DNA of 64,000 bases from Alphaproteobacteria bacterium (GTDB lineage: Bacteria; Pseudomonadota; Alphaproteobacteria; UBA8366; GCA-2717185), in the NCBI GenBank assembly GCA_028822585.1, contig JAPKDL010000007.1:1-64000 (forward strand). The letters run 5' to 3'. Shown one piece after another: positions 1-64,000 of the stretch; position 1 is the first letter of the stretch; each line of letters starts with the position of its first letter. A program made the position numbers and the translations under genes. The notes below the pieces were generated by a model. That model was not told where the DNA came from, made no database searches, and was given only the letters and a program-made list of their open reading frames with translations.

Positions 1-24
1 ATCAGGTTTTCAGAAGGAGCTCGA

Positions 25-54
25 ATGAACAACCTCATGAGAGAGCACAGCTAG
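25..54 (+). CDS. possible 9-residue leader peptide
   Basis: An ATG at 25 follows an AAGGAG Shine-Dalgarno at a good distance and opens a nine-codon frame (MNNLMREHS) that ends in TAG. The strong ribosome site on so short a frame could be a leader peptide or uORF, but the window begins too close upstream to see a promoter and no regulated gene follows on this strand. It may equally be chance or the edge of something cut off by the window. Confidence 0.2.
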   Translation: MNNLMREHS

Positions 55-235
55 CCGGGTGAAAGTTGGCACCCAACATCGCGGCGGTTTTACTCGATGT
101 GGATTTAGGGGGCGTGGATATAGGCGGCGCCTTCGCTTGTGGCTCAGATTATGCGGCGAGCAAGGTTAGTTGATTGGAGAGACGAGCGCTGATTTGTGGC
201 GTAGCCGATGACGTTGCTGGAGTGGCGTGGGAGAT

Positions 236-509
236 TTACGGTGTTGAGCGTGTTGGGAGAGTGGACGGGGCGCGATGGGTAACGGGTTGGAACCTCGTTC
301 GAACAGAATTCCCAAACCCTTTGATGGGTCCGCCGAACAAAGCGCGGCCGGCCATGCGGGCCGCGGGTGAAATTTCGTCGCCGGTCAACTCCCAGTATAT
401 GGTGGACACAACGGGGATATGTTGCAGCGGGTTAATGACGTCGATGATATCGCCAAAGGTGAGGCCGTCGTTGCCGAAAAAAGCCGTTTAAGCTGCTGAA
501 TCGTTTCAT
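236..509 (-). pseudogene. frameshifted gene with an INPLQHIPVV-type domain
   Basis: On the minus strand an ATG at 509-507 overlaps the TGA stop of the 76-codon gene (ATGA). Eleven codons later there is a run of six T (plus-strand A run at 477-482). With five T the frame would continue through GNDGLTFGDIIDVINPLQHI and on to TGDEISPAARMAGRALFGGP, then stop at 236-238. As it stands the ATG frame ends soon after, and the conserved stretch has no start of its own. I recall this segment from uncharacterised alphaproteobacterial proteins of unknown function. The tail after GFGNSV looks eroded. It is either a young frameshift pseudogene or a homopolymer error in the assembly. Confidence 0.55.
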
Positions 510-736
510 TTTGCATTCAATAGTTCCGCCATAATTTCGATGGAGGCGTCTTCTTCGGCCATAATTTCAAGATAAAACTGATCACCGTCTGAAAGGGTTT
601 TTGGGCGTTTAGGCGTTGCGGGCGTCCCGCCTGCCGCTGCGCCAAACGTTTTTATCTCGCCCGCCGTTTCGCTAAAATATTTCGCGGCGGGAGAAAGTGG
701 CGGGGGCGCGAATCCCTGAATTGTCAAATCTTGCAT
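506..736 (-). CDS. small hypothetical protein, 76 aa
   Basis: A 76-residue protein of unknown function. The start is supported by a GGAGA ribosome site about 7 bases before the ATG. The N-terminal half is rich in Pro, Ala and Gly and probably disordered; the C-terminal half is acidic (FYLEIMAEEDASIEIMAELL) and likely helical. Its stop overlaps the ATG of the frameshifted gene at 236-509, so the two were probably translated together. No family recognised. It shares the minus strand with ribA upstream but lies about 170 bases from it. Confidence 0.5.
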   Translation of the reverse strand: MQDLTIQGFAPPPLSPAAKYFSETAGEIKTFGAAAGGTPATPKRPKTLSDGDQFYLEIMAEEDASIEIMAELLNAK

Positions 737-905
737 ATTCAGGTCTCCGCCAAAGTACAGTGCAAGCTGGGTGCTACGGTAGGTATGGTAGCTTTGCGTG
801 GTGGATGACGGTGGTGCGGTAGAATCTTTTACCCTAACGGGTCGGCGAGCATGACCCCCAGACGGCGTGGATTACCACAACCGGGAGGTTTCAAAGACCG
901 GAGCG

Positions 906-2027
906 TTACAGGATATGTCCGCCACGGACGGCCTTGGTTTGCAAGTAATGTTCGTTGTGCCCATTGGCGGGAAAGGCGTGTGGCACGCGGTCGGAGATAA
1001 TGACGCCATGCGCGGACAAGGCCGCAACCTTGGCTGGGTTGTTAGTCATCAACCGCACCGTGCGGTATCCCAGTTGCGTCAACATACTTGCGGCGGGGGT
1101 ATAGACGCGTTCATCGGCGTCGAACCCCAATCGTTCGTTGGCGTCGATGGTGTCGAATCCTGAATCTTGCAATTGGTAGGCGCGCAGCTTGTTCACCAGG
1201 CCGATGCCGCGTCCTTCCTGTGCGAGATATAGTAGAATCCCACCGCCCGCCGCCGCGATGGCGTTGACGGCACCGCGAAGTTGATCGCCGCAATCACAAC
1301 GCAGGCTGCCTAACAGGTCGCCTGTGAAGCATTCGGAATGCAGCCGCGTTAGAACTGGCGTGTCAGGGTCGGGGTTGCCGACAATAATGGCCAGATGGGT
1401 CTTGCCGCCGTCAGCGGGCCGAAAGGTGACCATCCGGGCGTCTTCGGCATTGGCCAACGGCACGTTAACTTCGACCACCGCGTCGAGCAATTCTTCGCTG
1501 GCGGCGCGATAGCGCAGAATGTCGTTGGCGTCTACGACCAGCAAGTCTTCCTGGGTCGCAAAAATATCTGGCGTCATCTCTGGTCTTCCTGGGCAATCGG
1601 CCACCAACGCCGCTGGTAACAAGCGTGCTAGTTTCACCAGTTGGACAGCCGATGTTTGCAACGCGGTCGCAACTGTTCCCGAGAAGGCGTCGCCATTTGC
1701 GGTAGCGTCACCGATAATAACATCTATATCCGTACTGGTGAGCGGCGCGGGTGATTCAACTTGGATCGCCGCATCGTCACCCTGTTTCATGCCAAGTACA
1801 TGGGCGCGCGGCGCGGTAACGACGCAGGCGGTGATCTGACCGCAAAGCGTGTTCATGGCGCCAGGGCCATTCTCGGCCGCTGCTACGATAATGGCTGATT
1901 CGGCGCTGTGCAAAACAACAGGCGTTCCGCGGCGTAAATCGCCAATCGCGCGGGCGATCGCGGTGACCGCTCTGTCATGATGCGGTGTAATTTGTTGACG
2001 TTTTGTCGTTTGTGCTCGTTCAGTCAT
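906..2027 (-). CDS. ribA: GTP cyclohydrolase II with degenerate N-terminal domain
   Basis: Opens the imidazole ring of GTP to give 2,5-diamino-6-ribosylamino-pyrimidinone phosphate, the first step of riboflavin synthesis. Residues from about 195 onward are a complete RibA: the zinc cysteines sit in SECFTGDLLGSLRCDCGD (Cys at about 233, 244, 246) and the nucleotide-binding segment is EGRGIGL near 271-277. The first roughly 170 residues resemble DHBP synthase (RibB) in outline (AIGDLRRGTPVVL then VAAAE) but lack its acidic DEDRENEGD-type catalytic segment, so this part is probably not an active RibB. I took ATG 2027 rather than the in-frame GTG three bases earlier. It starts about 10 bases after the CDP-alcohol phosphatidyltransferase stop, so the two are co-transcribed. 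Confidence 0.9.
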   Translation of the reverse strand: MTERAQTTKRQQITPHHDRAVTAIARAIGDLRRGTPVVLHSAESAIIVAAAENGPGAMNTLCGQITACVVTAPRAHVLGMKQGDDAAIQVESPAPLTSTDIDVIIGDATANGDAFSGTVATALQTSAVQLVKLARLLPAALVADCPGRPEMTPDIFATQEDLLVVDANDILRYRAASEELLDAVVEVNVPLANAEDARMVTFRPADGGKTHLAIIVGNPDPDTPVLTRLHSECFTGDLLGSLRCDCGDQLRGAVNAIAAAGGGILLYLAQEGRGIGLVNKLRAYQLQDSGFDTIDANERLGFDADERVYTPAASMLTQLGYRTVRLMTNNPAKVAALSAHGVIISDRVPHAFPANGHNEHYLQTKAVRGGHIL

Positions 2028-2037
2028 CACTTACTTG

Positions 2038-2811
2038 TTATCCATCCACCGGGGTGTCCTGCCCCCGGAGCGTCCGGCGGGTTAGCGTTATTACGTCCTT
2101 GGCGAAGGACAAGGTCAAGGACGCCAGCGCTATTGCGGCAATAAAGGATGCGGTGTACCCGGGAATGATTGGCAAAAGGCATAGGACGAGACCAACGACT
2201 TGACCGACGCAAACCAGTTTGCGGCGCATGCTTGGCGGCAATGAATAGGTCAATATCGGAAAAACATACCCTGCCGCAATGAAAACATAACGCATCCCGC
2301 CGATAATCAAAACCCAGGGGCCGGTTTTGCCTGTTTGCCAGACCAGGATTGCCAGCACCAGAATCAGGGCGGCGTCGGTTTCCATGTCGAATCGTGCGCC
2401 AAATTCACTACATTCGCCGCGCCGTCGGGCCACGTAACCATCCAGCCCGTCCGACGCCAATGCGACACCGGCCGCGCTCGCGATAAGCCACCAGAATTCG
2501 GCAGTTGGGGGGATGGTCGGAGCGTCTATGCTGTATCCCGCCAGAATCGAGGTGATCGCAGCGCGCGCCCATGTGATCTGGTTTGCAGGGTTAAAATGGC
2601 GCAACGCGTCGACGCGGGCACCAAAGGCCAGCACGGCAATGGCGGCGGCAAGATAGATTCCAGCGGCGGCGAGATCGGCGGTGATAGAAAGATCAATCCA
2701 CCACATGAACCCCATCGCGCCGATGCCCGTCCCGGCTATTGTGAACGCCGCGTGGTTGAAAGGATGGATCGACGCATAAGTGTTCATCGTTTGATTTGTG
2801 TTCCAAGACAT
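2038..2811 (-). CDS. CDP-alcohol phosphatidyltransferase family membrane protein
   Basis: Integral membrane enzyme of the family that moves a phosphatidyl or similar group from a CDP-linked donor onto an alcohol. The full catalytic signature is present: D121-x2-DG-x2-AR, then G138-x3-D142-x3-D146 (DGLDGYVARRRGECSEFGAR and onward). Six or so hydrophobic segments surround it. At 257 residues it is longer than typical PgsA, with an extra N-terminal hydrophobic part. The acceptor cannot be told from sequence. It lies directly upstream of ribA and divergent from the RibD/PTPS set, which hints at a specialised lipid or polyol product rather than bulk phospholipid synthesis. That link is inference. 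Confidence 0.85.
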   Translation of the reverse strand: MSWNTNQTMNTYASIHPFNHAAFTIAGTGIGAMGFMWWIDLSITADLAAAGIYLAAAIAVLAFGARVDALRHFNPANQITWARAAITSILAGYSIDAPTIPPTAEFWWLIASAAGVALASDGLDGYVARRRGECSEFGARFDMETDAALILVLAILVWQTGKTGPWVLIIGGMRYVFIAAGYVFPILTYSLPPSMRRKLVCVGQVVGLVLCLLPIIPGYTASFIAAIALASLTLSFAKDVITLTRRTLRGQDTPVDG

Positions 2812-2945
2812 AAAATTAAACGGTGCCCGATTACCTATAATTGATATATGTTCTGCTGGAGAAATTGGCTAATGGAAATTCTTCTTGGGGCCTATAAAAC
2901 GGCCATTCGTTTAACGCGTAGAACTGCAACATCATTGAATTTTAT
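2812..2945. promoter_or_regulatory. divergent intergenic region of the RibA/RibD-PTPS cluster
   Basis: This 134-base A+T-rich gap separates the two arms of the cluster and must hold both promoters. I see no clear riboswitch fold and no FMN-element consensus. Promoter boxes cannot be assigned with confidence by eye. Confidence 0.4.
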
Positions 2946-3800
2946 ATGACCGCACATGATAAAAATATAGCTAAATGTGAAATTATTAATGTCGAATGGC
3001 GCGAATTGCTAAAAATTTGGCAGTCTTGCCCTGTATTGGAAGTGGGATCGGAGCCATTGTCATCAGAGCCGTTATCTATGACAGCGATGCTGGCGCTGTA
3101 TGGTCCTTTATGTGAAGGTCCGGATGCCTTCGTCGCCGCCCATCTGGGCCAAAGCCTGGATGGCCGGATCGCCACGGTCAACGGCGCGTCGCATTTCGTT
3201 ACGGGTCCGGTTGATATTTTGCACAACCACCGAATGCGGGCGCTCTTTGACGCGGTGGTCGTCGGGGCGGGTACGGTCGCATTGGACAATCCAAAATTGA
3301 CCGTTCGTTTGTGCGATGGTGAAAACCCTGTGCGTGTGGTGCTGGATCCGAACCGCCGACTGGCTGCGTCGTTCGGGGTGTTTCAGGACGGTGCCGCCGA
3401 GACATTATTGATTTGTGATGAGGCGTTGGTCGGGAGTGAGGGTCGCACGGAACCCCGGCATGGAAAGGCGCTGGTCCTGGGCGCGCGCCGAGCGGTGAAT
3501 GAAATGGGCGACGAACCAGCGACGATCGGTCTGTGTCCTCGTGCTATTTTGGAAATTTTAGCGGCGCGCGGATTGTTGCGTGTGTTCGTGGAAGGCGGAG
3601 GCATCACGGTCTCGCGATTTTTACATGCGGGGTGCATCGACCGGTTGCATATAACCGTCGCGCCCATGATTTTGGGTTCGGGGCGTCCGGCGATAACCCT
3701 GCCGCTGGTGGAGTCCCTGGCCGAAGGGCACCGCCCGACCATGCGCCGGTTCGAATTCGGCGATGACATTTTATATGATTGCGGGTTCCGCGATGGATGA
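2946..3800 (+). CDS. RibD C-terminal-type (DHFR-like) reductase
   Basis: Stand-alone NAD(P)H-dependent reductase domain of the RibD/RibG family, which in riboflavin synthesis reduces the ribosylamino side chain to ribityl. Visible motifs are AHLGQSLDGRIA at about 65-76, VGAGTVALDNPKLTVR at 106-121 and FVEGGG near the C-terminal third. The N-terminal deaminase domain of full RibD is absent. The start is kept at 2946 because the family often has a short WRELL-type helix before the reductase core; ATG 3078 is an alternative. The stop overlaps the next gene's ATG. In this neighbourhood it probably acts on a pterin-like or other GTP-derived intermediate; the substrate is unproven. Confidence 0.85.
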   Translation: MTAHDKNIAKCEIINVEWRELLKIWQSCPVLEVGSEPLSSEPLSMTAMLALYGPLCEGPDAFVAAHLGQSLDGRIATVNGASHFVTGPVDILHNHRMRALFDAVVVGAGTVALDNPKLTVRLCDGENPVRVVLDPNRRLAASFGVFQDGAAETLLICDEALVGSEGRTEPRHGKALVLGARRAVNEMGDEPATIGLCPRAILEILAARGLLRVFVEGGGITVSRFLHAGCIDRLHITVAPMILGSGRPAITLPLVESLAEGHRPTMRRFEFGDDILYDCGFRDG

Positions 3801-4791
3801 CTGGGTCGAGCCCGGACTAGAATACGAGGTCGAACGGTCGTTTTGGGTTACGGCACCGGGGCAAGGAGAAATTCGCAGCGCGCCGCTCCGTGCGCCGACA
3901 TCGGAAGACGTTGTGGTCGACACCAGGCGCAGCGCCATTAGCCGGGGCACCGAAGCGTTGGTATTCCAGGGTCGTGTTCCCGCAAGCCAGTATGCCGCGA
4001 TGCGGTGTCCGTTTCAGAAAGGCGACTTTCCCGCCCCGGTTAAATATGGGTATGCGTCCGCGGGTGTTGTGCGAGGGTCCCGGCGCCGGGTATTTTGCCT
4101 GTATCCTCACCAGGACCGCTATGTCGTCCCCGCTGTATCGGTGGTCGATATCCCGAATGATGTGCCCGATGATCGGGCTGTGTTGGCGGCCAATATGGAA
4201 ACTGCCGTGAATGCGATGTGGGATGCGGCACCGTTGATTGGCGACCGGATAGCTGTGGTGGGCGGTGGTGTCGTTGGGTGTTTGGCGGCGGCGCTGTGCG
4301 GGCGTATTTATGGTGCCCAGGTTCAACTTGTCGACGTTAACCCGAACCGTGCGGCGGTTGCGGCGGCGTTGGGCGTCGGGTTCGCCGTTCCCGATGATGC
4401 GTTAGAGGCGCTGGGAGGAATGGCGGATATTGTGTTCCACGCCAGCGGCGTTGGGACCGGGTTGACGACCGCACTAGCGCTCGCCGGGTTTGAGGCGCCT
4501 ATTATTGAGATGAGTTGGTATGGCGATCGCGCGGTGTTGGCGCCGTTGGGCGAGGCGTTTCACGCCAAGCGGTTATCTATTCAAGCCAGCCAGGTTGGCG
4601 CCGTCGCCCCCAGCCGCCGGGCACGGCGGACGCGGCGGGACCGGTTAATGTTCGCGATGTCGTTATTACGCGACCCGATGTTTGATTGCCTCATCACTGG
4701 GCGCTCGTACTTTGAGGATTTACCGAAAACCATGGCGAGCCTGGCGGGCGATCCCGGTGATGCGTTATGTCATATTTTAACGTATACATAA
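3793..4791 (+). CDS. MDR-family (zinc-type alcohol dehydrogenase-like) oxidoreductase
   Basis: Medium-chain dehydrogenase/reductase with a Rossmann fold: the nucleotide motif is VVGGGVVGCLAA in mid-protein, followed by an acidic residue (QLVDVN) that favours NAD. The N-terminal segment reads AISRGTEALVFQGRVPASQY, where zinc-dependent members usually have a catalytic cysteine; the four-cysteine structural zinc lobe is also absent, so this is a divergent, perhaps zinc-free member. I chose ATG 3793, which overlaps the RibD-type stop, over ATG 3763 which would overlap it by 38 bases. The tight coupling to the reductase and PTPS-like genes points to one pathway. Substrate unknown. Confidence 0.8.
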   Translation: MDDWVEPGLEYEVERSFWVTAPGQGEIRSAPLRAPTSEDVVVDTRRSAISRGTEALVFQGRVPASQYAAMRCPFQKGDFPAPVKYGYASAGVVRGSRRRVFCLYPHQDRYVVPAVSVVDIPNDVPDDRAVLAANMETAVNAMWDAAPLIGDRIAVVGGGVVGCLAAALCGRIYGAQVQLVDVNPNRAAVAAALGVGFAVPDDALEALGGMADIVFHASGVGTGLTTALALAGFEAPIIEMSWYGDRAVLAPLGEAFHAKRLSIQASQVGAVAPSRRARRTRRDRLMFAMSLLRDPMFDCLITGRSYFEDLPKTMASLAGDPGDALCHILTYT

Positions 4792-4827
4792 TGGTGCCGC
4801 TAGCGAATTGGCCAGGAGAGTAAATTT

Positions 4828-5250
4828 ATGTTCAGCGTCACCGTTTCCAATAGCGTTATGATCGCGCATTCGCTTGCCGGGGATATCTTCGGTCCGGCGC
4901 AACGGTTGCATGGCGCGACATATGTGGTGGAAATTACAATGCGCCGCCCGGCGCTTGATGAAAACGGCATTGTCGCGGATATCGGTCGGGCGGCGGAGTT
5001 GCTGGACGATGTGTTGGCGCCGTTCTCCTATCGTAATTTGGACGATTTGCCGGAATTCGCCGGACGCAACTCTACGACAGAAGTCCTGGCGAAAGAAATA
5101 TTTGACCGCTACGTTGGGGGCGTTCATGAGGGCCGGTTGGGTGGAGATGTGGCGGGTCGATTGGCCCATGTTAATGTAACCTTGCGGGAAAAACCGGATG
5201 CTTGGGCGTCGTATGGTGCGAACCTTGATGAGATTGGCGAAGATGGATAA
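4828..5250 (+). CDS. 6-pyruvoyl-tetrahydropterin synthase / QueD-like protein lacking canonical active-site residues
   Basis: A 140-residue T-fold protein related to PTPS and QueD, enzymes that work on dihydroneopterin triphosphate. An AGGAGAG ribosome site precedes the ATG. Canonical members bind zinc by one His near the N-terminus and by both His of an HGHxY motif, and use a nearby Cys. Here His14 and His28 remain, but the HGHxY position reads LHGATY, so the third zinc ligand is Ala30, and the segment before it (FGPAQR) has no Cys. A Glu near the C-terminus (TLREKPDAWASY) is kept. It may carry out a different reaction or only bind a pterin. Confidence 0.8.
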   Translation: MFSVTVSNSVMIAHSLAGDIFGPAQRLHGATYVVEITMRRPALDENGIVADIGRAAELLDDVLAPFSYRNLDDLPEFAGRNSTTEVLAKEIFDRYVGGVHEGRLGGDVAGRLAHVNVTLREKPDAWASYGANLDEIGEDG

Positions 5251-6376
5251 ACCCACAATCCATTTCGCCATTCCCGGATCAATTCAGCGCCGGACCGGTG
5301 GTTATAACTACGACCGGCACGTCATTAGTGGATTGCGGGAACGGGGGCGTATTGTGCGCCTGTATGAATTGGACGACCCGTTTTCTGTCGCTGGGATGGA
5401 TTTGTCTTCTATTGCGCAGCGACGGAAAGCCGAAAGAACCGCAGGCAAGATGATCAGTTCGTTGCCTGAAGGCGCGGTGTTGATTATTGACGGGTTGGCC
5501 TTGCCGGCCTTTGAATCCCGACTCCGGCATGGTGCGGCGCGGCTTTGCGTCGTCGCGCTCATCCATCATTTGCTAGCGGACGAATCCGGCCTGGAGGCCG
5601 CCGAAAAACATGCCCTGCAGGAAGTGGAGCTTCGAAACCTTGGCGTTATGCGCCATGTCGTTGTCACAAGTCGGGCGACTGCCGCCACAGTGCTGCGTTT
5701 GGGGGTGTCGCGCACAAAAATTTCCGTGGTGGAGCCTGGAACTAACCAACCGGAAGACCTTCTGGGAACCAGGCAGGGAACCAAGGCAGCGAAGCATGAA
5801 CGCGGCGCAAATGGCACCATTGAGCTTATATCGGTTGGCGCCTTGATTCCGAGGAAAGGGCATTTAACGCTGCTTCAGGCTTTGGCGGCGCATCGTTCGA
5901 TGGCGTGGCGATTGACGTGTTTTGGTTCGTTGGACGCGGACCGCCAAGAGGTGGCTAAAATTCGCGCGCTTATTGAGCATGAAGACTTAACGGATAGGGT
6001 TAATTTGGCGGGTGAGGTCGACGATAAAGACTTGTACATCGCTTATCGCGACGCTGATATTTTCGTGTTGGCGTCTAAATTAGAAGGTTACGGCATGGCC
6101 TTTGCGGAAGCGCTGGCGTATGGGCTGCCCGTTGTTGGCAGCGGCGCTGGCGCGGTAGCCACAACGGTTCCCACCGACGCGGGTTTGCTGGTGGCGCCGG
6201 GAGATCCTGTCGCGTTGGCGGCGGCGTTGGAACGGGTCATGACCGATGCTTCATTCCGGGGCACGCTGGCTGCCGGCGCGGCAAAGGCTGGACGTCAATT
6301 GCCATCGTGGCGGCATACCGCCACGCAATTTGACGCTACGATCAATTCGGTCAGTCGCGCGTCATCGATTGTGTGA
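5243..6376 (+). CDS. glycosyltransferase family 4
   Basis: GT-B fold glycosyltransferase. The N-terminal half begins HFAIPGSIQRRTGGYNYD, typical of the acceptor domain. The C-terminal half has VGALIPRKGHLTLLQAL, then DIFVLASKLEGYGMAFAEAL with the conserved E-x7-E donor-binding pattern. I chose ATG 5243, which overlaps the PTPS-like stop (ATGGATAA), over upstream ATGs. No signal peptide or membrane segment is seen, so it should be cytoplasmic. Within this operon it could glycosylate the product of the RibD/PTPS branch; donor and acceptor are unknown. Confidence 0.85.
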   Translation: MDKPTIHFAIPGSIQRRTGGYNYDRHVISGLRERGRIVRLYELDDPFSVAGMDLSSIAQRRKAERTAGKMISSLPEGAVLIIDGLALPAFESRLRHGAARLCVVALIHHLLADESGLEAAEKHALQEVELRNLGVMRHVVVTSRATAATVLRLGVSRTKISVVEPGTNQPEDLLGTRQGTKAAKHERGANGTIELISVGALIPRKGHLTLLQALAAHRSMAWRLTCFGSLDADRQEVAKIRALIEHEDLTDRVNLAGEVDDKDLYIAYRDADIFVLASKLEGYGMAFAEALAYGLPVVGSGAGAVATTVPTDAGLLVAPGDPVALAAALERVMTDASFRGTLAAGAAKAGRQLPSWRHTATQFDATINSVSRASSIV

Positions 6377-7188
6377 CGGCGGATATGGAGACCTTTACCG
6401 GTGATTGGTTGGCGTTGCGGGGCGCTGCGGATCGTGCTGCGCGGTCAAAGACTCTGGCGGCCCAATTTGTATCAGTGTTGCCGTCGAACCCCCGCGTGCT
6501 GGATTTGGCGTCAGGCGGGGGTGCCAACGCGAAATATCTAGAAACCGAAATGACATGGTCCGCGCCCGGTGCGGCGCCAAGCTGGACTTTTGTGGATGGT
6601 GATACCGATTTGTTGGCGCAGGCGCGGGAGATGACGGGGCCCGTTGAATTAAGACTCGCCGATTTGTCTTCTGGCATTTCACGGGAATGGACGGCGTCGG
6701 TCGACGGCGTTACCGCGTCGGCGTTTTTCGACCTTGTGTCGTCGGACTGGTTTGAGGCGTTTGCGCATTGCGTGCGTGGTGTGCCTCTGCTGTTCGCGCT
6801 CACCATTGATGGTCGGTGGCGCTGGAGTCCGGCGCATGACCGCGACAATGATATCATGGCGGTGTTCGCCCGTGACCAAAAGCGTGACAAGGGATTCGGT
6901 CCAGCGATGGGCGGTGGCGCGGCGATGGCGATGATACGAATTTTAAACGCCCACGGGTTCATCGTGTCCAGCCGCCCGGCGGATTGGCGTCTTGGCACCG
7001 CTCATGCGGCGCTTTTGGAGGCTTTAATTCAAAATATCGCGGCCGCCGTGACGCCCTATGGCACCGATACATTGGGATGGCTGACCTGCCGCCGCCAGCA
7101 AATAGGACAAGGTGAATTGCGGTTGCGGTTGGGCCATCTTGACCTGTTTGCCAGGCCCGCCTTGTTCTCTGACAGCGAGGTGTCATAG
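6373..7188 (+). CDS. class I SAM-dependent methyltransferase
   Basis: Rossmann-type methyltransferase; motif I is RVLDLASGGGANAKYL at about 41-56 and the acidic post-I loop is TFVDGD. The GTG at 6373 overlaps the glycosyltransferase stop by two bases; ATG 6385 is an equally fair start. Translational coupling with the four genes before it makes it the last gene of the plus-strand arm. The substrate is likely the same small molecule the other enzymes build. A gap of about 200 bases follows before the response regulator. Confidence 0.8.
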   Translation: MTADMETFTGDWLALRGAADRAARSKTLAAQFVSVLPSNPRVLDLASGGGANAKYLETEMTWSAPGAAPSWTFVDGDTDLLAQAREMTGPVELRLADLSSGISREWTASVDGVTASAFFDLVSSDWFEAFAHCVRGVPLLFALTIDGRWRWSPAHDRDNDIMAVFARDQKRDKGFGPAMGGGAAMAMIRILNAHGFIVSSRPADWRLGTAHAALLEALIQNIAAAVTPYGTDTLGWLTCRRQQIGQGELRLRLGHLDLFARPALFSDSEVS

Positions 7189-7291
7189 AATTAACGGTCA
7201 GTGGGCTGATCGAAACGCTTGGTTTCCAATCCTTTTGAACAGACAATAAACTATTGATTTAGAGGGGAGTTTATCAAATTGAATGGGCACC

Positions 7292-7315
7292 ATCCGTTTT
7301 GGTTGCGCCACTAGA
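7292..7315 (+). promoter_or_regulatory. copy 1 of a shared 24-bp motif
   Basis: The sequence ATCCGTTTTGGTTGCGCCAC (then TAGA) lies 70 bases before the response-regulator start. A copy with one difference occurs at 31610-31633 before the FAD hydroxylase gene. In the second copy the core GTGGCGCCAC is a perfect palindrome. Both lie between genes and in the same orientation relative to the next plus-strand gene. Role unknown; an operator or promoter element is possible. Confidence 0.45.
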
Positions 7316-7385
7316 ATATGACGCTCCCGGTAAATATACGCTATAGTGGCGAGACTAACGGAGAGACCTAGATGCTGAGGGCTGG

Positions 7386-8072
7386 ATGATCGGAAAAAAA
7401 GTATTGTTGGTGGATGATGACGAAGCGCTTGGTGAGTCGTTGTCGGAACAGTTGCGGCTCAATGAAGAGTTCGAAACCACCGTTGCGGGCACTGCATCCG
7501 AGGGACTGGGAATTGCGAAGACTGATTACTTCGACGCCCTTCTTCTGGATGTGGATCTGCCAGATATGGATGGCTGGGAGGCCTGCCGCTTGATGCGCCG
7601 GAACGGTGTGACGGCGCCAATTATCATGTTGACCGGCGCTGATACGGATGTGGATGCGATTTTGGGTTTGGATGCAGGGGCCAACGACTATGTGACTAAG
7701 CCGTTTCGGTTGGGCGTGTTGTTGGCGCGTCTGCGGGCTCAGCTTCACCAGCACGAACAGAGTGAAGATGGGATGTTCACCATTGGGCCTTATTCATTTC
7801 TGCCCAGCGGGAAAATTCTTGTCGACGATGAAACGGAACGAAAAGTTCGGTTGACGGAAAAGGAAACCGCGATTTTAAAATATTTGTACCGGTCGGGAGA
7901 TAAGGTTGTGGATCGGGACACGTTATTGGACGAAGTGTGGGGATATAACGCGGGTGTCACAACACATACGCTGGAAACCCATGTGTATCGGTTGCGGCAA
8001 AAAATTGAACGTGATCCGTCCAATTCCGAAATCCTTGTGACGGAGCCCGGCGGTTATCGCCTGGCCCCCTGA
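7386..8072 (+). CDS. OmpR/PhoB-family response regulator
   Basis: Two-domain transcription regulator. The receiver domain (about 1-120) has the acidic pocket VDDDE at 9-13, phospho-acceptor Asp55 (LLLDVDLPDMDG), Thr83 and Lys105 (VTKPF). The C-terminal winged-helix domain (about 130-228) ends in the family's typical HVYRLRQKI recognition-helix region and a GYRL wing. No sensor kinase is adjacent, so it is an orphan here. It is followed 24 bases later by a metallo-hydrolase gene, probably in one transcript. Regulon unknown. Confidence 0.92.
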   Translation: MIGKKVLLVDDDEALGESLSEQLRLNEEFETTVAGTASEGLGIAKTDYFDALLLDVDLPDMDGWEACRLMRRNGVTAPIIMLTGADTDVDAILGLDAGANDYVTKPFRLGVLLARLRAQLHQHEQSEDGMFTIGPYSFLPSGKILVDDETERKVRLTEKETAILKYLYRSGDKVVDRDTLLDEVWGYNAGVTTHTLETHVYRLRQKIERDPSNSEILVTEPGGYRLAP

Positions 8073-8096
8073 GGTTGGGATAGGGGTCGTAGTTTG

Positions 8097-8927
8097 ATGG
8101 AATGGACCGACTTTTCCGTGAAATTCTGGGGTGTGCGCGGCAGCATTGCGTGCCCGGGCCCGTCAACTGTGCGCTATGGCGGAAATACATCGTGTCTGGA
8201 GGTTATGTGTGGCGACCGCCGGTTGATTTTTGATGGGGGCACCGGGCTGCGAACTCTGGGTCAAACGATGATGGGGCAAAACCCCTGCGATGTTGATTTA
8301 TTGCTGACGCATACGCATTTTGACCATGTTTGCGGCTTGCCATTTTTTGCGCCGTTCTATATTCCCGGCAACAAGATCCGGCTATGGGCGGGCCATTTGG
8401 ATGCGGAGCTTGGCGTGGAGAAAGTGATCCATGACATGATGATTGCGCCATTGTTTCCCGTGCCGCCGGGCGCGTTTCAAGCGGAGGTATCTTATAATGA
8501 TTTTGAATGTGGAACGACCCTGACGTTGGGTGACGGCGTTTCTGTCCGCACATGCGCGCTCAATCATCCCAACCGCGCGACCGGTTATCGGGTTGATTTT
8601 GAGGGTCGGTCATTGTGCTATATCACCGATACGGAACATGTTGAAGGCGAACGTGACGCAGCGATTGTCAAGCTGATTCAAGACGCCGATCTCGTCATTT
8701 ACGATTCCACGTTCACCGATGCGGAATATTCTAAATTCAAAGGTTATGGACATTCGACGTGGGAGGAAGGAGTTCGTCTGGCCGACGAGGCGCATGTAAA
8801 GACCTTGGTCTTGTTCCACCATGACCCAAGCCATGACGACGATTTTATGGACCAAGTAGCGAAAGATGCCGAAACCTCGCGGCCCGGCACGCTGGTAGCG
8901 CGCGAAGGCGATACTTTGTTACCATGA
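8097..8927 (+). CDS. MBL-fold metallo-hydrolase
   Basis: Metallo-beta-lactamase-fold protein of the PhnP/phosphodiesterase-like branch. The N-terminus has the GVRGSI signature of this branch, and THTHFDH at about 71-77 is the HxHxDH metal site; later metal ligands are visible in NHPN, ITDTEH and LFHHDPSHDD. ATG 8097 is taken rather than the TTG three bases before it. The gene sits right behind a response regulator, suggesting a signalling role such as hydrolysis of a phosphodiester second messenger, but this is inference from position. Confidence 0.85.
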   Translation: MEWTDFSVKFWGVRGSIACPGPSTVRYGGNTSCLEVMCGDRRLIFDGGTGLRTLGQTMMGQNPCDVDLLLTHTHFDHVCGLPFFAPFYIPGNKIRLWAGHLDAELGVEKVIHDMMIAPLFPVPPGAFQAEVSYNDFECGTTLTLGDGVSVRTCALNHPNRATGYRVDFEGRSLCYITDTEHVEGERDAAIVKLIQDADLVIYDSTFTDAEYSKFKGYGHSTWEEGVRLADEAHVKTLVLFHHDPSHDDDFMDQVAKDAETSRPGTLVAREGDTLLP

Positions 8928-8951
8928 GAGGGTCCCTATGAGAGGACGCCC

Positions 8952-9140
8952 ATGAAGTGGCACCTGCCGCAGGACGATAGCGAGCGGTTGGCCACTTGGC
9001 CACGGCGGGACTTTAAGAGCGTGGCTAAGCGCAGGGGTATGCGCTGGTGGTGCCCCGCGATCACACGATGATGATTATTAAAGGCGTGGCGGAGCCGGTC
9101 GATGTCGTTGTGCTGGCCGATAAATTTTGGGTGACTGAAT
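8952..9140 (+). pseudogene. possible remnant of a small gene
   Basis: After the MBL gene a frame starting at ATG 8952 reads MKWHLPQDDSERLATWPRRD and stops early at a TGA near 9070. A second frame, open from about 9047, continues with HTMMIIKGVAEPVDVVVLAD and KFWVTEF up to the end of the convergent permease gene. The two halves join into a plausible small protein if one frameshift is allowed near 9050. I do not recognise the family. It could also be a coincidence of two short frames. Confidence 0.3.
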
Positions 9141-10298
9141 TTATTTATAAGGGTCGGCGGCGTCGCGTAACCCATCGCCTAGGAATTGAAATGCCAGCAC
9201 GATTAGGATTACCGGGATCACCGGATACATCAGCCAGGGATACAGCGCGACGACGTTGATGTTTTGCGCTTCGTTCAACAATACGCCCCAACTAGTGATC
9301 GGCGGGCGCAGGCCCAGCCCCAGGAAACTCAAGGCTGTTTCCCCCAGAATCATGCTGGGAATCGACAAGGTGGCCGATGCGATCAGGTGACTCATGAAGC
9401 TGGGCAGCAAATGATGTCCAATAATGCGGCTGGGTTTTGCACCCATGAGCTGGGCCGCGACGCAGAAATCTTCTTCGCGCAAGGCCAATAATTTGGAACG
9501 CACCGCGCGCGCCAGTCCCGGCCAATCCAACATACCCAAAATGACCGTAATGCCCATGAACACCAGAATGGGGCTCCACGTGACCGGTAGAATTGCTGAC
9601 AGCGCCATCCATAATGGCAGGGACGGAAAGGAGCGGATGATTTCGATAATCCGCTGGACGATGGAATCGACCATGCCGCCATAATACCCGGCTAAGCCGC
9701 CAATGGTCAGCCCCATGGCGAAGCTAATAATGATGCCGACCAACCCGACCGTCAACGATATGCGCGCGCCGTACAATATTCGGCTGAGCACGTCCCGACC
9801 CAGTCGATCCGTGCCCAGGAAAAACAACTGTCCATTCGCTGCCGGGCACACCACGTGGAATTTGGCGTCAAACAGGTTCCAGAATTCATAGCGCGCACCG
9901 TCGTAATCATCACTATTGCAGAAAAACCGAATTTTTTGAATGCGGGCTGGGTCGTCTTTGTAAACCCATTGCAAATGTTCCATATCCAGGCTGACATTGT
10001 AGCCATAGACGAAGGGTCCGACGAAGTCGCCGTCATGGAACAGGTGAACCGATTGCGGTGGCGCGTACAGATAGTTGGTGTGGCGCGCTTGTAAATCATA
10101 AGGTGCTAGCATTTCGCTGACGACTATGGACAGATACACCATCAATAAAAACGCGCCGCTGACCACGGCCAGGCGATGGCGTTTCAGCTTCCACCACATC
10201 AGCCGCCACTGTGATGCCATGTAATAACGTTCTTGTTCCGGCGTCAGTGTAGTGGCGACATTGGGATCAAAGGGCGCGTCGTTGACGAAATGTTTCAT
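9141..10298 (-). CDS. oligopeptide-type ABC transporter permease (DppC/OppC/YejE-like)
   Basis: Inner-membrane permease of a peptide/nickel-class importer. After a first membrane segment (AVVSGAFLLMVYLSIVV) there is a periplasmic region of about 100 residues, longer than in simple DppC, as found in YejE-like proteins. The core carries GTDRLGRDVLSRILYGARIS and the EAA loop EEDFCVAAQLMGAKPSRIIG that docks to the ATPase. The start overlaps the upstream permease stop by 4 bases. It is the last gene of a long minus-strand run and converges on the MBL-hydrolase side. Confidence 0.9.
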   Translation of the reverse strand: MKHFVNDAPFDPNVATTLTPEQERYYMASQWRLMWWKLKRHRLAVVSGAFLLMVYLSIVVSEMLAPYDLQARHTNYLYAPPQSVHLFHDGDFVGPFVYGYNVSLDMEHLQWVYKDDPARIQKIRFFCNSDDYDGARYEFWNLFDAKFHVVCPAANGQLFFLGTDRLGRDVLSRILYGARISLTVGLVGIIISFAMGLTIGGLAGYYGGMVDSIVQRIIEIIRSFPSLPLWMALSAILPVTWSPILVFMGITVILGMLDWPGLARAVRSKLLALREEDFCVAAQLMGAKPSRIIGHHLLPSFMSHLIASATLSIPSMILGETALSFLGLGLRPPITSWGVLLNEAQNINVVALYPWLMYPVIPVILIVLAFQFLGDGLRDAADPYK

Positions 10299-11293
10299 CG
10301 GCTCGCCCCCCCGCTTAACCGGATGCGTGGGTCAAGCGCGGCCAGCGCTAGATCCGACAGCAATGTGCCGATGACGGTCAGTGTCGCCAGACACATAAGG
10401 AACGATCCGGCGAGGTACATGTCCTGGCTTTGCAATGCGTTTAGCAACATCGGCCCAGTGGTTGGCAGCGACAACACGATGGAGACGATCGCCGCGCCGG
10501 AAATGATTTCGGGCAATAAATTACCGATATCGGCGATGAAAGGATTCAACGCCATGCGCAACGGATATTTCACTAGCGCGCGTCCCGGCGGCAACCCTTT
10601 GGCTTTCGCCGTCACGTAATATTGCTTATTCAACTCGTCGAGAAGATTGGCGCGCAATCGCCGGATCATCCCGGCTGTGCCGGATGTTCCGATGACCAGA
10701 ACCGGCACCCAAAGATGTTCGAGAATCGATAGTATTTTATCCAAAGACCATCCTGCTGCGATATATTGTGGGTCCATCAGCCCGCCAATGGATGTGCCAA
10801 AGATGCTGAAGGCCAGCCATTGCAACACCAGGGCGAGCAGAAAATTTGGCGTCGCCAATCCCAGAAAACCCAAGAATGTAAGGCTGTAATCTCCCAGACT
10901 GTATTGTCGCACCGCTGAATAAACGCCAATTGGAAACGCCACGACCCAGGTGAAGATGATTGTTGTAAATGATATGATAAAGCTTAACAGCAACCTGTCG
11001 CCAACGACGTCCGATACCGGCTGACTGTATTCGAAAGAATATCCAAAATCACCGTGCAACATGCCCACGACCCATGCGAAATATTGCTCCAACATCGATT
11101 TGTCGAAACCGTATTGTTGCTTGATGAATTCAATTTTCGCTTTGTCGATGGACTCGCCGCGGCTTTGTAGCTCGTTCATATAGGTCGTGAAATAGTCGCC
11201 GGGCGGCAATTGGATAATGATGAACACCAACGCGCTGATGACCAGCAACGTTGGAATCATGACCAGAACCCGGCGGGCGAGATACTCTAACAC
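10295..11293 (-). CDS. oligopeptide-type ABC transporter permease (DppB/OppB/YejB-like)
   Basis: The partner permease. The N-terminus MLEYLARRVLVMIPTLLVIS is the typical first membrane helix of the DppB class, and the EAA loop reads YYVTAKAKGLPPGRALVKYP. Six membrane segments are evident. The start codon is GTG at 11293, 12 bases after the substrate-binding protein gene stop. The conserved order binding protein, B-type and C-type permease supports a complete importer with the ATPase gene upstream. Confidence 0.9.
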   Translation of the reverse strand: MLEYLARRVLVMIPTLLVISALVFIIIQLPPGDYFTTYMNELQSRGESIDKAKIEFIKQQYGFDKSMLEQYFAWVVGMLHGDFGYSFEYSQPVSDVVGDRLLLSFIISFTTIIFTWVVAFPIGVYSAVRQYSLGDYSLTFLGFLGLATPNFLLALVLQWLAFSIFGTSIGGLMDPQYIAAGWSLDKILSILEHLWVPVLVIGTSGTAGMIRRLRANLLDELNKQYYVTAKAKGLPPGRALVKYPLRMALNPFIADIGNLLPEIISGAAIVSIVLSLPTTGPMLLNALQSQDMYLAGSFLMCLATLTVIGTLLSDLALAALDPRIRLSGGASR

Positions 11294-11305
11294 GATGGCA
11301 TTGCC

Positions 11306-13243
11306 TTACCTGTACGTAGCTTGTTTTTTGGGTGGGGATGTGTCGGTAAACCAGAAACTATCCGGTTCGTACATGCCGAATTGTGCGCAGGGTAGCCATG
11401 TATAAATAGCTTTTACCGGCACGTTTTTCAGGGTGTTGCGCACCACAATGGGCTGAAGAACGCCGGAAATTAGGCCAATCGAATATACCTGGTCGGCGTG
11501 GATCGTCAGCATCTCATGCCATATTGTGCGCCGCGCGTCGGTTGAGGTCGCGCGGAGCCATTTTTTGTGAAGCACCTTTAACCGTTTGGGCTCGGGCATG
11601 TCTATGGCTTCGCCCATGTTGCCCATGGTTTCGTGACTTTGCCCCCATTTCGGCCATTGATATTGCACTTGGGAGGTTGGCGCGAGGTCTTCGGGGTCCA
11701 TGTCGGCGGTGGGCAGGCCGTTTTCTAATCCCGATGAAATCGACATGACGGTTTCCCCGGCGTAGATGCGGTTGCGCATGACCTCGCGCTGGGTCGGTTT
11801 GGTGTGTAGTTTCGCGCCAATCAAGGCCCAGCTATCCTGGATTAACTCCAAAACATCGGCTTCTTCGGTGCTTTCGCCGGTGGATTCCACAATGATGTCC
11901 AAGGGGCGACCATCGGGTAGCAGGCGGATGCCGCGGTCGTCCCGTTTTTCCAGCCCTATGGAATCAAGTTGCCGGTTCGCTTCGGCGATATCATATTTAG
12001 CCCAGCTTTTCTGGTATTTGTCGCGGAACAGCGGACTGCCGGGAAGCACCGTATTTTGGGCTTCCAACGCCAGGCCAAAATAGATCACTCGGTTCAATTC
12101 ATGCCGATTGACCGCGAGTGATATGGCGCGGCGGAACCGCACGTCACGCAGCAACTTTCGCCATACTGGGTCATTGGTGTTCAAGTTGGGGAACAACGCC
12201 ATATGCGCGCCCTTGCCGGTGCGCCACAGGCGGGTGTTGAACCCACTTTTCTTTTCGTTACGTTTCAGAAACGTAAAGTTGTCAAACCGCAGATACCGCG
12301 CCTGTAAATCGGCTTGGCCCGTGCCCACCTTGGCGGGAATGATATTGCTGCTGGCGATGCCGAACACCACCTGGTCGATATATGGCAATTGCCGCCCGTC
12401 CGGGTCGACCTTGTGATAATATGGATTGCGTTTGAAAACGTATTGTTCCGAGGGTCCCTTGGTGGTGTTGACCCAGGGTTGCAGCGATGGGAGGCGAATA
12501 TTTTTGTTTTTGTACTGGTGGTCCAGTTTGTTGTGCAGCGCCGCCCAGTTTCGCTGGCCCTTTTTTTTAGCCTTGGTGTTCAGCTTGGCCGTGTCTTTGT
12601 AACGCGCGTGGTATTTTCGCAGATAATGGGCGGGCCGGTAAACGTATAACGGGCGCGCGCCCGCCAGCGCCGGCAAAAACGCCGGGTTCGGATTGTCCCA
12701 TTCGAAACGGATTGTCACATCGTCGATGATGGTGACGGCTGGTGGCTTGCCGTCGACGCGCAGCACGGCGGGTGGCCCTGTTGGCGACAACATGTCGTGG
12801 TTCGCCACATCTTCCCAATAGTAACGGAAATCTTCGGTGGTGAACGGCGCCCCGTCGGACCATTTATGCCCCGGGCGAAGATGTAGCGTGAATTTACGAC
12901 CATCTTCGATCTCCAAATCCCGCAAAATATCCGGCACGATGTCGAGGTCACGGTTATATCCGGCCAATCGCGCATAGCCATAGACGACCATCAATCGAAT
13001 ATCCTTGGGCCGCGCCATAAACATTTTCATAGCGCCGCCATGGCGTCCGATGCTTTGATTGGCCAAATTCATGGGGCGAATATAGGGCGTTTCCGGCAAT
13101 CGTTGGCCAACCGGCGGCAGTTTGCCCGCCGCGACATCCGCCGCCAAAGTGGGTGGTTCGATGTAAGACTTTGCATTTACGCAGTGCGGCGTGAACGCGA
13201 TGACAAGGGATGCGATGGCGGTGCATAATAGTGCTGGAGACAT
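11306..13243 (-). CDS. extracellular solute-binding protein family 5
   Basis: Periplasmic peptide-binding component, 645 residues from ATG 13243, which overlaps the ATPase stop by one base (TAATG). Longer upstream frames would read into the ATPase gene and are rejected. The first about 24 residues are a signal peptide (LLCTAIASLVIAF, cleavage near CVNAKS). The family core is clear: LHLRPGHKWSDGAPFTTEDF and VRFRRAISLAVNRHELNRVI. Large SBP-5 proteins of this size resemble YejA. Ligand unknown; the glycan genes upstream raise the idea of a muropeptide or glycopeptide. Confidence 0.88.
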   Translation of the reverse strand: MSPALLCTAIASLVIAFTPHCVNAKSYIEPPTLAADVAAGKLPPVGQRLPETPYIRPMNLANQSIGRHGGAMKMFMARPKDIRLMVVYGYARLAGYNRDLDIVPDILRDLEIEDGRKFTLHLRPGHKWSDGAPFTTEDFRYYWEDVANHDMLSPTGPPAVLRVDGKPPAVTIIDDVTIRFEWDNPNPAFLPALAGARPLYVYRPAHYLRKYHARYKDTAKLNTKAKKKGQRNWAALHNKLDHQYKNKNIRLPSLQPWVNTTKGPSEQYVFKRNPYYHKVDPDGRQLPYIDQVVFGIASSNIIPAKVGTGQADLQARYLRFDNFTFLKRNEKKSGFNTRLWRTGKGAHMALFPNLNTNDPVWRKLLRDVRFRRAISLAVNRHELNRVIYFGLALEAQNTVLPGSPLFRDKYQKSWAKYDIAEANRQLDSIGLEKRDDRGIRLLPDGRPLDIIVESTGESTEEADVLELIQDSWALIGAKLHTKPTQREVMRNRIYAGETVMSISSGLENGLPTADMDPEDLAPTSQVQYQWPKWGQSHETMGNMGEAIDMPEPKRLKVLHKKWLRATSTDARRTIWHEMLTIHADQVYSIGLISGVLQPIVVRNTLKNVPVKAIYTWLPCAQFGMYEPDSFWFTDTSPPKKQATYR

Positions 13244-15135
13244 TACGCGGACTCCTGAAGATTGACATCGGCCAGGGCGCGAACGATATGGCCGCCGCCA
13301 ATGTCCCGAAGAATAGGCCTGTTCCCCGGCGTTTCGGCGAAAGGATGGGGCCATTCTGACGGCGTGGACGCCTTTTCCGCCATAAGGTTTTCGAAATTTA
13401 AGGGCGCATCCAAATTCGCTTCCGGCACCGCTTGCAACAGCGCCTGGGTGTAGGGGTGGGTTGGTTGTTTGAACAACATTTCGCGCGGCGCCATTTCCAC
13501 CAATTGGCCCTGGCACATGACCGCAATACGATTAGCGATATAGTCGACGACCGCTAAATTATGGGAAATGAACAAATAGGTGAGCCCAAGTTCCGCCTGT
13601 AAATCTTTAAGAAGGTTAAGAATCTGTGCTTGAATTGATACATCCAGCGCAGATACGGGTTCATCGCAAATGAGTAAATCGGGTTGCAACGCCAGGGCGC
13701 GCGCGATGCCAATGCGTTGACGCTGGCCACCTGAAAAACTGTGCGGATACCGGCTTAGATGCCGCACGTCCAGGCCCACCAAGCGCATTAATTCGCGCGC
13801 CGCGTTGCGTTGGCTTTCGGCGTCGCCAATCCCATGGATGACCAAGGGTTCGGTGATGATGTCGAACACGGGCATGCGCGGATTTAATGAACTGAACGGG
13901 TCCTGGAAAATGAACTGCATCTTGCGGCGGAAGGGAATCAGGGCTTTCGGCGTCAAGGCTAGAACATCGATCAACGACCCGCGATTGTTATAAGTGACGG
14001 TGCCGGAATCGGGGGTTAGCGCCCGCATCAACATTTTCGATAAAGTTGTTTTGCCACAGCCACTTTCGCCGACTAGCCCTAGACATTCGCCCCGGGCGAT
14101 TTCAAAGCTGACGCTGTCAACCGCTTTGACGCTTTCGCTCGGCCCGCCACTAAACAGCTTACTTTTGCGAATTTTAAACGCCTTGGACAAATTGTCTACT
14201 TTCAATAGGGGCGCCTTTGTGGCGTCGGTATTCGACCAAGGTTCTTTTGCTTCGTGCAAGAATGTTTTGTGATGCTCAATCTCGCGGATGGGGGTTAGCC
14301 GTTCGCCCGGCGCTAGACCGAAACGAGGGACTGCTTTGTGCAACGCTTTTAGATAAGGATGTCCCGGATTTCGGAAAATATCTTCGGTACCGCCGGATTC
14401 CATGACTTCACCGTGGTACATGACGACAATATCTTCGGCCATGTTGGCGACGACACCTAAATCGTGCGTGATCATCATCACGGCCATGCCAAGTTCGCCT
14501 TGCAGATCGCGCAAAAGTTTTAGGATTTGCGCCTGGATGGTGACGTCGAGCGCTGTCGTCGGTTCGTCTGCGATCAACAGGCCGGGGCGGCACACCAGCG
14601 CCATGGCGATCATCGTGCGTTGCCGTAATCCGCCGGAGAGTTCGAATGGATAGGTTTTCAGCGCGCGCGCCGGGTTTGGGAACCCGACCAGGCGCAGCAT
14701 TTCCTGGGTGACTTCCAAGCCTTCCGCTTTGCTAATTTTCCGGTGCAGATGCAAGGCTTCGCTGATTTGATCGCCAACAGTATGCAGCATGGACAGGGAT
14801 GTCATTGGTTCCTGAAAGATGATGGAGATGCTGCTGCCACGAATGGCGCGCATTGCGGCGCTGTTGGTGCCAAGCGCCGCAATGTCGACCGCATCGCCTG
14901 GTTTGTTCGGGTCGTTGAACATTATCCGACCGGATGAAATCGACGCCGCCTTGGGCAGAATGCCCATGATGGCTTGTGACATGACGGATTTTCCTGAACC
15001 GGATTCACCCACCAGCGCGACGGTTTGCCCCGGCTGAATTTGAAAGGAAACGCCCTTTACGGCCTCAAGCACCCCTTCGGGCAGGATGAATTGAACCTTC
15101 AAATTTTCAACGCTCAACAGTGGGGGTGGTGACAT
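13243..15135 (-). CDS. dual ATPase of oligopeptide-type ABC importer (YejF/GsiA-like)
   Basis: Two complete nucleotide-binding domains in one chain of 630 residues, as in YejF or GsiA. The first has Walker A GESGSGKS, signature LSGGLRQR and Walker [13 protein letters not shown]; the second has [17 protein letters not shown] and [12 protein letters not shown]. Each domain keeps its switch His (MITHDLG, FISHNLA). The true start is ATG 15135, four bases after the preceding stop; upstream frame extension overlaps the previous gene. It energises the two permeases downstream. Confidence 0.9.
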
Positions 15136-15139
15136 TTGA

Positions 15140-15652
15140 TTACGCCTCATCCGCCATATTGATGGTAATGCCCATGGACGCGATATTTTCCATTGTTGTT
15201 TCATCCATTTCGGCATTGTTGTGGAACCCGGCCTGGACGACGTTATTGGCGATGTCATCGAATCCGTTTAATGACGATTCGAGGGTCATTTTTTCCGCCT
15301 TGCTAAACAATGTCAGTTGCATCCAACCCTCGTTTTTGTCCCGGTGCGTTGAATAAAATTTTAGCGCCACCTTGTTAATGTCCCGCCAGGCGATCCGTCG
15401 CCCCAAGGGTCCGTTGGCGATGACCCCTTCATCATCTGTTTCAATGATCGTCATTTGGCGCAAAGCGACCTTTGCGGCAAACCCTATAAACACTAATAAT
15501 ATGCCAGCGAGTATGGTTGACAATATGGGGCTGTCTTTAACAAAGTATAAAGGCGTCCCGAAGAACAAAACGCCGATCGCAGCGCGAACATAATCGCCGT
15601 ATAGGCTGGATAAAGGGTATTCTTGGGCGTTATTCATGTTACGGGGGCTCAT
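15140..15652 (-). CDS. small membrane protein with PH-like domain, unknown function
   Basis: A 170-residue protein. Two hydrophobic segments near the N-terminus (IGVLFFGTPLYFV and ILAGILLVFIGFAAKVAL) are followed by a soluble region that looks like a bacterial PH-type beta barrel (IIETDDEGVIANGPLGRRI, then AWRDINKVALKFY). ATG 15652 is chosen because it overlaps the deacetylase stop (ATGA). It sits between glycan-modifying and transport genes in a coupled run. No function can be named. Confidence 0.65.
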   Translation of the reverse strand: MSPRNMNNAQEYPLSSLYGDYVRAAIGVLFFGTPLYFVKDSPILSTILAGILLVFIGFAAKVALRQMTIIETDDEGVIANGPLGRRIAWRDINKVALKFYSTHRDKNEGWMQLTLFSKAEKMTLESSLNGFDDIANNVVQAGFHNNAEMDETTMENIASMGITINMADEA

Positions 15653-16437
15653 GCTGCGGGGTCTTTCCAAATGGCGGCAGGGTGGTCCGTGATGACCCGG
15701 ACCAGGTTTTCGATGAACGTCCAACAGGCGTCGTCATGCGCTGCGTGATGGGTCAACAACCCGGTTGGACCGTGTGAGCTGTTAGTGTAGTGGAGTCCAC
15801 GTTGGCGGCAAAATGACAGGTGTTGGATCGTAAGATCGAGGGCGGCGGCGTCCCCCAGGAACTTTCGGCCGCTCCGCCAATCGATGATATCGGCGTGGGT
15901 GTTGATTTGTGTGGGAATGTTGGGGCTCCGCGTCTGCAATGTGGTTCCATAGGTTGAAAATGATTGGAACCCGATTCTAGGCAAAAGTGGGGCGAGGGTG
16001 TCCGCCATACGATTCCACGGAGGCACGAACATCGGGCGAAACCGTGGTCCAAAAAGGCGGCGCAGCCGTTTAAACCCGGTCGTTAGGTCGCGCTGCATCG
16101 CGTCAAGCGAACGATGGGGGCCAAATTCGGCCTTTTTTTCATCGTCTGGGGCATGATTGGCGTGTGCGTATCCATGTTGAATCACGGATATATTGGGTCG
16201 GGCGGCGACAACGTTCGCCAACGCCGTCGTGGCATCTCTGGGAATTGAAGCGAGGGAAAGCGGCGTGTCGCCCGCTATATCCAAAAGCCGCGTTAAGGCG
16301 GTGGTGTCGTCTGTTGCGTCGTCGTCGCGCCACCAGAATGCTGCAACTCGCCCCGCGTCGCGCCATGCGTCGAGTTCCGCGATAAACGCGGCCCAGGCTG
16401 TGAGGTCATTAACGCGGTGCGAATGAGGCATGGTCAT
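15649..16437 (-). CDS. polysaccharide deacetylase-family protein
   Basis: NodB-like carbohydrate esterase fold. The catalytic and metal residues are visible: Asp pair in WRDDDA (36-41), metal His pair in QHGYAHAN (His88 and His92), and a FVPPWNR segment. No signal peptide, so it is probably cytoplasmic or acts on a lipid-linked precursor at the inner face of the membrane. It likely removes an acetyl group from an amino sugar made by the nearby glycosyltransferases. The start is 18 bases behind the MurG-like gene stop. Confidence 0.82.
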   Translation of the reverse strand: MTMPHSHRVNDLTAWAAFIAELDAWRDAGRVAAFWWRDDDATDDTTALTRLLDIAGDTPLSLASIPRDATTALANVVAARPNISVIQHGYAHANHAPDDEKKAEFGPHRSLDAMQRDLTTGFKRLRRLFGPRFRPMFVPPWNRMADTLAPLLPRIGFQSFSTYGTTLQTRSPNIPTQINTHADIIDWRSGRKFLGDAAALDLTIQHLSFCRQRGLHYTNSSHGPTGLLTHHAAHDDACWTFIENLVRVITDHPAAIWKDPAA

Positions 16438-16455
16438 TTGGTATAACGAATTTCA

Positions 16456-17592
16456 TCAGTGCTTTAAAGCGGTAAGACCAAGTAAAATTTTCGCCGTTTC
16501 CGCCGCGCCATTTCGGTTTAAAGTGTTTTTCGGCGGAGGTGGCGCGTCAACGACTGCATCCACGGTCGCCGCCAACAGAGCAGGAGTTAATTCCGCCTCC
16601 GAAATAAATTGAAACCCTGGATGGCGTGCTAATAATTTGGCCCGGACAGTTTGTTCGGTTTCCCCGTCCTGGGCGAATGGAACCAAAATAGACGGTGCGC
16701 TGGTTGCGAGCACATCCATGACCGTATTGTATCCCGCCTGACTGATCGATAGTGCGCAGTGAGACAAAATTTTGCGAAAATCAGGATTGAATTGCTCGAT
16801 GGTGACCCCGCCTGATCTTGCTAAGGCGTGTTGATCGGATTTGGGAAGGTTGGGGCCGGTGATAAGCCGCCATGGCGCATCGCGAAGCCGGGTTAAGGGG
16901 CGGGCCGCCAGCGCGCACCTTAACAATGCGCCCCCAACGGCACCGCCGCCGACCGAAACAACGATGCCGTTGCGCGTCGGCGCGTTTCGGGCTGAGGATA
17001 TTGACGGCGAAGAAACATAACCGGTGTAGCGAATTTTATCGGCGATCTTGGCGGCAGCAGTGAAAGTTTTGTCCAGCGTGATAAGCGATGGATCTCCATG
17101 GACCAACACCGCTGCACAATTTTTCTGAACAATATCCACGACCTCCTGAACCCGCGCTGGATTGCTTTTTGCGGCCAGAATATCACGGACCGACACTGCA
17201 ACGGGGACACCGCTCTCCTGTGCGGCTTGCAATAGCGGCAGCAATTCGAAGCGGAAACGACGCCGCGCAAAAGGATACCCTTCGATGAGAAGGACGTCGG
17301 GCGCGGTCACGCTGTAGGCGCGAAGTAAGGCGTCGCGGCGTCGATCTTCCCAGGCGGCGTCGATGGGGTGCCCGAATTCGTCTAACATTGTCTTGAAGGT
17401 GGCGTCTTGGGCGCGCACCGGAGGCAATTGCACGATTTTCACACCGCCCAAATCAAGCGCGGTATCGGTAAACCCACCAGTGACATAGGTGACATCTAGG
17501 CCGATGGTGGTCATTGCGCGTGTGATCGCGGCGGCGCGCATTTGGTGGCCGATGCCCAGCAGATGTTGAACGTAAAAAAGAACCCGTGCCAT
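16456..17592 (-). CDS. MurG-like glycosyltransferase (paralogue 1)
   Basis: GT-B glycosyltransferase with a MurG-like glycine-rich N-terminus (VLFYVQHLLGIGHQMRAAAI) and a donor-binding C-terminal part with QAGYNTVMDVLATSAPSILV. I took ATG 17592, seven bases after the phosphatase stop; an ATG seven codons earlier would overlap it. It shares its design with the glycosyltransferase at 20638, so the operon carries two related enzymes. Cytoplasmic face of the membrane is expected. Substrates unknown. Confidence 0.8.
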   Translation of the reverse strand: MARVLFYVQHLLGIGHQMRAAAITRAMTTIGLDVTYVTGGFTDTALDLGGVKIVQLPPVRAQDATFKTMLDEFGHPIDAAWEDRRRDALLRAYSVTAPDVLLIEGYPFARRRFRFELLPLLQAAQESGVPVAVSVRDILAAKSNPARVQEVVDIVQKNCAAVLVHGDPSLITLDKTFTAAAKIADKIRYTGYVSSPSISSARNAPTRNGIVVSVGGGAVGGALLRCALAARPLTRLRDAPWRLITGPNLPKSDQHALARSGGVTIEQFNPDFRKILSHCALSISQAGYNTVMDVLATSAPSILVPFAQDGETEQTVRAKLLARHPGFQFISEAELTPALLAATVDAVVDAPPPPKNTLNRNGAAETAKILLGLTALKH

Positions 17593-17599
17593 TTTAAAG

Positions 17600-18211
17600 T
17601 CAGCTGCCGCCATACGCCGATGGCGATTCGGTCATGGGGTGATTCAGCAGGTGGGGGCGCGGCGCGCCGCCCGCGTCGAGACGGAAATAATGGACGCATT
17701 CATCGTGCAGCTTTTCCGGCGCCTTGTCGGTCATGTCCCAGCCCACAGAAAGCGCGTACAAGGCGCGAAGGACGCCTTTGTGACATACAGCAACGGTGTT
17801 TTTCTGGTCGCGCGCGCATTCGGCGAGAAATGGCTTTAGTCGGTTTTGCACATCGCGGGGGCTTTCGCCGCCGGGCGCGCGAAAATCCAGTCCGTCCGCC
17901 TCCCACGCTTTCATAAGATCACCCAGTTCCGCGCGTAATTCTGGCAGGCGCATTCCTTCCCATTCCGCCCAATTCATTTCAATGAGGCGGTCATCGGCGC
18001 GGGCGGGTTGTCCTGACAAGATCAACGCCGTTTCCTGGGCTCGTTTCAAAGGACTGGCGACCCAATCGAAGCTGCCGAGGTCCTGGGGCGTCGCCCACGC
18101 CGCAACGCTGTCGCGCCCGTTTGGGCTGAGGGGTATATCGCTGTGACCCTGGACAACGCCAGATTCGTTCCATTCGGTGGGCCCATGGCGAATAACAGCC
18201 AACAAGGTCAT
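17600..18211 (-). CDS. histidine phosphatase family protein
   Basis: Phosphoglycerate-mutase-like phosphatase with the RHGPTEWNESGVVQGHSDIP signature holding the catalytic His, the Glu in EMNWAEWEG and the second His in AVCHKGVLRALY. Two hundred residues is usual for the cobC/gpmB branch. It overlaps the preceding glycosyltransferase stop by 4 bases and is coupled to the next one. In this setting it may dephosphorylate a sugar phosphate or nucleotide-sugar precursor. Confidence 0.85.
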   Translation of the reverse strand: MTLLAVIRHGPTEWNESGVVQGHSDIPLSPNGRDSVAAWATPQDLGSFDWVASPLKRAQETALILSGQPARADDRLIEMNWAEWEGMRLPELRAELGDLMKAWEADGLDFRAPGGESPRDVQNRLKPFLAECARDQKNTVAVCHKGVLRALYALSVGWDMTDKAPEKLHDECVHYFRLDAGGAPRPHLLNHPMTESPSAYGGS

Positions 18212-19341
18212 GTGAGATTCTCCAGGATGCAGTTTAAGTGGTGGGCGGCGTCGTCGACGCCATGATGGGTTTGGGCGCGAACCGATGCGGTGCGGCCCAT
18301 CGCGCGGCGGCGATCAGGGTCCTGTAATAGCGCTGCCGTTGCGGTAGCCATATCAGCTTCCAGGTTTGGAGAATCCGACGGAACGATTATTCCCGTTTCC
18401 CCATGCGCGACGATTTGGCGGACGCCGGGCGTTCCGCCGGCGATGACTGGAACCCCGGCGGCTTGGGCTTCCAGAAGGGCCATGCCGTAGGCTTCGCGGA
18501 CCGCAGGCCACACAACTAAATCGGCGGCGGCGTGCATCGCGTCCACGTCAGGCGCGGAGGTTTCGCCAAGCCAGCAAACCCGAGGGTCGCCGTTAAAATT
18601 CGCCTGGATAGCTGCGCGCGCCGGGCCGTCACCCGCAACGAGGAGTTGCAAGGGGGTTTCTCGAAGTCGCTGAAGGACGCCAGCCAGGATCCGATACGAA
18701 TCGCTTTTGTCGCCCTGTCGCAACATGGCTGCGATAACGATCCAGGGCGCATCGGGGTTCAGGCCGTGTCGTTGGGCGAGATCGGCCCGGCGCTTTGCCC
18801 GGTCGTGCGACGCAGATGGGGTCGAACGGGTGTCGACAAACGGCGCCAGGGCGGCCATTCGCCGGTCGTCGTCAACCACGTCGCGCACGCAAGGCGCGTC
18901 ATTCGGGTTGAGTGTAATAACGCGCGCCGCATGGCGTAGGGCGTTTTGAACATCGCCATGCCCGCACCGCCAGGGGCCGTCGACCTGTTTAGGGGCGAAA
19001 CTTGCTTCGGCGACGACATAAGGCACCGCCAGCGCCTCGCTTACCACCGGACCCAGCAGATCGGGCGCTTTGTGGTACAGATGATAAGTGAACCAGAGAT
19101 CCGGGCCGCCCGTCTTGGGGGATTTTTTAATATAAGACTGGGCGATTCGGGCAGCGCGGCGGCGAATGGCAGCCTGGCGCCCGCTGTCGCCCTCGCCCTC
19201 ATAACTGCGCAACGTGGAGGCGATGGTGACCAGATGTCCGGCGCGGCGCAGCGCCAGGATTAACAATCGCGCCATGCGTCGGTCCCCAGAAGGAACCGGG
19301 TGGTTTGGCGGCTTCAACGGTGCATGAAAGGCGATGCGCAT
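18208..19341 (-). CDS. glycosyltransferase family 4
   Basis: GT4 enzyme. The N-terminus FHAPLKPPNHPVPSGDRRMA is the acceptor-side loop; the donor side shows VIAAMLRQGDKSDSYRIL and VWPAVREAYGMALLEAQAAG with the E-x7-E-like pattern. ATG 19341 overlaps the stop of the upstream GT4 gene (TGATG); an in-frame GTG lies three bases earlier. It is tightly coupled with its neighbours, pointing to assembly of one glycan. Confidence 0.85.
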   Translation of the reverse strand: MRIAFHAPLKPPNHPVPSGDRRMARLLILALRRAGHLVTIASTLRSYEGEGDSGRQAAIRRRAARIAQSYIKKSPKTGGPDLWFTYHLYHKAPDLLGPVVSEALAVPYVVAEASFAPKQVDGPWRCGHGDVQNALRHAARVITLNPNDAPCVRDVVDDDRRMAALAPFVDTRSTPSASHDRAKRRADLAQRHGLNPDAPWIVIAAMLRQGDKSDSYRILAGVLQRLRETPLQLLVAGDGPARAAIQANFNGDPRVCWLGETSAPDVDAMHAAADLVVWPAVREAYGMALLEAQAAGVPVIAGGTPGVRQIVAHGETGIIVPSDSPNLEADMATATAALLQDPDRRRAMGRTASVRAQTHHGVDDAAHHLNCILENLT

Positions 19342-20567
19342 CACGCGGCGGTCGATTGTGGTTGAAAAAGTTTCGACAACGAATCGATACCGTCATGCAT
19401 TGAAAAATGGGACCGGACCCGCTCGAATCCAGCCTGCGCCAGTTTGGCCCGTAAAGCCGGGTCTTCCAACAGGCGGCGAAGCGCGTCCGACAGGGCCGCC
19501 GAATCTCCCGGTGTTACCAAAACCCCGGTTTCACCATCAAGGATCAGTTCGGGAATGCCCGACATTCGCGTACTGAGCACGGCCACGCGCTGACTCTGCG
19601 CTTCCATCAAGACGTTGGGCAGGCCGTCGCGGTCGCCATCAGGGGTTTGCTTGCTGGGCAGGACAAAAACATCGGCGCGGCGAATTTCTGACAACACTCT
19701 GCCTTGGGGCTGTGCGCCCAGCCATTCAATGCGGTCTTCCAGTCCTAGGCCATGGGCGCGATCCCGCAATTCGTTCAAAAGCGGCCCGCCGCCAACATGT
19801 CGAAACCGCCAATTCAGGTGTGGTGGCAGGGACGCGAGGGCTTGCAGGCAATCATTGTAGCCTTTCTTGGGCACGGCGCGACCGACCGACAAGATGATCA
19901 AAGGCGTATTAGGCGTGTCTGACATGTGCTCGCAGGCGTCCGGGGGCGCGAATCGGCTAAAATCGAGACCATGATGCACCAGGGACACCGTCTCGGGGTC
20001 CGGCGCTAACGTCCGTAGATAATCGGCACCCGATTGGGTACATGTGACCAACCAATCGAGGCAACCCAGCTTTTCGCGGATGTCCCACTTGGGCGTTGTC
20101 CAAATATCCTTGGCGTGGGCCGACCCGCTCCAGGGCAATCCCCGCATGATCGCGGCGTAGCGCGTGACGGAGGCGGGTGTGTGCAAGAAATGCGCGTGCA
20201 GACGGTCGATGTCGTCCGGCAATTCGCAGGCAACCACACAGGCTTGACCAAACCGTCGCATACGATTTCGCGTAAAGTCGCGACGTAAATCCGCTCCCCA
20301 AAGGGTGAATGCGGCGGTGAATCCCGGTAACGTGCGCGCCTGAATCAGGGCGCGTGCGACTCGCCGGGGTTCGTGATGAAGGTATTCGGGGAGATAGAGA
20401 ATCGGTGCCTGGATTTCCTGGTGGATTGGATGCGTGTCGGTGTCGGTCGGGTGGCGCAGGGAGATAATATGGATTTCATGGCCACGTTTTTCCAGGGCTC
20501 GGATTTCCTGGGCGATGAAGGTTTCCGACAGCCTCGGATAACCCTTTAGGACAAATGCGGTGGCCAT
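19341..20567 (-). CDS. glycosyltransferase family 4
   Basis: GT4 enzyme of 408 residues. The opening VLKGYPRLSETFIAQEIRAL is typical of enzymes of exopolysaccharide clusters. The donor domain has ILSVGRAVPKKGYNDCLQAL and FVLPSKQTPDGDRDGLPNVL followed by MEAQSQRVAVLST. It starts 70 bases behind the MurG-like gene at 20638, in a gap long enough for a minor promoter. It is the second of three consecutive glycosyltransferases if the upstream gene is counted. Confidence 0.88.
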   Translation of the reverse strand: MATAFVLKGYPRLSETFIAQEIRALEKRGHEIHIISLRHPTDTDTHPIHQEIQAPILYLPEYLHHEPRRVARALIQARTLPGFTAAFTLWGADLRRDFTRNRMRRFGQACVVACELPDDIDRLHAHFLHTPASVTRYAAIMRGLPWSGSAHAKDIWTTPKWDIREKLGCLDWLVTCTQSGADYLRTLAPDPETVSLVHHGLDFSRFAPPDACEHMSDTPNTPLIILSVGRAVPKKGYNDCLQALASLPPHLNWRFRHVGGGPLLNELRDRAHGLGLEDRIEWLGAQPQGRVLSEIRRADVFVLPSKQTPDGDRDGLPNVLMEAQSQRVAVLSTRMSGIPELILDGETGVLVTPGDSAALSDALRRLLEDPALRAKLAQAGFERVRSHFSMHDGIDSLSKLFQPQSTAA

Positions 20568-20637
20568 CGCTAAAAACCCTAGGTTCTTCCATTGCGGTTA
20601 AGGCCATCTATCTTGCGACTCATGGCCCTTGCGGTTC

Positions 20638-21867
20638 TTAGGCTTGTTGGCGCGCTGATGCAATTTCCGGCTGGGCGGATTTGGGCCGACGCTCCAGCAT
20701 GTGCCGGGTTAGGATATTAACATTATTGAGTCCATCGAGAAGTCCGGGCACGACGATGTCCGAGGGTGAATTTTGCTGTGGCAGATGCCGTAAGGCGGTA
20801 GCCATCGTTTTGGCCGCGCGAACGCTGTCATCGCATAACATGGTGACAAGGCCCAAATCTTCCGCGCGGCTGGTGCGGATGTATTGTTCCAACCGGGGGG
20901 CGGTGCGCGGCACGATGAGCGCTTTTTTGTCGAAGGACAGTATTTCACAAAATGTATTATAACCGCCCATGGCGACAATGCCTTCCGCTCGGGCGACTAA
21001 GCTTTCCATATGAGCTTCAAAGGTGATGGCGTCGACTTTATCCAGCGCGTCGGCGCGGGCGATGAACTCGGACCGGCGTTCCGATTGCATGAACGGGCCC
21101 AACACAACCATCGACGCATACGGCAGGTCTTTTTCGGTTTCATAGGCGCGCAATACCCAATCCACCAATATTTCGCCATCGCCGCCACCGCCGGGCGTCA
21201 CCAGAATGTACGGCCTATCTGTCTTCGCCAAGGCAGGTTGACCGACAGGTTTGGGGCCTTCGAAGCGGCGCAAATATCCGGTGTAGACCATTTTACGGCG
21301 CAGCGATTCCGGCAGGCCGATTTCCGCAAGGGGTTCGCAAATCTGCGGCAGTCCGTAGACCCACATTTCATCGTAATAGGTTTCCAGCGCCGGGATGGCG
21401 TTTTTCCGTTTCCATTCCGGTCCCAACAATCGGGGTTCGTCCAACACGTCGCGCAGGCCAAGGACAATGTGCGCGCCGCGTTTTTTGAGAATGTCCAACG
21501 TGGCGGCGAGTTCGCCGCGCAGGCCGAGCGGTTCTTTGTCGACGATAAATATATCAGGGTCAAAAAATTCTGCGGTGTGTTGAATTATTGACGCGCGCAT
21601 CGCGATCGTGTCGTCCACCGCCATGGGCAATGTCAGGGAGGTGTATTCCCCGTTGCGTAATTTTATGACGCCGGGAATTCTGACGAAATCAACGCGAGAT
21701 CGAAAATCAAAACTGCCAATAATAGGCGATCCGGACAGGATCAACACCGACAAATCCTCATTGCTTTCGCAGAGGGCGTGCGCTATGGCACTGCATCGTC
21801 GCAGATGGCCTAAACCAAAGGTGTCGTGGCTGTATATAAGAACACGCGGTGGCGTCCGTTGCTTCAT
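20638..21867 (-). CDS. MurG-like glycosyltransferase (paralogue 2)
   Basis: GT-B glycosyltransferase with the opening VLIYSHDTFGLGHLRRCSAI and the donor-side motif GGYNTFCEILSFDKKALIVP. ATG 21867 is preferred to a start nine codons earlier because the family begins close to the RVLIYSHD strand. It is the first gene of the minus-strand glycan/transport run and is divergent from the ABC exporter gene at 22145, so a shared control region lies between. Product probably an envelope polysaccharide; this is inference from neighbours. Confidence 0.8.
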   Translation of the reverse strand: MKQRTPPRVLIYSHDTFGLGHLRRCSAIAHALCESNEDLSVLILSGSPIIGSFDFRSRVDFVRIPGVIKLRNGEYTSLTLPMAVDDTIAMRASIIQHTAEFFDPDIFIVDKEPLGLRGELAATLDILKKRGAHIVLGLRDVLDEPRLLGPEWKRKNAIPALETYYDEMWVYGLPQICEPLAEIGLPESLRRKMVYTGYLRRFEGPKPVGQPALAKTDRPYILVTPGGGGDGEILVDWVLRAYETEKDLPYASMVVLGPFMQSERRSEFIARADALDKVDAITFEAHMESLVARAEGIVAMGGYNTFCEILSFDKKALIVPRTAPRLEQYIRTSRAEDLGLVTMLCDDSVRAAKTMATALRHLPQQNSPSDIVVPGLLDGLNNVNILTRHMLERRPKSAQPEIASARQQA

Positions 21868-22144
21868 TACTTCCCGTCCTTGGCCCGTCTTCACCGATGC
21901 AAAACCGTGTTCCCTGACCGGTTTCGCACCCTTCGTTTCCGTTCAATTCTAATGCGTCACGGCATCGACCGGATGGATTCATGCCTATGTCCGCGCATAG
22001 AAGTTATTTAAATAAACGTCTTTCAAGGATTAATGCCAGACATTTACGGTTTTGAAAAGCTGCGCTAAGGTGCGGGCGAATAAAATTTTAGTTTCATAAC
22101 ACGGACTTTTTAAAAGTCCTGGCTGGAGGCCGCGCGGTAGTTTC
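21868..22144. promoter_or_regulatory. divergent region between glycan run and ABC exporter run
   Basis: A 277-base gap between two gene runs that point away from each other. It should carry promoters for both. Its middle (about 21990-22100) is A+T-rich. No operator palindrome stood out by eye. Confidence 0.35.
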
Positions 22145-24811
22145 ATGGAAAAGTCCATTTTCAAATACATTTTGAAGTATAGTGCGGCTCAGCAAATTTA
22201 CTTGCTTTGCGTCATTCTTGCCTTCTATCCGTTTTTGTTTATTTCGCTTGATCTGCCAAAGATCATTATTAACCGGGCAATCAAGCCGAATGCGGATGGT
22301 GACGTGTTTGAAGCGCCCATCTTTGGATATGAAATAGAATTTGATGTCTCGCAACTAACCTTCCTTCTAATTCTAAGCTTTTTCTATTTGGCGTTGGTCT
22401 TCATCACGGGCGGCTTCAAATACTACATCAACGTCTTCAAGGGCCGGATGGGGGAGCGCTTGTTGCGGCGGCTGCGTTATCAGCTTTATACGCGGATACT
22501 CCGGTTTCCCCTTCCCCATTTCAAAAAAGTCAGTCAGGGCGAGTTGATCCCGATGATCACGGCGGAAGTCGAGCCGCTGGGCGGGTTCATTGGCATCGCC
22601 TTTGCCGACCCGCTGTTTTTTGGCGGCCAGTTGATGTTGATTCTCGGTTATATCTTTTTGCAGGATTGGAGGCTTGGCCTGGCGGCGGCAGCGCTGATCC
22701 CCGTGCAGGGGTTTATAATTCCCAAACTGCAAAAAAAGGTGAATGCGCTGGGCAAACAGCGTGTCCAGAACGTACGGCGGTTGTCGGATCATCTTTCCGA
22801 ATCGGTGTCGGGCATCGGTGAAATACACGCCCACGATACATCGAATTTGGAACTATCCCGGTTCTCGAGTCGATTGGGCGGCATTTATTTAATCCGTTAT
22901 GAAATATATCGGCGAAAATTCTTCGTTAAATTTCTGAATAATTTTATTGATAAGTTGACGCCCTTTTTCTTCTTCTCAATTGGCGGCTTTCTGGTGATCG
23001 AGGGGCATTTGACGGTCGGTGCTTTGGTGGCGGTATTGAATGCGTACAAAGATTTGGCCAGCCCCTGGAAAGAACTTTTGGCCTGGTATCAGCAAAAAGA
23101 AGATGTTCGCATCAAATATGAACAAGTGGTCGAGCAGTTTGAACCTCAAGGCATGTTGGAAGAAAATTTGCAGCATGACGAACCAACCGCGTCGTCCCCC
23201 ATCACCGGCGAGCTTTCGGTGAGTAATGTTAGTGTGGCGGACGAAGACGGCGTTCGGTCCATTGACACGGTGTCCTTTACGACGCCGTCTACTGCCCATG
23301 TGGCTATCGTTGGATCCAGCGGCAGCGGCAAGGACGACTTGGCTCAGGTTGTGGCGCGGTTGTTGGCGCCGACCAGCGGTAGGGTCCTGTTTGGGGGTCA
23401 AGACATCGCCAATATGCCCGAAGCCGTCACCGGTCGCGATATTGCGTATGTTGGCTCAAATGCATATTTGCAGTCGTTTTCCGTTGGCGACAATTTGGTC
23501 TATGGCCTGAAACACCGGCCCTTGGTCGACCGCAAATATAACGCTGCTGATACTGCGGCAGCGACCCTGGAAAAGGCAGAAGCTGCAGAAACGGGTAACT
23601 CACCCTATGATTACAATGCTGACTGGGTCGATTACGCGGCGGCGGGCGTGTCTGATGGCGAGGCGTTGATAGGCCGCGTCAACACATTGTTGGGCATGGT
23701 GGAGTTATCGGACGATGTCTATCAATTGGGTTTGCGAGGTACGATTAACCCCAAGAAGCGTGGCGATATTGAGGAACGGATTATGTCTGCTCGCCATGCG
23801 TTGCGCGACCGTTTGTCTGAACCGGAAATCGCACCATTAATCGAACCGTTTGACCAGACGCGCTTTAACACCAATGCGTCTGTGGCGGAAAATATACTGT
23901 TTGGGTTGCCGGTGGGCGACTCATTCGATCTCGAAAAATTGGCGGAACATCCCTATATCCGACAGGTTCTTGATAAAGTTGGCCTGACTGAAGATTTTTT
24001 GGCGATTGGCCAAAACGTGGCGCAGACGATGGTCGAGCTGTTTGCGGATTTACCGCCGGGCCATGAATTTTTCGAGCAATTCAGCTTCATTGATGCAGAG
24101 GACCTGCCAGATTATCAGACCTTGCTGGGGCGCGCTGCGCGCGGCGCCGACGGCTTGACCGAAGAAGACCGACTGCGGCTCATTTCGTTGCCGTTTAAAT
24201 TGAACCCGGCGCGCCATCGACTAGATCTGATAGACGAACGTATGATGGAGCGAATTCTTGAAGCGCGCGAGGCTTTTGCGGCGGACTTACCGGAAGCGCT
24301 ATCTGACAAGGTCGCGTTCTTCGATGTTGACGCCTACAATCCCACGGCGTCGTTACAAGACAATATCCTGTTCGGCAAACTGGCCTATGGGCAGGCGCAA
24401 TCCGCTGCGAAAGTGCGCGAGGTGATTGCAGATGTTATCGACAATCTCGACCTTCGGGATACGGTTATTTCGGTTGGGCTGGACTTCCCGGCGGGCACCG
24501 GTGGTGCAAGATTATCTCAGGCGCAGCGGCAAAAACTGGCGATAGCGCGTGCGGTGATCAAAGAGCCAGCGCTACTCATTTTGAACGAAGCTGCGGTGAG
24601 TCTGGACCAATCCGTGCAGGCTGTCATTTTGGATAATATCTTGAACGAACGGCATGGGCGCGGCGTTATCTGGGTCCTGAACCGCATCGACGACGCGCAA
24701 AAATTTGACGAAATCATTGTAATGAAAGACGGTCGTGTCGTGGAAAATGGATCCTACGACAACCTGTCCGCTCAAGACGGTGAATTCAAAGCGCTTCTGG
24801 GCTCCGTATAA
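22145..24811 (+). CDS. ABC exporter-like protein with degenerate, insertion-bearing ATPase domain
   Basis: 888 residues, about 300 longer than a usual half-transporter. Residues 1-320 form a six-helix exporter domain. The ATPase domain starts near 355 with Walker A GSSGSGKDD (390-398), where Asp397 replaces the usual Ser/Thr. The signature is LSQAQ (790-794) in place of LSGGQ, Walker B is LLILNEAA (810-817) with Asn for Asp, and the switch His is Asn846 (WVLNRI). Between Walker A and signature lies about 390 residues of sequence instead of about 100. Within it the structural phrase that follows the Q-loop occurs three times: SVGDNLVYG (446-454), SVAENILFG (579-587) and SLQDNILFG (736-744). 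ATP hydrolysis is doubtful. It heads a run with a cNMP-binding protein and a methyltransferase. Confidence 0.85.
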   Translation: MEKSIFKYILKYSAAQQIYLLCVILAFYPFLFISLDLPKIIINRAIKPNADGDVFEAPIFGYEIEFDVSQLTFLLILSFFYLALVFITGGFKYYINVFKGRMGERLLRRLRYQLYTRILRFPLPHFKKVSQGELIPMITAEVEPLGGFIGIAFADPLFFGGQLMLILGYIFLQDWRLGLAAAALIPVQGFIIPKLQKKVNALGKQRVQNVRRLSDHLSESVSGIGEIHAHDTSNLELSRFSSRLGGIYLIRYEIYRRKFFVKFLNNFIDKLTPFFFFSIGGFLVIEGHLTVGALVAVLNAYKDLASPWKELLAWYQQKEDVRIKYEQVVEQFEPQGMLEENLQHDEPTASSPITGELSVSNVSVADEDGVRSIDTVSFTTPSTAHVAIVGSSGSGKDDLAQVVARLLAPTSGRVLFGGQDIANMPEAVTGRDIAYVGSNAYLQSFSVGDNLVYGLKHRPLVDRKYNAADTAAATLEKAEAAETGNSPYDYNADWVDYAAAGVSDGEALIGRVNTLLGMVELSDDVYQLGLRGTINPKKRGDIEERIMSARHALRDRLSEPEIAPLIEPFDQTRFNTNASVAENILFGLPVGDSFDLEKLAEHPYIRQVLDKVGLTEDFLAIGQNVAQTMVELFADLPPGHEFFEQFSFIDAEDLPDYQTLLGRAARGADGLTEEDRLRLISLPFKLNPARHRLDLIDERMMERILEAREAFAADLPEALSDKVAFFDVDAYNPTASLQDNILFGKLAYGQAQSAAKVREVIADVIDNLDLRDTVISVGLDFPAGTGGARLSQAQRQKLAIARAVIKEPALLILNEAAVSLDQSVQAVILDNILNERHGRGVIWVLNRIDDAQKFDEIIVMKDGRVVENGSYDNLSAQDGEFKALLGSV

Positions 24812-24916
24812 TTTTCGGGAATGCAGATGAATTCACCGCATGTTCACGCATTTTGTGGTAGTTTGAATTAACCAAGAAATTGTTGGCGCTGCGCCGCCAC
24901 TCAAGGAGACGCCTGA

Positions 24917-25369
24917 ATGGGATTACTGGATGAGGTGGAATTACTTCGAAAAATTCCGATTTTCTCAAAAATTGAACCCTCGAAGTTAAAATTGTTAGCG
25001 TTCACAAGCGAGCGCCTAACCTATGCCGAGGGTGACGTGTTGTTCGAGCAAGGGGATGCTGGCGACGCCGCATATATTATCATTGGCGGCAAGGCCGACG
25101 TGGTGGTGGATACGCCAGGCGGTCCTTTGATCGTGGCGACTTTGGATGAAAATGAAATTGTGGGTGAAATAGCCATTTTGTGCGACGTGCCACGAACTGC
25201 GACGGTGAAGGCGAAAACCGAAGTGACGACATTGCGCATCACCAAGGATTTGTTTTTCAGCCTCGTCGTGGAGTTTCCACAAATCGCCGTAGAAATTATG
25301 CGTGAACTGGCGCATCGACTTGAAGTGACGACGGCCCGGCTTCGAGAAGCTGTGGGGAAACCTCAATAA
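24917..25369 (+). CDS. cyclic nucleotide-binding domain protein
   Basis: A single cNMP-binding beta barrel of 150 residues without a DNA-binding domain. The phosphate-binding cassette is well kept (VGEIAILCDVPRTATV at about 91-106, with Glu and Arg in the positions that hold cyclic nucleotide). An AAGGAGA ribosome site precedes the ATG. It may regulate the ABC exporter just upstream or bind through partner proteins. The pairing with the exporter gene is probably functional but unproven. Confidence 0.88.
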   Translation: MGLLDEVELLRKIPIFSKIEPSKLKLLAFTSERLTYAEGDVLFEQGDAGDAAYIIIGGKADVVVDTPGGPLIVATLDENEIVGEIAILCDVPRTATVKAKTEVTTLRITKDLFFSLVVEFPQIAVEIMRELAHRLEVTTARLREAVGKPQ

Positions 25370-25386
25370 AATGAATACATTATAGT

Positions 25387-25878
25387 ATGTCGCGGCTAGA
25401 TGCTGTTATTGGGCGCTTGAAATCGCAACGAAGCTGTTTAAATGCGGCGGTCGCTCTTATTGGCGAGGCTCCCGGTCATGTTCTGGAGCTTGGTTTGGGG
25501 AATGGGCGGACTTATGACCATCTACGCCTATTGTTTCCAAATCGAAATATTTATGTGTTTGATCGGGAAGTCGCCTCGCACCCGGACTGCCGTCCGCCTG
25601 CCGACCGGTTATTTTTGGGGTCTATGGAGGATACCTTAGCGGCGGCGACGGCGCGACTGGGCGCAAAGGCGGCGTTGATTCACGCGGATATCGGGTTTGG
25701 GGATGCGGCGGCTACGGAACGCAATGTTGCGACCCTCGGACCCCTGTTGCCGGGTCTTCTTCGACAGGGTGGAATTATCTTTTGTGACCAATCACTCGAC
25801 GGTGTTTCTGACTTTACCGCTATAACAATGCCAGGCGATGTCGCGGTGGACCGGTATTACGGATATCACAAAAAGTGA
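25387..25878 (+). CDS. small class I SAM-dependent methyltransferase
   Basis: 163 residues with motif I VLELGLGNGRTYDHLR and post-I acidic residue VFDRE. The C-terminal beta strand part is short, so this is a minimal methyltransferase. It begins 17 bases behind the cNMP-protein stop and ends close to the convergent ExoIII gene. Substrate unknown; the neighbours suggest an envelope component. Confidence 0.72.
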   Translation: MSRLDAVIGRLKSQRSCLNAAVALIGEAPGHVLELGLGNGRTYDHLRLLFPNRNIYVFDREVASHPDCRPPADRLFLGSMEDTLAAATARLGAKAALIHADIGFGDAAATERNVATLGPLLPGLLRQGGIIFCDQSLDGVSDFTAITMPGDVAVDRYYGYHKK

Positions 25879-25917
25879 CAGCGCGCGGTTACCGTAAAAA
25901 TAGGTATAAAACCTAGC

Positions 25918-26712
25918 TTATTCGGTGTTAATATCAACGATGACGGGCGCGTGGTCCGATGGTTTTTCCCAGCTTCGTGCGTCACGAAAAACGCTTGCGC
26001 CGGACAATGCGCTCTCCAAAGGTGGGGTGACCCAGACATGATCCAGCCGACGACCCCGGTCGGCCTTGGTCCAATCTCGGGAGCGATAACTCCACCAACT
26101 ATATAAACGTTCCGTATCCGGAATAAAATGGCGAACCGCATCAATCCACGCGGATTGCGTTTGAAGGGCTGAAAGCTTCTCGACCTCGATTGGCGTGTGG
26201 GAGACGACTTTTAAAAGCTGTTTATGGGACCAGACATCCATTTCCAGCGGCGCAATATTCAAATCGCCCACCAGCACCATTTTTTGGCCTGACGACCGGT
26301 TTTCGGCAAACCAAGTCGCCATTTCGTCCAGAAATGACAGTTTGTGCGCAAATTTTTCATTCTCACAGGGATCAGGCGCATCCCCGCCAGCGGGGATATA
26401 GAAGTTGTGAAGCTCAACACCGCCGGGTAGTTGGGCGCTTATATGGCGGCAATCGGCTTTATCGCACCATTGTAGGCGGGTCACGTTGTTTAACGGCAAC
26501 CGGGACAGGATCGCGACGCCATTGTACCCCTTCATGCCCGTGAAAGCGATGTGGGGGTAGCCCATATCCTTTATCGCGTCGGCCGGGAATAAGTCGTCGA
26601 CCACCTTGGTTTCCTGCAGGCAGATGACATCAGGGGATTGTTCCTGCGCCAGACGCTGCAATAAATCGATACGCAATCGAACTGAATTAATATTCCAGGT
26701 CACTAACCGCAT
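25918..26712 (-). CDS. xth: exodeoxyribonuclease III
   Basis: AP endonuclease/3'-5' exonuclease of base excision repair. The EEP fold motifs are all present: TWNINSVRLRIDLL, the metal Glu in VICLQETKV, VGDLNIAP with Asp and Asn, and the catalytic SDHAPV. ATG 26712 follows AAGGTG; a GTG three codons earlier is less likely. The 264-residue length is normal. It converges on the methyltransferase gene. Confidence 0.92.
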   Translation of the reverse strand: MRLVTWNINSVRLRIDLLQRLAQEQSPDVICLQETKVVDDLFPADAIKDMGYPHIAFTGMKGYNGVAILSRLPLNNVTRLQWCDKADCRHISAQLPGGVELHNFYIPAGGDAPDPCENEKFAHKLSFLDEMATWFAENRSSGQKMVLVGDLNIAPLEMDVWSHKQLLKVVSHTPIEVEKLSALQTQSAWIDAVRHFIPDTERLYSWWSYRSRDWTKADRGRRLDHVWVTPPLESALSGASVFRDARSWEKPSDHAPVIVDINTE

Positions 26713-26736
26713 TGGAATCACCTTCTTCGAGGGAGA

Positions 26737-27426
26737 TCAAACCATTTTAATTTTTAGGGTCTCAAGGCCATCGACATGGCCTTCTAGGACATCGCCTCGT
26801 TCAATGGCGGCGACACCATCGGGCGTTCCGGTAAAGATGAGGTCACCGGGTTTCAATTCAATCAACCCTGACAGATAGTTAATGGTTTCTGGGACACTCC
26901 AGATCATAGCGTTTAAATCTGATTCCTGGCGCGGCTTGCCGTTTACGGTTAACGAAATGCGACCCGCTTCGATAATGCCGCACTGGGACACCGGCGTAAT
27001 ATTCGTTACGGGCGCGGAATAATCAAATCCTTTGGACATGTCCCAGGGGCGGCCCATGTCCTTCGCCACGCCCTGCATATCGCGCCGAGTCAGGTCGAGC
27101 CCGACACCATACCCGAAAATACAGTCATTGGCTTTATCCAGCGAGATATCCGTGCCGCCCGTCGCCAGGGCGACAACCATTTCAATTTCAGGGTGCAGGT
27201 TCGATGTTTGCACGGGGTAGGGCGTGTCCACGCCGTTTAGAACGATCGCGTCGGCGGGCTTGGTGAAGAAAAACGGTGGTTCGCGGTCTGGATCATGCCC
27301 CATTTCACGCGCATGGGCGGCATAATTGCGGCCCACGCAGTAAATTCGACGGACTGGAAAGGGTTTACCTGCGTCGGTGACGGGAATTGTGGGTGTGTCC
27401 CACGATGGGATGGCGAACTCAGTCAT
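26737..27426 (-). CDS. fumarylacetoacetate hydrolase family protein
   Basis: FAH-fold hydrolase/isomerase acting on 2-oxo-diacids or related ketones. Visible motifs are RRIYCVGRNYAAHAREMG, FFFTKPADAI and the metal-binding HPEIEMVVAL, followed by FGYGVGLDLTRRDMQ. ATG 27426 has a GGAGG ribosome site; the longer frame upstream runs back through the amidotransferase gene. A 230-residue length is normal for the single-domain FAH group. Exact substrate unknown. Confidence 0.88.
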   Translation of the reverse strand: MTEFAIPSWDTPTIPVTDAGKPFPVRRIYCVGRNYAAHAREMGHDPDREPPFFFTKPADAIVLNGVDTPYPVQTSNLHPEIEMVVALATGGTDISLDKANDCIFGYGVGLDLTRRDMQGVAKDMGRPWDMSKGFDYSAPVTNITPVSQCGIIEAGRISLTVNGKPRQESDLNAMIWSVPETINYLSGLIELKPGDLIFTGTPDGVAAIERGDVLEGHVDGLETLKIKMV

Positions 27427-27488
27427 GGAAACCTCCGTGTGTGTTTGCGGCCCCGGAATCGGGGCGGTTCTAGGCGCGAATTTGAGTG

Positions 27489-28286
27489 TTACGCGGCGTG
27501 GGTTCGTTCTGGCGATACGTGACGGGCGCGTTCCCGGTCGTGGCACGCCGCCCCAAACGCTTTGAACAAGGCGATGGATAACGGTGTTTTTACGGCCAAC
27601 GGATGTTCGGGATGCCATTGCACACCCAGTGAAAATGTCTTGGATCCAATGACGCTGACGGCTTCAATAACGCCGTCTTCGCTGACGGCTTCAACCTTTA
27701 ACCCCTTGGCGGGTTTATCTATAGCTTGGGCGTGGGCGGAATTAACAATTTCGCGGGCCGCGCCGCCGGTGACGCGATGCAGCACCCCGTCCGGTGTAAT
27801 ATCTATGGTGTGGCGGGGAACAAATCGTTCTGCCGCTGGCAATCTGCGGTCCATGCGATGGTCGGACTTACCGGGTAGTTCGTGAACCAGTTGATGCAAC
27901 GTGCCGCCCAAAGCGACGTTTAGCTCCTGTATACCCCGGCAAACGGCGAAGACAGGGACACTGGCGGCCACTGCCTGCCGGATCAATGGCAAGGTCGTGT
28001 TGTCCCGACTGGCGTCATGCAGTGTGCCGCGCCGGCTGGGGACACCGTCATAATGCTCCGGTTCAACATTAGACGCGCCCCCGGTCAGGAGGATGCCGTC
28101 CAGCCTGTCGATAAGCGTTCTGAAGTCATGACGGTCGCCCATGGCGGGCACAAGCACCGCGGCGCATTCCGACACATCATAGATGGCGTGAATATATTTA
28201 TCACTGACCCTGTGTATTTTACGGCCTTCGTCGTTGACCAGACACGCGGGTATGCCAACAAGCGGTAAAGAATCATCAAATATCAT
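27489..28286 (-). CDS. gamma-glutamyl-gamma-aminobutyrate hydrolase-like (PuuD family)
   Basis: Class I glutamine-amidotransferase-like hydrolase. The nucleophile elbow is FAVCRGIQELN, and the catalytic His/Glu pair lies in GVQWHPEHP. PuuD cleaves gamma-Glu-GABA in putrescine breakdown; the exact substrate here may differ, as no other puu genes are near. ATG 28286 is chosen since the conserved LPLVGIPAC strand follows closely. Confidence 0.85.
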   Translation of the reverse strand: MIFDDSLPLVGIPACLVNDEGRKIHRVSDKYIHAIYDVSECAAVLVPAMGDRHDFRTLIDRLDGILLTGGASNVEPEHYDGVPSRRGTLHDASRDNTTLPLIRQAVAASVPVFAVCRGIQELNVALGGTLHQLVHELPGKSDHRMDRRLPAAERFVPRHTIDITPDGVLHRVTGGAAREIVNSAHAQAIDKPAKGLKVEAVSEDGVIEAVSVIGSKTFSLGVQWHPEHPLAVKTPLSIALFKAFGAACHDRERARHVSPERTHAA

Positions 28287-28352
28287 GGCGATATAGGTAT
28301 CATGGCTCGTCGTTATGGACAAGATGTGCCCCAACAACTGAGGTGATTTTGA

Positions 28353-28997
28353 TTAATTCGCAGTATCCGTTGGTGGTTCTTCAAATTCGAAAATATCGCC
28401 CTTCAACGCCGCGCCAAAGGAGGGGTTGATGAGGGTGGTGTCGGTTTCCCCACCATCGACGCTAAAGGCGCGCCACTTTCGCAAGCTGAGCGGTTTATCG
28501 GAAAAGATAAGCGTGACGTTTCCCGATGGCTCGTCGCCGCGTGCCTGTACACCCAATCGAACCGCCCCGTTACGGCGCTCAAATCGCGTTATATCGAAGT
28601 TCTTGGCAAAACTAACGTTTTGTTGGGTCAAAAAGAACGCCGGGGTTTTTTCGACCTTAATATAGGTTGTTTGGGCGAGTTCCTTATCAATAAAAATAAG
28701 CCAATCATCCTTCACCATGATGAGATATGGATCGGGAGGGTCATATTCAAAACGAAGTTTTCCGGGGCGGTGAAGATAAAGTACGCCTTCGGAAATAGAG
28801 CCATCGGGGTTTTTCTGCAAAAACCGGGATCGCAAGGTGGTGATGCCATTGAGGTAGGCTTCGATTCGCGCAATTTGGTCGGGGTCAACCTGTATGGAAT
28901 TCGCGCGCGCCGACACGCCGATCACGAGGAGACCAAATAAGAGAACGCAGACCCCAAGCCGATTAACGACGTTAAATCCCTTAGCGTGCCGTGTCAC
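28353..28997 (-). CDS. lolA: outer-membrane lipoprotein carrier protein LolA family
   Basis: Periplasmic chaperone that carries lipoproteins to the outer membrane. After a hydrophobic signal segment ([19 protein letters not shown]) come the family features [17 protein letters not shown] and [20 protein letters not shown]. The start is uncertain: GTG 28997 gives an ideal signal peptide and overlaps the ftsK end by 17 bases; ATG 29033 would overlap by 53 bases and make a longer n-region. FtsK-LolA order is common in alphaproteobacteria and other proteobacteria. Confidence 0.85.
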
Positions 28998-31353
28998 TGT
29001 GATCGCCGACAAGAATTTCCCGTTTGCCCACATGGTTCGCGGCGCTGACGACGCCTTCCTTTTCCATTTTTTCAATAATCCGCGCCGCCCTGTTATAACC
29101 GATTTGAAGGTGACGTTGAATAAAACTGGTCGATGCTTTGCCTTCTGATGCAATAAGCGCGACGGCGCGGTCATACAGTTCATCGCCGCTATCGCCTTCA
29201 CCGGCAAGCTCAACACTCCCCTCACCATCGTCAATATCATCCGTAATAGCGTCTATATAGGCGGGTTCTCCCTGGGCTTTGAGAAATCGGACAACGCCTT
29301 CCACCTCATCGTCATGAACAAACGGTCCATGCACTCGCGTAATGCGACCGCCCCCGGCCATGTACAACATATCGCCCTGACCGAGCAATTGTTCCGCGCC
29401 TTGTTCGCCCAGAATGGTGCGACTGTCAATTTTCGATGTCACCTGAAAACTGATGCGGGTCGGGAAATTGGCTTTGATCGTACCGGTGACAACGTCGACG
29501 GAGGGACGTTGCGTCGCCATGATCAAATGAATTCCAGCGGCCCGTGCCATTTGTGCCAGACGTTGAATTGTGGCTTCGATGTCTTTACCGGCGACCAGCA
29601 TTAAATCGGCCATTTCATCGACGACGACGACAATATACGGCAAGGCCGATAGATCGAGCGGCTGTTCTTCGAAGACCGGTTTACCGGTTTCGGCGTCAAA
29701 TCCGGTTTGCACCTTGCGAGTCAGAACTTCGCCTTTTCTTCGGGCGTCAGCGACGCGTTTGTTGTAGCCCTCTATATTCCGAACGCCGAGCTTGGACATG
29801 CCGCGATAACGTTCCTCCATTTCCCGCACCGTCCATTTCAGCGCGACAATGGCCTTTTTCGGCTCGGTGACCACAGGCGAAATCAAGTGTGGGATATCGT
29901 CATAAATCGACAATTCCAACATCTTGGGGTCGATCATGATGAATTTACAGTCTTCTGGCGACATTCGGTACAACAATGATAAGATCATGGCGTTCAAGCC
30001 AACAGATTTACCGGACCCGGTTGTACCGGCGATCAACAAATGCGGCATCCGGGCCAGATCGACAATAACCGGTGCCCCACCGATATCTTTGCCCAAAACT
30101 AGGGGAAGCTTGGATTTGGCGTCCTCAAAGGTGCTGGAAGACAGCAGTTCACGCAAATACACCATCTCACGGCGAGCATTCGGCAATTCAACGCCAATGA
30201 CGTTGCGCCCCGGTACGGTGGCGATACGCACGGAAATGGCGCTCATCGACCGCGCGATGTCATCGGCAAGTCCAATGACCCGGCTGGTTTTTGTCCCCGG
30301 CGCTGGTTCCAGTTCGTACAAAGTCACCACCGGGCCGGGCCGCACCTTGGTGATATCGCCGCGAACGCCAAAATCCTCCAGAACGCCTTCAAGCAACCGG
30401 GCGTTCTGTTGCAAGCCTTCCTCGTTGACGACAAGCGTCCGTTTGGTGTTGGCGGGCGTCTCGTCGAGCAATTCCAGGGAAGGCGTCTGAAACTCACCGT
30501 CTGGGGTGGCGAGATCGAGTGTCCGTTGCCGTACGGTCGCTTTGCGTCCGGGACGAACGGATTTTTCCTTGGTTTCCACCAACCCTCGCTGCACTGCTTT
30601 GCGCGCCCCGGCAGTTTTGGCGGCAACGGTTTTGTCGAAGGTCGGTTCGATACGTTCTTCCGCCGTAAACCGGCGTCCGGTGGCGCGGGCAAACGCGCCG
30701 ATAATCTTTGGCCAACCGCGCACCTGTTGCGCGGCGCCTTTGCTTGCACCAACCAATTCCGCCGTCCGCGATGCGCCGATGCGCCAGTCGGCAACGCTGA
30801 ATCCAAGGACATAGTACAATATCGCCACGGCGGCGGCGGCGGCGCTTGCGCCAAGGATGCGCGTATCCGGGTCAAGGCCCAGCGACGCGATGTATTCTAA
30901 CGCTTGTGAGAATAAAAGCGCACCGGTGAACCCGCCAACCCCCGCCTGATACGGCCATGCGTTGGGCGCATCCACCGCGGCCAACGCCATTGCCGCCGCC
31001 AGCACCCCAATAGGAAGCAGTGCAATTCGAAGCCAGATATTGACCAGAACATGAGTTTTCCATAGTCGCCACCCCCACCCGGCAGCGATTGGCACCAGCA
31101 AGGCACCCGCCAGGCCCAGGGATTGAAGCGTTAAGTCGCTAATATGGGATCCCGCGACACCCATCACATTCGATATTGCGCCAATCGGCGCGGCGGTGTT
31201 CCAGGATAAATCGGTTGGGTTGTGGCTGATCAACGCAAGCGAAAAAGCTACGGACAAGGCGATGAGCGCCAACCCCGCCGCTTCAATCGACCGGGCACGC
31301 ATGTAAATTAAGGCACCTGCTGGCAACAAGGCGGTTTTCTTGCGAACGGCCAT
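28981..31353 (-). CDS. ftsK: DNA translocase FtsK/SpoIIIE family
   Basis: Double-stranded DNA pump that clears chromosomes from the division septum. Four or five membrane helices fill the first about 190 residues, a basic linker follows, then the motor with Walker [13 protein letters not shown] and Walker [14 protein letters not shown]. The C-terminal gamma winged helix ([20 protein letters not shown]) recognises KOPS-type sequences. An AAGGAGG ribosome site precedes ATG 31353. At 790 residues it has a short linker like other alphaproteobacterial FtsK. Confidence 0.95.
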
Positions 31354-31664
31354 TTATCCAGGCCTCCTTTTCTGCGCGCCTTAGAAATTCCGGGCCGGAA
31401 GGCCGCCGGTAATCAGCGCGGTACAAAACAGAAACATCCAGTCTTGATATTAATCACATAGCTTGAAAATGGCAAGAGATCAGCAAAAGGAAGACCAAAT
31501 ATTCAAACTATTAAAATTGTGTAAACTGAAGCGGACTGAAATAAACCGGAAAATAAATATCTGCAGTAATTGTAATTAATTTAGTTAATTGTCCTAAAGA
31601 TTAGGGCCTATCCGTTTTGGTGGCGCCACTAGACAAGCTTCCTTGAAGGGTCGATGTTGACGTC
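31354..31664. other. intergenic region between ftsK and FAD hydroxylase gene
   Basis: A divergent gap of 311 bases. Positions about 31440-31600 are strongly A+T-rich and contain several TTAATT-like runs. The 24-bp motif shared with 7292-7315 lies at 31610-31633. No gene is seen. Confidence 0.5.
31610..31633 (+). promoter_or_regulatory. copy 2 of a shared 24-bp motif
   Basis: ATCCGTTTTGGTGGCGCCAC followed by TAGA; 23 of 24 bases equal the copy at 7292-7315. It contains the palindrome GTGGCGCCAC and lies 31 bases before the FAD hydroxylase ATG. See the entry for copy 1. Confidence 0.45.
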
Positions 31665-32939
31665 ATGAATGATAAAAATGATGTGGACATTAGGGCCGAT
31701 GTCTTGATCGCGGGTGGCGGTATGGCGGGTATGACGATGGCGCTCGCGCTCTCTCACGCTGATGTGCGGGCGGTTGTGGTGGAGCGCCAGGCGCCCACCG
31801 GTATGCCGAAACTGTCGTTTGATGGCCGCACCTCCGCAATTGCGTATGGGTCCGCGCGAATTTTCGATGGCCTCGGCGTATGGTCGGCGATGGTGGATGA
31901 CGCCGAACCGATCCTGGATGTTCGTGTGGCTGATGGTAATTTGACCGAAGGCGTCTCGCCGTTGTTTTTGCATTACGATCATCTCGAATTATCCTCTGAC
32001 TGCCACGATTCGGTGATTACGCCTGACGCGCCGCTCGGCTATATCTTGGAAAACCGGACGATCCGCCGGGCGTTAGCCGATGCGGTAGAAAATTCGGAAA
32101 ATATTGAAACCCTGGCCCCGTCAGACCTGGCCTCGGTGGACCGAACTGCGTTTGGAGTGACCGGCGTTTTGGCGGATGGTCGTCGCATTAAAGCGGCTTT
32201 GGCGATTGGCGCGGATGGTCGGAATTCTCCTCTGCGCGTGGCGGCGGGCATTGCCGCGACGGATTTCCGATATCCGCAAACTTCCATCGTCTGCACTGTG
32301 GCCCATGACCGTCCGCATAACGGTGTTGCGGTGGAGTTGTTTTTACCGGGAGGTCCGTTTGCGATGTTGCCCTTGCCTGGGCAACGCACCAATATCGTTT
32401 GGTCGGAAAATTCGGAATTAGTAACAAGCCTTATGGCGCTGGACGACGCCGCGTTTCTGGCGGAAGTTTCCCGTCGTTTTGGGGATTGGTTGGGCGCGTT
32501 GACATTGGCGGGACCGCGATTTTCGTACCCGTTGGGGTTTTTACATGCGGAACGCTACACGGAACTTCGCCTGGCGTTAATAGGCGACGCGGCGCACGCT
32601 ATTCACCCAATTGCAGGTCAGGGCTTCAACATGGGATTGCGCGATGTGGCGGCTCTGGCGGAGGTCATCGTCGACGCCCGGCGGCTGGGTCTTGATATCG
32701 GTGATGCGACGGTTTTGGCCCGCTATGAAAGGTGGCGCCGGTTCGATAACACCTTGTTGGCGACGATGTGCGATGGATTGACTCGCCTGTTTTCGAACGA
32801 TATACCGCCGCTTCGGTTGGCGCGCGATATCGGTCTCGCCTCGGTCGAAAAAATACCTCCCTTGAAACGGCTTTTCATGCGTCACGCCATGGGCGTCGTC
32901 GGCACCTTGCCTCGTCTGGTGAAAGGCGAATTGCTTTAA
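31665..32939 (+). CDS. UbiH/UbiF/COQ6-family FAD-dependent hydroxylase
   Basis: Flavin monooxygenase of the ubiquinone-ring hydroxylase group. The FAD dinucleotide motif is LIAGGGMAGMTMALAL near 14-29, and the second FAD motif is GDAAHAIHPIAGQGFNMGL. An acidic residue after the first fold (VVVERQ) holds the ribose. It probably hydroxylates an early ring position in ubiquinone synthesis; which carbon cannot be told. The stop overlaps the convergent DOPA dioxygenase-like gene by 4 bases. Confidence 0.88.
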   Translation: MNDKNDVDIRADVLIAGGGMAGMTMALALSHADVRAVVVERQAPTGMPKLSFDGRTSAIAYGSARIFDGLGVWSAMVDDAEPILDVRVADGNLTEGVSPLFLHYDHLELSSDCHDSVITPDAPLGYILENRTIRRALADAVENSENIETLAPSDLASVDRTAFGVTGVLADGRRIKAALAIGADGRNSPLRVAAGIAATDFRYPQTSIVCTVAHDRPHNGVAVELFLPGGPFAMLPLPGQRTNIVWSENSELVTSLMALDDAAFLAEVSRRFGDWLGALTLAGPRFSYPLGFLHAERYTELRLALIGDAAHAIHPIAGQGFNMGLRDVAALAEVIVDARRLGLDIGDATVLARYERWRRFDNTLLATMCDGLTRLFSNDIPPLRLARDIGLASVEKIPPLKRLFMRHAMGVVGTLPRLVKGELL

Positions 32940-33298
32940 GGCGACTTGGTCAGAACATCCAAATTCAGATCGAGAATTTCACCCATCCACATGGCGAAAT
33001 CCGTGTGGTCCGCCAGGCTGTCGCTCGTGCTAGGATGCAGAAAGACCGTGAGGCCGCGACGATTTAGCGCCAGCCACGGGGTAAATGTCGCGAAAACGTC
33101 GGTTTCGAAGGCGACCTGATACATCCACTTTGGATGCGGGCCCACAGGCTTATGGTGCCACCGCCCCATAACAACATCGAATTGCGTCTCAATTTCTGTA
33201 CGCAGCGCCTGCGCCGCCGGCTCTGTTTCGGAATCGAAATAAATATGCGCGTGATATCCCGTAATTTCAGGAGCGGGTTCTTCGGTTGCGTTTGTCAT
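32936..33298 (-). CDS. DOPA 4,5-dioxygenase family protein
   Basis: A 120-residue protein of the family named for fungal/plant-type DOPA 4,5-dioxygenase. The typical features are TGYHAHIYFD at the N-terminus and RWHHKPVGPHPKWMYQVAF in the middle, where the His residues would hold metal. ATG 33298 overlaps the DUF971 gene stop by one base, so translation is coupled. In bacteria the true substrate is mostly unknown. Confidence 0.85.
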   Translation of the reverse strand: MTNATEEPAPEITGYHAHIYFDSETEPAAQALRTEIETQFDVVMGRWHHKPVGPHPKWMYQVAFETDVFATFTPWLALNRRGLTVFLHPSTSDSLADHTDFAMWMGEILDLNLDVLTKSP

Positions 33299-33675
33299 TA
33301 TGGATCCCGTGATAAGCCTTGTTCCGTTAGGGAGTCGAGATACTCCAGCCAAAGACCGTCATGGTCTTGGCCGAGTTCATACAAATATGACCACGTGAAA
33401 ATTCCGGTATTGTGGGTATCGTCAAAATGAATGCGAATGGCGTAGTTACCGACAGTGTCCATGGATGAAATCCCGACATGGCGACAGCCGGGGACGGTAA
33501 TTTTGTCATCGGGGTTGTGGCCTTGAACTTCCGCTGACGGGCTTTCGACACGCAGGAATTCGGCGCGGAGGCGAAAGGTAACGCCATCGTCGAAATCGAT
33601 CTCCAGGGTTTTGTCATCTTTTTTGTACCGAATCTCGGTTGGCCAATGATCAGTTGAAAATTTGTTCTGCACCAT
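33298..33675 (-). CDS. DUF971 family protein
   Basis: 125 residues matching the DUF971 pattern (gamma-butyrobetaine hydroxylase-like N-terminal fold): WPTEIRYKKDDKTLEIDFDD, then PGCRHVGISSMDTVGNYAIR and a DDTHNTGIFTWSYL strand. This domain has been tied to iron-sulfur handling in some proteins. It is in a row with the Trm112 and LON-domain genes, a common alphaproteobacterial order. Confidence 0.85.
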   Translation of the reverse strand: MVQNKFSTDHWPTEIRYKKDDKTLEIDFDDGVTFRLRAEFLRVESPSAEVQGHNPDDKITVPGCRHVGISSMDTVGNYAIRIHFDDTHNTGIFTWSYLYELGQDHDGLWLEYLDSLTEQGLSRDP

Positions 33676-33702
33676 GGGATCTCTATTTGTGTTTGGGGGG
33701 TT

Positions 33703-33897
33703 TTAAGACGGGTCGTCGATTTGTCGGGCTTCGTCGACCAGCATAATGGGAATGCCGTCTCGGATTGGATAGGCCAGATTGGCTTGTTTGCTGACAAGTT
33801 CGTTCCGCTCGGCATCCAGGGTGAGCGGACCTTTCGTTAACGGACACACAAGAATTTCCAAGAGTTTCGGGTCGACGCCCGATTGGGTCGCGTTCAT
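33703..33897 (-). CDS. Trm112 family protein (YcaR-like)
   Basis: A 64-residue protein with [17 protein letters not shown] near the start and [19 protein letters not shown] towards the end, the recognisable Trm112 pattern. It keeps only one of the usual zinc cysteines, as most proteobacterial members do. Members act as small activators of methyltransferases in eukaryotes; in bacteria the role is unclear. A spacing of about 27 bases to DUF971 suggests one operon. Confidence 0.9.
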
Positions 33898-33937
33898 CGT
33901 GGGTCTCCTTCGCTGTTATCGGCGGCTATCAACGGCC

Positions 33938-34630
33938 TTATTGGCGGGTAATGTTATCATCGCCGTCGCCCATACTCGCCATTTCCAGGATTGCGAGCAG
34001 TAAGTCGCCCCGCTGGGCTTGGTTCGCTGCCTCCAGCAACGCTTGTTTTTCAGATGCGGCGAACGGGCACAACATGGCGATGGTGTTGATCAGCCGGTCG
34101 TCGTCGAGTTTTTCAATGGCGTCCCAATTGGCGTCGATATCTCGTTGTTTGAAATATAGCTCTAATGGTGGGCGCAGGCGGTTGCGGTCAAAAGCCTTAA
34201 TCGCGGCGCGGCCTTGTATGGAGCCTTCAGATCCAGGCGTGATCATGTCGTCGGTGTATCGGGACCAATTAACGGCGCAGCGTCGGTATCCATTTTGTTG
34301 CGCGGCTTCCTCAACAATGTCAAAGCGGCACACCCCCAATAAGTTCAACCTAAACCGCTCGTCGCCGGTTTCCTCGAATTGCGTAATGCGCCCGGCGCAG
34401 CCGGTTCCATATAAGACAGGGTCGCTTTCACCCGTTTCAGCCAAGGCTTCGGTGGGTTGTATCATGCCAATCATTCGCGGCGGTGCCAACGCGTCCCGGA
34501 CCATGTTGAGATATCGGGGCTCGAAAATATTCAGCGGCAATAGACCGCGTGGCAACAATAACACGCCGGACAACGGAAACACCGGCAAGTGACCGGGTAG
34601 GTCGTCGAACAGTGGGTCAAATGGGCTCAT
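33938..34630 (-). CDS. LON peptidase substrate-binding-domain protein
   Basis: A stand-alone Lon N-terminal domain of 230 residues with PVFPLSGVLLLPRGLLPLNI and FEPRYLNMVRDAL. No ATPase or protease domain is present, so it is not Lon itself. Its start overlaps the thioredoxin-like gene by 4 bases, supporting a joint role in protein quality control. Its precise function is not known. Confidence 0.9.
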   Translation of the reverse strand: MSPFDPLFDDLPGHLPVFPLSGVLLLPRGLLPLNIFEPRYLNMVRDALAPPRMIGMIQPTEALAETGESDPVLYGTGCAGRITQFEETGDERFRLNLLGVCRFDIVEEAAQQNGYRRCAVNWSRYTDDMITPGSEGSIQGRAAIKAFDRNRLRPPLELYFKQRDIDANWDAIEKLDDDRLINTIAMLCPFAASEKQALLEAANQAQRGDLLLAILEMASMGDGDDNITRQ

Positions 34631-35544
34631 GCGAACATAAGCGTCGAAAGGCGCCGCCGACTGTCCGCAACCAGTTCGCTTTCCGGACCCAGAGCGTCGA
34701 AAATTTCGATAAGTTGCTTGCGCGCGGCATCGTCATTCCAAGCGCGATTGCAACTGAACAAGGTCAGTAACTCGTCGATGGCGGCCTCCACATCACTGGA
34801 GGCGTAGAGCGCCAGCGCCAGATCAAAGCGCGCCTGATGATCGTTTACATCAGCCGCCAAGCGTTGTCGAAGCGGTTCCATGTCAGCCTGGGCGCCGCCC
34901 GCTTTTTCCGCCAAATCCAGGCTGGCCAGAACGCTTTTAATTTCCGGCTCTTCTTTCAGTTTGTCGGACACGCCCGCCAGGAACTCCCGCGCGGCGTCGG
35001 TTTCGCCCTTGGCGTGCAAGACAGACGCAAAACCGGCGATCGCGGATACATTTTCAGCTTGATGCTTCAGGACTTCGCTATATATCGCTTTGGCGGTGTC
35101 CAAATCACCGGCTTCCGTCGCTACGGTGGCTTTCTCCATCGCTTCGTCTATGGGCGAGGGCCCCGTCTTGTCTTTGGAGGCGCGCAGAACCCGGTCGAGG
35201 AATTGTTTGATCTGACTTTCCGGCAGGGCACCCGCGAATCCGTCCACGGGTTGCCCGCCGGCAAACGCAAACACCGCCGGAATGGATTGAACGCGCATTT
35301 GCTGCGCGATTTCCTGGTTTTCGTCGATGTTAATTTTTACCAGCTTGACCGCGCCTGCCGCCTCGGTGACGACTTTTTCGATCATCGGACCCAATTGTTT
35401 ACAAGGACCACACCACGGCGCCCAGAAATCCACGATGACTGGTGTCGTTTTGCTGGCCTCGATAACATCGGCCATGAACGTTGCCGTTGTGACGTCTTTT
35501 ATCAGGTCTGCAGCGTCCACGCCGCCGCCAATTAAAGATTCCAT
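34627..35544 (-). CDS. thioredoxin domain protein of the YbbN/CnoX type
   Basis: Thioredoxin domain at about 20-125 with the intact active site APWCGPCKQLGPM, followed by TPR-like helices of about 170 residues (TVATEAGDLDTAKAIYSEVL and others). This layout is that of the co-chaperone YbbN/CnoX, which links redox and GroEL folding. An AAGGGA ribosome site precedes the ATG. In E. coli the site is SCGC-like, whereas here a CGPC centre suggests real redox activity. Confidence 0.92.
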   Translation of the reverse strand: MESLIGGGVDAADLIKDVTTATFMADVIEASKTTPVIVDFWAPWCGPCKQLGPMIEKVVTEAAGAVKLVKINIDENQEIAQQMRVQSIPAVFAFAGGQPVDGFAGALPESQIKQFLDRVLRASKDKTGPSPIDEAMEKATVATEAGDLDTAKAIYSEVLKHQAENVSAIAGFASVLHAKGETDAAREFLAGVSDKLKEEPEIKSVLASLDLAEKAGGAQADMEPLRQRLAADVNDHQARFDLALALYASSDVEAAIDELLTLFSCNRAWNDDAARKQLIEIFDALGPESELVADSRRRLSTLMFA

Positions 35545-35628
35545 GTCTATTCCCTTACACGCTGTTCGTTCTTTAAATGGCGGTTTTCGCGCCCGGTGAC
35601 AAGCCCGGTGACGAGAATAAGATGGCCG

Positions 35629-36159
35629 TCAGGCGGGCGCGTCTTCTCCCAATCGCTCGAAGTCCAAGATAAGGGGGGAATGACTTTCGGCTGCAAAAAA
35701 TTTTAACAGGTCGTCCGGGCTGATCGCTGTGGTCATATCATTACGCAATGGATGCGCGTTGATGATCTGCCCGTTCAGCAGGGATTGATCCAGTACCATC
35801 GACACCGCGCCGTCGAAATCGTTAATGACGCCAAACGCGGTGACGGAGCCGGGCTTGACGCCAAGATACGCCATCAACACGTCCGCGGCGCCAAAGGACA
35901 GGCTGCCCGAGGCACCTAACCGGCGGCGCAACGCCTTTAGATCAATGTCCCGGTCTTCTTTGGCGGTGACCAGCCAGTACCGCTTCTTCTTGTCGCGCAG
36001 AAACAAATTCTTTACATGCGCGCCCGGCAAGACGCCGCGCAGGGACTGCGATTCGTCCACCGTAAACACTGGCGCATGTTCGTGCGTTTCATAGGGCAGG
36101 CGCAAAGCGTCCAGCCGTGCAAACAATCCAGCGGCGTCAATAGGGGTATTTGTACTCAT
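35629..36159 (-). CDS. prolyl-tRNA editing / YbaK-ProX family deacylase
   Basis: Trans-editing domain of 176 residues that clears mischarged aminoacyl-tRNA, most likely Ala-tRNA(Pro). Family features are YETHEHAPVFTVDES, the lysine in PGAHVKNLFLRDKK and the GSVTAFGVIND stretch. It lies just before the tRNA-Gly gene, on the opposite strand. ATG 36159 matches the usual family start. Confidence 0.9.
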   Translation of the reverse strand: MSTNTPIDAAGLFARLDALRLPYETHEHAPVFTVDESQSLRGVLPGAHVKNLFLRDKKKRYWLVTAKEDRDIDLKALRRRLGASGSLSFGAADVLMAYLGVKPGSVTAFGVINDFDGAVSMVLDQSLLNGQIINAHPLRNDMTTAISPDDLLKFFAAESHSPLILDFERLGEDAPA

Positions 36160-36289
36160 GGCGCGAAATTAACGCCCCATGGCCTGGTTCCGCAAGGAGC
36201 GAAAAATTTCAAAACAAAATGTACGCCGCCGCTTGCAAACAATTGCGTCTTGCGTATTATGCGCCGCCGTCGATATATAAAGGCGGAAC

Positions 36290-36364
36290 GCGGGCGTAGC
36301 TCAGGGGTAGAGCGCAACCTTGCCAAGGTTGAAGTCGTGAGTTCGAATCTCATCGCCCGCTCCA
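36290..36364 (+). tRNA. tRNA-Gly (anticodon GCC)
   Basis: A full cloverleaf: acceptor GCGGGCG pairs with CGCCCGC, D-arm GCTC/GAGC, anticodon stem CAACC/GGTTG with loop TTGCCAA (anticodon GCC), T-arm GTGAG/CTCAT around TTCGAAT, and encoded CCA. Its 3' end is copied at 40669-40687, which makes it the attachment site of the island downstream. Confidence 0.97.
36346..36364 (+). repeat. left attachment repeat of genomic island (in tRNA-Gly 3' end)
   Basis: AATCTCATCGCCCGCTCCA, identical to 40669-40687. Over a wider 36-base stretch (36337-36372 versus 40660-40695) 33 bases match. The left copy is inside the intact tRNA, as expected for an integrated element that restores the tRNA 3' end. Confidence 0.8.
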
Positions 36365-36916
36365 TTATTTTCCATGAAAACAATACATTGAAACGCCTAT
36401 TCGAAGCGGGTGTGGCGTGTTTTGGTTTCGGGGAAACAGGGGGGAAGCCGTCGAATTAATTTCGCGATATTTTGTGGAAATGTTAAAAAGCCCTGCTTCA
36501 CGCGTGTTCTGGTCCCAAAACCTACGGAAATTCACACCCTATTTAGGGATTAAAGAAACCTCACCGTTACTGCACCATCGCATGGCCACCACCCAGATTC
36601 ACCGCGCGGATATCTGCTCATTTGGGGTGTTTTCACCGTTAGCCTTTGCGGCGTTGCGCAACCACTCAACGAAATCCATTTTTTTGTTTACGTAATATAT
36701 GCTAAGGCCTGACGACCTCTCTTGGAATTCGTCATATTTCGTCAAGCCGCGATCCAACGCGCTGCTGAAAAGCCTTACTATTGCTAACCCGCGAGATGCT
36801 CTGGGGAAATGAGAGAGGCAATTTTGGAGAAAAGGGTCTTGTGATCTTGCCTAATACTGCGGAGTGATACCTTGTTATCTTCAATTTGACGCCCCTATTA
36901 GACCACACTAGGTTTA
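36365..36916. other. left, gene-poor end of tRNA-Gly island
   Basis: About 550 bases without a convincing gene and more A+T-rich than the neighbours. A 26-codon minus-strand frame at 36599-36679 (MDFVEWLRNAAKANGENTPN onward) reads like protein but matches nothing I know. A 92-codon plus-strand frame at 36417-36695 has no family features. Repeat copy A lies at about 36718-36803. No integrase was found. Confidence 0.5.
36718..36803 (+). repeat. diverged intergenic repeat, copy A
   Basis: Shares blocks TGGAAtTCGTcATATTTCGT, GCGATcC, CCTTACTATTG and CGAGATGCT with copy B at 39075-39163 (lower case marks differences). Copy A is shorter in the middle. Each copy lies upstream of the first gene of an island transcript, so it may be a promoter region or the end of an old element. 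Confidence 0.6.
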
Positions 36917-36949
36917 TTGATTGGAATGCGAACGGGGAGTCCCAATCTA

Positions 36950-37933
36950 ATGCAGCAGATGCGCCAATGGTGGGTTGTCCCGGGACGGGACGGTGGAGTC
37001 TCTGAACTGCGCACGGTCGTGATACCAGATCCGGGGCTTGGGCAGGTGCTGGTGCGCATCTCCGCCGCTGGTGTGAACCGTGGTGAGTTGATCGGCAGAG
37101 TTGGGTTGCGCTCCACTAACCCGAACGCGCGCGCCACCCCTACCGGTAATGAGTTTGCAGGCACGATTGCCGCTCTTGGTGAAGGTGTCAGCGGTTGGAC
37201 TATAGGCGCGTCAGTTATGGGCAGGTGCCAAGCCTGTCATGCGGAGTACACCGTGGCCGACGCCGCCGCGCTCATGCCAACGCCCGCCCACTTAAACGAC
37301 ACAGAAGCCGCCGCTATCCCTAATGTTTTCGTTACGGCCCATGACGCAATTGTCAGCGCTGCAGCGACTTCGCCTAACGATACGGTGTTAATTACCGCAG
37401 GCTCATCTGGGGTTGGAACCGCAGCAATTCAAATTGCCAAGCATTTAGGCTGCCATCAGGTGCTAGCCACGACCACTACCAAGGCCAAGACCGAAGGACT
37501 CACAGCGCTGGGCGCGACCGGGGTGATCGACACCACTTCTGGAGGTTGGCCCAAGGAACTGGCCGATCGGTTCGGAAGTGTAGATGTGGTGATTGACCAA
37601 GTGGGTGGTGGCTTGTTTGAAGGACTGTTGCAAACTATGGCGATTAAAGGCCGCTACGTGAGCGTTGGACGGAACGATGGCGCCAAAGCGGTCATCGACT
37701 TGGATCTGGTGGCGCGACAACGGCTGAAGCTAATTGGAGTTACGTTTCGCACCCGATCTGCTGCAGAAGCCCTGGCGTGCAGCACTCGGTTCGCACAGGA
37801 ACTTCTGGGAGCGTTTACGCCTAACGGCCTTCAACCTGTGTTAGACCGCTGCTTTCCCTTAGCTGATTTGCCCGCGGCCCACGCCTACATGATCAGCAAT
37901 AGCCAAATTGGGAAAATCGTTATAACGCCCTGA
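36950..37933 (+). CDS. zinc-free MDR / quinone oxidoreductase-like dehydrogenase
   Basis: NAD(P)H-dependent oxidoreductase of the quinone reductase group. N-terminal groES-like fold has GLGQVLVRISAAGVNRGELI and GNEFAGTIAALGEGVSGW; the nucleotide motif is TAGSSGVGTAAIQIAKHLG. No catalytic zinc cysteines in the usual positions. ATG 36950 is preferred to ATG 36917 because the family starts just before the first strand, but neither has a strong ribosome site. It is 27 bases from the TauD-like gene, so both should be co-transcribed. Confidence 0.82.
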   Translation: MQQMRQWWVVPGRDGGVSELRTVVIPDPGLGQVLVRISAAGVNRGELIGRVGLRSTNPNARATPTGNEFAGTIAALGEGVSGWTIGASVMGRCQACHAEYTVADAAALMPTPAHLNDTEAAAIPNVFVTAHDAIVSAAATSPNDTVLITAGSSGVGTAAIQIAKHLGCHQVLATTTTKAKTEGLTALGATGVIDTTSGGWPKELADRFGSVDVVIDQVGGGLFEGLLQTMAIKGRYVSVGRNDGAKAVIDLDLVARQRLKLIGVTFRTRSAAEALACSTRFAQELLGAFTPNGLQPVLDRCFPLADLPAAHAYMISNSQIGKIVITP

Positions 37934-37960
37934 CTCAATTCGTGCAGAAGGAAATGCTCC

Positions 37961-38803
37961 ATGACCGACACAACTGCCCTGTCACAAACAGAAACCGTGC
38001 AGAGCAAGGCTGACGTCGTTCAGGTAACTGCGCTCACTGGCTCCATCGGTGCGGCGATTTCAGGTGTTCGCCTTACCAATATCAATGATGATCAGTTCGT
38101 GGCGATCCGCACAGCATTTCACGAATATTGTATGTTGGTCTTTCGTGACCAGTTTCTTTCGGTTGAGGAACATGTTGCTTTTACCGCCCGGTGGGGGGAG
38201 TTCGGATTTAATAAGATGAGTCCACAATTGGACGATTATCCCATGGTCCTGCCCCTCTCGAATCGGGGCAAAAGCAAGGCAGTCACCGAAAATTGGCACT
38301 ACGACTCGACCTTCATGACTGAACCTCCAGCTATAACGACGCTTTCGGCCCGTGATATCCCGGTAGGCGGCGACACTATGTGGAGCAACCAATACCTAGC
38401 CTACGAAACCCTGTCACCCGGCTTGAAAGCCATGCTGGCCGGTGTCCGGGCCGAGTTTACTGGTACGCGGCTGGCTAAACTGTACGGCCTGGATCAGGTG
38501 CCGCGTTGTCTGCATCCGGTCGTTCGCACTCACCCTGAAACAGGGCGAAAGGCGCTCTATATTGGCAAACCTGGGGACACCGTTCCTCGATTCGAAGGCA
38601 TGACGCCGACAGAAAGCGAGCCCCTTCTGCGCTTCCTCTATGAGCATTCTGCCCAACCGGACCACATCTACCGACATCAGTGGCGCAATGGTGACCTCGT
38701 GATGTGGGATAACCGCTGCACAATGCACTATGCTGTGCACGATTACGGGAATGAGATGAGGGAGCTTCATCGCGTCACCATCTCGGGTGACCGACCGGTT
38801 TAA
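37961..38803 (+). CDS. TauD/TfdA-family Fe(II)/2-oxoglutarate dioxygenase
   Basis: 280 residues with the iron-binding facial triad: His113 and Asp115 in ENWHYDSTF, and the distal His256 in CTMHYAVHDY, followed by Arg (MRELHR) for 2-oxoglutarate. An AAGGAAA ribosome site precedes the ATG. Members hydroxylate taurine, phenoxyacetates or other acids, often starting their breakdown. With an oxidoreductase before it and a nitronate monooxygenase nearby it suggests cargo for using an unusual organic compound. Confidence 0.88.
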   Translation: MTDTTALSQTETVQSKADVVQVTALTGSIGAAISGVRLTNINDDQFVAIRTAFHEYCMLVFRDQFLSVEEHVAFTARWGEFGFNKMSPQLDDYPMVLPLSNRGKSKAVTENWHYDSTFMTEPPAITTLSARDIPVGGDTMWSNQYLAYETLSPGLKAMLAGVRAEFTGTRLAKLYGLDQVPRCLHPVVRTHPETGRKALYIGKPGDTVPRFEGMTPTESEPLLRFLYEHSAQPDHIYRHQWRNGDLVMWDNRCTMHYAVHDYGNEMRELHRVTISGDRPV

Positions 38804-38879
38804 CCCGCACCTATAGATGCGGAGAATGAGCGGATCGGAATTTAACTCGGCGCATAATAGCTAAGCCCTTGGAAACAAA

Positions 38880-38925
38880 TGGTGCTGCCTGGGTGACTTG
38901 AACACTCGACCCCCGCATTACGAAT
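38880..38925 (-). pseudogene. 3' half of a tRNA-Thr (anticodon CGU) gene, likely old attachment site
   Basis: On the minus strand, the 46 bases from the anticodon loop to CCA read as tRNA-Thr(CGU): loop TTCGTAA, stem TGCGG, variable loop, T-arm around TTCAAGT and acceptor strand AGGCAGC with ACCA. The 5' half (acceptor GCTGCCT, D-arm) is missing upstream, where the sequence diverges at the anticodon stem. Elements that integrate into tRNA genes leave just such 3' halves. Confidence 0.65.
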
Positions 38926-39074
38926 ATACGGTGCCAAGGTTCTTGAAATGTTCATACATCTATTTTTGTACCTAAAAACAGTATATTATCGGGAAAATTA
39001 ACGTTCAACCTCAAGCGTAATATTCCCAAATATTTCTGCACGATTACACAGGAATTGCACACAAGCTCACTCTC

Positions 39075-39163
39075 CCCTGGAACTCGTTATATTTCGTCAA
39101 ATAGCGATTCCGTGCATTCCCGCAGACGCTTCGTTCCTTACTATTGGTTACCCACGAGATGCT
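39075..39163 (+). repeat. diverged intergenic repeat, copy B
   Basis: Partner of copy A at about 36718-36803; see there. It lies about 240 bases before the nitronate monooxygenase-like gene. Confidence 0.6.
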
Positions 39164-39404
39164 ATCGACGGGTCTCATACCAGCCAACCACGTTTGTCGG
39201 ATAATGTATTTATTATCTCTTGATGTCCCGTAGCGTGCTCGCCTGGGGGTCCGCTATCACCGGAAATACCGGACGTGAAACGCTGGCGCCCACCACAGCC
39301 AGGTGTGGCCAAAAGAAGGCATTCAATTCATCGCGAAAACAGATAGACTCGTCGCGCGTAGATTCAGTCTTTAAGATATCCGGGACAACATTGGAGGGCA
39401 CGAT

Positions 39405-40460
39405 ATGTGGTCGAGAAATGCGCTAACCAAACGACTCAATCTCGAGTGGCCGATTCTTCAAGCGCCGATGGGCAATCTCTCCACGCCTAGCCTAGCCGCC
39501 GCCGTGAGCAATGCTGGTGGCCTTGGCGGAATCGGCATGTGGGGTTTTTCTGCAGATGACGCCGAACGGCGCATTGCCGGTTTTCGCCAGCAGAGCGGTG
39601 GGGCCCTGAACGTCAATTATCCACTGTGGGATGATCCGGGAGACCTTACCGGCGTCGGTCAGGAAATGTGCCGGCGTCTTCAGGCCTTCTACGATGAAAG
39701 TGGACTTGGCGCGATGCCCGAACCGGTAGGCTCCGGCGGCACCGTCGATGCCGAACATCTCGCCATGCTCAAGCACGTCAAGCCAGAGGTCGTGAGCTTT
39801 CACTTCGCCCTGCCTGAACCCGAGGTGCTGCGGGAAATCAAGTCAGCGGGGATATATACGATCGCTAGTGCCACGACCGTTGCCGAAGCGAGAATTCTCG
39901 AGGAGAGCGGGATCAACGCCGTTATTGCGCAAGGCATCGAAGCGGGCGGCCATCGCGGCACTTTCACGGGCGTCGATATCGCTATGCAGCCGGGGTTGTT
40001 TGCCTTGCTGCCCCAGGTCGTCGACGCGGTCACCGTGCCGGTCATCGCGGCGGGCGGGATCGCCGACGGCCGTACAGTTGCGGCGGCTTTGGTTCTCGGT
40101 GCCAGCGCGGTGCAGCTCGGCACGGCGTTCCTGCGCTGCGAGGAAGCGAACGTACCCGATGACCATAGAGCGGCGCTTGGCAAAGCCGATGATGCCTCGA
40201 CAGTGGTATCTTCCGTGGTTTCGGGTCGCCCGGCGAGGTTTATCCGGAACCGGCTGATCGACGAGCTGTCGCAATCGGAACCGTTGCCGTTTCCGGCGCA
40301 ATTGAGCATTACGACGCCGCTACGCGCCTCCGGCGACCCGGAACTCGGCTCATTGTTCTCCGGCCAGTCGGCGGCGCTGACCCGTGATATGCCAGCCGGC
40401 GAGCTGGTAAAGACGCTGGCCTCGGAGACCGGGGTGTGCTTGAAGCAGTTTGGGTCCTGA
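39405..40460 (+). CDS. nitronate monooxygenase (2-nitropropane dioxygenase) family
   Basis: FMN-dependent TIM-barrel enzyme that oxidises nitronates or propionate 3-nitronate. Family marks are WPILQAPMGNLSTPSLAAAV at the N-terminus, VIAQGIEAGGHRGTF with the catalytic His, and PVIAAGGIADGRTVAAAL with LGASAVQLGTAFL for phosphate binding. It is the last gene of the island before the right attachment repeat. The two upstream genes may use related substrates, but this gene has its own upstream region. Confidence 0.9.
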   Translation: MWSRNALTKRLNLEWPILQAPMGNLSTPSLAAAVSNAGGLGGIGMWGFSADDAERRIAGFRQQSGGALNVNYPLWDDPGDLTGVGQEMCRRLQAFYDESGLGAMPEPVGSGGTVDAEHLAMLKHVKPEVVSFHFALPEPEVLREIKSAGIYTIASATTVAEARILEESGINAVIAQGIEAGGHRGTFTGVDIAMQPGLFALLPQVVDAVTVPVIAAGGIADGRTVAAALVLGASAVQLGTAFLRCEEANVPDDHRAALGKADDASTVVSSVVSGRPARFIRNRLIDELSQSEPLPFPAQLSITTPLRASGDPELGSLFSGQSAALTRDMPAGELVKTLASETGVCLKQFGS

Positions 40461-40510
40461 TAGGGGCGTTGGTGTACACTATCGATGGTGGAGACTAAGT
40501 GGGTATAACG

Positions 40511-40663
40511 ATGTTGAAGAAGCGGCAATTGCGGCGGTTGTGGGAAGACGAAGAGAAGATACGGACCGTTGCGCAGACGTGGGTTGCGATCTCCAGCCGA
40601 GATGTTGGTAAATTCAATAATCAGCCAACGGAGCTTCCAACCGCAGATCCGGAAAAGCCGTGA
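40511..40663 (+). pseudogene. possible transposase N-terminal remnant
   Basis: A 50-codon frame begins MLKKRQLRRLWEDEEKIRTV, which resembles the RRRWSDEEKxRIVAET opening of IS66/IS3-type OrfA transposases. After about 25 residues the likeness ends. Its place next to the right attachment repeat fits a mobile relic. The match is short, so this is a weak call. Confidence 0.3.
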
Positions 40664-40668
40664 GTACT

Positions 40669-40687
40669 AATCTCATCGCCCGCTCCA
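40669..40687 (+). repeat. right attachment repeat of genomic island
   Basis: Same 19 bases as the 3' end of the tRNA-Gly gene at 36346-36364. The bases around it also match, with three differences in 36. Only the tRNA tail is copied here, so it is not a second tRNA. Confidence 0.8.
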
Positions 40688-40737
40688 ATATTTTCAATAT
40701 CTTAGAGAATTTTAGTGGCTCGCTTATTTTGGCCTAG

Positions 40738-41065
40738 CAAGTACAAACCGTGCGTTCATCGAGCGGGGTGGCAGACGCCGCAAATCTCATGCGCGGCTTG
40801 GTCGATGCCAACAAAGCGTTGTACAGCGACGATCTCGAGACGATCGAAGAATACTATCAAGGCTCATGGTTCTTTGATCTTAACCCGGAAGTGCCGCTCG
40901 AGTATCGTCCGCCCCAGGGTGATGGGTGATGTACTTGTTGCCTACATTGAAGGTGCTGCCGCCGGCACGGTCGCAATCTGCAGAATGGACACGGTCTCTA
41001 CGGGAAAACTCCCGAGGAGCCAGCGGTTGCAAAACCGGTTAGGCGAAAAACCGCGCCGTCGGTAG
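40738..41065 (+). pseudogene. GNAT-family acetyltransferase pseudogene
   Basis: The first frame reads SDDLETIEEYYQGSWFFDLN and VPLEYRPPQGD, then a stop. A perfect tandem copy of GGTGATG (40918-40924 and 40925-40931) shifts the frame; removing one copy joins it to VLVAYIEGAAAGTVAICRMD in the next frame, the expected central strands of a GNAT enzyme. The acetyl-CoA-binding part (Q/RxxGxG/A) is lost. No start codon is clear. Confidence 0.7.
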
Positions 41066-41139
41066 GCGCGCTTCGCAAAAGGGGTGCTAACTTAGCGGAA
41101 CTCATTACGCGCGCCAACATTACGAATGGTTCTGAGACT

Positions 41140-42264
41140 CTAATCGGCCTCCGGACCGCGTGACCATAGCCTGATGTTTTTGTAGATTCGGACATTGACG
41201 TCGGCGCGCATGCCGGGGGTCAGGTTTGGGGGTGGATTTTCCAGGGAGATGCGGACGGGGACGCGTTCTACTGACCCACCCAATTTGCGAGATCCGGCGC
41301 CTCCGCCCCCGCCGCCGCCCATTTTGGCGGTTGTGATGCTGCCAATATGACGGACGGCGCCGTAGAAGTCGCGAAACGGATACGCGTCGAGATTGATGAG
41401 CACTTCCTGGCCCACCGAGACATGGCGAATCTGGCTTTCGTCGATATTCGCTTCGATCCAGTATGATTTTGGATCGTGCAGCATCAGGATGTTGACGCCG
41501 TCTTCAAGATATTCGCCCTTGAATTTGCGGATCGTTCCGACGACGCCGTCGATCGGGCTGGTGATGTGCCGGTAGCTCAACGCCAGTTCCTCTTTTTTGA
41601 TGAGATCCTTGATCTGGTCCTGTTTGACGCCGGATATTGTTATTTTTGCGTCCAGGACATCGAGACGTTTTCGGGCGGCCGTAAGTTGACCTCGTTCTTT
41701 TTTCGCCACGGCGATTTTTCCACTGAACAGGGATTTGGCACCGCGCAGCACTAAAATCTTGTCCTGTTCGGCGTTCAGCGTTGTTTCCGGTGTTAATTTT
41801 TTGTTGAAGAGCACGGTGACGCGGCGCAGATTTTTGCGCGCGAGCGCAAGCCGCTCTCGAATGGCTTGATGTTCGTGCTGCAACGCCCGAATTTTTTCCC
41901 GCTGCGTTGCGAGCTTTGACGTGAGTTCCGCCTCAAAGGCGGCTTTTTCTGTCGTCAGGCTGGACTGATTGGCGATTTCAAGCGCCAAGTCGGTTTTCAA
42001 AGACTCGATATTTAATTTGATATCGTCCTGAACCAGCGTAATAAGGCGTTGGCCTTTTTTGACCGCGCCGCCTTCCTGGACCAGGACAGAATCGATTTTC
42101 CCATCCACTTGGGCGGAAATATTGGTAAAATCGGTCTGGACGCTGGCGTTGCTTTCATAGACATGCGTGAACCAGTAAAAGACCTCATAGGACAGTAAGA
42201 GCGCCCCGCCGATCAGGCCGATGCCGATTGCAACCTTTAATTTCGCCTTAAAATCCAATATCAA
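41140..42264 (-). CDS. HlyD-family membrane-fusion protein
   Basis: Periplasmic adaptor of a tripartite or MFS-type efflux system. One membrane helix (VAIGIGLIGGALLLSYEVFY) is followed by a lipoyl-like half (VDGKIDSVLVQEGGAVKKGQ), a long helical hairpin of about 150 residues, and the second half-motif RHITSPIDGVVGTI. A glycine run (GGGGGGGAG) lies in the beta-barrel part. It is divergent from an MFS gene, so both could form one exporter. The substrate is unknown. Confidence 0.88.
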   Translation of the reverse strand: MILDFKAKLKVAIGIGLIGGALLLSYEVFYWFTHVYESNASVQTDFTNISAQVDGKIDSVLVQEGGAVKKGQRLITLVQDDIKLNIESLKTDLALEIANQSSLTTEKAAFEAELTSKLATQREKIRALQHEHQAIRERLALARKNLRRVTVLFNKKLTPETTLNAEQDKILVLRGAKSLFSGKIAVAKKERGQLTAARKRLDVLDAKITISGVKQDQIKDLIKKEELALSYRHITSPIDGVVGTIRKFKGEYLEDGVNILMLHDPKSYWIEANIDESQIRHVSVGQEVLINLDAYPFRDFYGAVRHIGSITTAKMGGGGGGGAGSRKLGGSVERVPVRISLENPPPNLTPGMRADVNVRIYKNIRLWSRGPEAD

Positions 42265-42420
42265 AGTCTCTTGCGTTGGGTAGCGCGGAACAAAACAGCC
42301 AATTTTCGCAAACAGCCATTTTAAAGGGAGCGCGCCTTCGTAATGCGATCAATTTCCGAGCAAGTCAACGACGGCGCGGTTTCAACCGCCCCGCCGCGAC
42401 GGTTCTTGGGCCTGCGTTAG

Positions 42421-43680
42421 ATGGCTGTTGTAACGGCACCAGACGACAAGGCACCCGCCACGCGCGCCGTGATGGGTGCGCTGTTCCGAAACCCGAATTA
42501 CCTAGCCATTTGGTTGCTGGGCAGCCTTACCGGGTTTATTCGCTGGTTTCAACTTCTGGCGTTGGGCGTTTACACCTTTGAGATCACAGGCTCCCCGCTT
42601 TTGGTGTCGATAGTGCCAATTCTTTGGGGGTCGCCATTGGCGATTTTCGGACCGATCATTGGCGGGGTCGCCGACCGGGTTGACCGCAAATACTTGTTGG
42701 GTGGTTCCCTCATAATGATTCTCCTGGTCGCAATAACGATGGCGTCGTTGGCGTATTCGGGAGGTTTGACGATCACGCATATCTTTGTCGCATCGGTGCT
42801 GTCGGGGTTGTTCTGGGCGACAGATATGCCAATCCGGCGGCGTCTGTTGGGCGATGTCGCGGGAGATTACATTGCCACCGCAATGAGTTTCGACGCCGCC
42901 ACCAACAGTGCGACTCGTATGTTGGGCCCGCTGCTGGGTGGTGTGATGCTGCAAGTGGTGGGCATTACCGGTGTGTTCGTGCTCAGCTCATCGGTCTATG
43001 CAATCAGTCTCTTTTTAATCTTCGTGACGAAATTACCGGCGCCGGGCGTGCGTTTGACGCAAACGGCGTTGATTCATGATTTGATCGCTGGAATCCGGTT
43101 TGTTCTGGGCAATTGGGAACTCCGCCGGGTGCTGGCGATCACCGTCGTGTTCAATGTCTGGGGTTTTCCCTTCAGCGCGATGATCCCGATCCTGGGTAAG
43201 GAGCGACTGGGACTCGACCCGCTGCAGGTTGGGTTTTTGTCGAGCCTGGAAGGTTTTGGCGCGTTTATGGGCGCTTTGGTCGTGGCGGTGTATGCGACCC
43301 CGCCAAATTTTGCGCGCATTTTCATATGGGGCTCTGTGATCTATCTCTCTATGATCTTTTATCTTGGCGTCTTATCCCTTGTCGCAGGGGGGCCAAATCA
43401 CTCGTTCATCGCCGCCGCGCTGTCTTTGACGGTCATGGGATTGGCCGGAGCCTGCTTCGGGACAATGCAGAGCGTCCTCACCTATCTTTGTGCGAAACCG
43501 GAATATCGCAGTCGGGTGTTTGGCGTGTTGGCGCTATGCATCGGCACGGGACCCCTCGGGTTTCTAAACGTCGGCTGGCTGGCCGAGATCTACGGCGTGC
43601 CAGCCGCAATGCTGATAATATCCGCCGAGGGTCTGTTCGCAATTCTTTTACTGTGGATTTATGGGGTCCTAAGCCGGTGA
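42421..43680 (+). CDS. MFS transporter (EntS-like MFS_3 group)
   Basis: 419 residues with about 11-12 membrane segments. The A-like motif between helices 2 and 3 reads GGVADRVDRKYLLGGSL. The closest visible style is the EntS/arabinose-efflux group rather than the 14-helix EmrB group. It sits 156 bases from the divergent HlyD-type gene, hinting at a shared control region and perhaps a joint export role. Confidence 0.88.
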   Translation: MAVVTAPDDKAPATRAVMGALFRNPNYLAIWLLGSLTGFIRWFQLLALGVYTFEITGSPLLVSIVPILWGSPLAIFGPIIGGVADRVDRKYLLGGSLIMILLVAITMASLAYSGGLTITHIFVASVLSGLFWATDMPIRRRLLGDVAGDYIATAMSFDAATNSATRMLGPLLGGVMLQVVGITGVFVLSSSVYAISLFLIFVTKLPAPGVRLTQTALIHDLIAGIRFVLGNWELRRVLAITVVFNVWGFPFSAMIPILGKERLGLDPLQVGFLSSLEGFGAFMGALVVAVYATPPNFARIFIWGSVIYLSMIFYLGVLSLVAGGPNHSFIAAALSLTVMGLAGACFGTMQSVLTYLCAKPEYRSRVFGVLALCIGTGPLGFLNVGWLAEIYGVPAAMLIISAEGLFAILLLWIYGVLSR

Positions 43681-43732
43681 TGCGCCGTCGCCAATCTTAA
43701 CATCCCTCAGGTAGTATCCCTACGCCTTGCAT

Positions 43733-43745
43733 CCCTCCGTGAGGG
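43733..43745 (+). terminator. short hairpin downstream of the MFS gene
   Basis: CCCTCCGTGAGGG forms a 5-bp stem with a 3-base loop. No T-run follows, so it is a weak terminator candidate at best. A related CCCTCAGG occurs about 30 bases earlier. Confidence 0.2.
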
Positions 43746-43778
43746 ACACTAGTTTAAATACAGTGTTGGAAATGTAGT

Positions 43779-44999
43779 TTGGAAAAACCCTTGTTAACCG
43801 GAAAGCGCGTCTTGTTGATAATTGCGGGTGGAGTCGCGGCGTTTAAGAGCCTCGATTTGATCCGCCGTCTGCGTGAACAGGGTGCCGCGGTGCGCTGTGT
43901 CTTAACGGAAGGCGGGGCAGCGTTTGTGACGCCCTTATCGGTGTCCGCATTAAGCGAGGACAAAGTCTACACGAGTCTCTTTTCGCTGACCGATGAAGCG
44001 GAAATGGGTCATATCCAACTCTCCAGGGATGCAGACCTTCTTCTGGTCGTGCCCGCCACGGCGGATATCATGGCAAAAATGGCGGCCGGTCTCGCCACGG
44101 ACTTGGCGACGACGGCGTTGCTGGCGACGGATAAGCCGGTCATGGTCGTCCCTGCGATGAACGTGCGTATGTGGGAACATGCCGCGACGCAAGCAAATGT
44201 AGCCACCTTGGAATTGCGCGGTGTGCTGCGTGTCGGCCCAGTTGAGGGCGATATGGCCTGCGGCGAATATGGCTTTGGGCGCATGGTCGACGTGCCCGAC
44301 ATCGTCGCGGCTGTCTCGGCGCATTTTAAGGGCGATTCCAATCCACTTAAGGGCCGTCGCGCGATGGTGACCAGCGGGCCCACCTATGAGGCCATCGACC
44401 CCGTGCGCTATATTGCCAACAGGTCTTCGGGAAAACAGGGACACGCAATCGCCGCGGCGTTGGCGGGATTAGGCGCGCAAACAACACTCATCAGTGGGCC
44501 GACGAAATTGCCCGACCTTGCGGGCGTGACCACCGTTCATATTGAATCCGCACGTGACATGCTGGTGGCGTGCGAAGCTGCCTTGCCGTCGGATATCGCC
44601 ATCTGCGCGGCGGCTGTGTCCGATTGGCGCATGGCAAGTGAAGCGGTGCAAAAACTCAAGAAACATGGCGGCGAACCGCCCGACCTTACGTTGACGGAAA
44701 ACCCTGATATTTTGAAACACCTGTCGGGCCCCGGTCCCCGGCGCCCGCAATTGGTGGTTGGCTTTGCGGCGGAAACCGAAAATGTCGTCGCCAATGCGCG
44801 GGCTAAGATCGACCGAAAAAAATGTGACTGGATCCTGGCCAATGATGTTTCACCAGATTCAGGTGTTTTTGGCGGCGATGCGAACACCATTCACTTTATC
44901 AACGCGGACCAGGCCGAAGCTTGGCCGAAAATGAGCAAAACTGATGTGGCCGCCCGCCTCGCGGCTCGGATCGCGGCTCATCTGAATGGAAAACCATGA
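43779..44999 (+). CDS. coaBC: phosphopantothenoylcysteine decarboxylase / phosphopantothenate-cysteine ligase
   Basis: Bifunctional enzyme for two steps of coenzyme A synthesis. The CoaC half has the catalytic His in [20 protein letters not shown] and the Cys loop [13 protein letters not shown]. The CoaB half has [20 protein letters not shown] and the dimer/CTP region. The start is a TTG at 43779; no better ATG or GTG fits the domain start. Stop overlaps the dut start by 4 bases. Confidence 0.93.
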
Positions 45000-45454
45000 C
45001 CATGTTTGATGTCGCTGTCTCCCGTTTGCCCCATGGCGCAGATTTGGCCTTGCCGGCGTATGCAACGCCGGGCAGCGCGGGGCTCGATCTTCTGGCGGCG
45101 ATTTCGGATGATATATCGCTGGTGCCGGGATCACGCGTGTTAATGCCGACGGGCTTGGCGATTGCGTTGCCCGAAGGGTATGAGGCGCAAGTGCGGCCCC
45201 GGTCCGGTTTGGCGCTGAAAAACGGCGTCACGGTCTTGAACAGCCCCGGCACCATCGATGCGGATTACCGGGGCGAAATCGGTGTCATCTTAATTAATCA
45301 CGGGGACGCGCCATTCGTTGTGACCCGGGGTATGCGAATCGCGCAACTGATCGTGGCCCCGGTGACTCAATTGTCCTGGGTGGAAACCGCCGAATTGCCG
45401 ACCACGACGCGCGGGACGGGTGGATATGGCTCGACAGGAATGAAAGGAGCCTGA
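44996..45454 (+). CDS. dut: dUTP diphosphatase
   Basis: Trimeric dUTPase that keeps uracil out of DNA and supplies dUMP. All five motifs are visible: [43 protein letters not shown] and [10 protein letters not shown]. The ATG overlaps the coaBC stop. The coaBC-dut order is a common proteobacterial pairing. Confidence 0.95.
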
Positions 45455-45458
45455 CGGG

Positions 45459-45914
45459 ATGCTGCGTCTGACGAAAAAACTTATCTTCGCCATCGATGCC
45501 GTTGTTGATATTGCCTATAACGCGTCGGAAGAACCGGTACAAAGCCGTGAAATCGCGCAACGTCAGGGAATTCCTCGTCGATACCTAGAACAAGTGCTGC
45601 AACATTTGGTGCGGGCGCGCATTTTGCGGGGTGTTCGGGGGCCGCGCGGCGGCTACCGGCTGGCGCGGGAACGGCGGCGCATCTCCATTGGTGAAATCAC
45701 GCGTCTGGTCGCAGAAATGGAGGGCAACACGGACCCGTTGGAGGAACCCGTTGGGTCTGAACTGGGCCGCGCGGTACTGCATCCGCTGTGGCTGGAGTTG
45801 CAAGAGGATGCAATCCTTAAACTCGACAAGGTCAGTATCGCCGAACTCTGCACGCGCGCGCAGGCGTCTGGCGTCGAATGCAATTCTGCCAACCAGTTTA
45901 ATTTTATGATCTGA
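45459..45914 (+). CDS. Rrf2-family transcriptional regulator
   Basis: Winged-helix regulator of 151 residues: KLIFAIDAVVDIAYNASEEP, the recognition helix IPRRYLEQVLQHLVRARIL and the wing GPRGGYRLARERR. The three clustered cysteines that bind a [2Fe-2S] cluster in IscR are missing; only Cys in ELCTRAQASGVEC remain near the end. It lies just before cysK, so it may control cysteine synthesis like CymR. That role is inferred from position. Confidence 0.88.
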   Translation: MLRLTKKLIFAIDAVVDIAYNASEEPVQSREIAQRQGIPRRYLEQVLQHLVRARILRGVRGPRGGYRLARERRRISIGEITRLVAEMEGNTDPLEEPVGSELGRAVLHPLWLELQEDAILKLDKVSIAELCTRAQASGVECNSANQFNFMI

Positions 45915-45972
45915 CGCCAAAAAGTGAATGAAATTCGGCTGCGAAGATATTTTTTATTACGAAACAGAAACA

Positions 45973-46929
45973 ATGAATGACGGTGCGATCAACCCAGGCC
46001 GGATTCACGACAGCATCCTGGACACTATCGGACAAACGCCAATTGTGCGGTTGTCCCGACTGGCCGCGTGGGCGAGCGTGGATGTGGAGCTTCTCGCCAA
46101 ACTAGAATTCTTTAACCCCTTGAATTCGGTGAAGGATCGAATTGGTCATGCGATGATCGAGTCGATGGAGGCGAGCGGTCTTATCGGCTCAAAAACCGTG
46201 GTGATTGAACCGACGTCCGGCAACACTGGTATTGCGCTGGCATTTGTGTGTGCGGTGAAAGGCTACCGGTTGATACTGACCATGCCCGAATCGATGTCCG
46301 TTGAACGCCGCAAAATGATTTTGATACTGGGTGCGGAAATTGAATTTACGCCGGCGAAGCTAGGGATGCGTGGCGCCATTGAGCGGGCCAACGCCTTGAA
46401 GGAAGAAATTGGCGACGCCGTGATTCCGCAGCAATTTAGTAATCCTGCCAATCCGGCGGTGCATCGGAACACAACGGCGGAAGAAATCTGGCGCGACACG
46501 GGCGGTCATCTGGATATGATGGTTGCAGGCGTTGGCACCGGCGGCACGTTGACCGGATGCGCATCGGTGTTGAAGTCCCGTTTGCCGGATTTTCGTGTGG
46601 TTGCGATAGAGCCTGAAGACAGCGCTGTTTTGTCCGGCGGTTTTGCCGGGCCCAATAAAATCGAGGGGATTGGCGCCGGATTTGTGCCGGACAATCTGGA
46701 TGTTTCATTGATTGACGAGGTGATTTCCATCGCTAATGAAACCGCGTTTGAAACGGCGCGCACTCTGGCCAAACTTGAAGGTATTCCCGCTGGAATTTCA
46801 TCCGGCGCGGCGACGGCGGGAGCATTGGAAGTGGCGGAACGGCCGGAAATGAAGGGCAAGCGGATCCTGATTATCATTCCGTCCTTTGCCGAGCGCTACT
46901 TGTCCACAGCTCTATTCGACGGCATATAA
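45973..46929 (+). CDS. cysK: cysteine synthase (O-acetylserine sulfhydrylase)
   Basis: PLP enzyme that joins sulfide with O-acetylserine. The PLP lysine is in NPLNSVKDRIG, and the phosphate/substrate loops are PTSGNTGIALAF and GVGTGGTLTG. ATG 45973 is chosen because the family core (DTIGQTPIVRLSRL) follows at the usual distance; ATG 45928 would add 15 residues. It is followed by a MoeB-like gene and preceded by an Rrf2 regulator, forming a sulfur-related group. Confidence 0.92.
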   Translation: MNDGAINPGRIHDSILDTIGQTPIVRLSRLAAWASVDVELLAKLEFFNPLNSVKDRIGHAMIESMEASGLIGSKTVVIEPTSGNTGIALAFVCAVKGYRLILTMPESMSVERRKMILILGAEIEFTPAKLGMRGAIERANALKEEIGDAVIPQQFSNPANPAVHRNTTAEEIWRDTGGHLDMMVAGVGTGGTLTGCASVLKSRLPDFRVVAIEPEDSAVLSGGFAGPNKIEGIGAGFVPDNLDVSLIDEVISIANETAFETARTLAKLEGIPAGISSGAATAGALEVAERPEMKGKRILIIIPSFAERYLSTALFDGI

Positions 46930-46968
46930 CAATTTAGGTTTGCATCCCTTACCAGGAGGCCACACGCG

Positions 46969-47787
46969 ATGACGGTGATCGATTCCGATACAATTACTGA
47001 CGATCAACTGATGCGCTATGCGCGTCACGTCATCCTTGACGAGGTTGGCGAGGTGGGCCAGGCTAAGTTATTGCGGTCCAAGGTCCTCGTCATTGGAGCC
47101 GGGGGGCTGGGGTCACCAGTGTTGATGTATCTGGCGGCGGCGGGCGTTGGGACCATTGGCGTGGTCGATTTCGATGTGGTGGATTTAACGAATTTACAGC
47201 GCCAAATCGTCCACACAACGGAGTCCGTGGATATGGCGAAGGTGGAAAGCGCGGCGGCGACGATTGCTGCGATTAACCCAGAAATTAGGTTTAATGCCCA
47301 TAATATTAAGCTTACCACGGAAAATGCTGCGTCTCTTATTGCAGACTATGACATTGTTGCCGATGGCAGCGATAATTTTGAGACGCGCTACCTGGTTAAC
47401 GACACCTGTTTCTTCCTGAAAAAAACCTTGGTGTCCGGCGCGTTGCTGCGGTTTGAAGGGCAACTATCAGTGTTCAAGCCCCACGCAGGCGACGACAACC
47501 CGTGTTATCGATGCCTGTTTCCCAGCCCGCCGCCGCCCGGTATGACGCCGCGTTGCGAAACAGCGGGCATCTTTGGCGCGATCGCGGGCGTCGTCGGCAC
47601 GATGCAGGCGAGCGAAGTTTTGAAAGAGATGCTGGGATTGGGTCAAAGCCTGTCGGGAACCCTGGTGTTGTACGATGCGTTGAACACGACGTTCCGCAAA
47701 ATAAAAATCCCTTCCGACCCCGGCTGTCCTTTATGCGGCGATCAGCCCTCAATCACCGTCGCAATCACTACTTCTCCTTCGAATTAA
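46969..47787 (+). CDS. MoeB/ThiF/HesA-family adenylyltransferase
   Basis: E1-like enzyme that activates the C-terminus of a small sulfur-carrier protein (MoaD, ThiS or CysO-like). ATP motif is GAGGLGSPVLMYLAAAGVG; the zinc cysteines are in PCYRCLFP and CPLCG, and a Cys follows in PRCETAGIFG. No C-terminal rhodanese domain. A CAGGAGG-type ribosome site precedes it. Its position behind cysK could mean a role in cysteine or cofactor sulfur transfer. Confidence 0.9.
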   Translation: MTVIDSDTITDDQLMRYARHVILDEVGEVGQAKLLRSKVLVIGAGGLGSPVLMYLAAAGVGTIGVVDFDVVDLTNLQRQIVHTTESVDMAKVESAAATIAAINPEIRFNAHNIKLTTENAASLIADYDIVADGSDNFETRYLVNDTCFFLKKTLVSGALLRFEGQLSVFKPHAGDDNPCYRCLFPSPPPPGMTPRCETAGIFGAIAGVVGTMQASEVLKEMLGLGQSLSGTLVLYDALNTTFRKIKIPSDPGCPLCGDQPSITVAITTSPSN

Positions 47788-47803
47788 GTGCATCATTACG
47801 GAA

Positions 47804-48796
47804 TTAAAACATTGTTTCGATAACGCGATCGGGTGGTTTGTGGCCATCGATGAAGGTTTTAATGTTGATGATGACCTTTTCACCCATGGCAAGGCGCCCT
47901 TCGATGGTGGCGGAGCCCATATGCGGCAGCAACACCACATTATCCAGATTTAAAAGCTTCGGATTGATCGCCGGTTCGTGTTCGTAAACATCGAGCCCGG
48001 CGCCCGCGACCTGACCATTGCCCAATAGGGTCGCCAGCGTGTTTTCATCGATCACTTCGCCCCGGCTGGTGTTGACGATGAAAGCGCCGGTTTTCATCAA
48101 TTCCAGCCGCCGTTTCGACAACAAATGATAGGTGGCGGGCGTGTGCGGACAATTGACGGAAATAATATCCATACGGGACAGCATCTGGTCGAGACTGTCC
48201 CAATAGGTTGCCTCTAATTCGCGTTCGATGTCTGGATGCACCGCTTTGCGGTTGTGGTAGTGAATGGACAGGCCAAAGCCGCGCGCGCGGCGCGCCACCG
48301 CTTGACCGATTCGGCCCATACCAATTATGCCCAGACGTTTGCCCCAGATGCGATGGCCCAACATCGACACCGGTCCCCATCCGTCCCATTTTCCGGACCG
48401 CACCAATCGCTCGCCTTCGGTTAAACGGCGCGGCACTGCCAGGATCAGCGCCATGGTCATATCGGCGGTGTCTTCAGTCAGCACGCCAGGGGTGTTGGTG
48501 ACGGTAATTTTTCGCTCATGCGCGGCGCGCAGGTCGATATGGTCTACCCCGGTCCCAAAAGACGCAATCAGTTTCAGCTGGTCGCCCGCGGCTTGAATGA
48601 CGTCCCGGTCGATAATGTCGGTGACCGTCGGGGTTAGGACTTCTGCCCTTTCCGCGGCGTTGATCAAATCCACTTTCGACATTGGCGTATCGTCCAGATT
48701 AAGCTGGGTGTCGAACAGTTCCATCATCCGAGTTTCGACGGCATCGGGCAGTTTTCGGGTGACGATGATCCGAGGTTTAGTCGCGTTCATGCACAT
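47804..48796 (-). CDS. D-2-hydroxyacid dehydrogenase (glyoxylate/hydroxypyruvate reductase-like)
   Basis: NAD(P)-dependent reductase of 330 residues. The nucleotide motif is GIIGMGRIGQAVARRA, with NRK after the second strand suggesting NADPH preference. Catalytic Arg is in NTSRGEVIDE, Glu in VYEHEPAIN, and His in LPHMGSAT. Often annotated as D-glycerate dehydrogenase/GyaR. It converges on the MoeB-like gene. Confidence 0.88.
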   Translation of the reverse strand: MCMNATKPRIIVTRKLPDAVETRMMELFDTQLNLDDTPMSKVDLINAAERAEVLTPTVTDIIDRDVIQAAGDQLKLIASFGTGVDHIDLRAAHERKITVTNTPGVLTEDTADMTMALILAVPRRLTEGERLVRSGKWDGWGPVSMLGHRIWGKRLGIIGMGRIGQAVARRARGFGLSIHYHNRKAVHPDIERELEATYWDSLDQMLSRMDIISVNCPHTPATYHLLSKRRLELMKTGAFIVNTSRGEVIDENTLATLLGNGQVAGAGLDVYEHEPAINPKLLNLDNVVLLPHMGSATIEGRLAMGEKVIINIKTFIDGHKPPDRVIETMF

Positions 48797-48965
48797 TTCC
48801 TATCGCTTGTCCTACCGCTAGCGTAGAATACTAGCAGCGCCTTTTTCAGTCGTATAAATCCAGGCCTATAATATAGACTATGTGCGCGAATGTCCCGTCT
48901 TGACCGGCTGTTGTCCGCGCTCTCTAATTGCGCAAAATGTTATGATAAGGTGTTTGGTCTATCTC

Positions 48966-49502
48966 ATGCGAATTTTAAGACTCTTCGGGTTGCTTGCAAT
49001 TGTGGTGTCGGTGATCGTCACCGGCGCGCCCGATGTGACGCTAGTGACGACGGTCAAGGCTGCGCCGAATTCAGCTAAACCGTCGCGAACGGGGCTGAAA
49101 TTGCCTCGATTCGTCTCGTTGCGCGCGGATGAAGTCAATGTGCGCGCGGGTCCCGGCGTTCGCTATCCGGTGAAATGGGTGTTCGTGCAGCGAAACCTGC
49201 CGGTGGAAATCACCGCGGAATACGAAACCTGGCGGAAAGTGCGCGATTCGACCGGCGCGGAAGGCTGGGTGCATCGCGCCATGTTATTCGGTCGCCGAAA
49301 TGTCCTCGTCATTGATAAACAAGCCACGATGCGCCGACAGCCCCAAGACGATTCGCCCGCCATCGCGCGGCTTAATCCGGGCATGGTCGTACGACTGGAA
49401 AAATGTGGCGCCATCTGGTGCAATGTTTCCGTGCAGGGATATGAAGGCTGGCTGCGCCGCGCGGAAGTGTGGGGCTTGTATCTGGACGAACAGTCTAAGT
49501 AA
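48966..49502 (+). CDS. secreted SH3-domain protein
   Basis: From ATG 48966 there is a signal peptide (LRLFGLLAIVVSVIVTGAP, cleavage near VKAAP) and two bacterial SH3 repeats: VNVRAGPGVRYPVKWVF, and MRRQPQDDSPAIARLNPGMV with WCNVSVQGYEGWLRRAEVWG. Such proteins often bind cell wall. ATG 48942 is an alternative start. The stop lies 4 bases from that of the convergent WecA/MraY-like gene. Confidence 0.85.
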   Translation: MRILRLFGLLAIVVSVIVTGAPDVTLVTTVKAAPNSAKPSRTGLKLPRFVSLRADEVNVRAGPGVRYPVKWVFVQRNLPVEITAEYETWRKVRDSTGAEGWVHRAMLFGRRNVLVIDKQATMRRQPQDDSPAIARLNPGMVVRLEKCGAIWCNVSVQGYEGWLRRAEVWGLYLDEQSK

Positions 49503-49505
49503 GGC

Positions 49506-50489
49506 TCAACAGCGCAAGCGCCAGAGCAACGCCGCGACTGTTAGGGTCGCAGCGCCCAGCGCCAGCCAGGGCCACGTCAGGGCCGCAACCGCCAACGCCA
49601 TTAACACCAAATTTCCCACCAGAATTGTCAAGCTGACCTGGGCGTGGCTTTTGCCGCTTTGGACGGCGCGTTGATAAAAATGTTCACGGTGGGCGTGCAA
49701 TATTTTTTCCCCGCGCAGCGCCCGCTTTCCCAACGTGATGGTGGCGTCAGCAAGGTAATAGAGCGGCAGGATCAACGCCGACGCCCACAGCCCGGCGGCG
49801 GCCATGTCCAGTAAAACCCACCCCAACATAAACCCGAGGGGCACGCTGCCGACATCACCTAAAAATACCTTCGCCGGGTTCCAGTTCCAGATCAGAAACC
49901 CCAGCGCGGCGGCGGCGATAGTCACGCCGTAGACAGGGGCGGGCAGGTCGAGGTTGGGTGCCAGAAATGCGATCAGCGCCGCGCCGGCGCCGACGCAGGC
50001 GGTCTCGACGCCGGAAATACCGTCGATTCCATCCATGAAATTGAACAGATTGACGAACCAGACCCATCCCACCGCAGCGATCAATGCGTCCAGCCAGCTT
50101 GGAAAAACCCCCTGGAAGAACAGTCCGTCCCCTTGTAGCGAGGCAATGCCCGCCGCGACCGCTAGGCATTGCGCGGCGAGCCGGGTCAAGGGCGGCAGGG
50201 ACCGCAAGTCATCAATCCAGGACACCGCCGCCAACCCGGCTGCCGCGGCCAACACCACGCCCAGCCAGATGTCGCCGGTCTCATACGCGCGCCATCCCCA
50301 TAACACGGTGATTACAATCACCACGGCCCCGCCGCCGCCGCGTGGTGTGGGAATGGTGTGGCTGGACCGTTTGTTGGGCTGGTCCAGAACGGCCCAACGA
50401 CGCAGCATTAAAATCAATACGCCAACGCCGCCAATGGCGCCAAACAAGGCGAACAGGGCGTAAAGGGTGAGGGCGGTGTTTGTCATCAT
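49506..50489 (-). CDS. WecA/MraY-family undecaprenyl-phosphate sugar-1-phosphate transferase
   Basis: Polytopic membrane enzyme that moves a sugar-1-phosphate from a UDP-sugar to undecaprenyl phosphate and so starts glycan synthesis. The key motifs are NLFNFMDGIDGISGVE, KVFLGDVGSVPLGF and the cytoplasmic His loop HAHREHFYQRAV. It is not MraY itself, since no mur genes are near; a WecA-like role is more likely. The start is one of two adjacent ATG codons (50489 or 50486). Confidence 0.87.
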   Translation of the reverse strand: MMTNTALTLYALFALFGAIGGVGVLILMLRRWAVLDQPNKRSSHTIPTPRGGGGAVVIVITVLWGWRAYETGDIWLGVVLAAAAGLAAVSWIDDLRSLPPLTRLAAQCLAVAAGIASLQGDGLFFQGVFPSWLDALIAAVGWVWFVNLFNFMDGIDGISGVETACVGAGAALIAFLAPNLDLPAPVYGVTIAAAALGFLIWNWNPAKVFLGDVGSVPLGFMLGWVLLDMAAAGLWASALILPLYYLADATITLGKRALRGEKILHAHREHFYQRAVQSGKSHAQVSLTILVGNLVLMALAVAALTWPWLALGAATLTVAALLWRLRC

Positions 50490-50598
50490 ATCTTTATGGT
50501 CGAACGGTGAACCGCGTTTACCCAAACGTCCAGATGGCGTCGCCCGAGTTGTTCCCTTTTCTTGATAACGGCTATAACCTGCCCTCCCTGTAGGTGGT

Positions 50599-52077
50599 TT
50601 ATTCCAACAAATATCCGAATTTTTCACGGGCGCGTTGCGCCGAATCTGCGCTTGGTTGGTTGATTTCTGGAAATTCGTCGCGCCAATGGAACGGTATGCA
50701 AGCGTCGATGATCATCCGTGAATTTGTAAAGTTTTTCGACGCCCGATCCCATGGCGCCAAACGTGGATCCGAAATGGCACCCTTGGCCCCCTGGATCATG
50801 TCAATTGAAGTCGCCGGGTCGGCGCGGGTCAAGGCGGCAAAGATCAATTCTTCGAGATTGGTCACATCGACGTCGTCGTCGGTGACGATCACCCAACGAT
50901 TGCCGTCGACGCCGGTGCGGCACATGGAGGCGACATGTCCCGCCTGGCGCGCATGTCCCGCATAGCGTTGCTTGATCGCCACCGCTAGCAACATACGCGA
51001 TCCGCCGACTTCGTGTGCCCATGCGGCGGTGACTCCAGGCACGCCAGCCGCTTCCAAATCCTGTTTCAGAAATGGCGACCGCGTAATCGCGCGAAACCGA
51101 GAATATTCATCGGGCAGGCGTTGGGGTGCAAAGCCCAGCAGTATAGGATCGTTCCGGTAATACACTGCTTCGATATCAACCACCGGGTTGACCCGGCCCT
51201 TTTCGGTATAGGTGCCGGTCCAGTCGCCAAATGGGCCTTCTGGCTCCATTCGGTCGCCATCGACATACCCTTCGAGCACAATTTCGGCATTAGCCGGAAT
51301 CGGCAGGCCGGTGACGCGGCCAGGTACGATATCAAGCGGCTTGCCGCGCAGCGTGCCGGCGACATCGTATTCTGAAACGCCTTCAGGAATATCGCACCCT
51401 CCCATAATGAAGGTTAGAGGGTCGCCGCCGACAACGATCGCCACGGGCATCCGTTCTCCGCGGTCCTTATATTTTTTGAAATGAATGTCAGCATGTCGTC
51501 CCGGCAGCACGTTGTGGCACACCGATTGTTTGCCATGGAGCATTACCCGGTAGGAACCAAGATTGACCCACCCCGTATCAGGGTCGCGCGTGACATGATA
51601 ACAGCCCGTGCCGATATACCGGCCGCCATCTTTTTCGTGCCAGTGCGGCGTCGGAAAAATTTCAAGGTCGACATCGTCTCCCATCATAACGTTTTCGAAC
51701 ACGGGGCCGTCTTCGACTTTGTTTGGCGCGATCAGTTTCTTGTCGCCGCGATACACGCTGGCGAACGCGTTGCTGAGCGCCACTTTGTCCAGATTAGTTG
51801 GGAATCCCAGTGTCATGTTTTTGCGCTTTCCGCCAAACATATTGACGAGCACGCGTGACCCGGGGAGGCTGCCCGGCACATCGCCAAACAACACGGCGGG
51901 GGCATCGTCATCATGACTGACCAGTTCCGCCGCCATGCCGATTTCCTCTTGCCAGGACGCCCCTTTAACATTTCGCAATTCACCCAACCGGTCCGCCTCG
52001 ATAAGCCACTCGCGAAGGTCCTCATAGGGAATCAGTTGTTTAAGATTGTCGGTGCTGTCCGCCTTATCGCTTGTCAT
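50599..52077 (-). CDS. UbiD-family decarboxylase
   Basis: Prenylated-FMN-dependent decarboxylase of 492 residues. It has the family N-terminus LREWLIEADRLGELRNV, the central GDDVDLEIFPTPHWHEKDGG and AIVVGGDPLTFIMG, and the C-terminal SADSAQRAREKFGYLL. ATG 52077 has a strong GGGGAGA ribosome site, so the 19 codons before it are not used. It may be the ubiquinone-pathway UbiD or act on another aromatic acid; its UbiX partner is not in this window. Confidence 0.87.
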   Translation of the reverse strand: MTSDKADSTDNLKQLIPYEDLREWLIEADRLGELRNVKGASWQEEIGMAAELVSHDDDAPAVLFGDVPGSLPGSRVLVNMFGGKRKNMTLGFPTNLDKVALSNAFASVYRGDKKLIAPNKVEDGPVFENVMMGDDVDLEIFPTPHWHEKDGGRYIGTGCYHVTRDPDTGWVNLGSYRVMLHGKQSVCHNVLPGRHADIHFKKYKDRGERMPVAIVVGGDPLTFIMGGCDIPEGVSEYDVAGTLRGKPLDIVPGRVTGLPIPANAEIVLEGYVDGDRMEPEGPFGDWTGTYTEKGRVNPVVDIEAVYYRNDPILLGFAPQRLPDEYSRFRAITRSPFLKQDLEAAGVPGVTAAWAHEVGGSRMLLAVAIKQRYAGHARQAGHVASMCRTGVDGNRWVIVTDDDVDVTNLEELIFAALTRADPATSIDMIQGAKGAISDPRLAPWDRASKNFTNSRMIIDACIPFHWRDEFPEINQPSADSAQRAREKFGYLLE

Positions 52078-52134
52078 GATTTTTCTCCCCACCGTCAATT
52101 CTTGATTATGGCGTTGACGCGGCGAGTTTGTCAC

Positions 52135-52436
52135 GGAGGCGGATATTTTGTCATCCGATTAACAAAACCCTACTTCACTCGGCACTCTGCGGCGAATGAC
52201 TGATGAATCAAACGACGCTATTTCCAAAAACGTAAATTTGCTCACTCATTTTGACATTTCCGGCGGTGGGCAGGTCGAGGTGCGCACGCGCCGCTCAACA
52301 AGGCGCTGAATTTCGATGAACGCGCCAGAAATATGTCACTTTTCAGGTTTGACGAAGATTGAGCCTTAAGGTTCAGATCGCGGGGCGCATAGCGCGGCAC
52401 CCTAAATTTATACGGGGCGTAAAATATTGGCAGCGA
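52135..52436. other. gene-free gap between UbiD-like and heparinase-like genes
   Basis: About 300 bases (360 counted from the UbiD-like start). I see no gene, tRNA or clear hairpin. It should hold the promoter of the UbiD-like gene. Confidence 0.4.
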
Positions 52437-54089
52437 TCATGTTTTATCGCCGCCTTCCTGACGAAGAGACCATTTCACCGCTGTTTCCGAGTTGTCGCCG
52501 GTGCGCCCCGCCAGGACGATCTGCTGAGTTCGTTTGGTTTCCGTAACGGTCAAATAGATGCTTTCGGTCAACGCCAGTGACGCGCCCGCGACCCGGAACC
52601 GCCATCCGGTGCCGCTGGGCAAGCGCAGTAACACCGCCGCGCCATCTTGAATAAGGGACGCGGTGACGGCGGGATGGAGATGGAAGCGAATCGTGAAGGG
52701 CGGGCGGTTGTTTGTGTTTTGGCCACTCTCTGGATTTTGTATCAGCGTGTCTTCGCCCCGCAAATCAACGCCGGACGCGGACAAAAAGAGGCGACGGCGA
52801 TGCGTCAGGCCAAATGGCACTGTGTAGCCGTCATGGGAAACGGTGAACCAGGTATCGCCCTCGGCGTCATTCCGCTCGCGGCTCACGACGGCGATGCGGG
52901 CGCTGTCCCCCCCTTTTGATGTGATTTCGCTGGAATTCATATCCCCGACCGACAGGGTGGAATGTGCCGCGGTGGCCCGGCCGATGCCCCGCCATTCGGG
53001 TTCGGCGTATCGGGCGTCGCCACAATTCACAATTAAGCGTTCACGTCCGAAACTAAGTTCGAAACTGGCGGTCCCCGAATGGCTGCTCCTTTGCCCGCCG
53101 CAATGGCTGTTTCGGGGCGCGGGTGCGCCGGTGTCGACAAGGACCAGAACTTTACCCGCGCTCAGGCGTTCATACCCGCTATCCGGCGCGCTGCTCGGCG
53201 TGCGGATGCGGATATTGGCTTGCGCTAGGGTCAAGTCGATCAAGCCAGAGTCGCTTTCGCCCCCGCCGTTGAAATGCGCCAGTTTGCCGTCCCGGTGACG
53301 CAGCATCCGCACCAAGGGCGCGGTGTGGCGAATCGCTGTGTTTACGGTTTTGGAGCCGGTCATTTCGGAGGCGTTCAGTAGGGCGCGGATATCCACCAAA
53401 TGCTGGACCAGCGCAACCTGGCTGGTCGGGTCGCGGTCCTGGTAGCCGCCGTCCAGGTTGATTTGCGCCGCTATTTCAGCTTCGAGCAAGGGGAGCGCTT
53501 TTGCGAGAGACTTGGGGAACGACAGGCACAGGGTGCCATAGAGCAGTCCTTTGAGCGCGATCAGGCGCAGCAATCCGTCAACTTCCCGCGCGGCTGTCCA
53601 TCGAAGACGCCGGTGTTGGCGACTCAGCGTGGAAAATAATTCGCGCCGCAGAGACTCCGGCGCGGTGTTATAAAACAAATCGAAATGCGACAGCCAGGCG
53701 ACCTGCCGGGCGGCGAGGATATCGGCGCGCCACGCCTGTCCGGACCTTGCGGAATATGTGGCGTACCGGCTTAACCAGTCGATGGTCAGTTCCTGCGCGC
53801 AATTCCGCGCGTCGCCGCCGCCAAGCGTGCGTAAATCCCGCAACCAGGCGAAGCCGTGCAGCGACGTCGCGTCCCAGCGAAGGCTTCCCGCCGTCCAGTC
53901 CCGCATCAATTGCGCCCCCGCCGCCGGGTCGCCGGGCCATGGGTCCGGCGGCGTAACCGATAAACGTTTCGGTATGGTTTGTGATGTCACCGCTTCAAGG
54001 CTCGACGCCCAGACATGCGTCAAGCGCGCCCGCCAACCCGGCCAGGACGCCGGGGGTGTTGTTCTGATTAGGGGCGGGTCATCCGGCAT
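52437..54089 (-). CDS. heparinase II/III family protein
   Basis: 550 residues: an alpha-helical toroid of about 300 residues ([20 protein letters not shown] and others), then a beta-sandwich with [20 protein letters not shown], the usual conserved His-containing phrase. No signal peptide is visible. Proteins of this group near rpe/rsmB are common in alphaproteobacteria and their substrate is unknown; it could cleave a polysaccharide by beta-elimination. The start overlaps the rpe stop by 11 bases. Confidence 0.85.
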
Positions 54090-54753
54090 TCTTCAGACGC
54101 ATGATATTGTCGGCGTAAGCGCCGTTGGCGAAGGTCGCCGTGCCTGCGACCAGGACGTCGGCACCAGCGTTGATCACCTGGGCGGCGTTGTCAAAATTTA
54201 CGCCGCCATCGACCTGCAAATCAATTGTTCTGCCTGGCACATCTTTGCATAACGCGTCGATGCGCCGCCGCAATTCGCAGATCTTGTCCAATTGTGAGGT
54301 GATGAAGGATTGTCCGCCGAATCCGGGATTAACGCTCATCACCAGAACAAGATCGATGTCATCCAGAAGATAGTCCACTGCTGACAGGGGCGTGCCGGGA
54401 TTGAGCGATACACCTGCTTTTTTCCCCAGCGACTTAATATATTGCAAGGTGCGGTGGGTGTGCGGCCCGGCTTCGGCGTGGACGGTGATGATGTCCGCGC
54501 CCGCTGCGGCAAAGGCGTCTAGATAGGGGTCGACTGGCGATATCATCAAGTGAACGTCTAATGGTTTTCCCGTGTGTGGCCGCAATGCTTTGACCACATC
54601 CGGGCCGATGGTCAAGTTGGGAACAAAATGGCCGTCCATGACGTCGATATGGATGTAGTCGGCACCGGCCGCGTCAAGCGCGCGAACCTCTTCGCCCAGT
54701 TTGGCGAAATCAGCGGACAGGATGGAGGGTGCGATTCGGGTTGGCTGTTGCAT
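54079..54753 (-). CDS. rpe: ribulose-phosphate 3-epimerase
   Basis: TIM-barrel enzyme of the pentose phosphate pathway. Typical parts are [40 protein letters not shown] with metal ligands, and [17 protein letters not shown] 54753 is taken; a codon set upstream is not needed. It lies between rsmB and the heparinase-like gene in one run. Confidence 0.94.
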
Positions 54754-54832
54754 GTCGGTTCTCACCACCTAGGACGCGAATGTTCAGGTTAATTCAGAAC
54801 TAGTGGCATCGGTGTTTTTGTGCAAGTGACAT

Positions 54833-56116
54833 TTACGCGTTGCGCCGTAACCTGGCGATGAAAAACCCGTCTAATCCGCCACGCTCGGCCCAATGGCTGG
54901 GCAAGGTGCGAACATCGCCGTCTTTCGTAATCGCCTGGGATAGGCCCGTCATTTCTTCGGCGCGAATGGGGTCGCGGGTGACGGGCGCATCGCTTTTCAG
55001 CAGCGCCCTAATTTGATCTGACCCTTCTTCGGGTTGGAGGGAGCACGTGACATAGACCACGAGGCCGCCGGGCTCGACGATATCGATGGCGTGGCGCAAT
55101 AAACGCGCCTGTTCCAACGCGAGGCGTGCCGGGTCGCGTTTTGATTTCAACCGCAGAATATCGGGATGGCGCCGCGCCGCGCCGGTCGCGGTGCACGGCG
55201 CGTCCAACAACACCATGTCGACTGGAAAACGGGGCTGCCAGGTTCCCGCATCTCCCGCGCCGATTTCGATATCAAGGTCAAGGCGTGCCATGTTTTCTTC
55301 CAGACGTTTCAACCGCGTCGCCGATGAGTCAAGCGCCAGAATTCTTGCACCCGCCGCCGCTAACTGTGCGCTTTTACCGCCGGGCGCGGCGCATAAATCG
55401 ACGACAGATTTCCCCCGGACGTCTCCCATCAATTTGGCGGGCAATTGGGCGGCAGCGTCTTGCACCCACCACGCGCCTTCTTCAAAGCCGGGTAGCGCGC
55501 GAATGTCGCCGCCTGCGACCCGTCGCAACGCGCCGGTCGGTAAGATTTCAGCCTCCAGGCGTTCCGCCCAAAGTTCAGGGTCGGTCTTCACCGAAATGTC
55601 GAGCGGCCCTTCGGACAAATGGGCGGTGGCGATCCGGGCGGCTTCGTCCTCGCCATACGCCGCGACCCAGCTGTTCCATAACCAGGCGGGCGTGTTGAGT
55701 TTTCCGGGGTTGTCCGCAGGTTCCGGCGCTTCGCGGGAAATGCGTCGCAGAACCGCGTTGATCAGCCCCTTGAAAGCCTTGAACCCTGTCACTTCGGCAA
55801 CCTTTACGGTAGTCTCAACGGCGGCGTGTGGCGGCGTTTTAAGGAACAATAATTGCGCTACGCCAAGCCACAGGATATAGCGCACCGGTGCGGCCTTGCC
55901 GCGCAGACGTTTGCGCAACATGGGTTGAATTATGGCGTCCAGTTCACCGGCGCGGCGGAACACAGTGTTCGCCAGAAGGCGAACGAAATTCCGGTCGCGC
56001 GTATCCAACCGGGCCAACGCTTGGTGGCGGGCTTGCGCATCGTCGAACGGACGACGGTCCTGATACACCGACAGGATCAGGTCAAAAGCGATGATTCGAG
56101 TGTCGTCAAAAGTCAC
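54833..56116 (-). CDS. RsmB-family 16S rRNA (cytosine-5) methyltransferase
   Basis: NusB-like RNA-binding region at about 5-130 followed by a RsmB/NOP methyltransferase domain. SAM motif VDLCAAPGGKSAQLAAAGA; the two catalytic cysteines are in DAPCTATGAARRHPD and VTCSLQPEEG. At 427 residues it has the RsmB layout. It is the first gene of the rsmB-rpe-heparinase run and divergent from the PPOX gene. Confidence 0.93.
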   Translation of the reverse strand: MTFDDTRIIAFDLILSVYQDRRPFDDAQARHQALARLDTRDRNFVRLLANTVFRRAGELDAIIQPMLRKRLRGKAAPVRYILWLGVAQLLFLKTPPHAAVETTVKVAEVTGFKAFKGLINAVLRRISREAPEPADNPGKLNTPAWLWNSWVAAYGEDEAARIATAHLSEGPLDISVKTDPELWAERLEAEILPTGALRRVAGGDIRALPGFEEGAWWVQDAAAQLPAKLMGDVRGKSVVDLCAAPGGKSAQLAAAGARILALDSSATRLKRLEENMARLDLDIEIGAGDAGTWQPRFPVDMVLLDAPCTATGAARRHPDILRLKSKRDPARLALEQARLLRHAIDIVEPGGLVVYVTCSLQPEEGSDQIRALLKSDAPVTRDPIRAEEMTGLSQAITKDGDVRTLPSHWAERGGLDGFFIARLRRNA

Positions 56117-56191
56117 GGCCCACTCCTAACCGAGCGCCGCGTCGGTGAAAAGCTCTTTCGGAAGGTTGCCCTACACGGCATGTTGTTTGTC

Positions 56192-56842
56192 ATGACCCCA
56201 GAACTGACCTTATCAGACCCAGAATGGACTTTAGCAGACATCGTAACGGATTGCTGGCGGCGTCTGGGGAATGGCGCATCCGACCCTCGCATGCCGTTTC
56301 ACTTTCCGGTGCTGGCGACCCAGGGCGTCGCGCAGATGGGACCAGCTATCCCCGCCGCGCGCATTGTGGTGCTGCGCGACGCCAATGCCGCGCGACGGGA
56401 ATTGGTTTTATACACGGACCGGCGTGCGATGAAGATCGCCGAAATCACTGCCGCGCCGCGGGTGACGTTGGTGTTTTATGACCCTGCCGATCGTCTTCAA
56501 TTGCGTGTTGTGGCGCATGTGAGGCTTCATATCGATGACGCTCGGGCGGATGTGGCCTGGGCGGCGTGTTCCCCTGCCAGCCGCCGAGTCTATCAGGCGC
56601 AGCGATGTCCTGGCGTGACGATAGACTCAGCGTTTGCCTGGGCGGCACCGCGATCGATAGAAACGCCGTACCCTGGAGGTCTGGAAAATGATAGCTCTGA
56701 CAACAACGGACGCGAAAACTTTGCCGCGTTGGTGTGCTCGCCGATGTCGTTGGACTGGCTGGAATTGTCCGAGCCGATTCACCGCCGCGCGGTGTTCCAA
56801 TGGGTCGGGGACAAATTTATGGGGCGTTGGGTGGTTCCATAG
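56192..56842 (+). CDS. pyridoxamine 5'-phosphate oxidase-fold flavoprotein
   Basis: PPOX split-barrel protein of about 216 residues: FHFPVLATQGVAQMGPAIPA, ARIVVLRDANAARRELVLYT with DRRAMKIAEI. It resembles PdxH-like general FMN proteins more than PdxH itself. ATG 56192 or 56180 are both possible; longer frames upstream read into the antisense of rsmB. The function is unknown. Confidence 0.75.
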   Translation: MTPELTLSDPEWTLADIVTDCWRRLGNGASDPRMPFHFPVLATQGVAQMGPAIPAARIVVLRDANAARRELVLYTDRRAMKIAEITAAPRVTLVFYDPADRLQLRVVAHVRLHIDDARADVAWAACSPASRRVYQAQRCPGVTIDSAFAWAAPRSIETPYPGGLENDSSDNNGRENFAALVCSPMSLDWLELSEPIHRRAVFQWVGDKFMGRWVVP

Positions 56843-57320
56843 GAATAATTTCTTTTGTGTTGGGCGCAGAAACGGACAAATTAGCATCCGTGTCACAACC
56901 AGCCGCGGCGCAGTAGACATAAATAAAACAATCAACGCTTGGAACAGGGGAATGGGACATGGCAGACAGTTTGTATGGCCGTCTTGAATGATGCCGTCGC
57001 CACACTGAAAAAACAATGTGGGGCAACGGGAAAAAGAAGAAGTGTTGTATATCCTCTTCAGTATGAAGGGTGATGTGGTGATGCAATAAACCCGTTTGTC
57101 GCCTTTTGACGGTCTTTGCCCGGCGCGCGTTCCGCTTTGCTCATGCCCTTCAGATTGGTGGTGTAATAGGGTTCACGAACAAGCCTTGCCAGCCTGATTC
57201 AAGGTGAATGTGCACATGAGGATGGGCGTTCACCGTGGGCCGCTAACCCAAGATGTTGCGCCTTAACTTCACGCCACCGGAAATTGAGGTGACGGCAAAT
57301 CGGTGATAAACTGCGACGGG
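56843..57320. other. gap with decayed dioxygenase fragment
   Basis: Almost 480 bases with no intact gene between convergent genes. The minus strand at about 57085-57215 carries a broken TauD-like fragment (separate entry). A 17-codon frame at about 57253 (MLRLNFTPPEIEVTANR) is too short to judge. Confidence 0.5.
57085..57215 (-). pseudogene. fragment of a TauD/TfdA-type dioxygenase gene
   Basis: One frame reads HIHLESGWQGLFVNP and the next frame continues YYTTNLKGMSKAERAPGKDR. Joined, they resemble the conserved TauD stretch TGRKALYVNxxFTxxIxGMSxxE, with a one-base shift between the halves. Nothing of the rest of the gene was found. The likeness is short but specific. Confidence 0.45.
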
Positions 57321-58055
57321 TCAGAGATAGCGTTTCAAATGGTCCGCCTGCACTTCGAATGATTCCGGTCCGTTATCTACATGGACGCCTGGATAGGCGT
57401 GCAGCCGTTTGTCCGCTGACCCCAGTCTGTCATACAAATCGAGTTGTCCATCGCGGTCAAAGCGTTCGTCGTCCCATTGTATTGCGAACATTACCGGTTG
57501 GGTGAGCATTGGCGCGTATTTTTCGAATACTGGCGCAATGCCGCTGCGCACGACGCTCGACCCGGTCAGGCCCGCCTTGCCCAACACCGCAGCTTTAATT
57601 CGCGGTTCGCTGGATACAAAGGGCAGTCCGAACATGGTGCCCATGGAGACGCCCCAATACCCGATTCGGTGCGCGTCCACACAATCGAGCGCCGATAAGG
57701 CGTCCAGTAGCGCTTTCCAATCGTCGATCATATCCTGGACCGGGCTGTCCCGCTGCCAGATTTCGCGATAGGCTGGGTCGGTGGCTTGCTTGACGAGCCC
57801 CCGGTCCCCGTGCGCTGGGCCATCCATGGACGCCGCGCACCAACCATAGTCGCGGGCGAACATTTGGCCCAGCTGGACCATGCGGTTGTTGCGTTTATGG
57901 CCGCTGCCGCCATGGCCCATCAGCACCAGTGGTGTTGCGCCATCTAAATGTTCGGGGCACCAGAAGACGCCCGGCACCGCTGCCCCCGCCCGGTCCACGG
58001 TAAAGGCGCGTTCGATGGTGCCTGCAGCGCCGGAGCCGTTTTCGGTCCATTCCAT
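57321..58055 (-). CDS. alpha/beta hydrolase (dienelactone hydrolase-like)
   Basis: Serine hydrolase fold with oxyanion strand LVLMGHGGSGHKRNN, the nucleophile elbow GYWGVSMGTMFG and a late His in YPGVHVDNG. ATG 58055 lies 7 bases after the CmcJ-like stop, so the two are one transcript. Probably hydrolyses an ester or lactone made or exposed by its partner enzyme; this is inference. Confidence 0.85.
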   Translation of the reverse strand: MEWTENGSGAAGTIERAFTVDRAGAAVPGVFWCPEHLDGATPLVLMGHGGSGHKRNNRMVQLGQMFARDYGWCAASMDGPAHGDRGLVKQATDPAYREIWQRDSPVQDMIDDWKALLDALSALDCVDAHRIGYWGVSMGTMFGLPFVSSEPRIKAAVLGKAGLTGSSVVRSGIAPVFEKYAPMLTQPVMFAIQWDDERFDRDGQLDLYDRLGSADKRLHAYPGVHVDNGPESFEVQADHLKRYL

Positions 58056-58062
58056 TGGAAAT

Positions 58063-58887
58063 TTACTCTTTTTCAAAGACGGCCATGAGCCGGGTTTCAA
58101 TGCTGCGTCGGGGCAAAGGGTCGACCGCGTCCAACACGTCGAAGGCCGAGTGTGGGCAGTAAACGGCGTTGCCGGGCCGTTCGTCCATTTGGGTGGTGAC
58201 CAGAACCTCGTCGGTTTCCATCATCGGAAAATACCAGAACTGGTGATCCGGGCTATACACCGGCGCCGCCACTAGACTGTCCAGGTCGCGCCCGGTGTAA
58301 TAGTAGTCGATGACGTCTCTCGTCGGTAGTGAGTCCCAATCGATCACGGCCAGTGGGTTGTTCTGCACTTGATGGTCAAAGGGCTGCCACGTGTTGTACC
58401 AGACATATTCCCAGTTATCCTGTGGTGTAACGCCGTGGCGTTCCAACAGTTCCAGCGACATTTCCTCCAGGCGCCGGATGTTGTAATCGCAATGTACAAA
58501 GCGCGAGTATCCATCGTTGAAATCGATGGGCTTTTCGGTGCGGATCAAATGACCGCGCACGAAGGCTTGGCTGGCACCCGACACGCGGCAAATTAGATCC
58601 TGCATTTCCGGATAATAGAGCTTTGCAACTTCGGCCTCATCGCGGAAACTGGAGACCTTGGTTGAGCTGTTGCTCAGCATGAACCCGTTGGTGTTCAGGT
58701 TAAGGTCTCCCGTGTCGAGCCGCGACCGCGCATCCATGATGGTGACATCTTGGTACGCTGTGTTGGCGCGACGTGTTTCGCGCGAACCGATCCGGGGCGA
58801 ATCGTCTTTATCGCGCCATTCCGCGTTGATGTAGCGAACCTTCGCTTCTTTGTCGTAATTTGTAACTTCCAACACCTGTTCGCTCAC
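58063..58887 (-). CDS. CmcJ/NvfI-family oxidoreductase
   Basis: 274 residues of the family related to the cephamycin methoxylation component CmcJ and the fungal NvfI, Fe(II)/2-oxoglutarate-type enzymes. Metal site is suggested by RFVHCDYN (HxD) and the late His in YCPHSAFDV, with Arg in PRRSIETRLM. Many proteobacteria have uncharacterised members. It pairs with the alpha/beta hydrolase and faces a SMP-30 gene across a divergent gap. Confidence 0.82.
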   Translation of the reverse strand: MSEQVLEVTNYDKEAKVRYINAEWRDKDDSPRIGSRETRRANTAYQDVTIMDARSRLDTGDLNLNTNGFMLSNSSTKVSSFRDEAEVAKLYYPEMQDLICRVSGASQAFVRGHLIRTEKPIDFNDGYSRFVHCDYNIRRLEEMSLELLERHGVTPQDNWEYVWYNTWQPFDHQVQNNPLAVIDWDSLPTRDVIDYYYTGRDLDSLVAAPVYSPDHQFWYFPMMETDEVLVTTQMDERPGNAVYCPHSAFDVLDAVDPLPRRSIETRLMAVFEKE

Positions 58888-59244
58888 AATTCAATACCCC
58901 TTCTAAAAATAAAGTTTCCAGAAAACGACCCGGCACTATCAATGCTACCCAAAAACCTAGGGGTATTGGAAGCTTAAACGAAGGGGCTGTCGTTTGCAGC
59001 GTCGAAACTCCTCCTGTCCAAGCGCTGCACATGCGTGTCACCAAAGCTACGAAGGTCGGTTATGCTGTTATCGGTCATTTGGAATTCCGTTTTGATCTTT
59101 TCGTACGTATCTCCGCTCAACAGAATTTCCATGGGCTAGCACATTTGTTCCAGTGGCACCGCTGGAAAATGAACTTGAGCCTACGCTGTGGGTTTCGTAG
59201 CGTGGATGCGCGCCTAAATTTGCCCTTACCGAAAGGCTTTCACC
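58888..59244. other. divergent gap between CmcJ-like and SMP-30 genes
   Basis: A 357-base intergenic stretch that should hold both promoters. A 20-bp inverted repeat lies at 59148-59167 (own entry). No gene is seen; the minus-strand frame at 59068-59817 is a shadow of the SMP-30 gene. Confidence 0.5.
59148..59167. promoter_or_regulatory. inverted repeat, possible operator
   Basis: TTCCAGTGGCACCGCTGGAA: arms TTCCAG and CTGGAA, 20 bp in all and nearly symmetric through the centre. It lies about 80 bases before the SMP-30 start in a divergent region. The form fits a LacI- or GntR-type operator, but no regulator gene is adjacent. Confidence 0.4.
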
Positions 59245-60144
59245 ATGAACGATCTGCCCGATATTCTTGAAACCACCGAAGCGGAACGCCAGGCGACCGG
59301 CTATATCTTTACCGAAGGGCCGCTGTGGCATCCCGACGGGTTTTATTATTTCAACGATATTCGGCCCGGTACACTGTACCGGTTGAAACTGGGCGAGGCG
59401 CCGGTGATGGTGCGCAAAACCGTTGGCGGCAACGGCATGACCTTCGACCTGGAAGGTCGGTTGATCCATTGCGAGGGGGAAGCCAAATGCGTTACCCGCA
59501 CCGAACTGGATGGCACGGTGAATACCCTGGCGGACCGTTTTGAAGGCGGCGGCTTTAACCGCCCCAATGACGTCATTTGCCATTCGAACGGCGACGTTTA
59601 CTTCACCGACCCGTCGCTGCGCATCCCCTTTGACAAGCGCGAACAGCCGGGACCAGAAAGCGAGAATGAAATTTTTGGCGGTGCGCGCGTCTACCGGGTG
59701 TCGCCGGACGGTGTCGTCGCCGCGGTGGTCAGCGTCGAATACCCTAATGGGCTGGCGCTGTCGCCCGATGAACGCACCTTGTACATCGCCAATACGCGGT
59801 TGACGAAATACATCCACGCTATTGATTTGGACGCGGCGGGAAATATGGTGCGGCGGCGCATCTTCGCCGATTTAAGCGAAGGCGACGAACCAGGTATCCC
59901 CGACGGCATGAAGGTTGATGTAAAAGGCCGCGTCTATTGCACTGGTCCCGGTGGCATCTGGGTCATGGAGCCCGATGGGACCCATATCGGGACCATTAGA
60001 TTGCCGGAACAAGCGGTCAACTTCACGTTTGGCGGCGACGATCTGCGTACCTTGTTCGTCACCGCTGTCACGTCTGTCTACACCTTGCGTATGAAAACGC
60101 CAGGGCAACCGCATCCGTGGTATCTGGTGCGCAACAGCGCCTAA
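59245..60144 (+). CDS. SMP-30/gluconolactonase/LRE-like lactonase
   Basis: Six-bladed propeller lactonase of 299 residues. Metal ligands appear in FTEGPLWHPDG (Glu), GGGFNRPNDVICHSNGDVYF (Asn) and YPNGLALSPDERTLYIANT (Asn, Asp). It hydrolyses sugar or other lactones to acids. With the divergent hydrolase and CmcJ-like oxygenase it suggests breakdown of a sugar-like or lactone compound. Confidence 0.88.
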   Translation: MNDLPDILETTEAERQATGYIFTEGPLWHPDGFYYFNDIRPGTLYRLKLGEAPVMVRKTVGGNGMTFDLEGRLIHCEGEAKCVTRTELDGTVNTLADRFEGGGFNRPNDVICHSNGDVYFTDPSLRIPFDKREQPGPESENEIFGGARVYRVSPDGVVAAVVSVEYPNGLALSPDERTLYIANTRLTKYIHAIDLDAAGNMVRRRIFADLSEGDEPGIPDGMKVDVKGRVYCTGPGGIWVMEPDGTHIGTIRLPEQAVNFTFGGDDLRTLFVTAVTSVYTLRMKTPGQPHPWYLVRNSA

Positions 60145-60152
60145 ACGCGCGT

Positions 60153-60625
60153 TTAGCCTGCGTCGGTGACCTGGAATATAGGACTTAGAAGTTTGCCCAG
60201 TTTTTCAAAGAAGGCGGCGATAATGTTTGGTTCCGGTTCGCCGTCGTCGGTTATTGAGGTGTGTTCGGTAATGCCTGCCACCCTGCCAAGGGCACTTCCT
60301 GCTGCAGTCGCCAATGGCGGTGTTGCCGTAAATTGTAAAAGGCGCGAAGCCGGGTAAAAAGGGCCCATAAAAAATTCTTGCCGCCAGCCCCGCGATTGCT
60401 CGTACCCCAGCTCCCACACCGACCCCAACCCCTGCACCTGTAAAGCTGCTGCTAATGGTGTCAGTTGTCGACTGTCCAAACACCCACCAAGCCGGCCTCT
60501 TTGTCGGGCGTATTGGCGTTGGAGGTTTGAGGCGGTGATTGAAGCGCCCCTCCCGCGCAGGCTGCGAGAGAAACGGATAAGATGAGAGCCAGGATAAATC
60601 GCGAAATTATCTGAATTTAAAACAT
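60153..60625 (-). pseudogene. broken lipoprotein gene
   Basis: An AAGGAA ribosome site precedes ATG 60625, whose third codon is TAA; with AAA it would read MFKIQIISRFILALILSVSL and then the lipobox LAAC. The frame goes on to CAGGALQSPPQTSNANTPDK and stops. The second frame continues with TDTISSSFTGAGVGVGVGAG and IFYG, and the third ends in SALGRVAGITEHTSITDDGE and PNIIAAFFEKLGKLL. One nonsense change and at least two frameshifts make it a clear pseudogene of a glycine-zipper-like lipoprotein. Confidence 0.7.
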
Positions 60626-60938
60626 GGGTTCCTTCTGTAAGTCGCGGTGCAGACGCCATAAAATTTAAGGGGTCGTCGAATACTCATGGGTATGCTCAGA
60701 GAAAAATTTTTAACGATTCCGAAATTATAATTCTTCTGCGGGAAGAATTAATAGAGCCACTTAATTGATTGTCGGAACTTCAAACAAGCCATAGATCATA
60801 GCTAGAGTAAGGCGGGGAATAGGTGGTCCTGACATACCCGCCCCCGTCCAGCCCTCGCGAATTCCCCCGCGTGGGTGTATACTTGGTACACTTTAGATGC
60901 GGTCTCGGTCGGATAAGCAGACAAGATAGGGGAATTCG
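60626..60938. other. gap before the DUF1674 gene
   Basis: About 310 bases, A+T-rich from 60690 to 60780. No gene is convincing; a 61-codon minus-strand frame at 60780-60965 has no family features and overlaps the next start. The DUF1674 promoter should be near 60870-60920. Confidence 0.4.
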
Positions 60939-61226
60939 ATGAATAATCTCTTTGAAAAACTTCAAGCGAAAGCGCGGGGAGCGCGTAAGTCTGCTTCTAA
61001 CCCGGCGCTCGGCCCAGCCTCCGAACCTGCAGCGCCGTCTCTCTTTCCTGCCGCTCAGGTGGATTCCAAACGTGCGGCGGAGATGACGGCGGAAGCGGCG
61101 GGGGACGCGGCGCGTGCCGCGGCGGCGGAGTCCGGTTCGGCGACGGGTGAAATTGGCGGGCCCAAGGGGCTGGAGCCGACCCGATTCGGTGATTGGGAAA
61201 AATCGGGCCGCTGCGTCGATTTCTAA
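60939..61226 (+). CDS. DUF1674 protein (succinate dehydrogenase assembly factor 4 family)
   Basis: A 95-residue protein whose last 23 residues hold the family signature GGPKGLEPTRFGDWEKSGRC followed by VDF. In mitochondria Sdh8/SDHAF4 binds flavinylated SdhA and protects it before assembly; the bacterial form is taken to do the same. The N-terminal part is Ala-rich and probably disordered. AGGGGA precedes the ATG. Confidence 0.9.
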   Translation: MNNLFEKLQAKARGARKSASNPALGPASEPAAPSLFPAAQVDSKRAAEMTAEAAGDAARAAAAESGSATGEIGGPKGLEPTRFGDWEKSGRCVDF

Positions 61227-61284
61227 GTGAACGCCAAGAGTAAATTAAAAGACTTTAATTTCAATTTGGTTAACTTGCGAACCG

Positions 61285-61693
61285 GTGATGGGATAGCTCA
61301 CGCAGTTCATTGCAATCATTTCAGGGGCGATCGGGGCGACGGTGGTCCGTGTGATTGACGGGGACACGGTGCGGGTGCGCGCGTCGGTGTGGTTTGGGTT
61401 GACGGTGGAAGTGGATGTGCGATTGGCCGGGATCGATGCGCCGGAAATGCGCGGGCGGTGTACGCGGGAAAAAATTGTAGGTCGATGCGCGCGACGCGTT
61501 GCATGTGATGCTGGGGAACGGCCGGGTGGTGTTGCGCGACGTGTGCTACGGCCAATACGCGGGCCGTGTGATGGTCCGGATCGCCGCGCCGAACGGTGAT
61601 GATGCGGTGGAATATTTGCGCGCGTAAGGCTTGGCGCGAGCCTATGGCGGCAACTCGGGAAAGGGTAAGCGGGCGAAATGTTGCGGGCCGTGA
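61285..61693 (+). pseudogene. thermonuclease (SNase-like) pseudogene
   Basis: The first frame reads VVRVIDGDTVRVRASVWFGL and VRLAGIDAPEMRGRC, the SNase core. Near 61465 the frame is lost and the next frame continues DARDALHVMLGNGRVVLRDV and YAGRVMVRI, then a TAA interrupts AVEYLRA before GLARAYGGNSGKGKRAKCC. A frameshift plus nonsense codon mean no active enzyme. No clear start codon; a signal-like hydrophobic stretch (FIAIISGAIGATV) precedes it. Confidence 0.75.
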
Positions 61694-61739
61694 AGGCTAC
61701 GCAAAGTTAAGCAATGCGTCGCCGTGCTAACCAAATAAA

Positions 61740-61767
61740 GGGGCCGCCCTTAACAATGGGCGGCCCC
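61740..61767 (-). terminator. intrinsic terminator after acs
   Basis: GGGGCCGCCC and GGGCGGCCCC form a perfect 10-bp stem with an 8-base loop. Read on the minus strand it is followed by TTTATTT, 24 bases after the acs stop. On the plus strand it is followed by TGTTTT, so it may stop transcription from both sides. Confidence 0.85.
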
Positions 61768-61790
61768 TGTTTTCGGGACCCGAGCAGGGG

Positions 61791-63731
61791 TTAGTGGTTT
61801 TGGCGGTTGTCGATCAAATCTTCGACGACAGCGGGTTCGGCCAGCGTCGAGATGTCGCCCAGATTGCGATAGTCGTTCTCGGCAATCTTGCGCAGGATAC
61901 GGCGCATGATTTTGCCGGATCGGGTTTTCGGCAATCCTGGGGCCCATTGGATATGGTCGGGTTGGGCGAAGGGGCCGATGTTGGTGCGCACGAATTGCAC
62001 CATCTCCTTGCGCAACTCCTCGGTGGGTTCGACATTGGCGTTCAAGGTGACATAGGCGTAAATGCCCTGGCCCTTGATGTCATGCGGATAACCGACGACG
62101 GCGGCTTCGGCGACATCCTGGTGGGCCACCAGCGCGGATTCGACTTCCGCCGTGCCCATGCGGTGACCCGATACGTTGATGACGTCATCGACGCGGCCGG
62201 TGATCCAGTAGTAGCCGTCTTCGTCCCGGCGCACGCCGTCGCCGGTGAAATATTTGCCTTTATAGGTCATGAAATAGGTCTGAATGAACCGCTCATGATC
62301 GCCATAGACCGTGCGCATCTGGCCGGGCCAGCTTTCGTTGATGCACAGATTACCTTCCGCCGGGCCGGTGAGCTCTTTGCCATCGGCGTCGACGATGGAC
62401 AGTTGGACGCCAAAGAAAGGTCGTGTGGCCGAGCCGGGCTTTGTGGCCGTGGCACCGGGCAGTGGGGTGATCATGATGCCGCCGGTTTCGGTTTGCCACC
62501 AGGTGTCGACGATGGGGCAGCGACCGTCTCCGACCACGTTGTGGTACCACAGCCAGGCTTCCGGGTTGATCGGCTCGCCTACCGTGCCCAGCAGGCGCAG
62601 CGATTTGCGGCTGGTGCTTTTGACCGGGCCATCGCCGTCGCGCATCAACGCGCGGATGGCGGTGGGCGCGGTGTAAAAGATGGAGATTTCGTGCTTGTCG
62701 CAGATTTGCCAGAAGCGGCTGGTGTCGGGGTAGTTCGGGACGCCTTCGAACATCACCGTCGTGGCGCCGTTGGCGAGCGGGCCGTAGACGATGTAGCTGT
62801 GCCCGGTGACCCAGCCGACATCGGCGGTGCACCAGTAGATTTCACCGGGTTTGTAGTCGAAGACGTATTCGTGGGTCATCGAGGCATAGACCATGTAGCC
62901 ACCGGTGGTGTGCATCACACCCTTGGGTTTGCCGGTCGACCCGGAGGTGTAGAGGATGAACATCGGGTCTTCGGCGTCCATGACTTCCGGCGGGCAGTCG
63001 GCGTCGGCGGCGTCCACCAGGTCGTGATACCAGACGTCGCGGTCGTCCTTCCAGCCGATGTTGCCGCCGGTGCGTTTCACCACCACGCATTTTTTGATGG
63101 TGGGGCAGGACTCCAGGGCAGCGTCGGTGTTGACCTTCAACGGAATGGGTCGACCGCCGCGCAGGCCTTCATCGGCGGTGATGACGATGTTGCATTCGCA
63201 GTCCTGTATGCGCCCCGCCAAGGCGTCGGGTGAAAAGCCGCCGAAGACGACCGAATGAATGGCGCCGATGCGCGTGCACGCCAGCATGGCGACGGCGGCT
63301 TCGGGGATCATCGGCATGTAGATTGTGATGCGGTCGCCTTTCTTGGCACCGATAGATTTCAGCCCGTTGGCGAATTTGCAGACTTCGGCGTGAAGTTCGC
63401 GGTAGGTGATCTTTTTATCGTCCTTAGGATCGTCGCCTTCCCAGATGATCGCAACCTGATCGCCTTTGTCGGCCAAGTGGCGGTCGAGACAATTGGTGGA
63501 GGCGTTCAAGGCACCGTCGTAATACCAGCGAACATGCAAATTGTCCGGGTCGTAATCGGTGTCCTTGACCTGGGTGTACGGTTTGATCCAGTCGATCCGC
63601 TTGCCGTGCTCGCCCCAAAACCCAACCGGATCCGTGACGGATTGGTCGTACATTTCTTGATAGCGGTCATTATCTACAAGCGCATCCGCTGCGACCGAAG
63701 CCGGTACGGGAAATAACTGATTGTCCGACAT
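61791..63731 (-). CDS. acs: acetyl-CoA synthetase
   Basis: AMP-forming ligase of 646 residues that turns acetate into acetyl-CoA. Adenylation motif is [19 protein letters not shown], substrate region has [20 protein letters not shown], and the lysine controlled by acetylation is in [17 protein letters not shown] 63731 has an AGGAAGAGG ribosome site; upstream codons are not used. A strong terminator follows. Confidence 0.96.
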
Positions 63732-63766
63732 TGTTACCTCTTCCTTTTCAAATACAAGAACGCCGC

Positions 63767-64000
63767 TTACAGGGTCGTTTCCGCCATCGCCATGACGAGG
63801 TTCCATTCCGAATCCGCGACTGGACACACCGACAACCGCGACTGCTTCACCAGCGCCATGTTGTCGAGTTCCGGCACCGCTTTGATGTCCGATAGTGACA
63901 CCGGCGTGTTGACTGGCTTGATCGCCTTGAAGTCCACCATGCCGAACCTGCCGCTCTCGTCCGATGGGTCGGGATAGTACAGCTTCACAACCTCGACAAT
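63767..64000 (-). CDS. EVE-domain protein, 3' part (runs off the window)
   Basis: C-terminal part of a small EVE (PUA-like) domain protein: [20 protein letters not shown], then [20 protein letters not shown] and SRLSVCPV. The frame is open to the window edge (continuing upstream with EVV), so the start is outside. Such proteins bind modified bases in nucleic acids; the exact role here is unknown. It may be co-transcribed with acs, 35 bases downstream. Confidence 0.85.

Follow-up and report, generated by a model that had tools for sequence, protein, structure and literature searches.

A co-conserved seven-gene locus in an alphaproteobacterium as a candidate pathway from GTP-derived pyrimidines to a glycosylated, methylated pterin-like product

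Seven open reading frames occupy two divergent arms near the start of the window, a 64,000-nucleotide stretch of an alphaproteobacterial contig (JAPKDL010000007.1) (Table 1). All seven occur at the positions given in the initial annotation, whose family assignments are upheld by profile scores, with the methyltransferase (MT) falling below the Pfam cut-off and the ADH_zinc_N match of the MDR oxidoreductase just under it (30.5 bits, cut-off 31.8). The plus arm had been described as coupled by overlapping start and stop codons, and this holds for three of its four junctions: read from its likely ATG, MDR shares 8 nt with the end of RibD_C (stop TGA 3798-3800); GT4, also read from its likely ATG, shares 8 nt with the end of PTPS (stop TAA 5248-5250); and MT, which starts with GTG, shares 4 nt with the end of GT4. 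MDR and PTPS are separated by a gap of 36 nt. The called starts of MDR and GT4 are probably too far upstream. Neither an FMN riboswitch nor a consensus sigma-70 site was found in the divergent intergenic region, an Rfam search of window positions 1 to 9000 returned no riboswitch, and the signals in a promoter and terminator scan were not clearly above those of shuffled sequences. Conservation of the flanking response regulator is confined to loci from the family to which the window belongs and from close relatives within the order.

Table 1. Features of the locus and its flank.
Feature	Position	Strand	Remark
RibA (GTP cyclohydrolase II, degenerate N-terminal extension, PRK08815-like)	906..2030	-	
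CDP-alcohol phosphatidyltransferase (CDP-OH), 257 aa	2038..2811	-	
Divergent intergenic region, 134 bp	2812..2945		Promoters of both arms presumed
RibD_C reductase domain alone, cluster-specific subfamily	2946..3800	+	
MDR oxidoreductase, weakly BchC-like subfamily	3793..4791	+	Likely start 3793, called from 3763
PTPS-fold protein, SCO6650 subfamily	4828..5250	+	
GT4 glycosyltransferase	5243..6376	+	Likely start 5243, called from 5198
MT, class I SAM methyltransferase, unnamed family	6373..7188	+	
Flank: response regulator and MBL-fold hydrolase	7386..8927	+	Outside pathway

RibA (Pfam GTP_cyclohydro2, 194 bits) scores 208.5 bits against the GTP cyclohydrolase II model TIGR00505 (cut-off 205.85), with CCC present. 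It retains the zinc ligands (C54, C65 and C67 of E. coli) and Y105, so that the canonical, APy-forming type is expected. RibD_C (122 bits, Pfam) comprises the reductase part only, with no deaminase domain; it reaches 102 bits against the bifunctional RibD model TIGR00326 (cut-off 156), and its best matches are the RibD_Cterm and ribosylamino-pyrimidine reductase models. Cluster copies of RibD_C score at least 225 bits, as opposed to at most 160 bits for housekeeping RibD, and form a subfamily of their own beside a housekeeping RibD in nearly all genomes; judged by sequence, the copy in the cluster is clearly not the housekeeping one. Because the deaminase half is missing, the 2-amino group should stay, as in a pterin and not a flavin.

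The PTPS-fold protein (80 bits, Pfam PTPS) is an orthologue of Streptomyces coelicolor SCO6650 (PDB 3d7j), scoring 137 bits as a single sequence and 194 bits with the family profile. Both have the motif AQRLHGAT, and the window protein carries the residues of the SCO6650 subfamily (A24, H28, A30, E85 and E121, window numbering), retaining H14 along with H28, E85 and E121. The catalytic cysteine before the HxH motif is replaced by alanine in 129 of 129 homologues, as is the third zinc histidine, which the archaeal version retains; the window protein contains no cysteine. Having neither the catalytic cysteine nor three zinc histidines, it lies outside 6-pyruvoyl tetrahydropterin synthase and QueD, and it scores 41.5 bits against the QueD equivalog model TIGR03367 (curated cut-off 89). 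The genome has a separate QueD-like gene (contig C152).

The remaining enzymes are assigned more broadly. MDR scores 51 bits against the BchC model TIGR01202 (cut-off 291), and its orthologues in corresponding clusters are annotated as zinc-binding alcohol dehydrogenases. GT4 (Glycos_transf_1, 95 bits) is nearest among solved structures to Tll1590 and the glycosyltransferases 3c48/3c4q. MT has no NCBIfam or PDB sequence match; its model (pLDDT 92.5) resembles many small-molecule methyltransferases, at only 10-19% identity, so that no substrate can be inferred from the fold search. The CDP-OH protein (CDP-OH_P_transf, 63 bits) has the full D(x2)DG(x2)AR(x8)G(x3)D(x3)D motif of the CDP-alcohol phosphotransferase superfamily, with residues invariant in 16 homologues. 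Its model is nearest in fold to the phosphatidylglycerol-phosphate synthase PgsA (7drj/7drk; TM 0.70-0.75 by target length in Foldseek, with weak E-values, the best being 1.9e-3), a likeness in fold only, with 37.6 bits against TIGR00560 (cut-off 109). The substrate of PgsA is glycerol 3-phosphate, a polyol phosphate.

The locus is not a riboflavin operon: it has no RibD deaminase domain, and ribB, ribH and ribE are absent from it, as the initial annotation had correctly stated. These genes lie on another contig (C190) of the same genome, in a complete separate operon encoding bifunctional RibD, RibE, RibBA and RibH. The GTP cyclohydrolase II half of this RibBA has lost its zinc ligands, making the window RibA the only intact GTP cyclohydrolase II of the genome. 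The reading of the two cluster genes as mere housekeeping copies is thus half true for RibA and false for RibD_C. That the window RibA is merely a housekeeping enzyme was weighed once RibBA proved degenerate, and was lowered because a BrbF-like formamidase gene occurs elsewhere in the genome (contig C158), suggesting that riboflavin need not depend on the window RibA, and because several relatives have no intact RibA at all. BrbF, of the creatininase family, is a proven formamidase of the formylamino pyrimidine intermediate (PMC9478397).

No creatininase-family gene stands beside the window RibA; such neighbours occur in other clusters. Those of proteobacteria are 43-48% identical to the copies that relatives carry in their genomes, and several of these relatives lack an intact GTP cyclohydrolase II; those of actinobacteria are about 32% identical. 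A creatininase neighbour accompanies each of the 15 RibAs in which Tyr105 is changed, as opposed to 13 of the 60 with Tyr, an association that is suggestive but was not taken as significant, since the RibA tree holds only two independent changes.

Of 397 genomes in a phylum-wide sample, 31, or about 8%, carry a member of the PTPS subfamily, scoring 150 bits or more as opposed to 53 for the next best match. Exactly the same 31 carry a member of the MDR subfamily (314 bits or more, as opposed to 110), and the two genes are adjacent and on the same strand in every case. Near this pair are GT4 in 30 of the 31 loci, MT in 29, RibD_C in 27, CDP-OH in 15, PF03706 in 14 (two forms counted) and RibA in 13; 14 of the 31 cluster-bearing genomes have no CDP-OH gene anywhere. 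The 57 complete named loci contain MDR and GT4 in all cases, MT in 56, CDP-OH in 49, RibA and PF03706 in 45 each, RibD_C in 44 and creatininase in 22. Between the seven families, pairwise distances are correlated, with r from 0.49 to 0.93 and mostly at least 0.6, raw values that shared descent alone also raises. Some of the groups obtained by strict clustering of unassigned open reading frames are antisense shadows. The neighbourhood survey proposed in the initial annotation thus came out strongly in favor of the set: co-conservation is far above chance, co-inheritance is broad, and the seven genes are not a chance grouping.

The core consists of MDR, PTPS, GT4, MT and RibD_C; RibA and CDP-OH are frequent but optional. 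The initial annotation had pointed to similar neighbourhoods in other alphaproteobacteria; the set spreads far wider, into Actinomycetota, Acidobacteriota and other phyla, and a four-gene core (MDR-PTPS-GT4-MT) lies on a haloarchaeal plasmid. No RibD_C lies near the archaeal version or near the cluster types of Streptomyces, Amycolatopsis and Actinomadura, so that in these a ribityl chain either comes from another enzyme or is not made.

The neighbourhood, the separate riboflavin operon and the RibD_C subfamily support the earlier proposal of a dedicated pathway acting on GTP-derived pyrimidines, with RibA and CDP-OH as optional partners and not as fixed members. We give about even credence to a route that starts from GTP, passes through a ribityl-diaminopyrimidine phosphate and ends in a pterin-like product bearing a sugar and a methyl group, probably joined to a lipid in this lineage; the individual reactions and their sequence are inferred, as are the pterin ring and the attachment to lipid. 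RibA would open GTP to 2,5-diamino-6-ribosylamino-4(3H)-pyrimidinone 5'-phosphate, and the stand-alone RibD_C would reduce the ribosyl to a ribityl chain without the deamination required by riboflavin synthesis, yielding a ribityl-diaminopyrimidine phosphate with the 2-amino group of the guanine and pterin type. The zinc-free PTPS-fold protein may bind this compound or a pterin derived from it and, together with MDR, remodel the ring or side chain, with GT4 glycosylating and MT methylating the compound. The PgsA-like CDP-OH, present here as in about half of the surveyed lineages, probably couples the polyol phosphate to a phosphatidyl group, which would give a phospholipid whose head group resembles a pterin; where encoded, the PF03706 membrane protein may move it. 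The genome-wide absences of CDP-OH mean that a lipid link cannot be universal. Tentatively, the products may form a novel class of membrane lipid in proteobacteria and actinobacteria, phospholipids with a GTP-derived, glycosylated and methylated pterin or ribityl-aminopyrimidine head group, whose haloarchaeal counterpart would be soluble or an ether lipid.

A rather doubtful alternative keeps the same entry but ends in a soluble glycosylated, methylated pterin or ribityl-pyrimidine, such as a pigment, UV screen, signal or secreted antimetabolite, with CDP-OH being accessory or serving an unrelated lipid. The genomes entirely without the CDP-OH family, the near invariance of MDR-PTPS-GT4-MT and the restriction of the haloarchaeal cluster to these four genes are consistent with this alternative, but CDP-OH lies beside the core in most complete named loci, its distances correlate strongly with those of GT4 and MT (r of 0.86 and 0.87, raw correlations that shared descent raises too), and PF03706 and sulfatase-like membrane genes are frequent neighbours.

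It is unlikely that the product is a modified pterin serving enzymes as a cofactor in redox or one-carbon reactions, partnered by cytochrome b561 or other oxidoreductases. Cytochrome b561 genes occur near RibD_C or MT in 7 of the 31 loci and the spread across phyla is wide, but no dependent enzyme family co-occurs consistently, the cluster is in only about 8% of sampled genomes, and the membrane and glycosyl genes fit poorly.

The RibD_C family is catalytically versatile, and RibA, with no other intact GTP cyclohydrolase II in this genome, lies near the cluster in just 13 of the 31 loci; RibD_C might then reduce a pterin from another route (e.g., FolE), with RibA nearby only for riboflavin. 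This is improbable given that RibD_C best matches ribosylamino-pyrimidine reductase models and that its distances track those of RibA above every other pair (r of 0.93 across the 57 loci). That RibA and RibD_C are housekeeping riboflavin genes beside an unrelated envelope operon, as the degenerate RibBA might suggest, is largely refuted and very improbable, given the complete riboflavin operon, the alternative BrbF-like route, the relatives living without intact RibA and the separate RibD_C subfamily.

The dedicated pathway favored here would thus be a five- to seven-gene system with a near-invariant core, present in several phyla and also on plasmids, whose metabolite is probably made today by many cultivable bacteria, including Halomonas, Marinobacter, Micromonospora, Streptomyces and Rhizobiaceae. 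To our knowledge, no function of SCO6650 has been described, and a search of open-access full texts found no description of the cluster, its product or SCO6650, with SCO6655 mentioned only in an unrelated metabolic model. If correct, the pathway would supply a function for the SCO6650 family, which is structurally solved yet unexplained, and would account for extra RibA and RibD copies annotated as riboflavin genes. It also bears on how many alphaproteobacteria begin to make riboflavin when they have no intact GTP cyclohydrolase II.

Among known systems, the bacterial riboflavin pathway (RibA, RibD, RibB, RibH, RibE) shares RibA and the reductase half of RibD with the cluster, and hence the first intermediates, but the cluster has no RibD deaminase domain, RibB, RibH or RibE. 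In the archaeal and fungal riboflavin order, reduction proceeds without prior deamination, which the cluster reduction would match, and the creatininase neighbours of other clusters resemble BrbF-type deformylases; the window cluster differs in having no creatininase and in products that would feed tailoring enzymes. Toxoflavin-type azapteridine clusters also bring together RibA-type, RibD-type and methyltransferase genes, whereas the cluster here has a stand-alone RibD_C together with PTPS, MDR, GT4 and CDP-OH. QueD and eukaryotic PTPS have the same T-fold, Pfam family, first two zinc histidines and Glu positions, unlike the window family in which alanine replaces the catalytic cysteine and third zinc histidine. 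PgsA matches CDP-OH in nearest fold and catalytic motif, whereas CDP-OH lies far below the pgsA cut-off and has extra N-terminal helices and a different genomic context. For SCO6650, the cluster genes are seen in annotated loci of Streptomyces, Thiodictyon, Peteryoungia and Microbacterium, the Streptomyces-type clusters differing in a Tyr105-changed RibA and a creatininase, with RibD_C not nearby.

The seven genes very probably encode a dedicated, widely spread and apparently undescribed pathway, and their grouping is not chance. When 397 genomes sampled phylum-wide were searched with family profiles, one and the same set of 31 matched both the PTPS-fold protein (PTPS; at least 150 bits, next best 53) and the oxidoreductase (MDR; at least 314 bits, next best 110), and in all 31 these two genes adjoin on the same strand. 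Within the surrounding 12.8 to 20 kb, the glycosyltransferase (GT4) occurs in 30 of the 31 loci, the methyltransferase (MT) in 29 (in several as a fusion with GT4), the stand-alone RibD reductase domain (RibD_C) in 27, the CDP-alcohol phosphatidyltransferase (CDP-OH) in 15, the flippase-like membrane protein PF03706 (LPG_synthase_TM) in 14, GTP cyclohydrolase II (RibA) in 13, and an FkbM methyltransferase in 10; creatininase and cytochrome b561 occur in 7 each and a sulfatase-like gene in 6. Genome-wide, 28 of the 31 carry cluster-type RibD_C and 17 carry CDP-OH. The neighborhood survey proposed in the initial annotation thereby gives strong support to a dedicated pathway.

Named genomes, when scanned, yielded 588 or more relatives, and the 80 retained span Actinomycetota, Alpha-, Beta- and Gammaproteobacteria, Acidobacteriota and Myxococcota. 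In the 57 with 6 kb on either side, MDR and GT4 are each present in 57, MT in 56, CDP-OH in 49, RibA and PF03706 in 45 each, RibD_C in 44, and creatininase in 22. Pairwise distances correlate between families (r, 0.49 to 0.93), although these raw correlations are raised by shared descent alone. The neighborhoods initially mentioned for Alphaproteobacteria do occur there but extend to other phyla and to a haloarchaeal plasmid, on which an aminotransferase gene follows the conserved genes. A second, Microbacterium plasmid carrying the set is mobilizable, making horizontal movement possible. PF03706 follows MT in most named clusters; none was found at the window locus, and one is encoded on contig C91 of the same genome. 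Many Micromonospora loci are also flanked by sulfatase-like genes.

Coordinates of the cluster and of related arrangements
Feature	Locus	Coordinates	Further loci
Seven-gene cluster	window	906-7188	
MDR, likely ATG start	window	3793	
GT4, likely ATG start	window	5243	
MDR-PTPS-GT4-MT, same order, Halomicrococcus gelatinilyticus plasmid	L128	6897-10410	
CDP-OH, four core genes, PF03706, RibD_C, Microbacterium plasmid	L129	8194-13969	
GT4-MT fusion (~640-660 aa; mostly Marinobacter-type loci)	L084	10353-12332	L094, L114, L153, L158, L159, L161-L163
PF03706 after MT	L093	12347-13426	
Sulfatase-like, PF03706, FkbM beyond CDP-OH (Rhizobiaceae-type)	L127	3472-6883	L173, L175

All seven genes are present in the window with the positions, strands and families first assigned. 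The overlapping stop and start codons described for the plus-strand arm exist, with the likely starts of MDR and GT4, at RibD_C/MDR and PTPS/GT4 (8 nt each, junctions read directly) and at GT4/MT (4 nt) but not at MDR/PTPS, which are 36 nt apart. RibA and CDP-OH diverge onto the opposite strand from a 134-bp intergenic region, in which no riboswitch was found.

The alternative that RibA and RibD_C are merely housekeeping copies, entertained at the outset, fares differently for the two proteins. The same genome does contain a separate rib operon (bifunctional ribD, ribE, ribBA and ribH, side by side on contig C190). In the RibA half of its RibBA, N, S and R replace the three zinc cysteines, which are likewise missing from the RibBA proteins inspected in order relatives (L131-L150). 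All three are present in the window RibA, and no other intact PF00925 protein was found in this genome. The window RibA may therefore help riboflavin synthesis. Sinorhizobium and Brucella were shown to make riboflavin by means of BrbF, a formamidase of the creatininase family, together with a GTP cyclohydrolase, named BrbG, that is still to be identified (Yurgel et al. 2022, PMC9478397). No intact PF00925 protein was found in relatives G012, G013, G017, G018, G020, G027, G029 and G037, and most relatives without intact RibA retain a creatininase-family gene, likely BrbF; the window genome has one such gene, on another contig. Because this route exists and nearly all relatives without intact RibA have such a gene, the window RibA is probably not essential for riboflavin. 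For RibD_C the alternative is ruled out: cluster copies score at least 225 bits and housekeeping RibD at most 160, and nearly all genomes with the former also carry the latter. A QueD-like gene likewise lies elsewhere in the genome, apart from the cluster PTPS.

At E. coli position 105, RibA proteins without Tyr have Met, His, Gln, Cys or Ile, and creatininase neighbors all 15 clusters with such a RibA versus 13 of 60 with Tyr (residue numbering is that of QueD and of E. coli RibA; the PTPS result matches PDB alignments). In an S. coelicolor study, Tyr-to-Met at this position reportedly halts the cyclohydrolase at a formylamino intermediate. BrbF deformylates that compound (PMC9478397), so the pairing makes chemical sense, and it supports the view of clusters as built to supply 2,5-diamino-6-ribosylaminopyrimidinone phosphate. 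Since Tyr105 was lost in only two independent changes on the RibA tree, its link to creatininase is suggestive. The window RibA is of the Tyr type, for which no creatininase is needed. That the pathway begins with GTP and proceeds via ribityl-diaminopyrimidine phosphate is fairly likely.

Because RibD_C comes without the deaminase half, its product is expected to retain the 2-amino group, matching the order of steps by which archaea and fungi make riboflavin; this favors a pterin over a flavin. The cluster PTPS is an orthologue of SCO6650 (structure 3d7j). In 129 of 129 homologues, Ala stands in place of both the catalytic Cys and the third zinc His, with two His and two Glu conserved throughout; the haloarchaeal PTPS retains all three zinc His and lacks the catalytic Cys. 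With these residues, the cluster PTPS is predicted to be incapable of the standard PTPS or QueD reaction and probably still binds a pterin-like ligand.

BchC and the structurally solved MDRs are no more than remote relatives of the cluster MDR, and MT forms a separate family matching no named model. The nearest solved structures to GT4 are Tll1590 and the glycosyltransferases 3c48/3c4q, the latter being MshA, which glycosylates inositol phosphate; the GT4-MT fusions support consecutive action of the two enzymes. CDP-OH retains the complete catalytic motif, and its model (pLDDT 86.7) is nearest PgsA (TM 0.70 to 0.75 by target length, at a weak E-value of 1.9e-3), whose substrate is a polyol phosphate, as the RibD_C product would be. 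The unknown pathway first proposed stands as a dedicated, co-inherited set; because 14 of the 31 cluster genomes in the sample lack CDP-OH, a lipid-linked product in this organism is a tentative suggestion. A new class of molecule would follow only from demonstration of a lipid or pterin product; the novelty is that of a pathway variant assembled from enzyme families already known.
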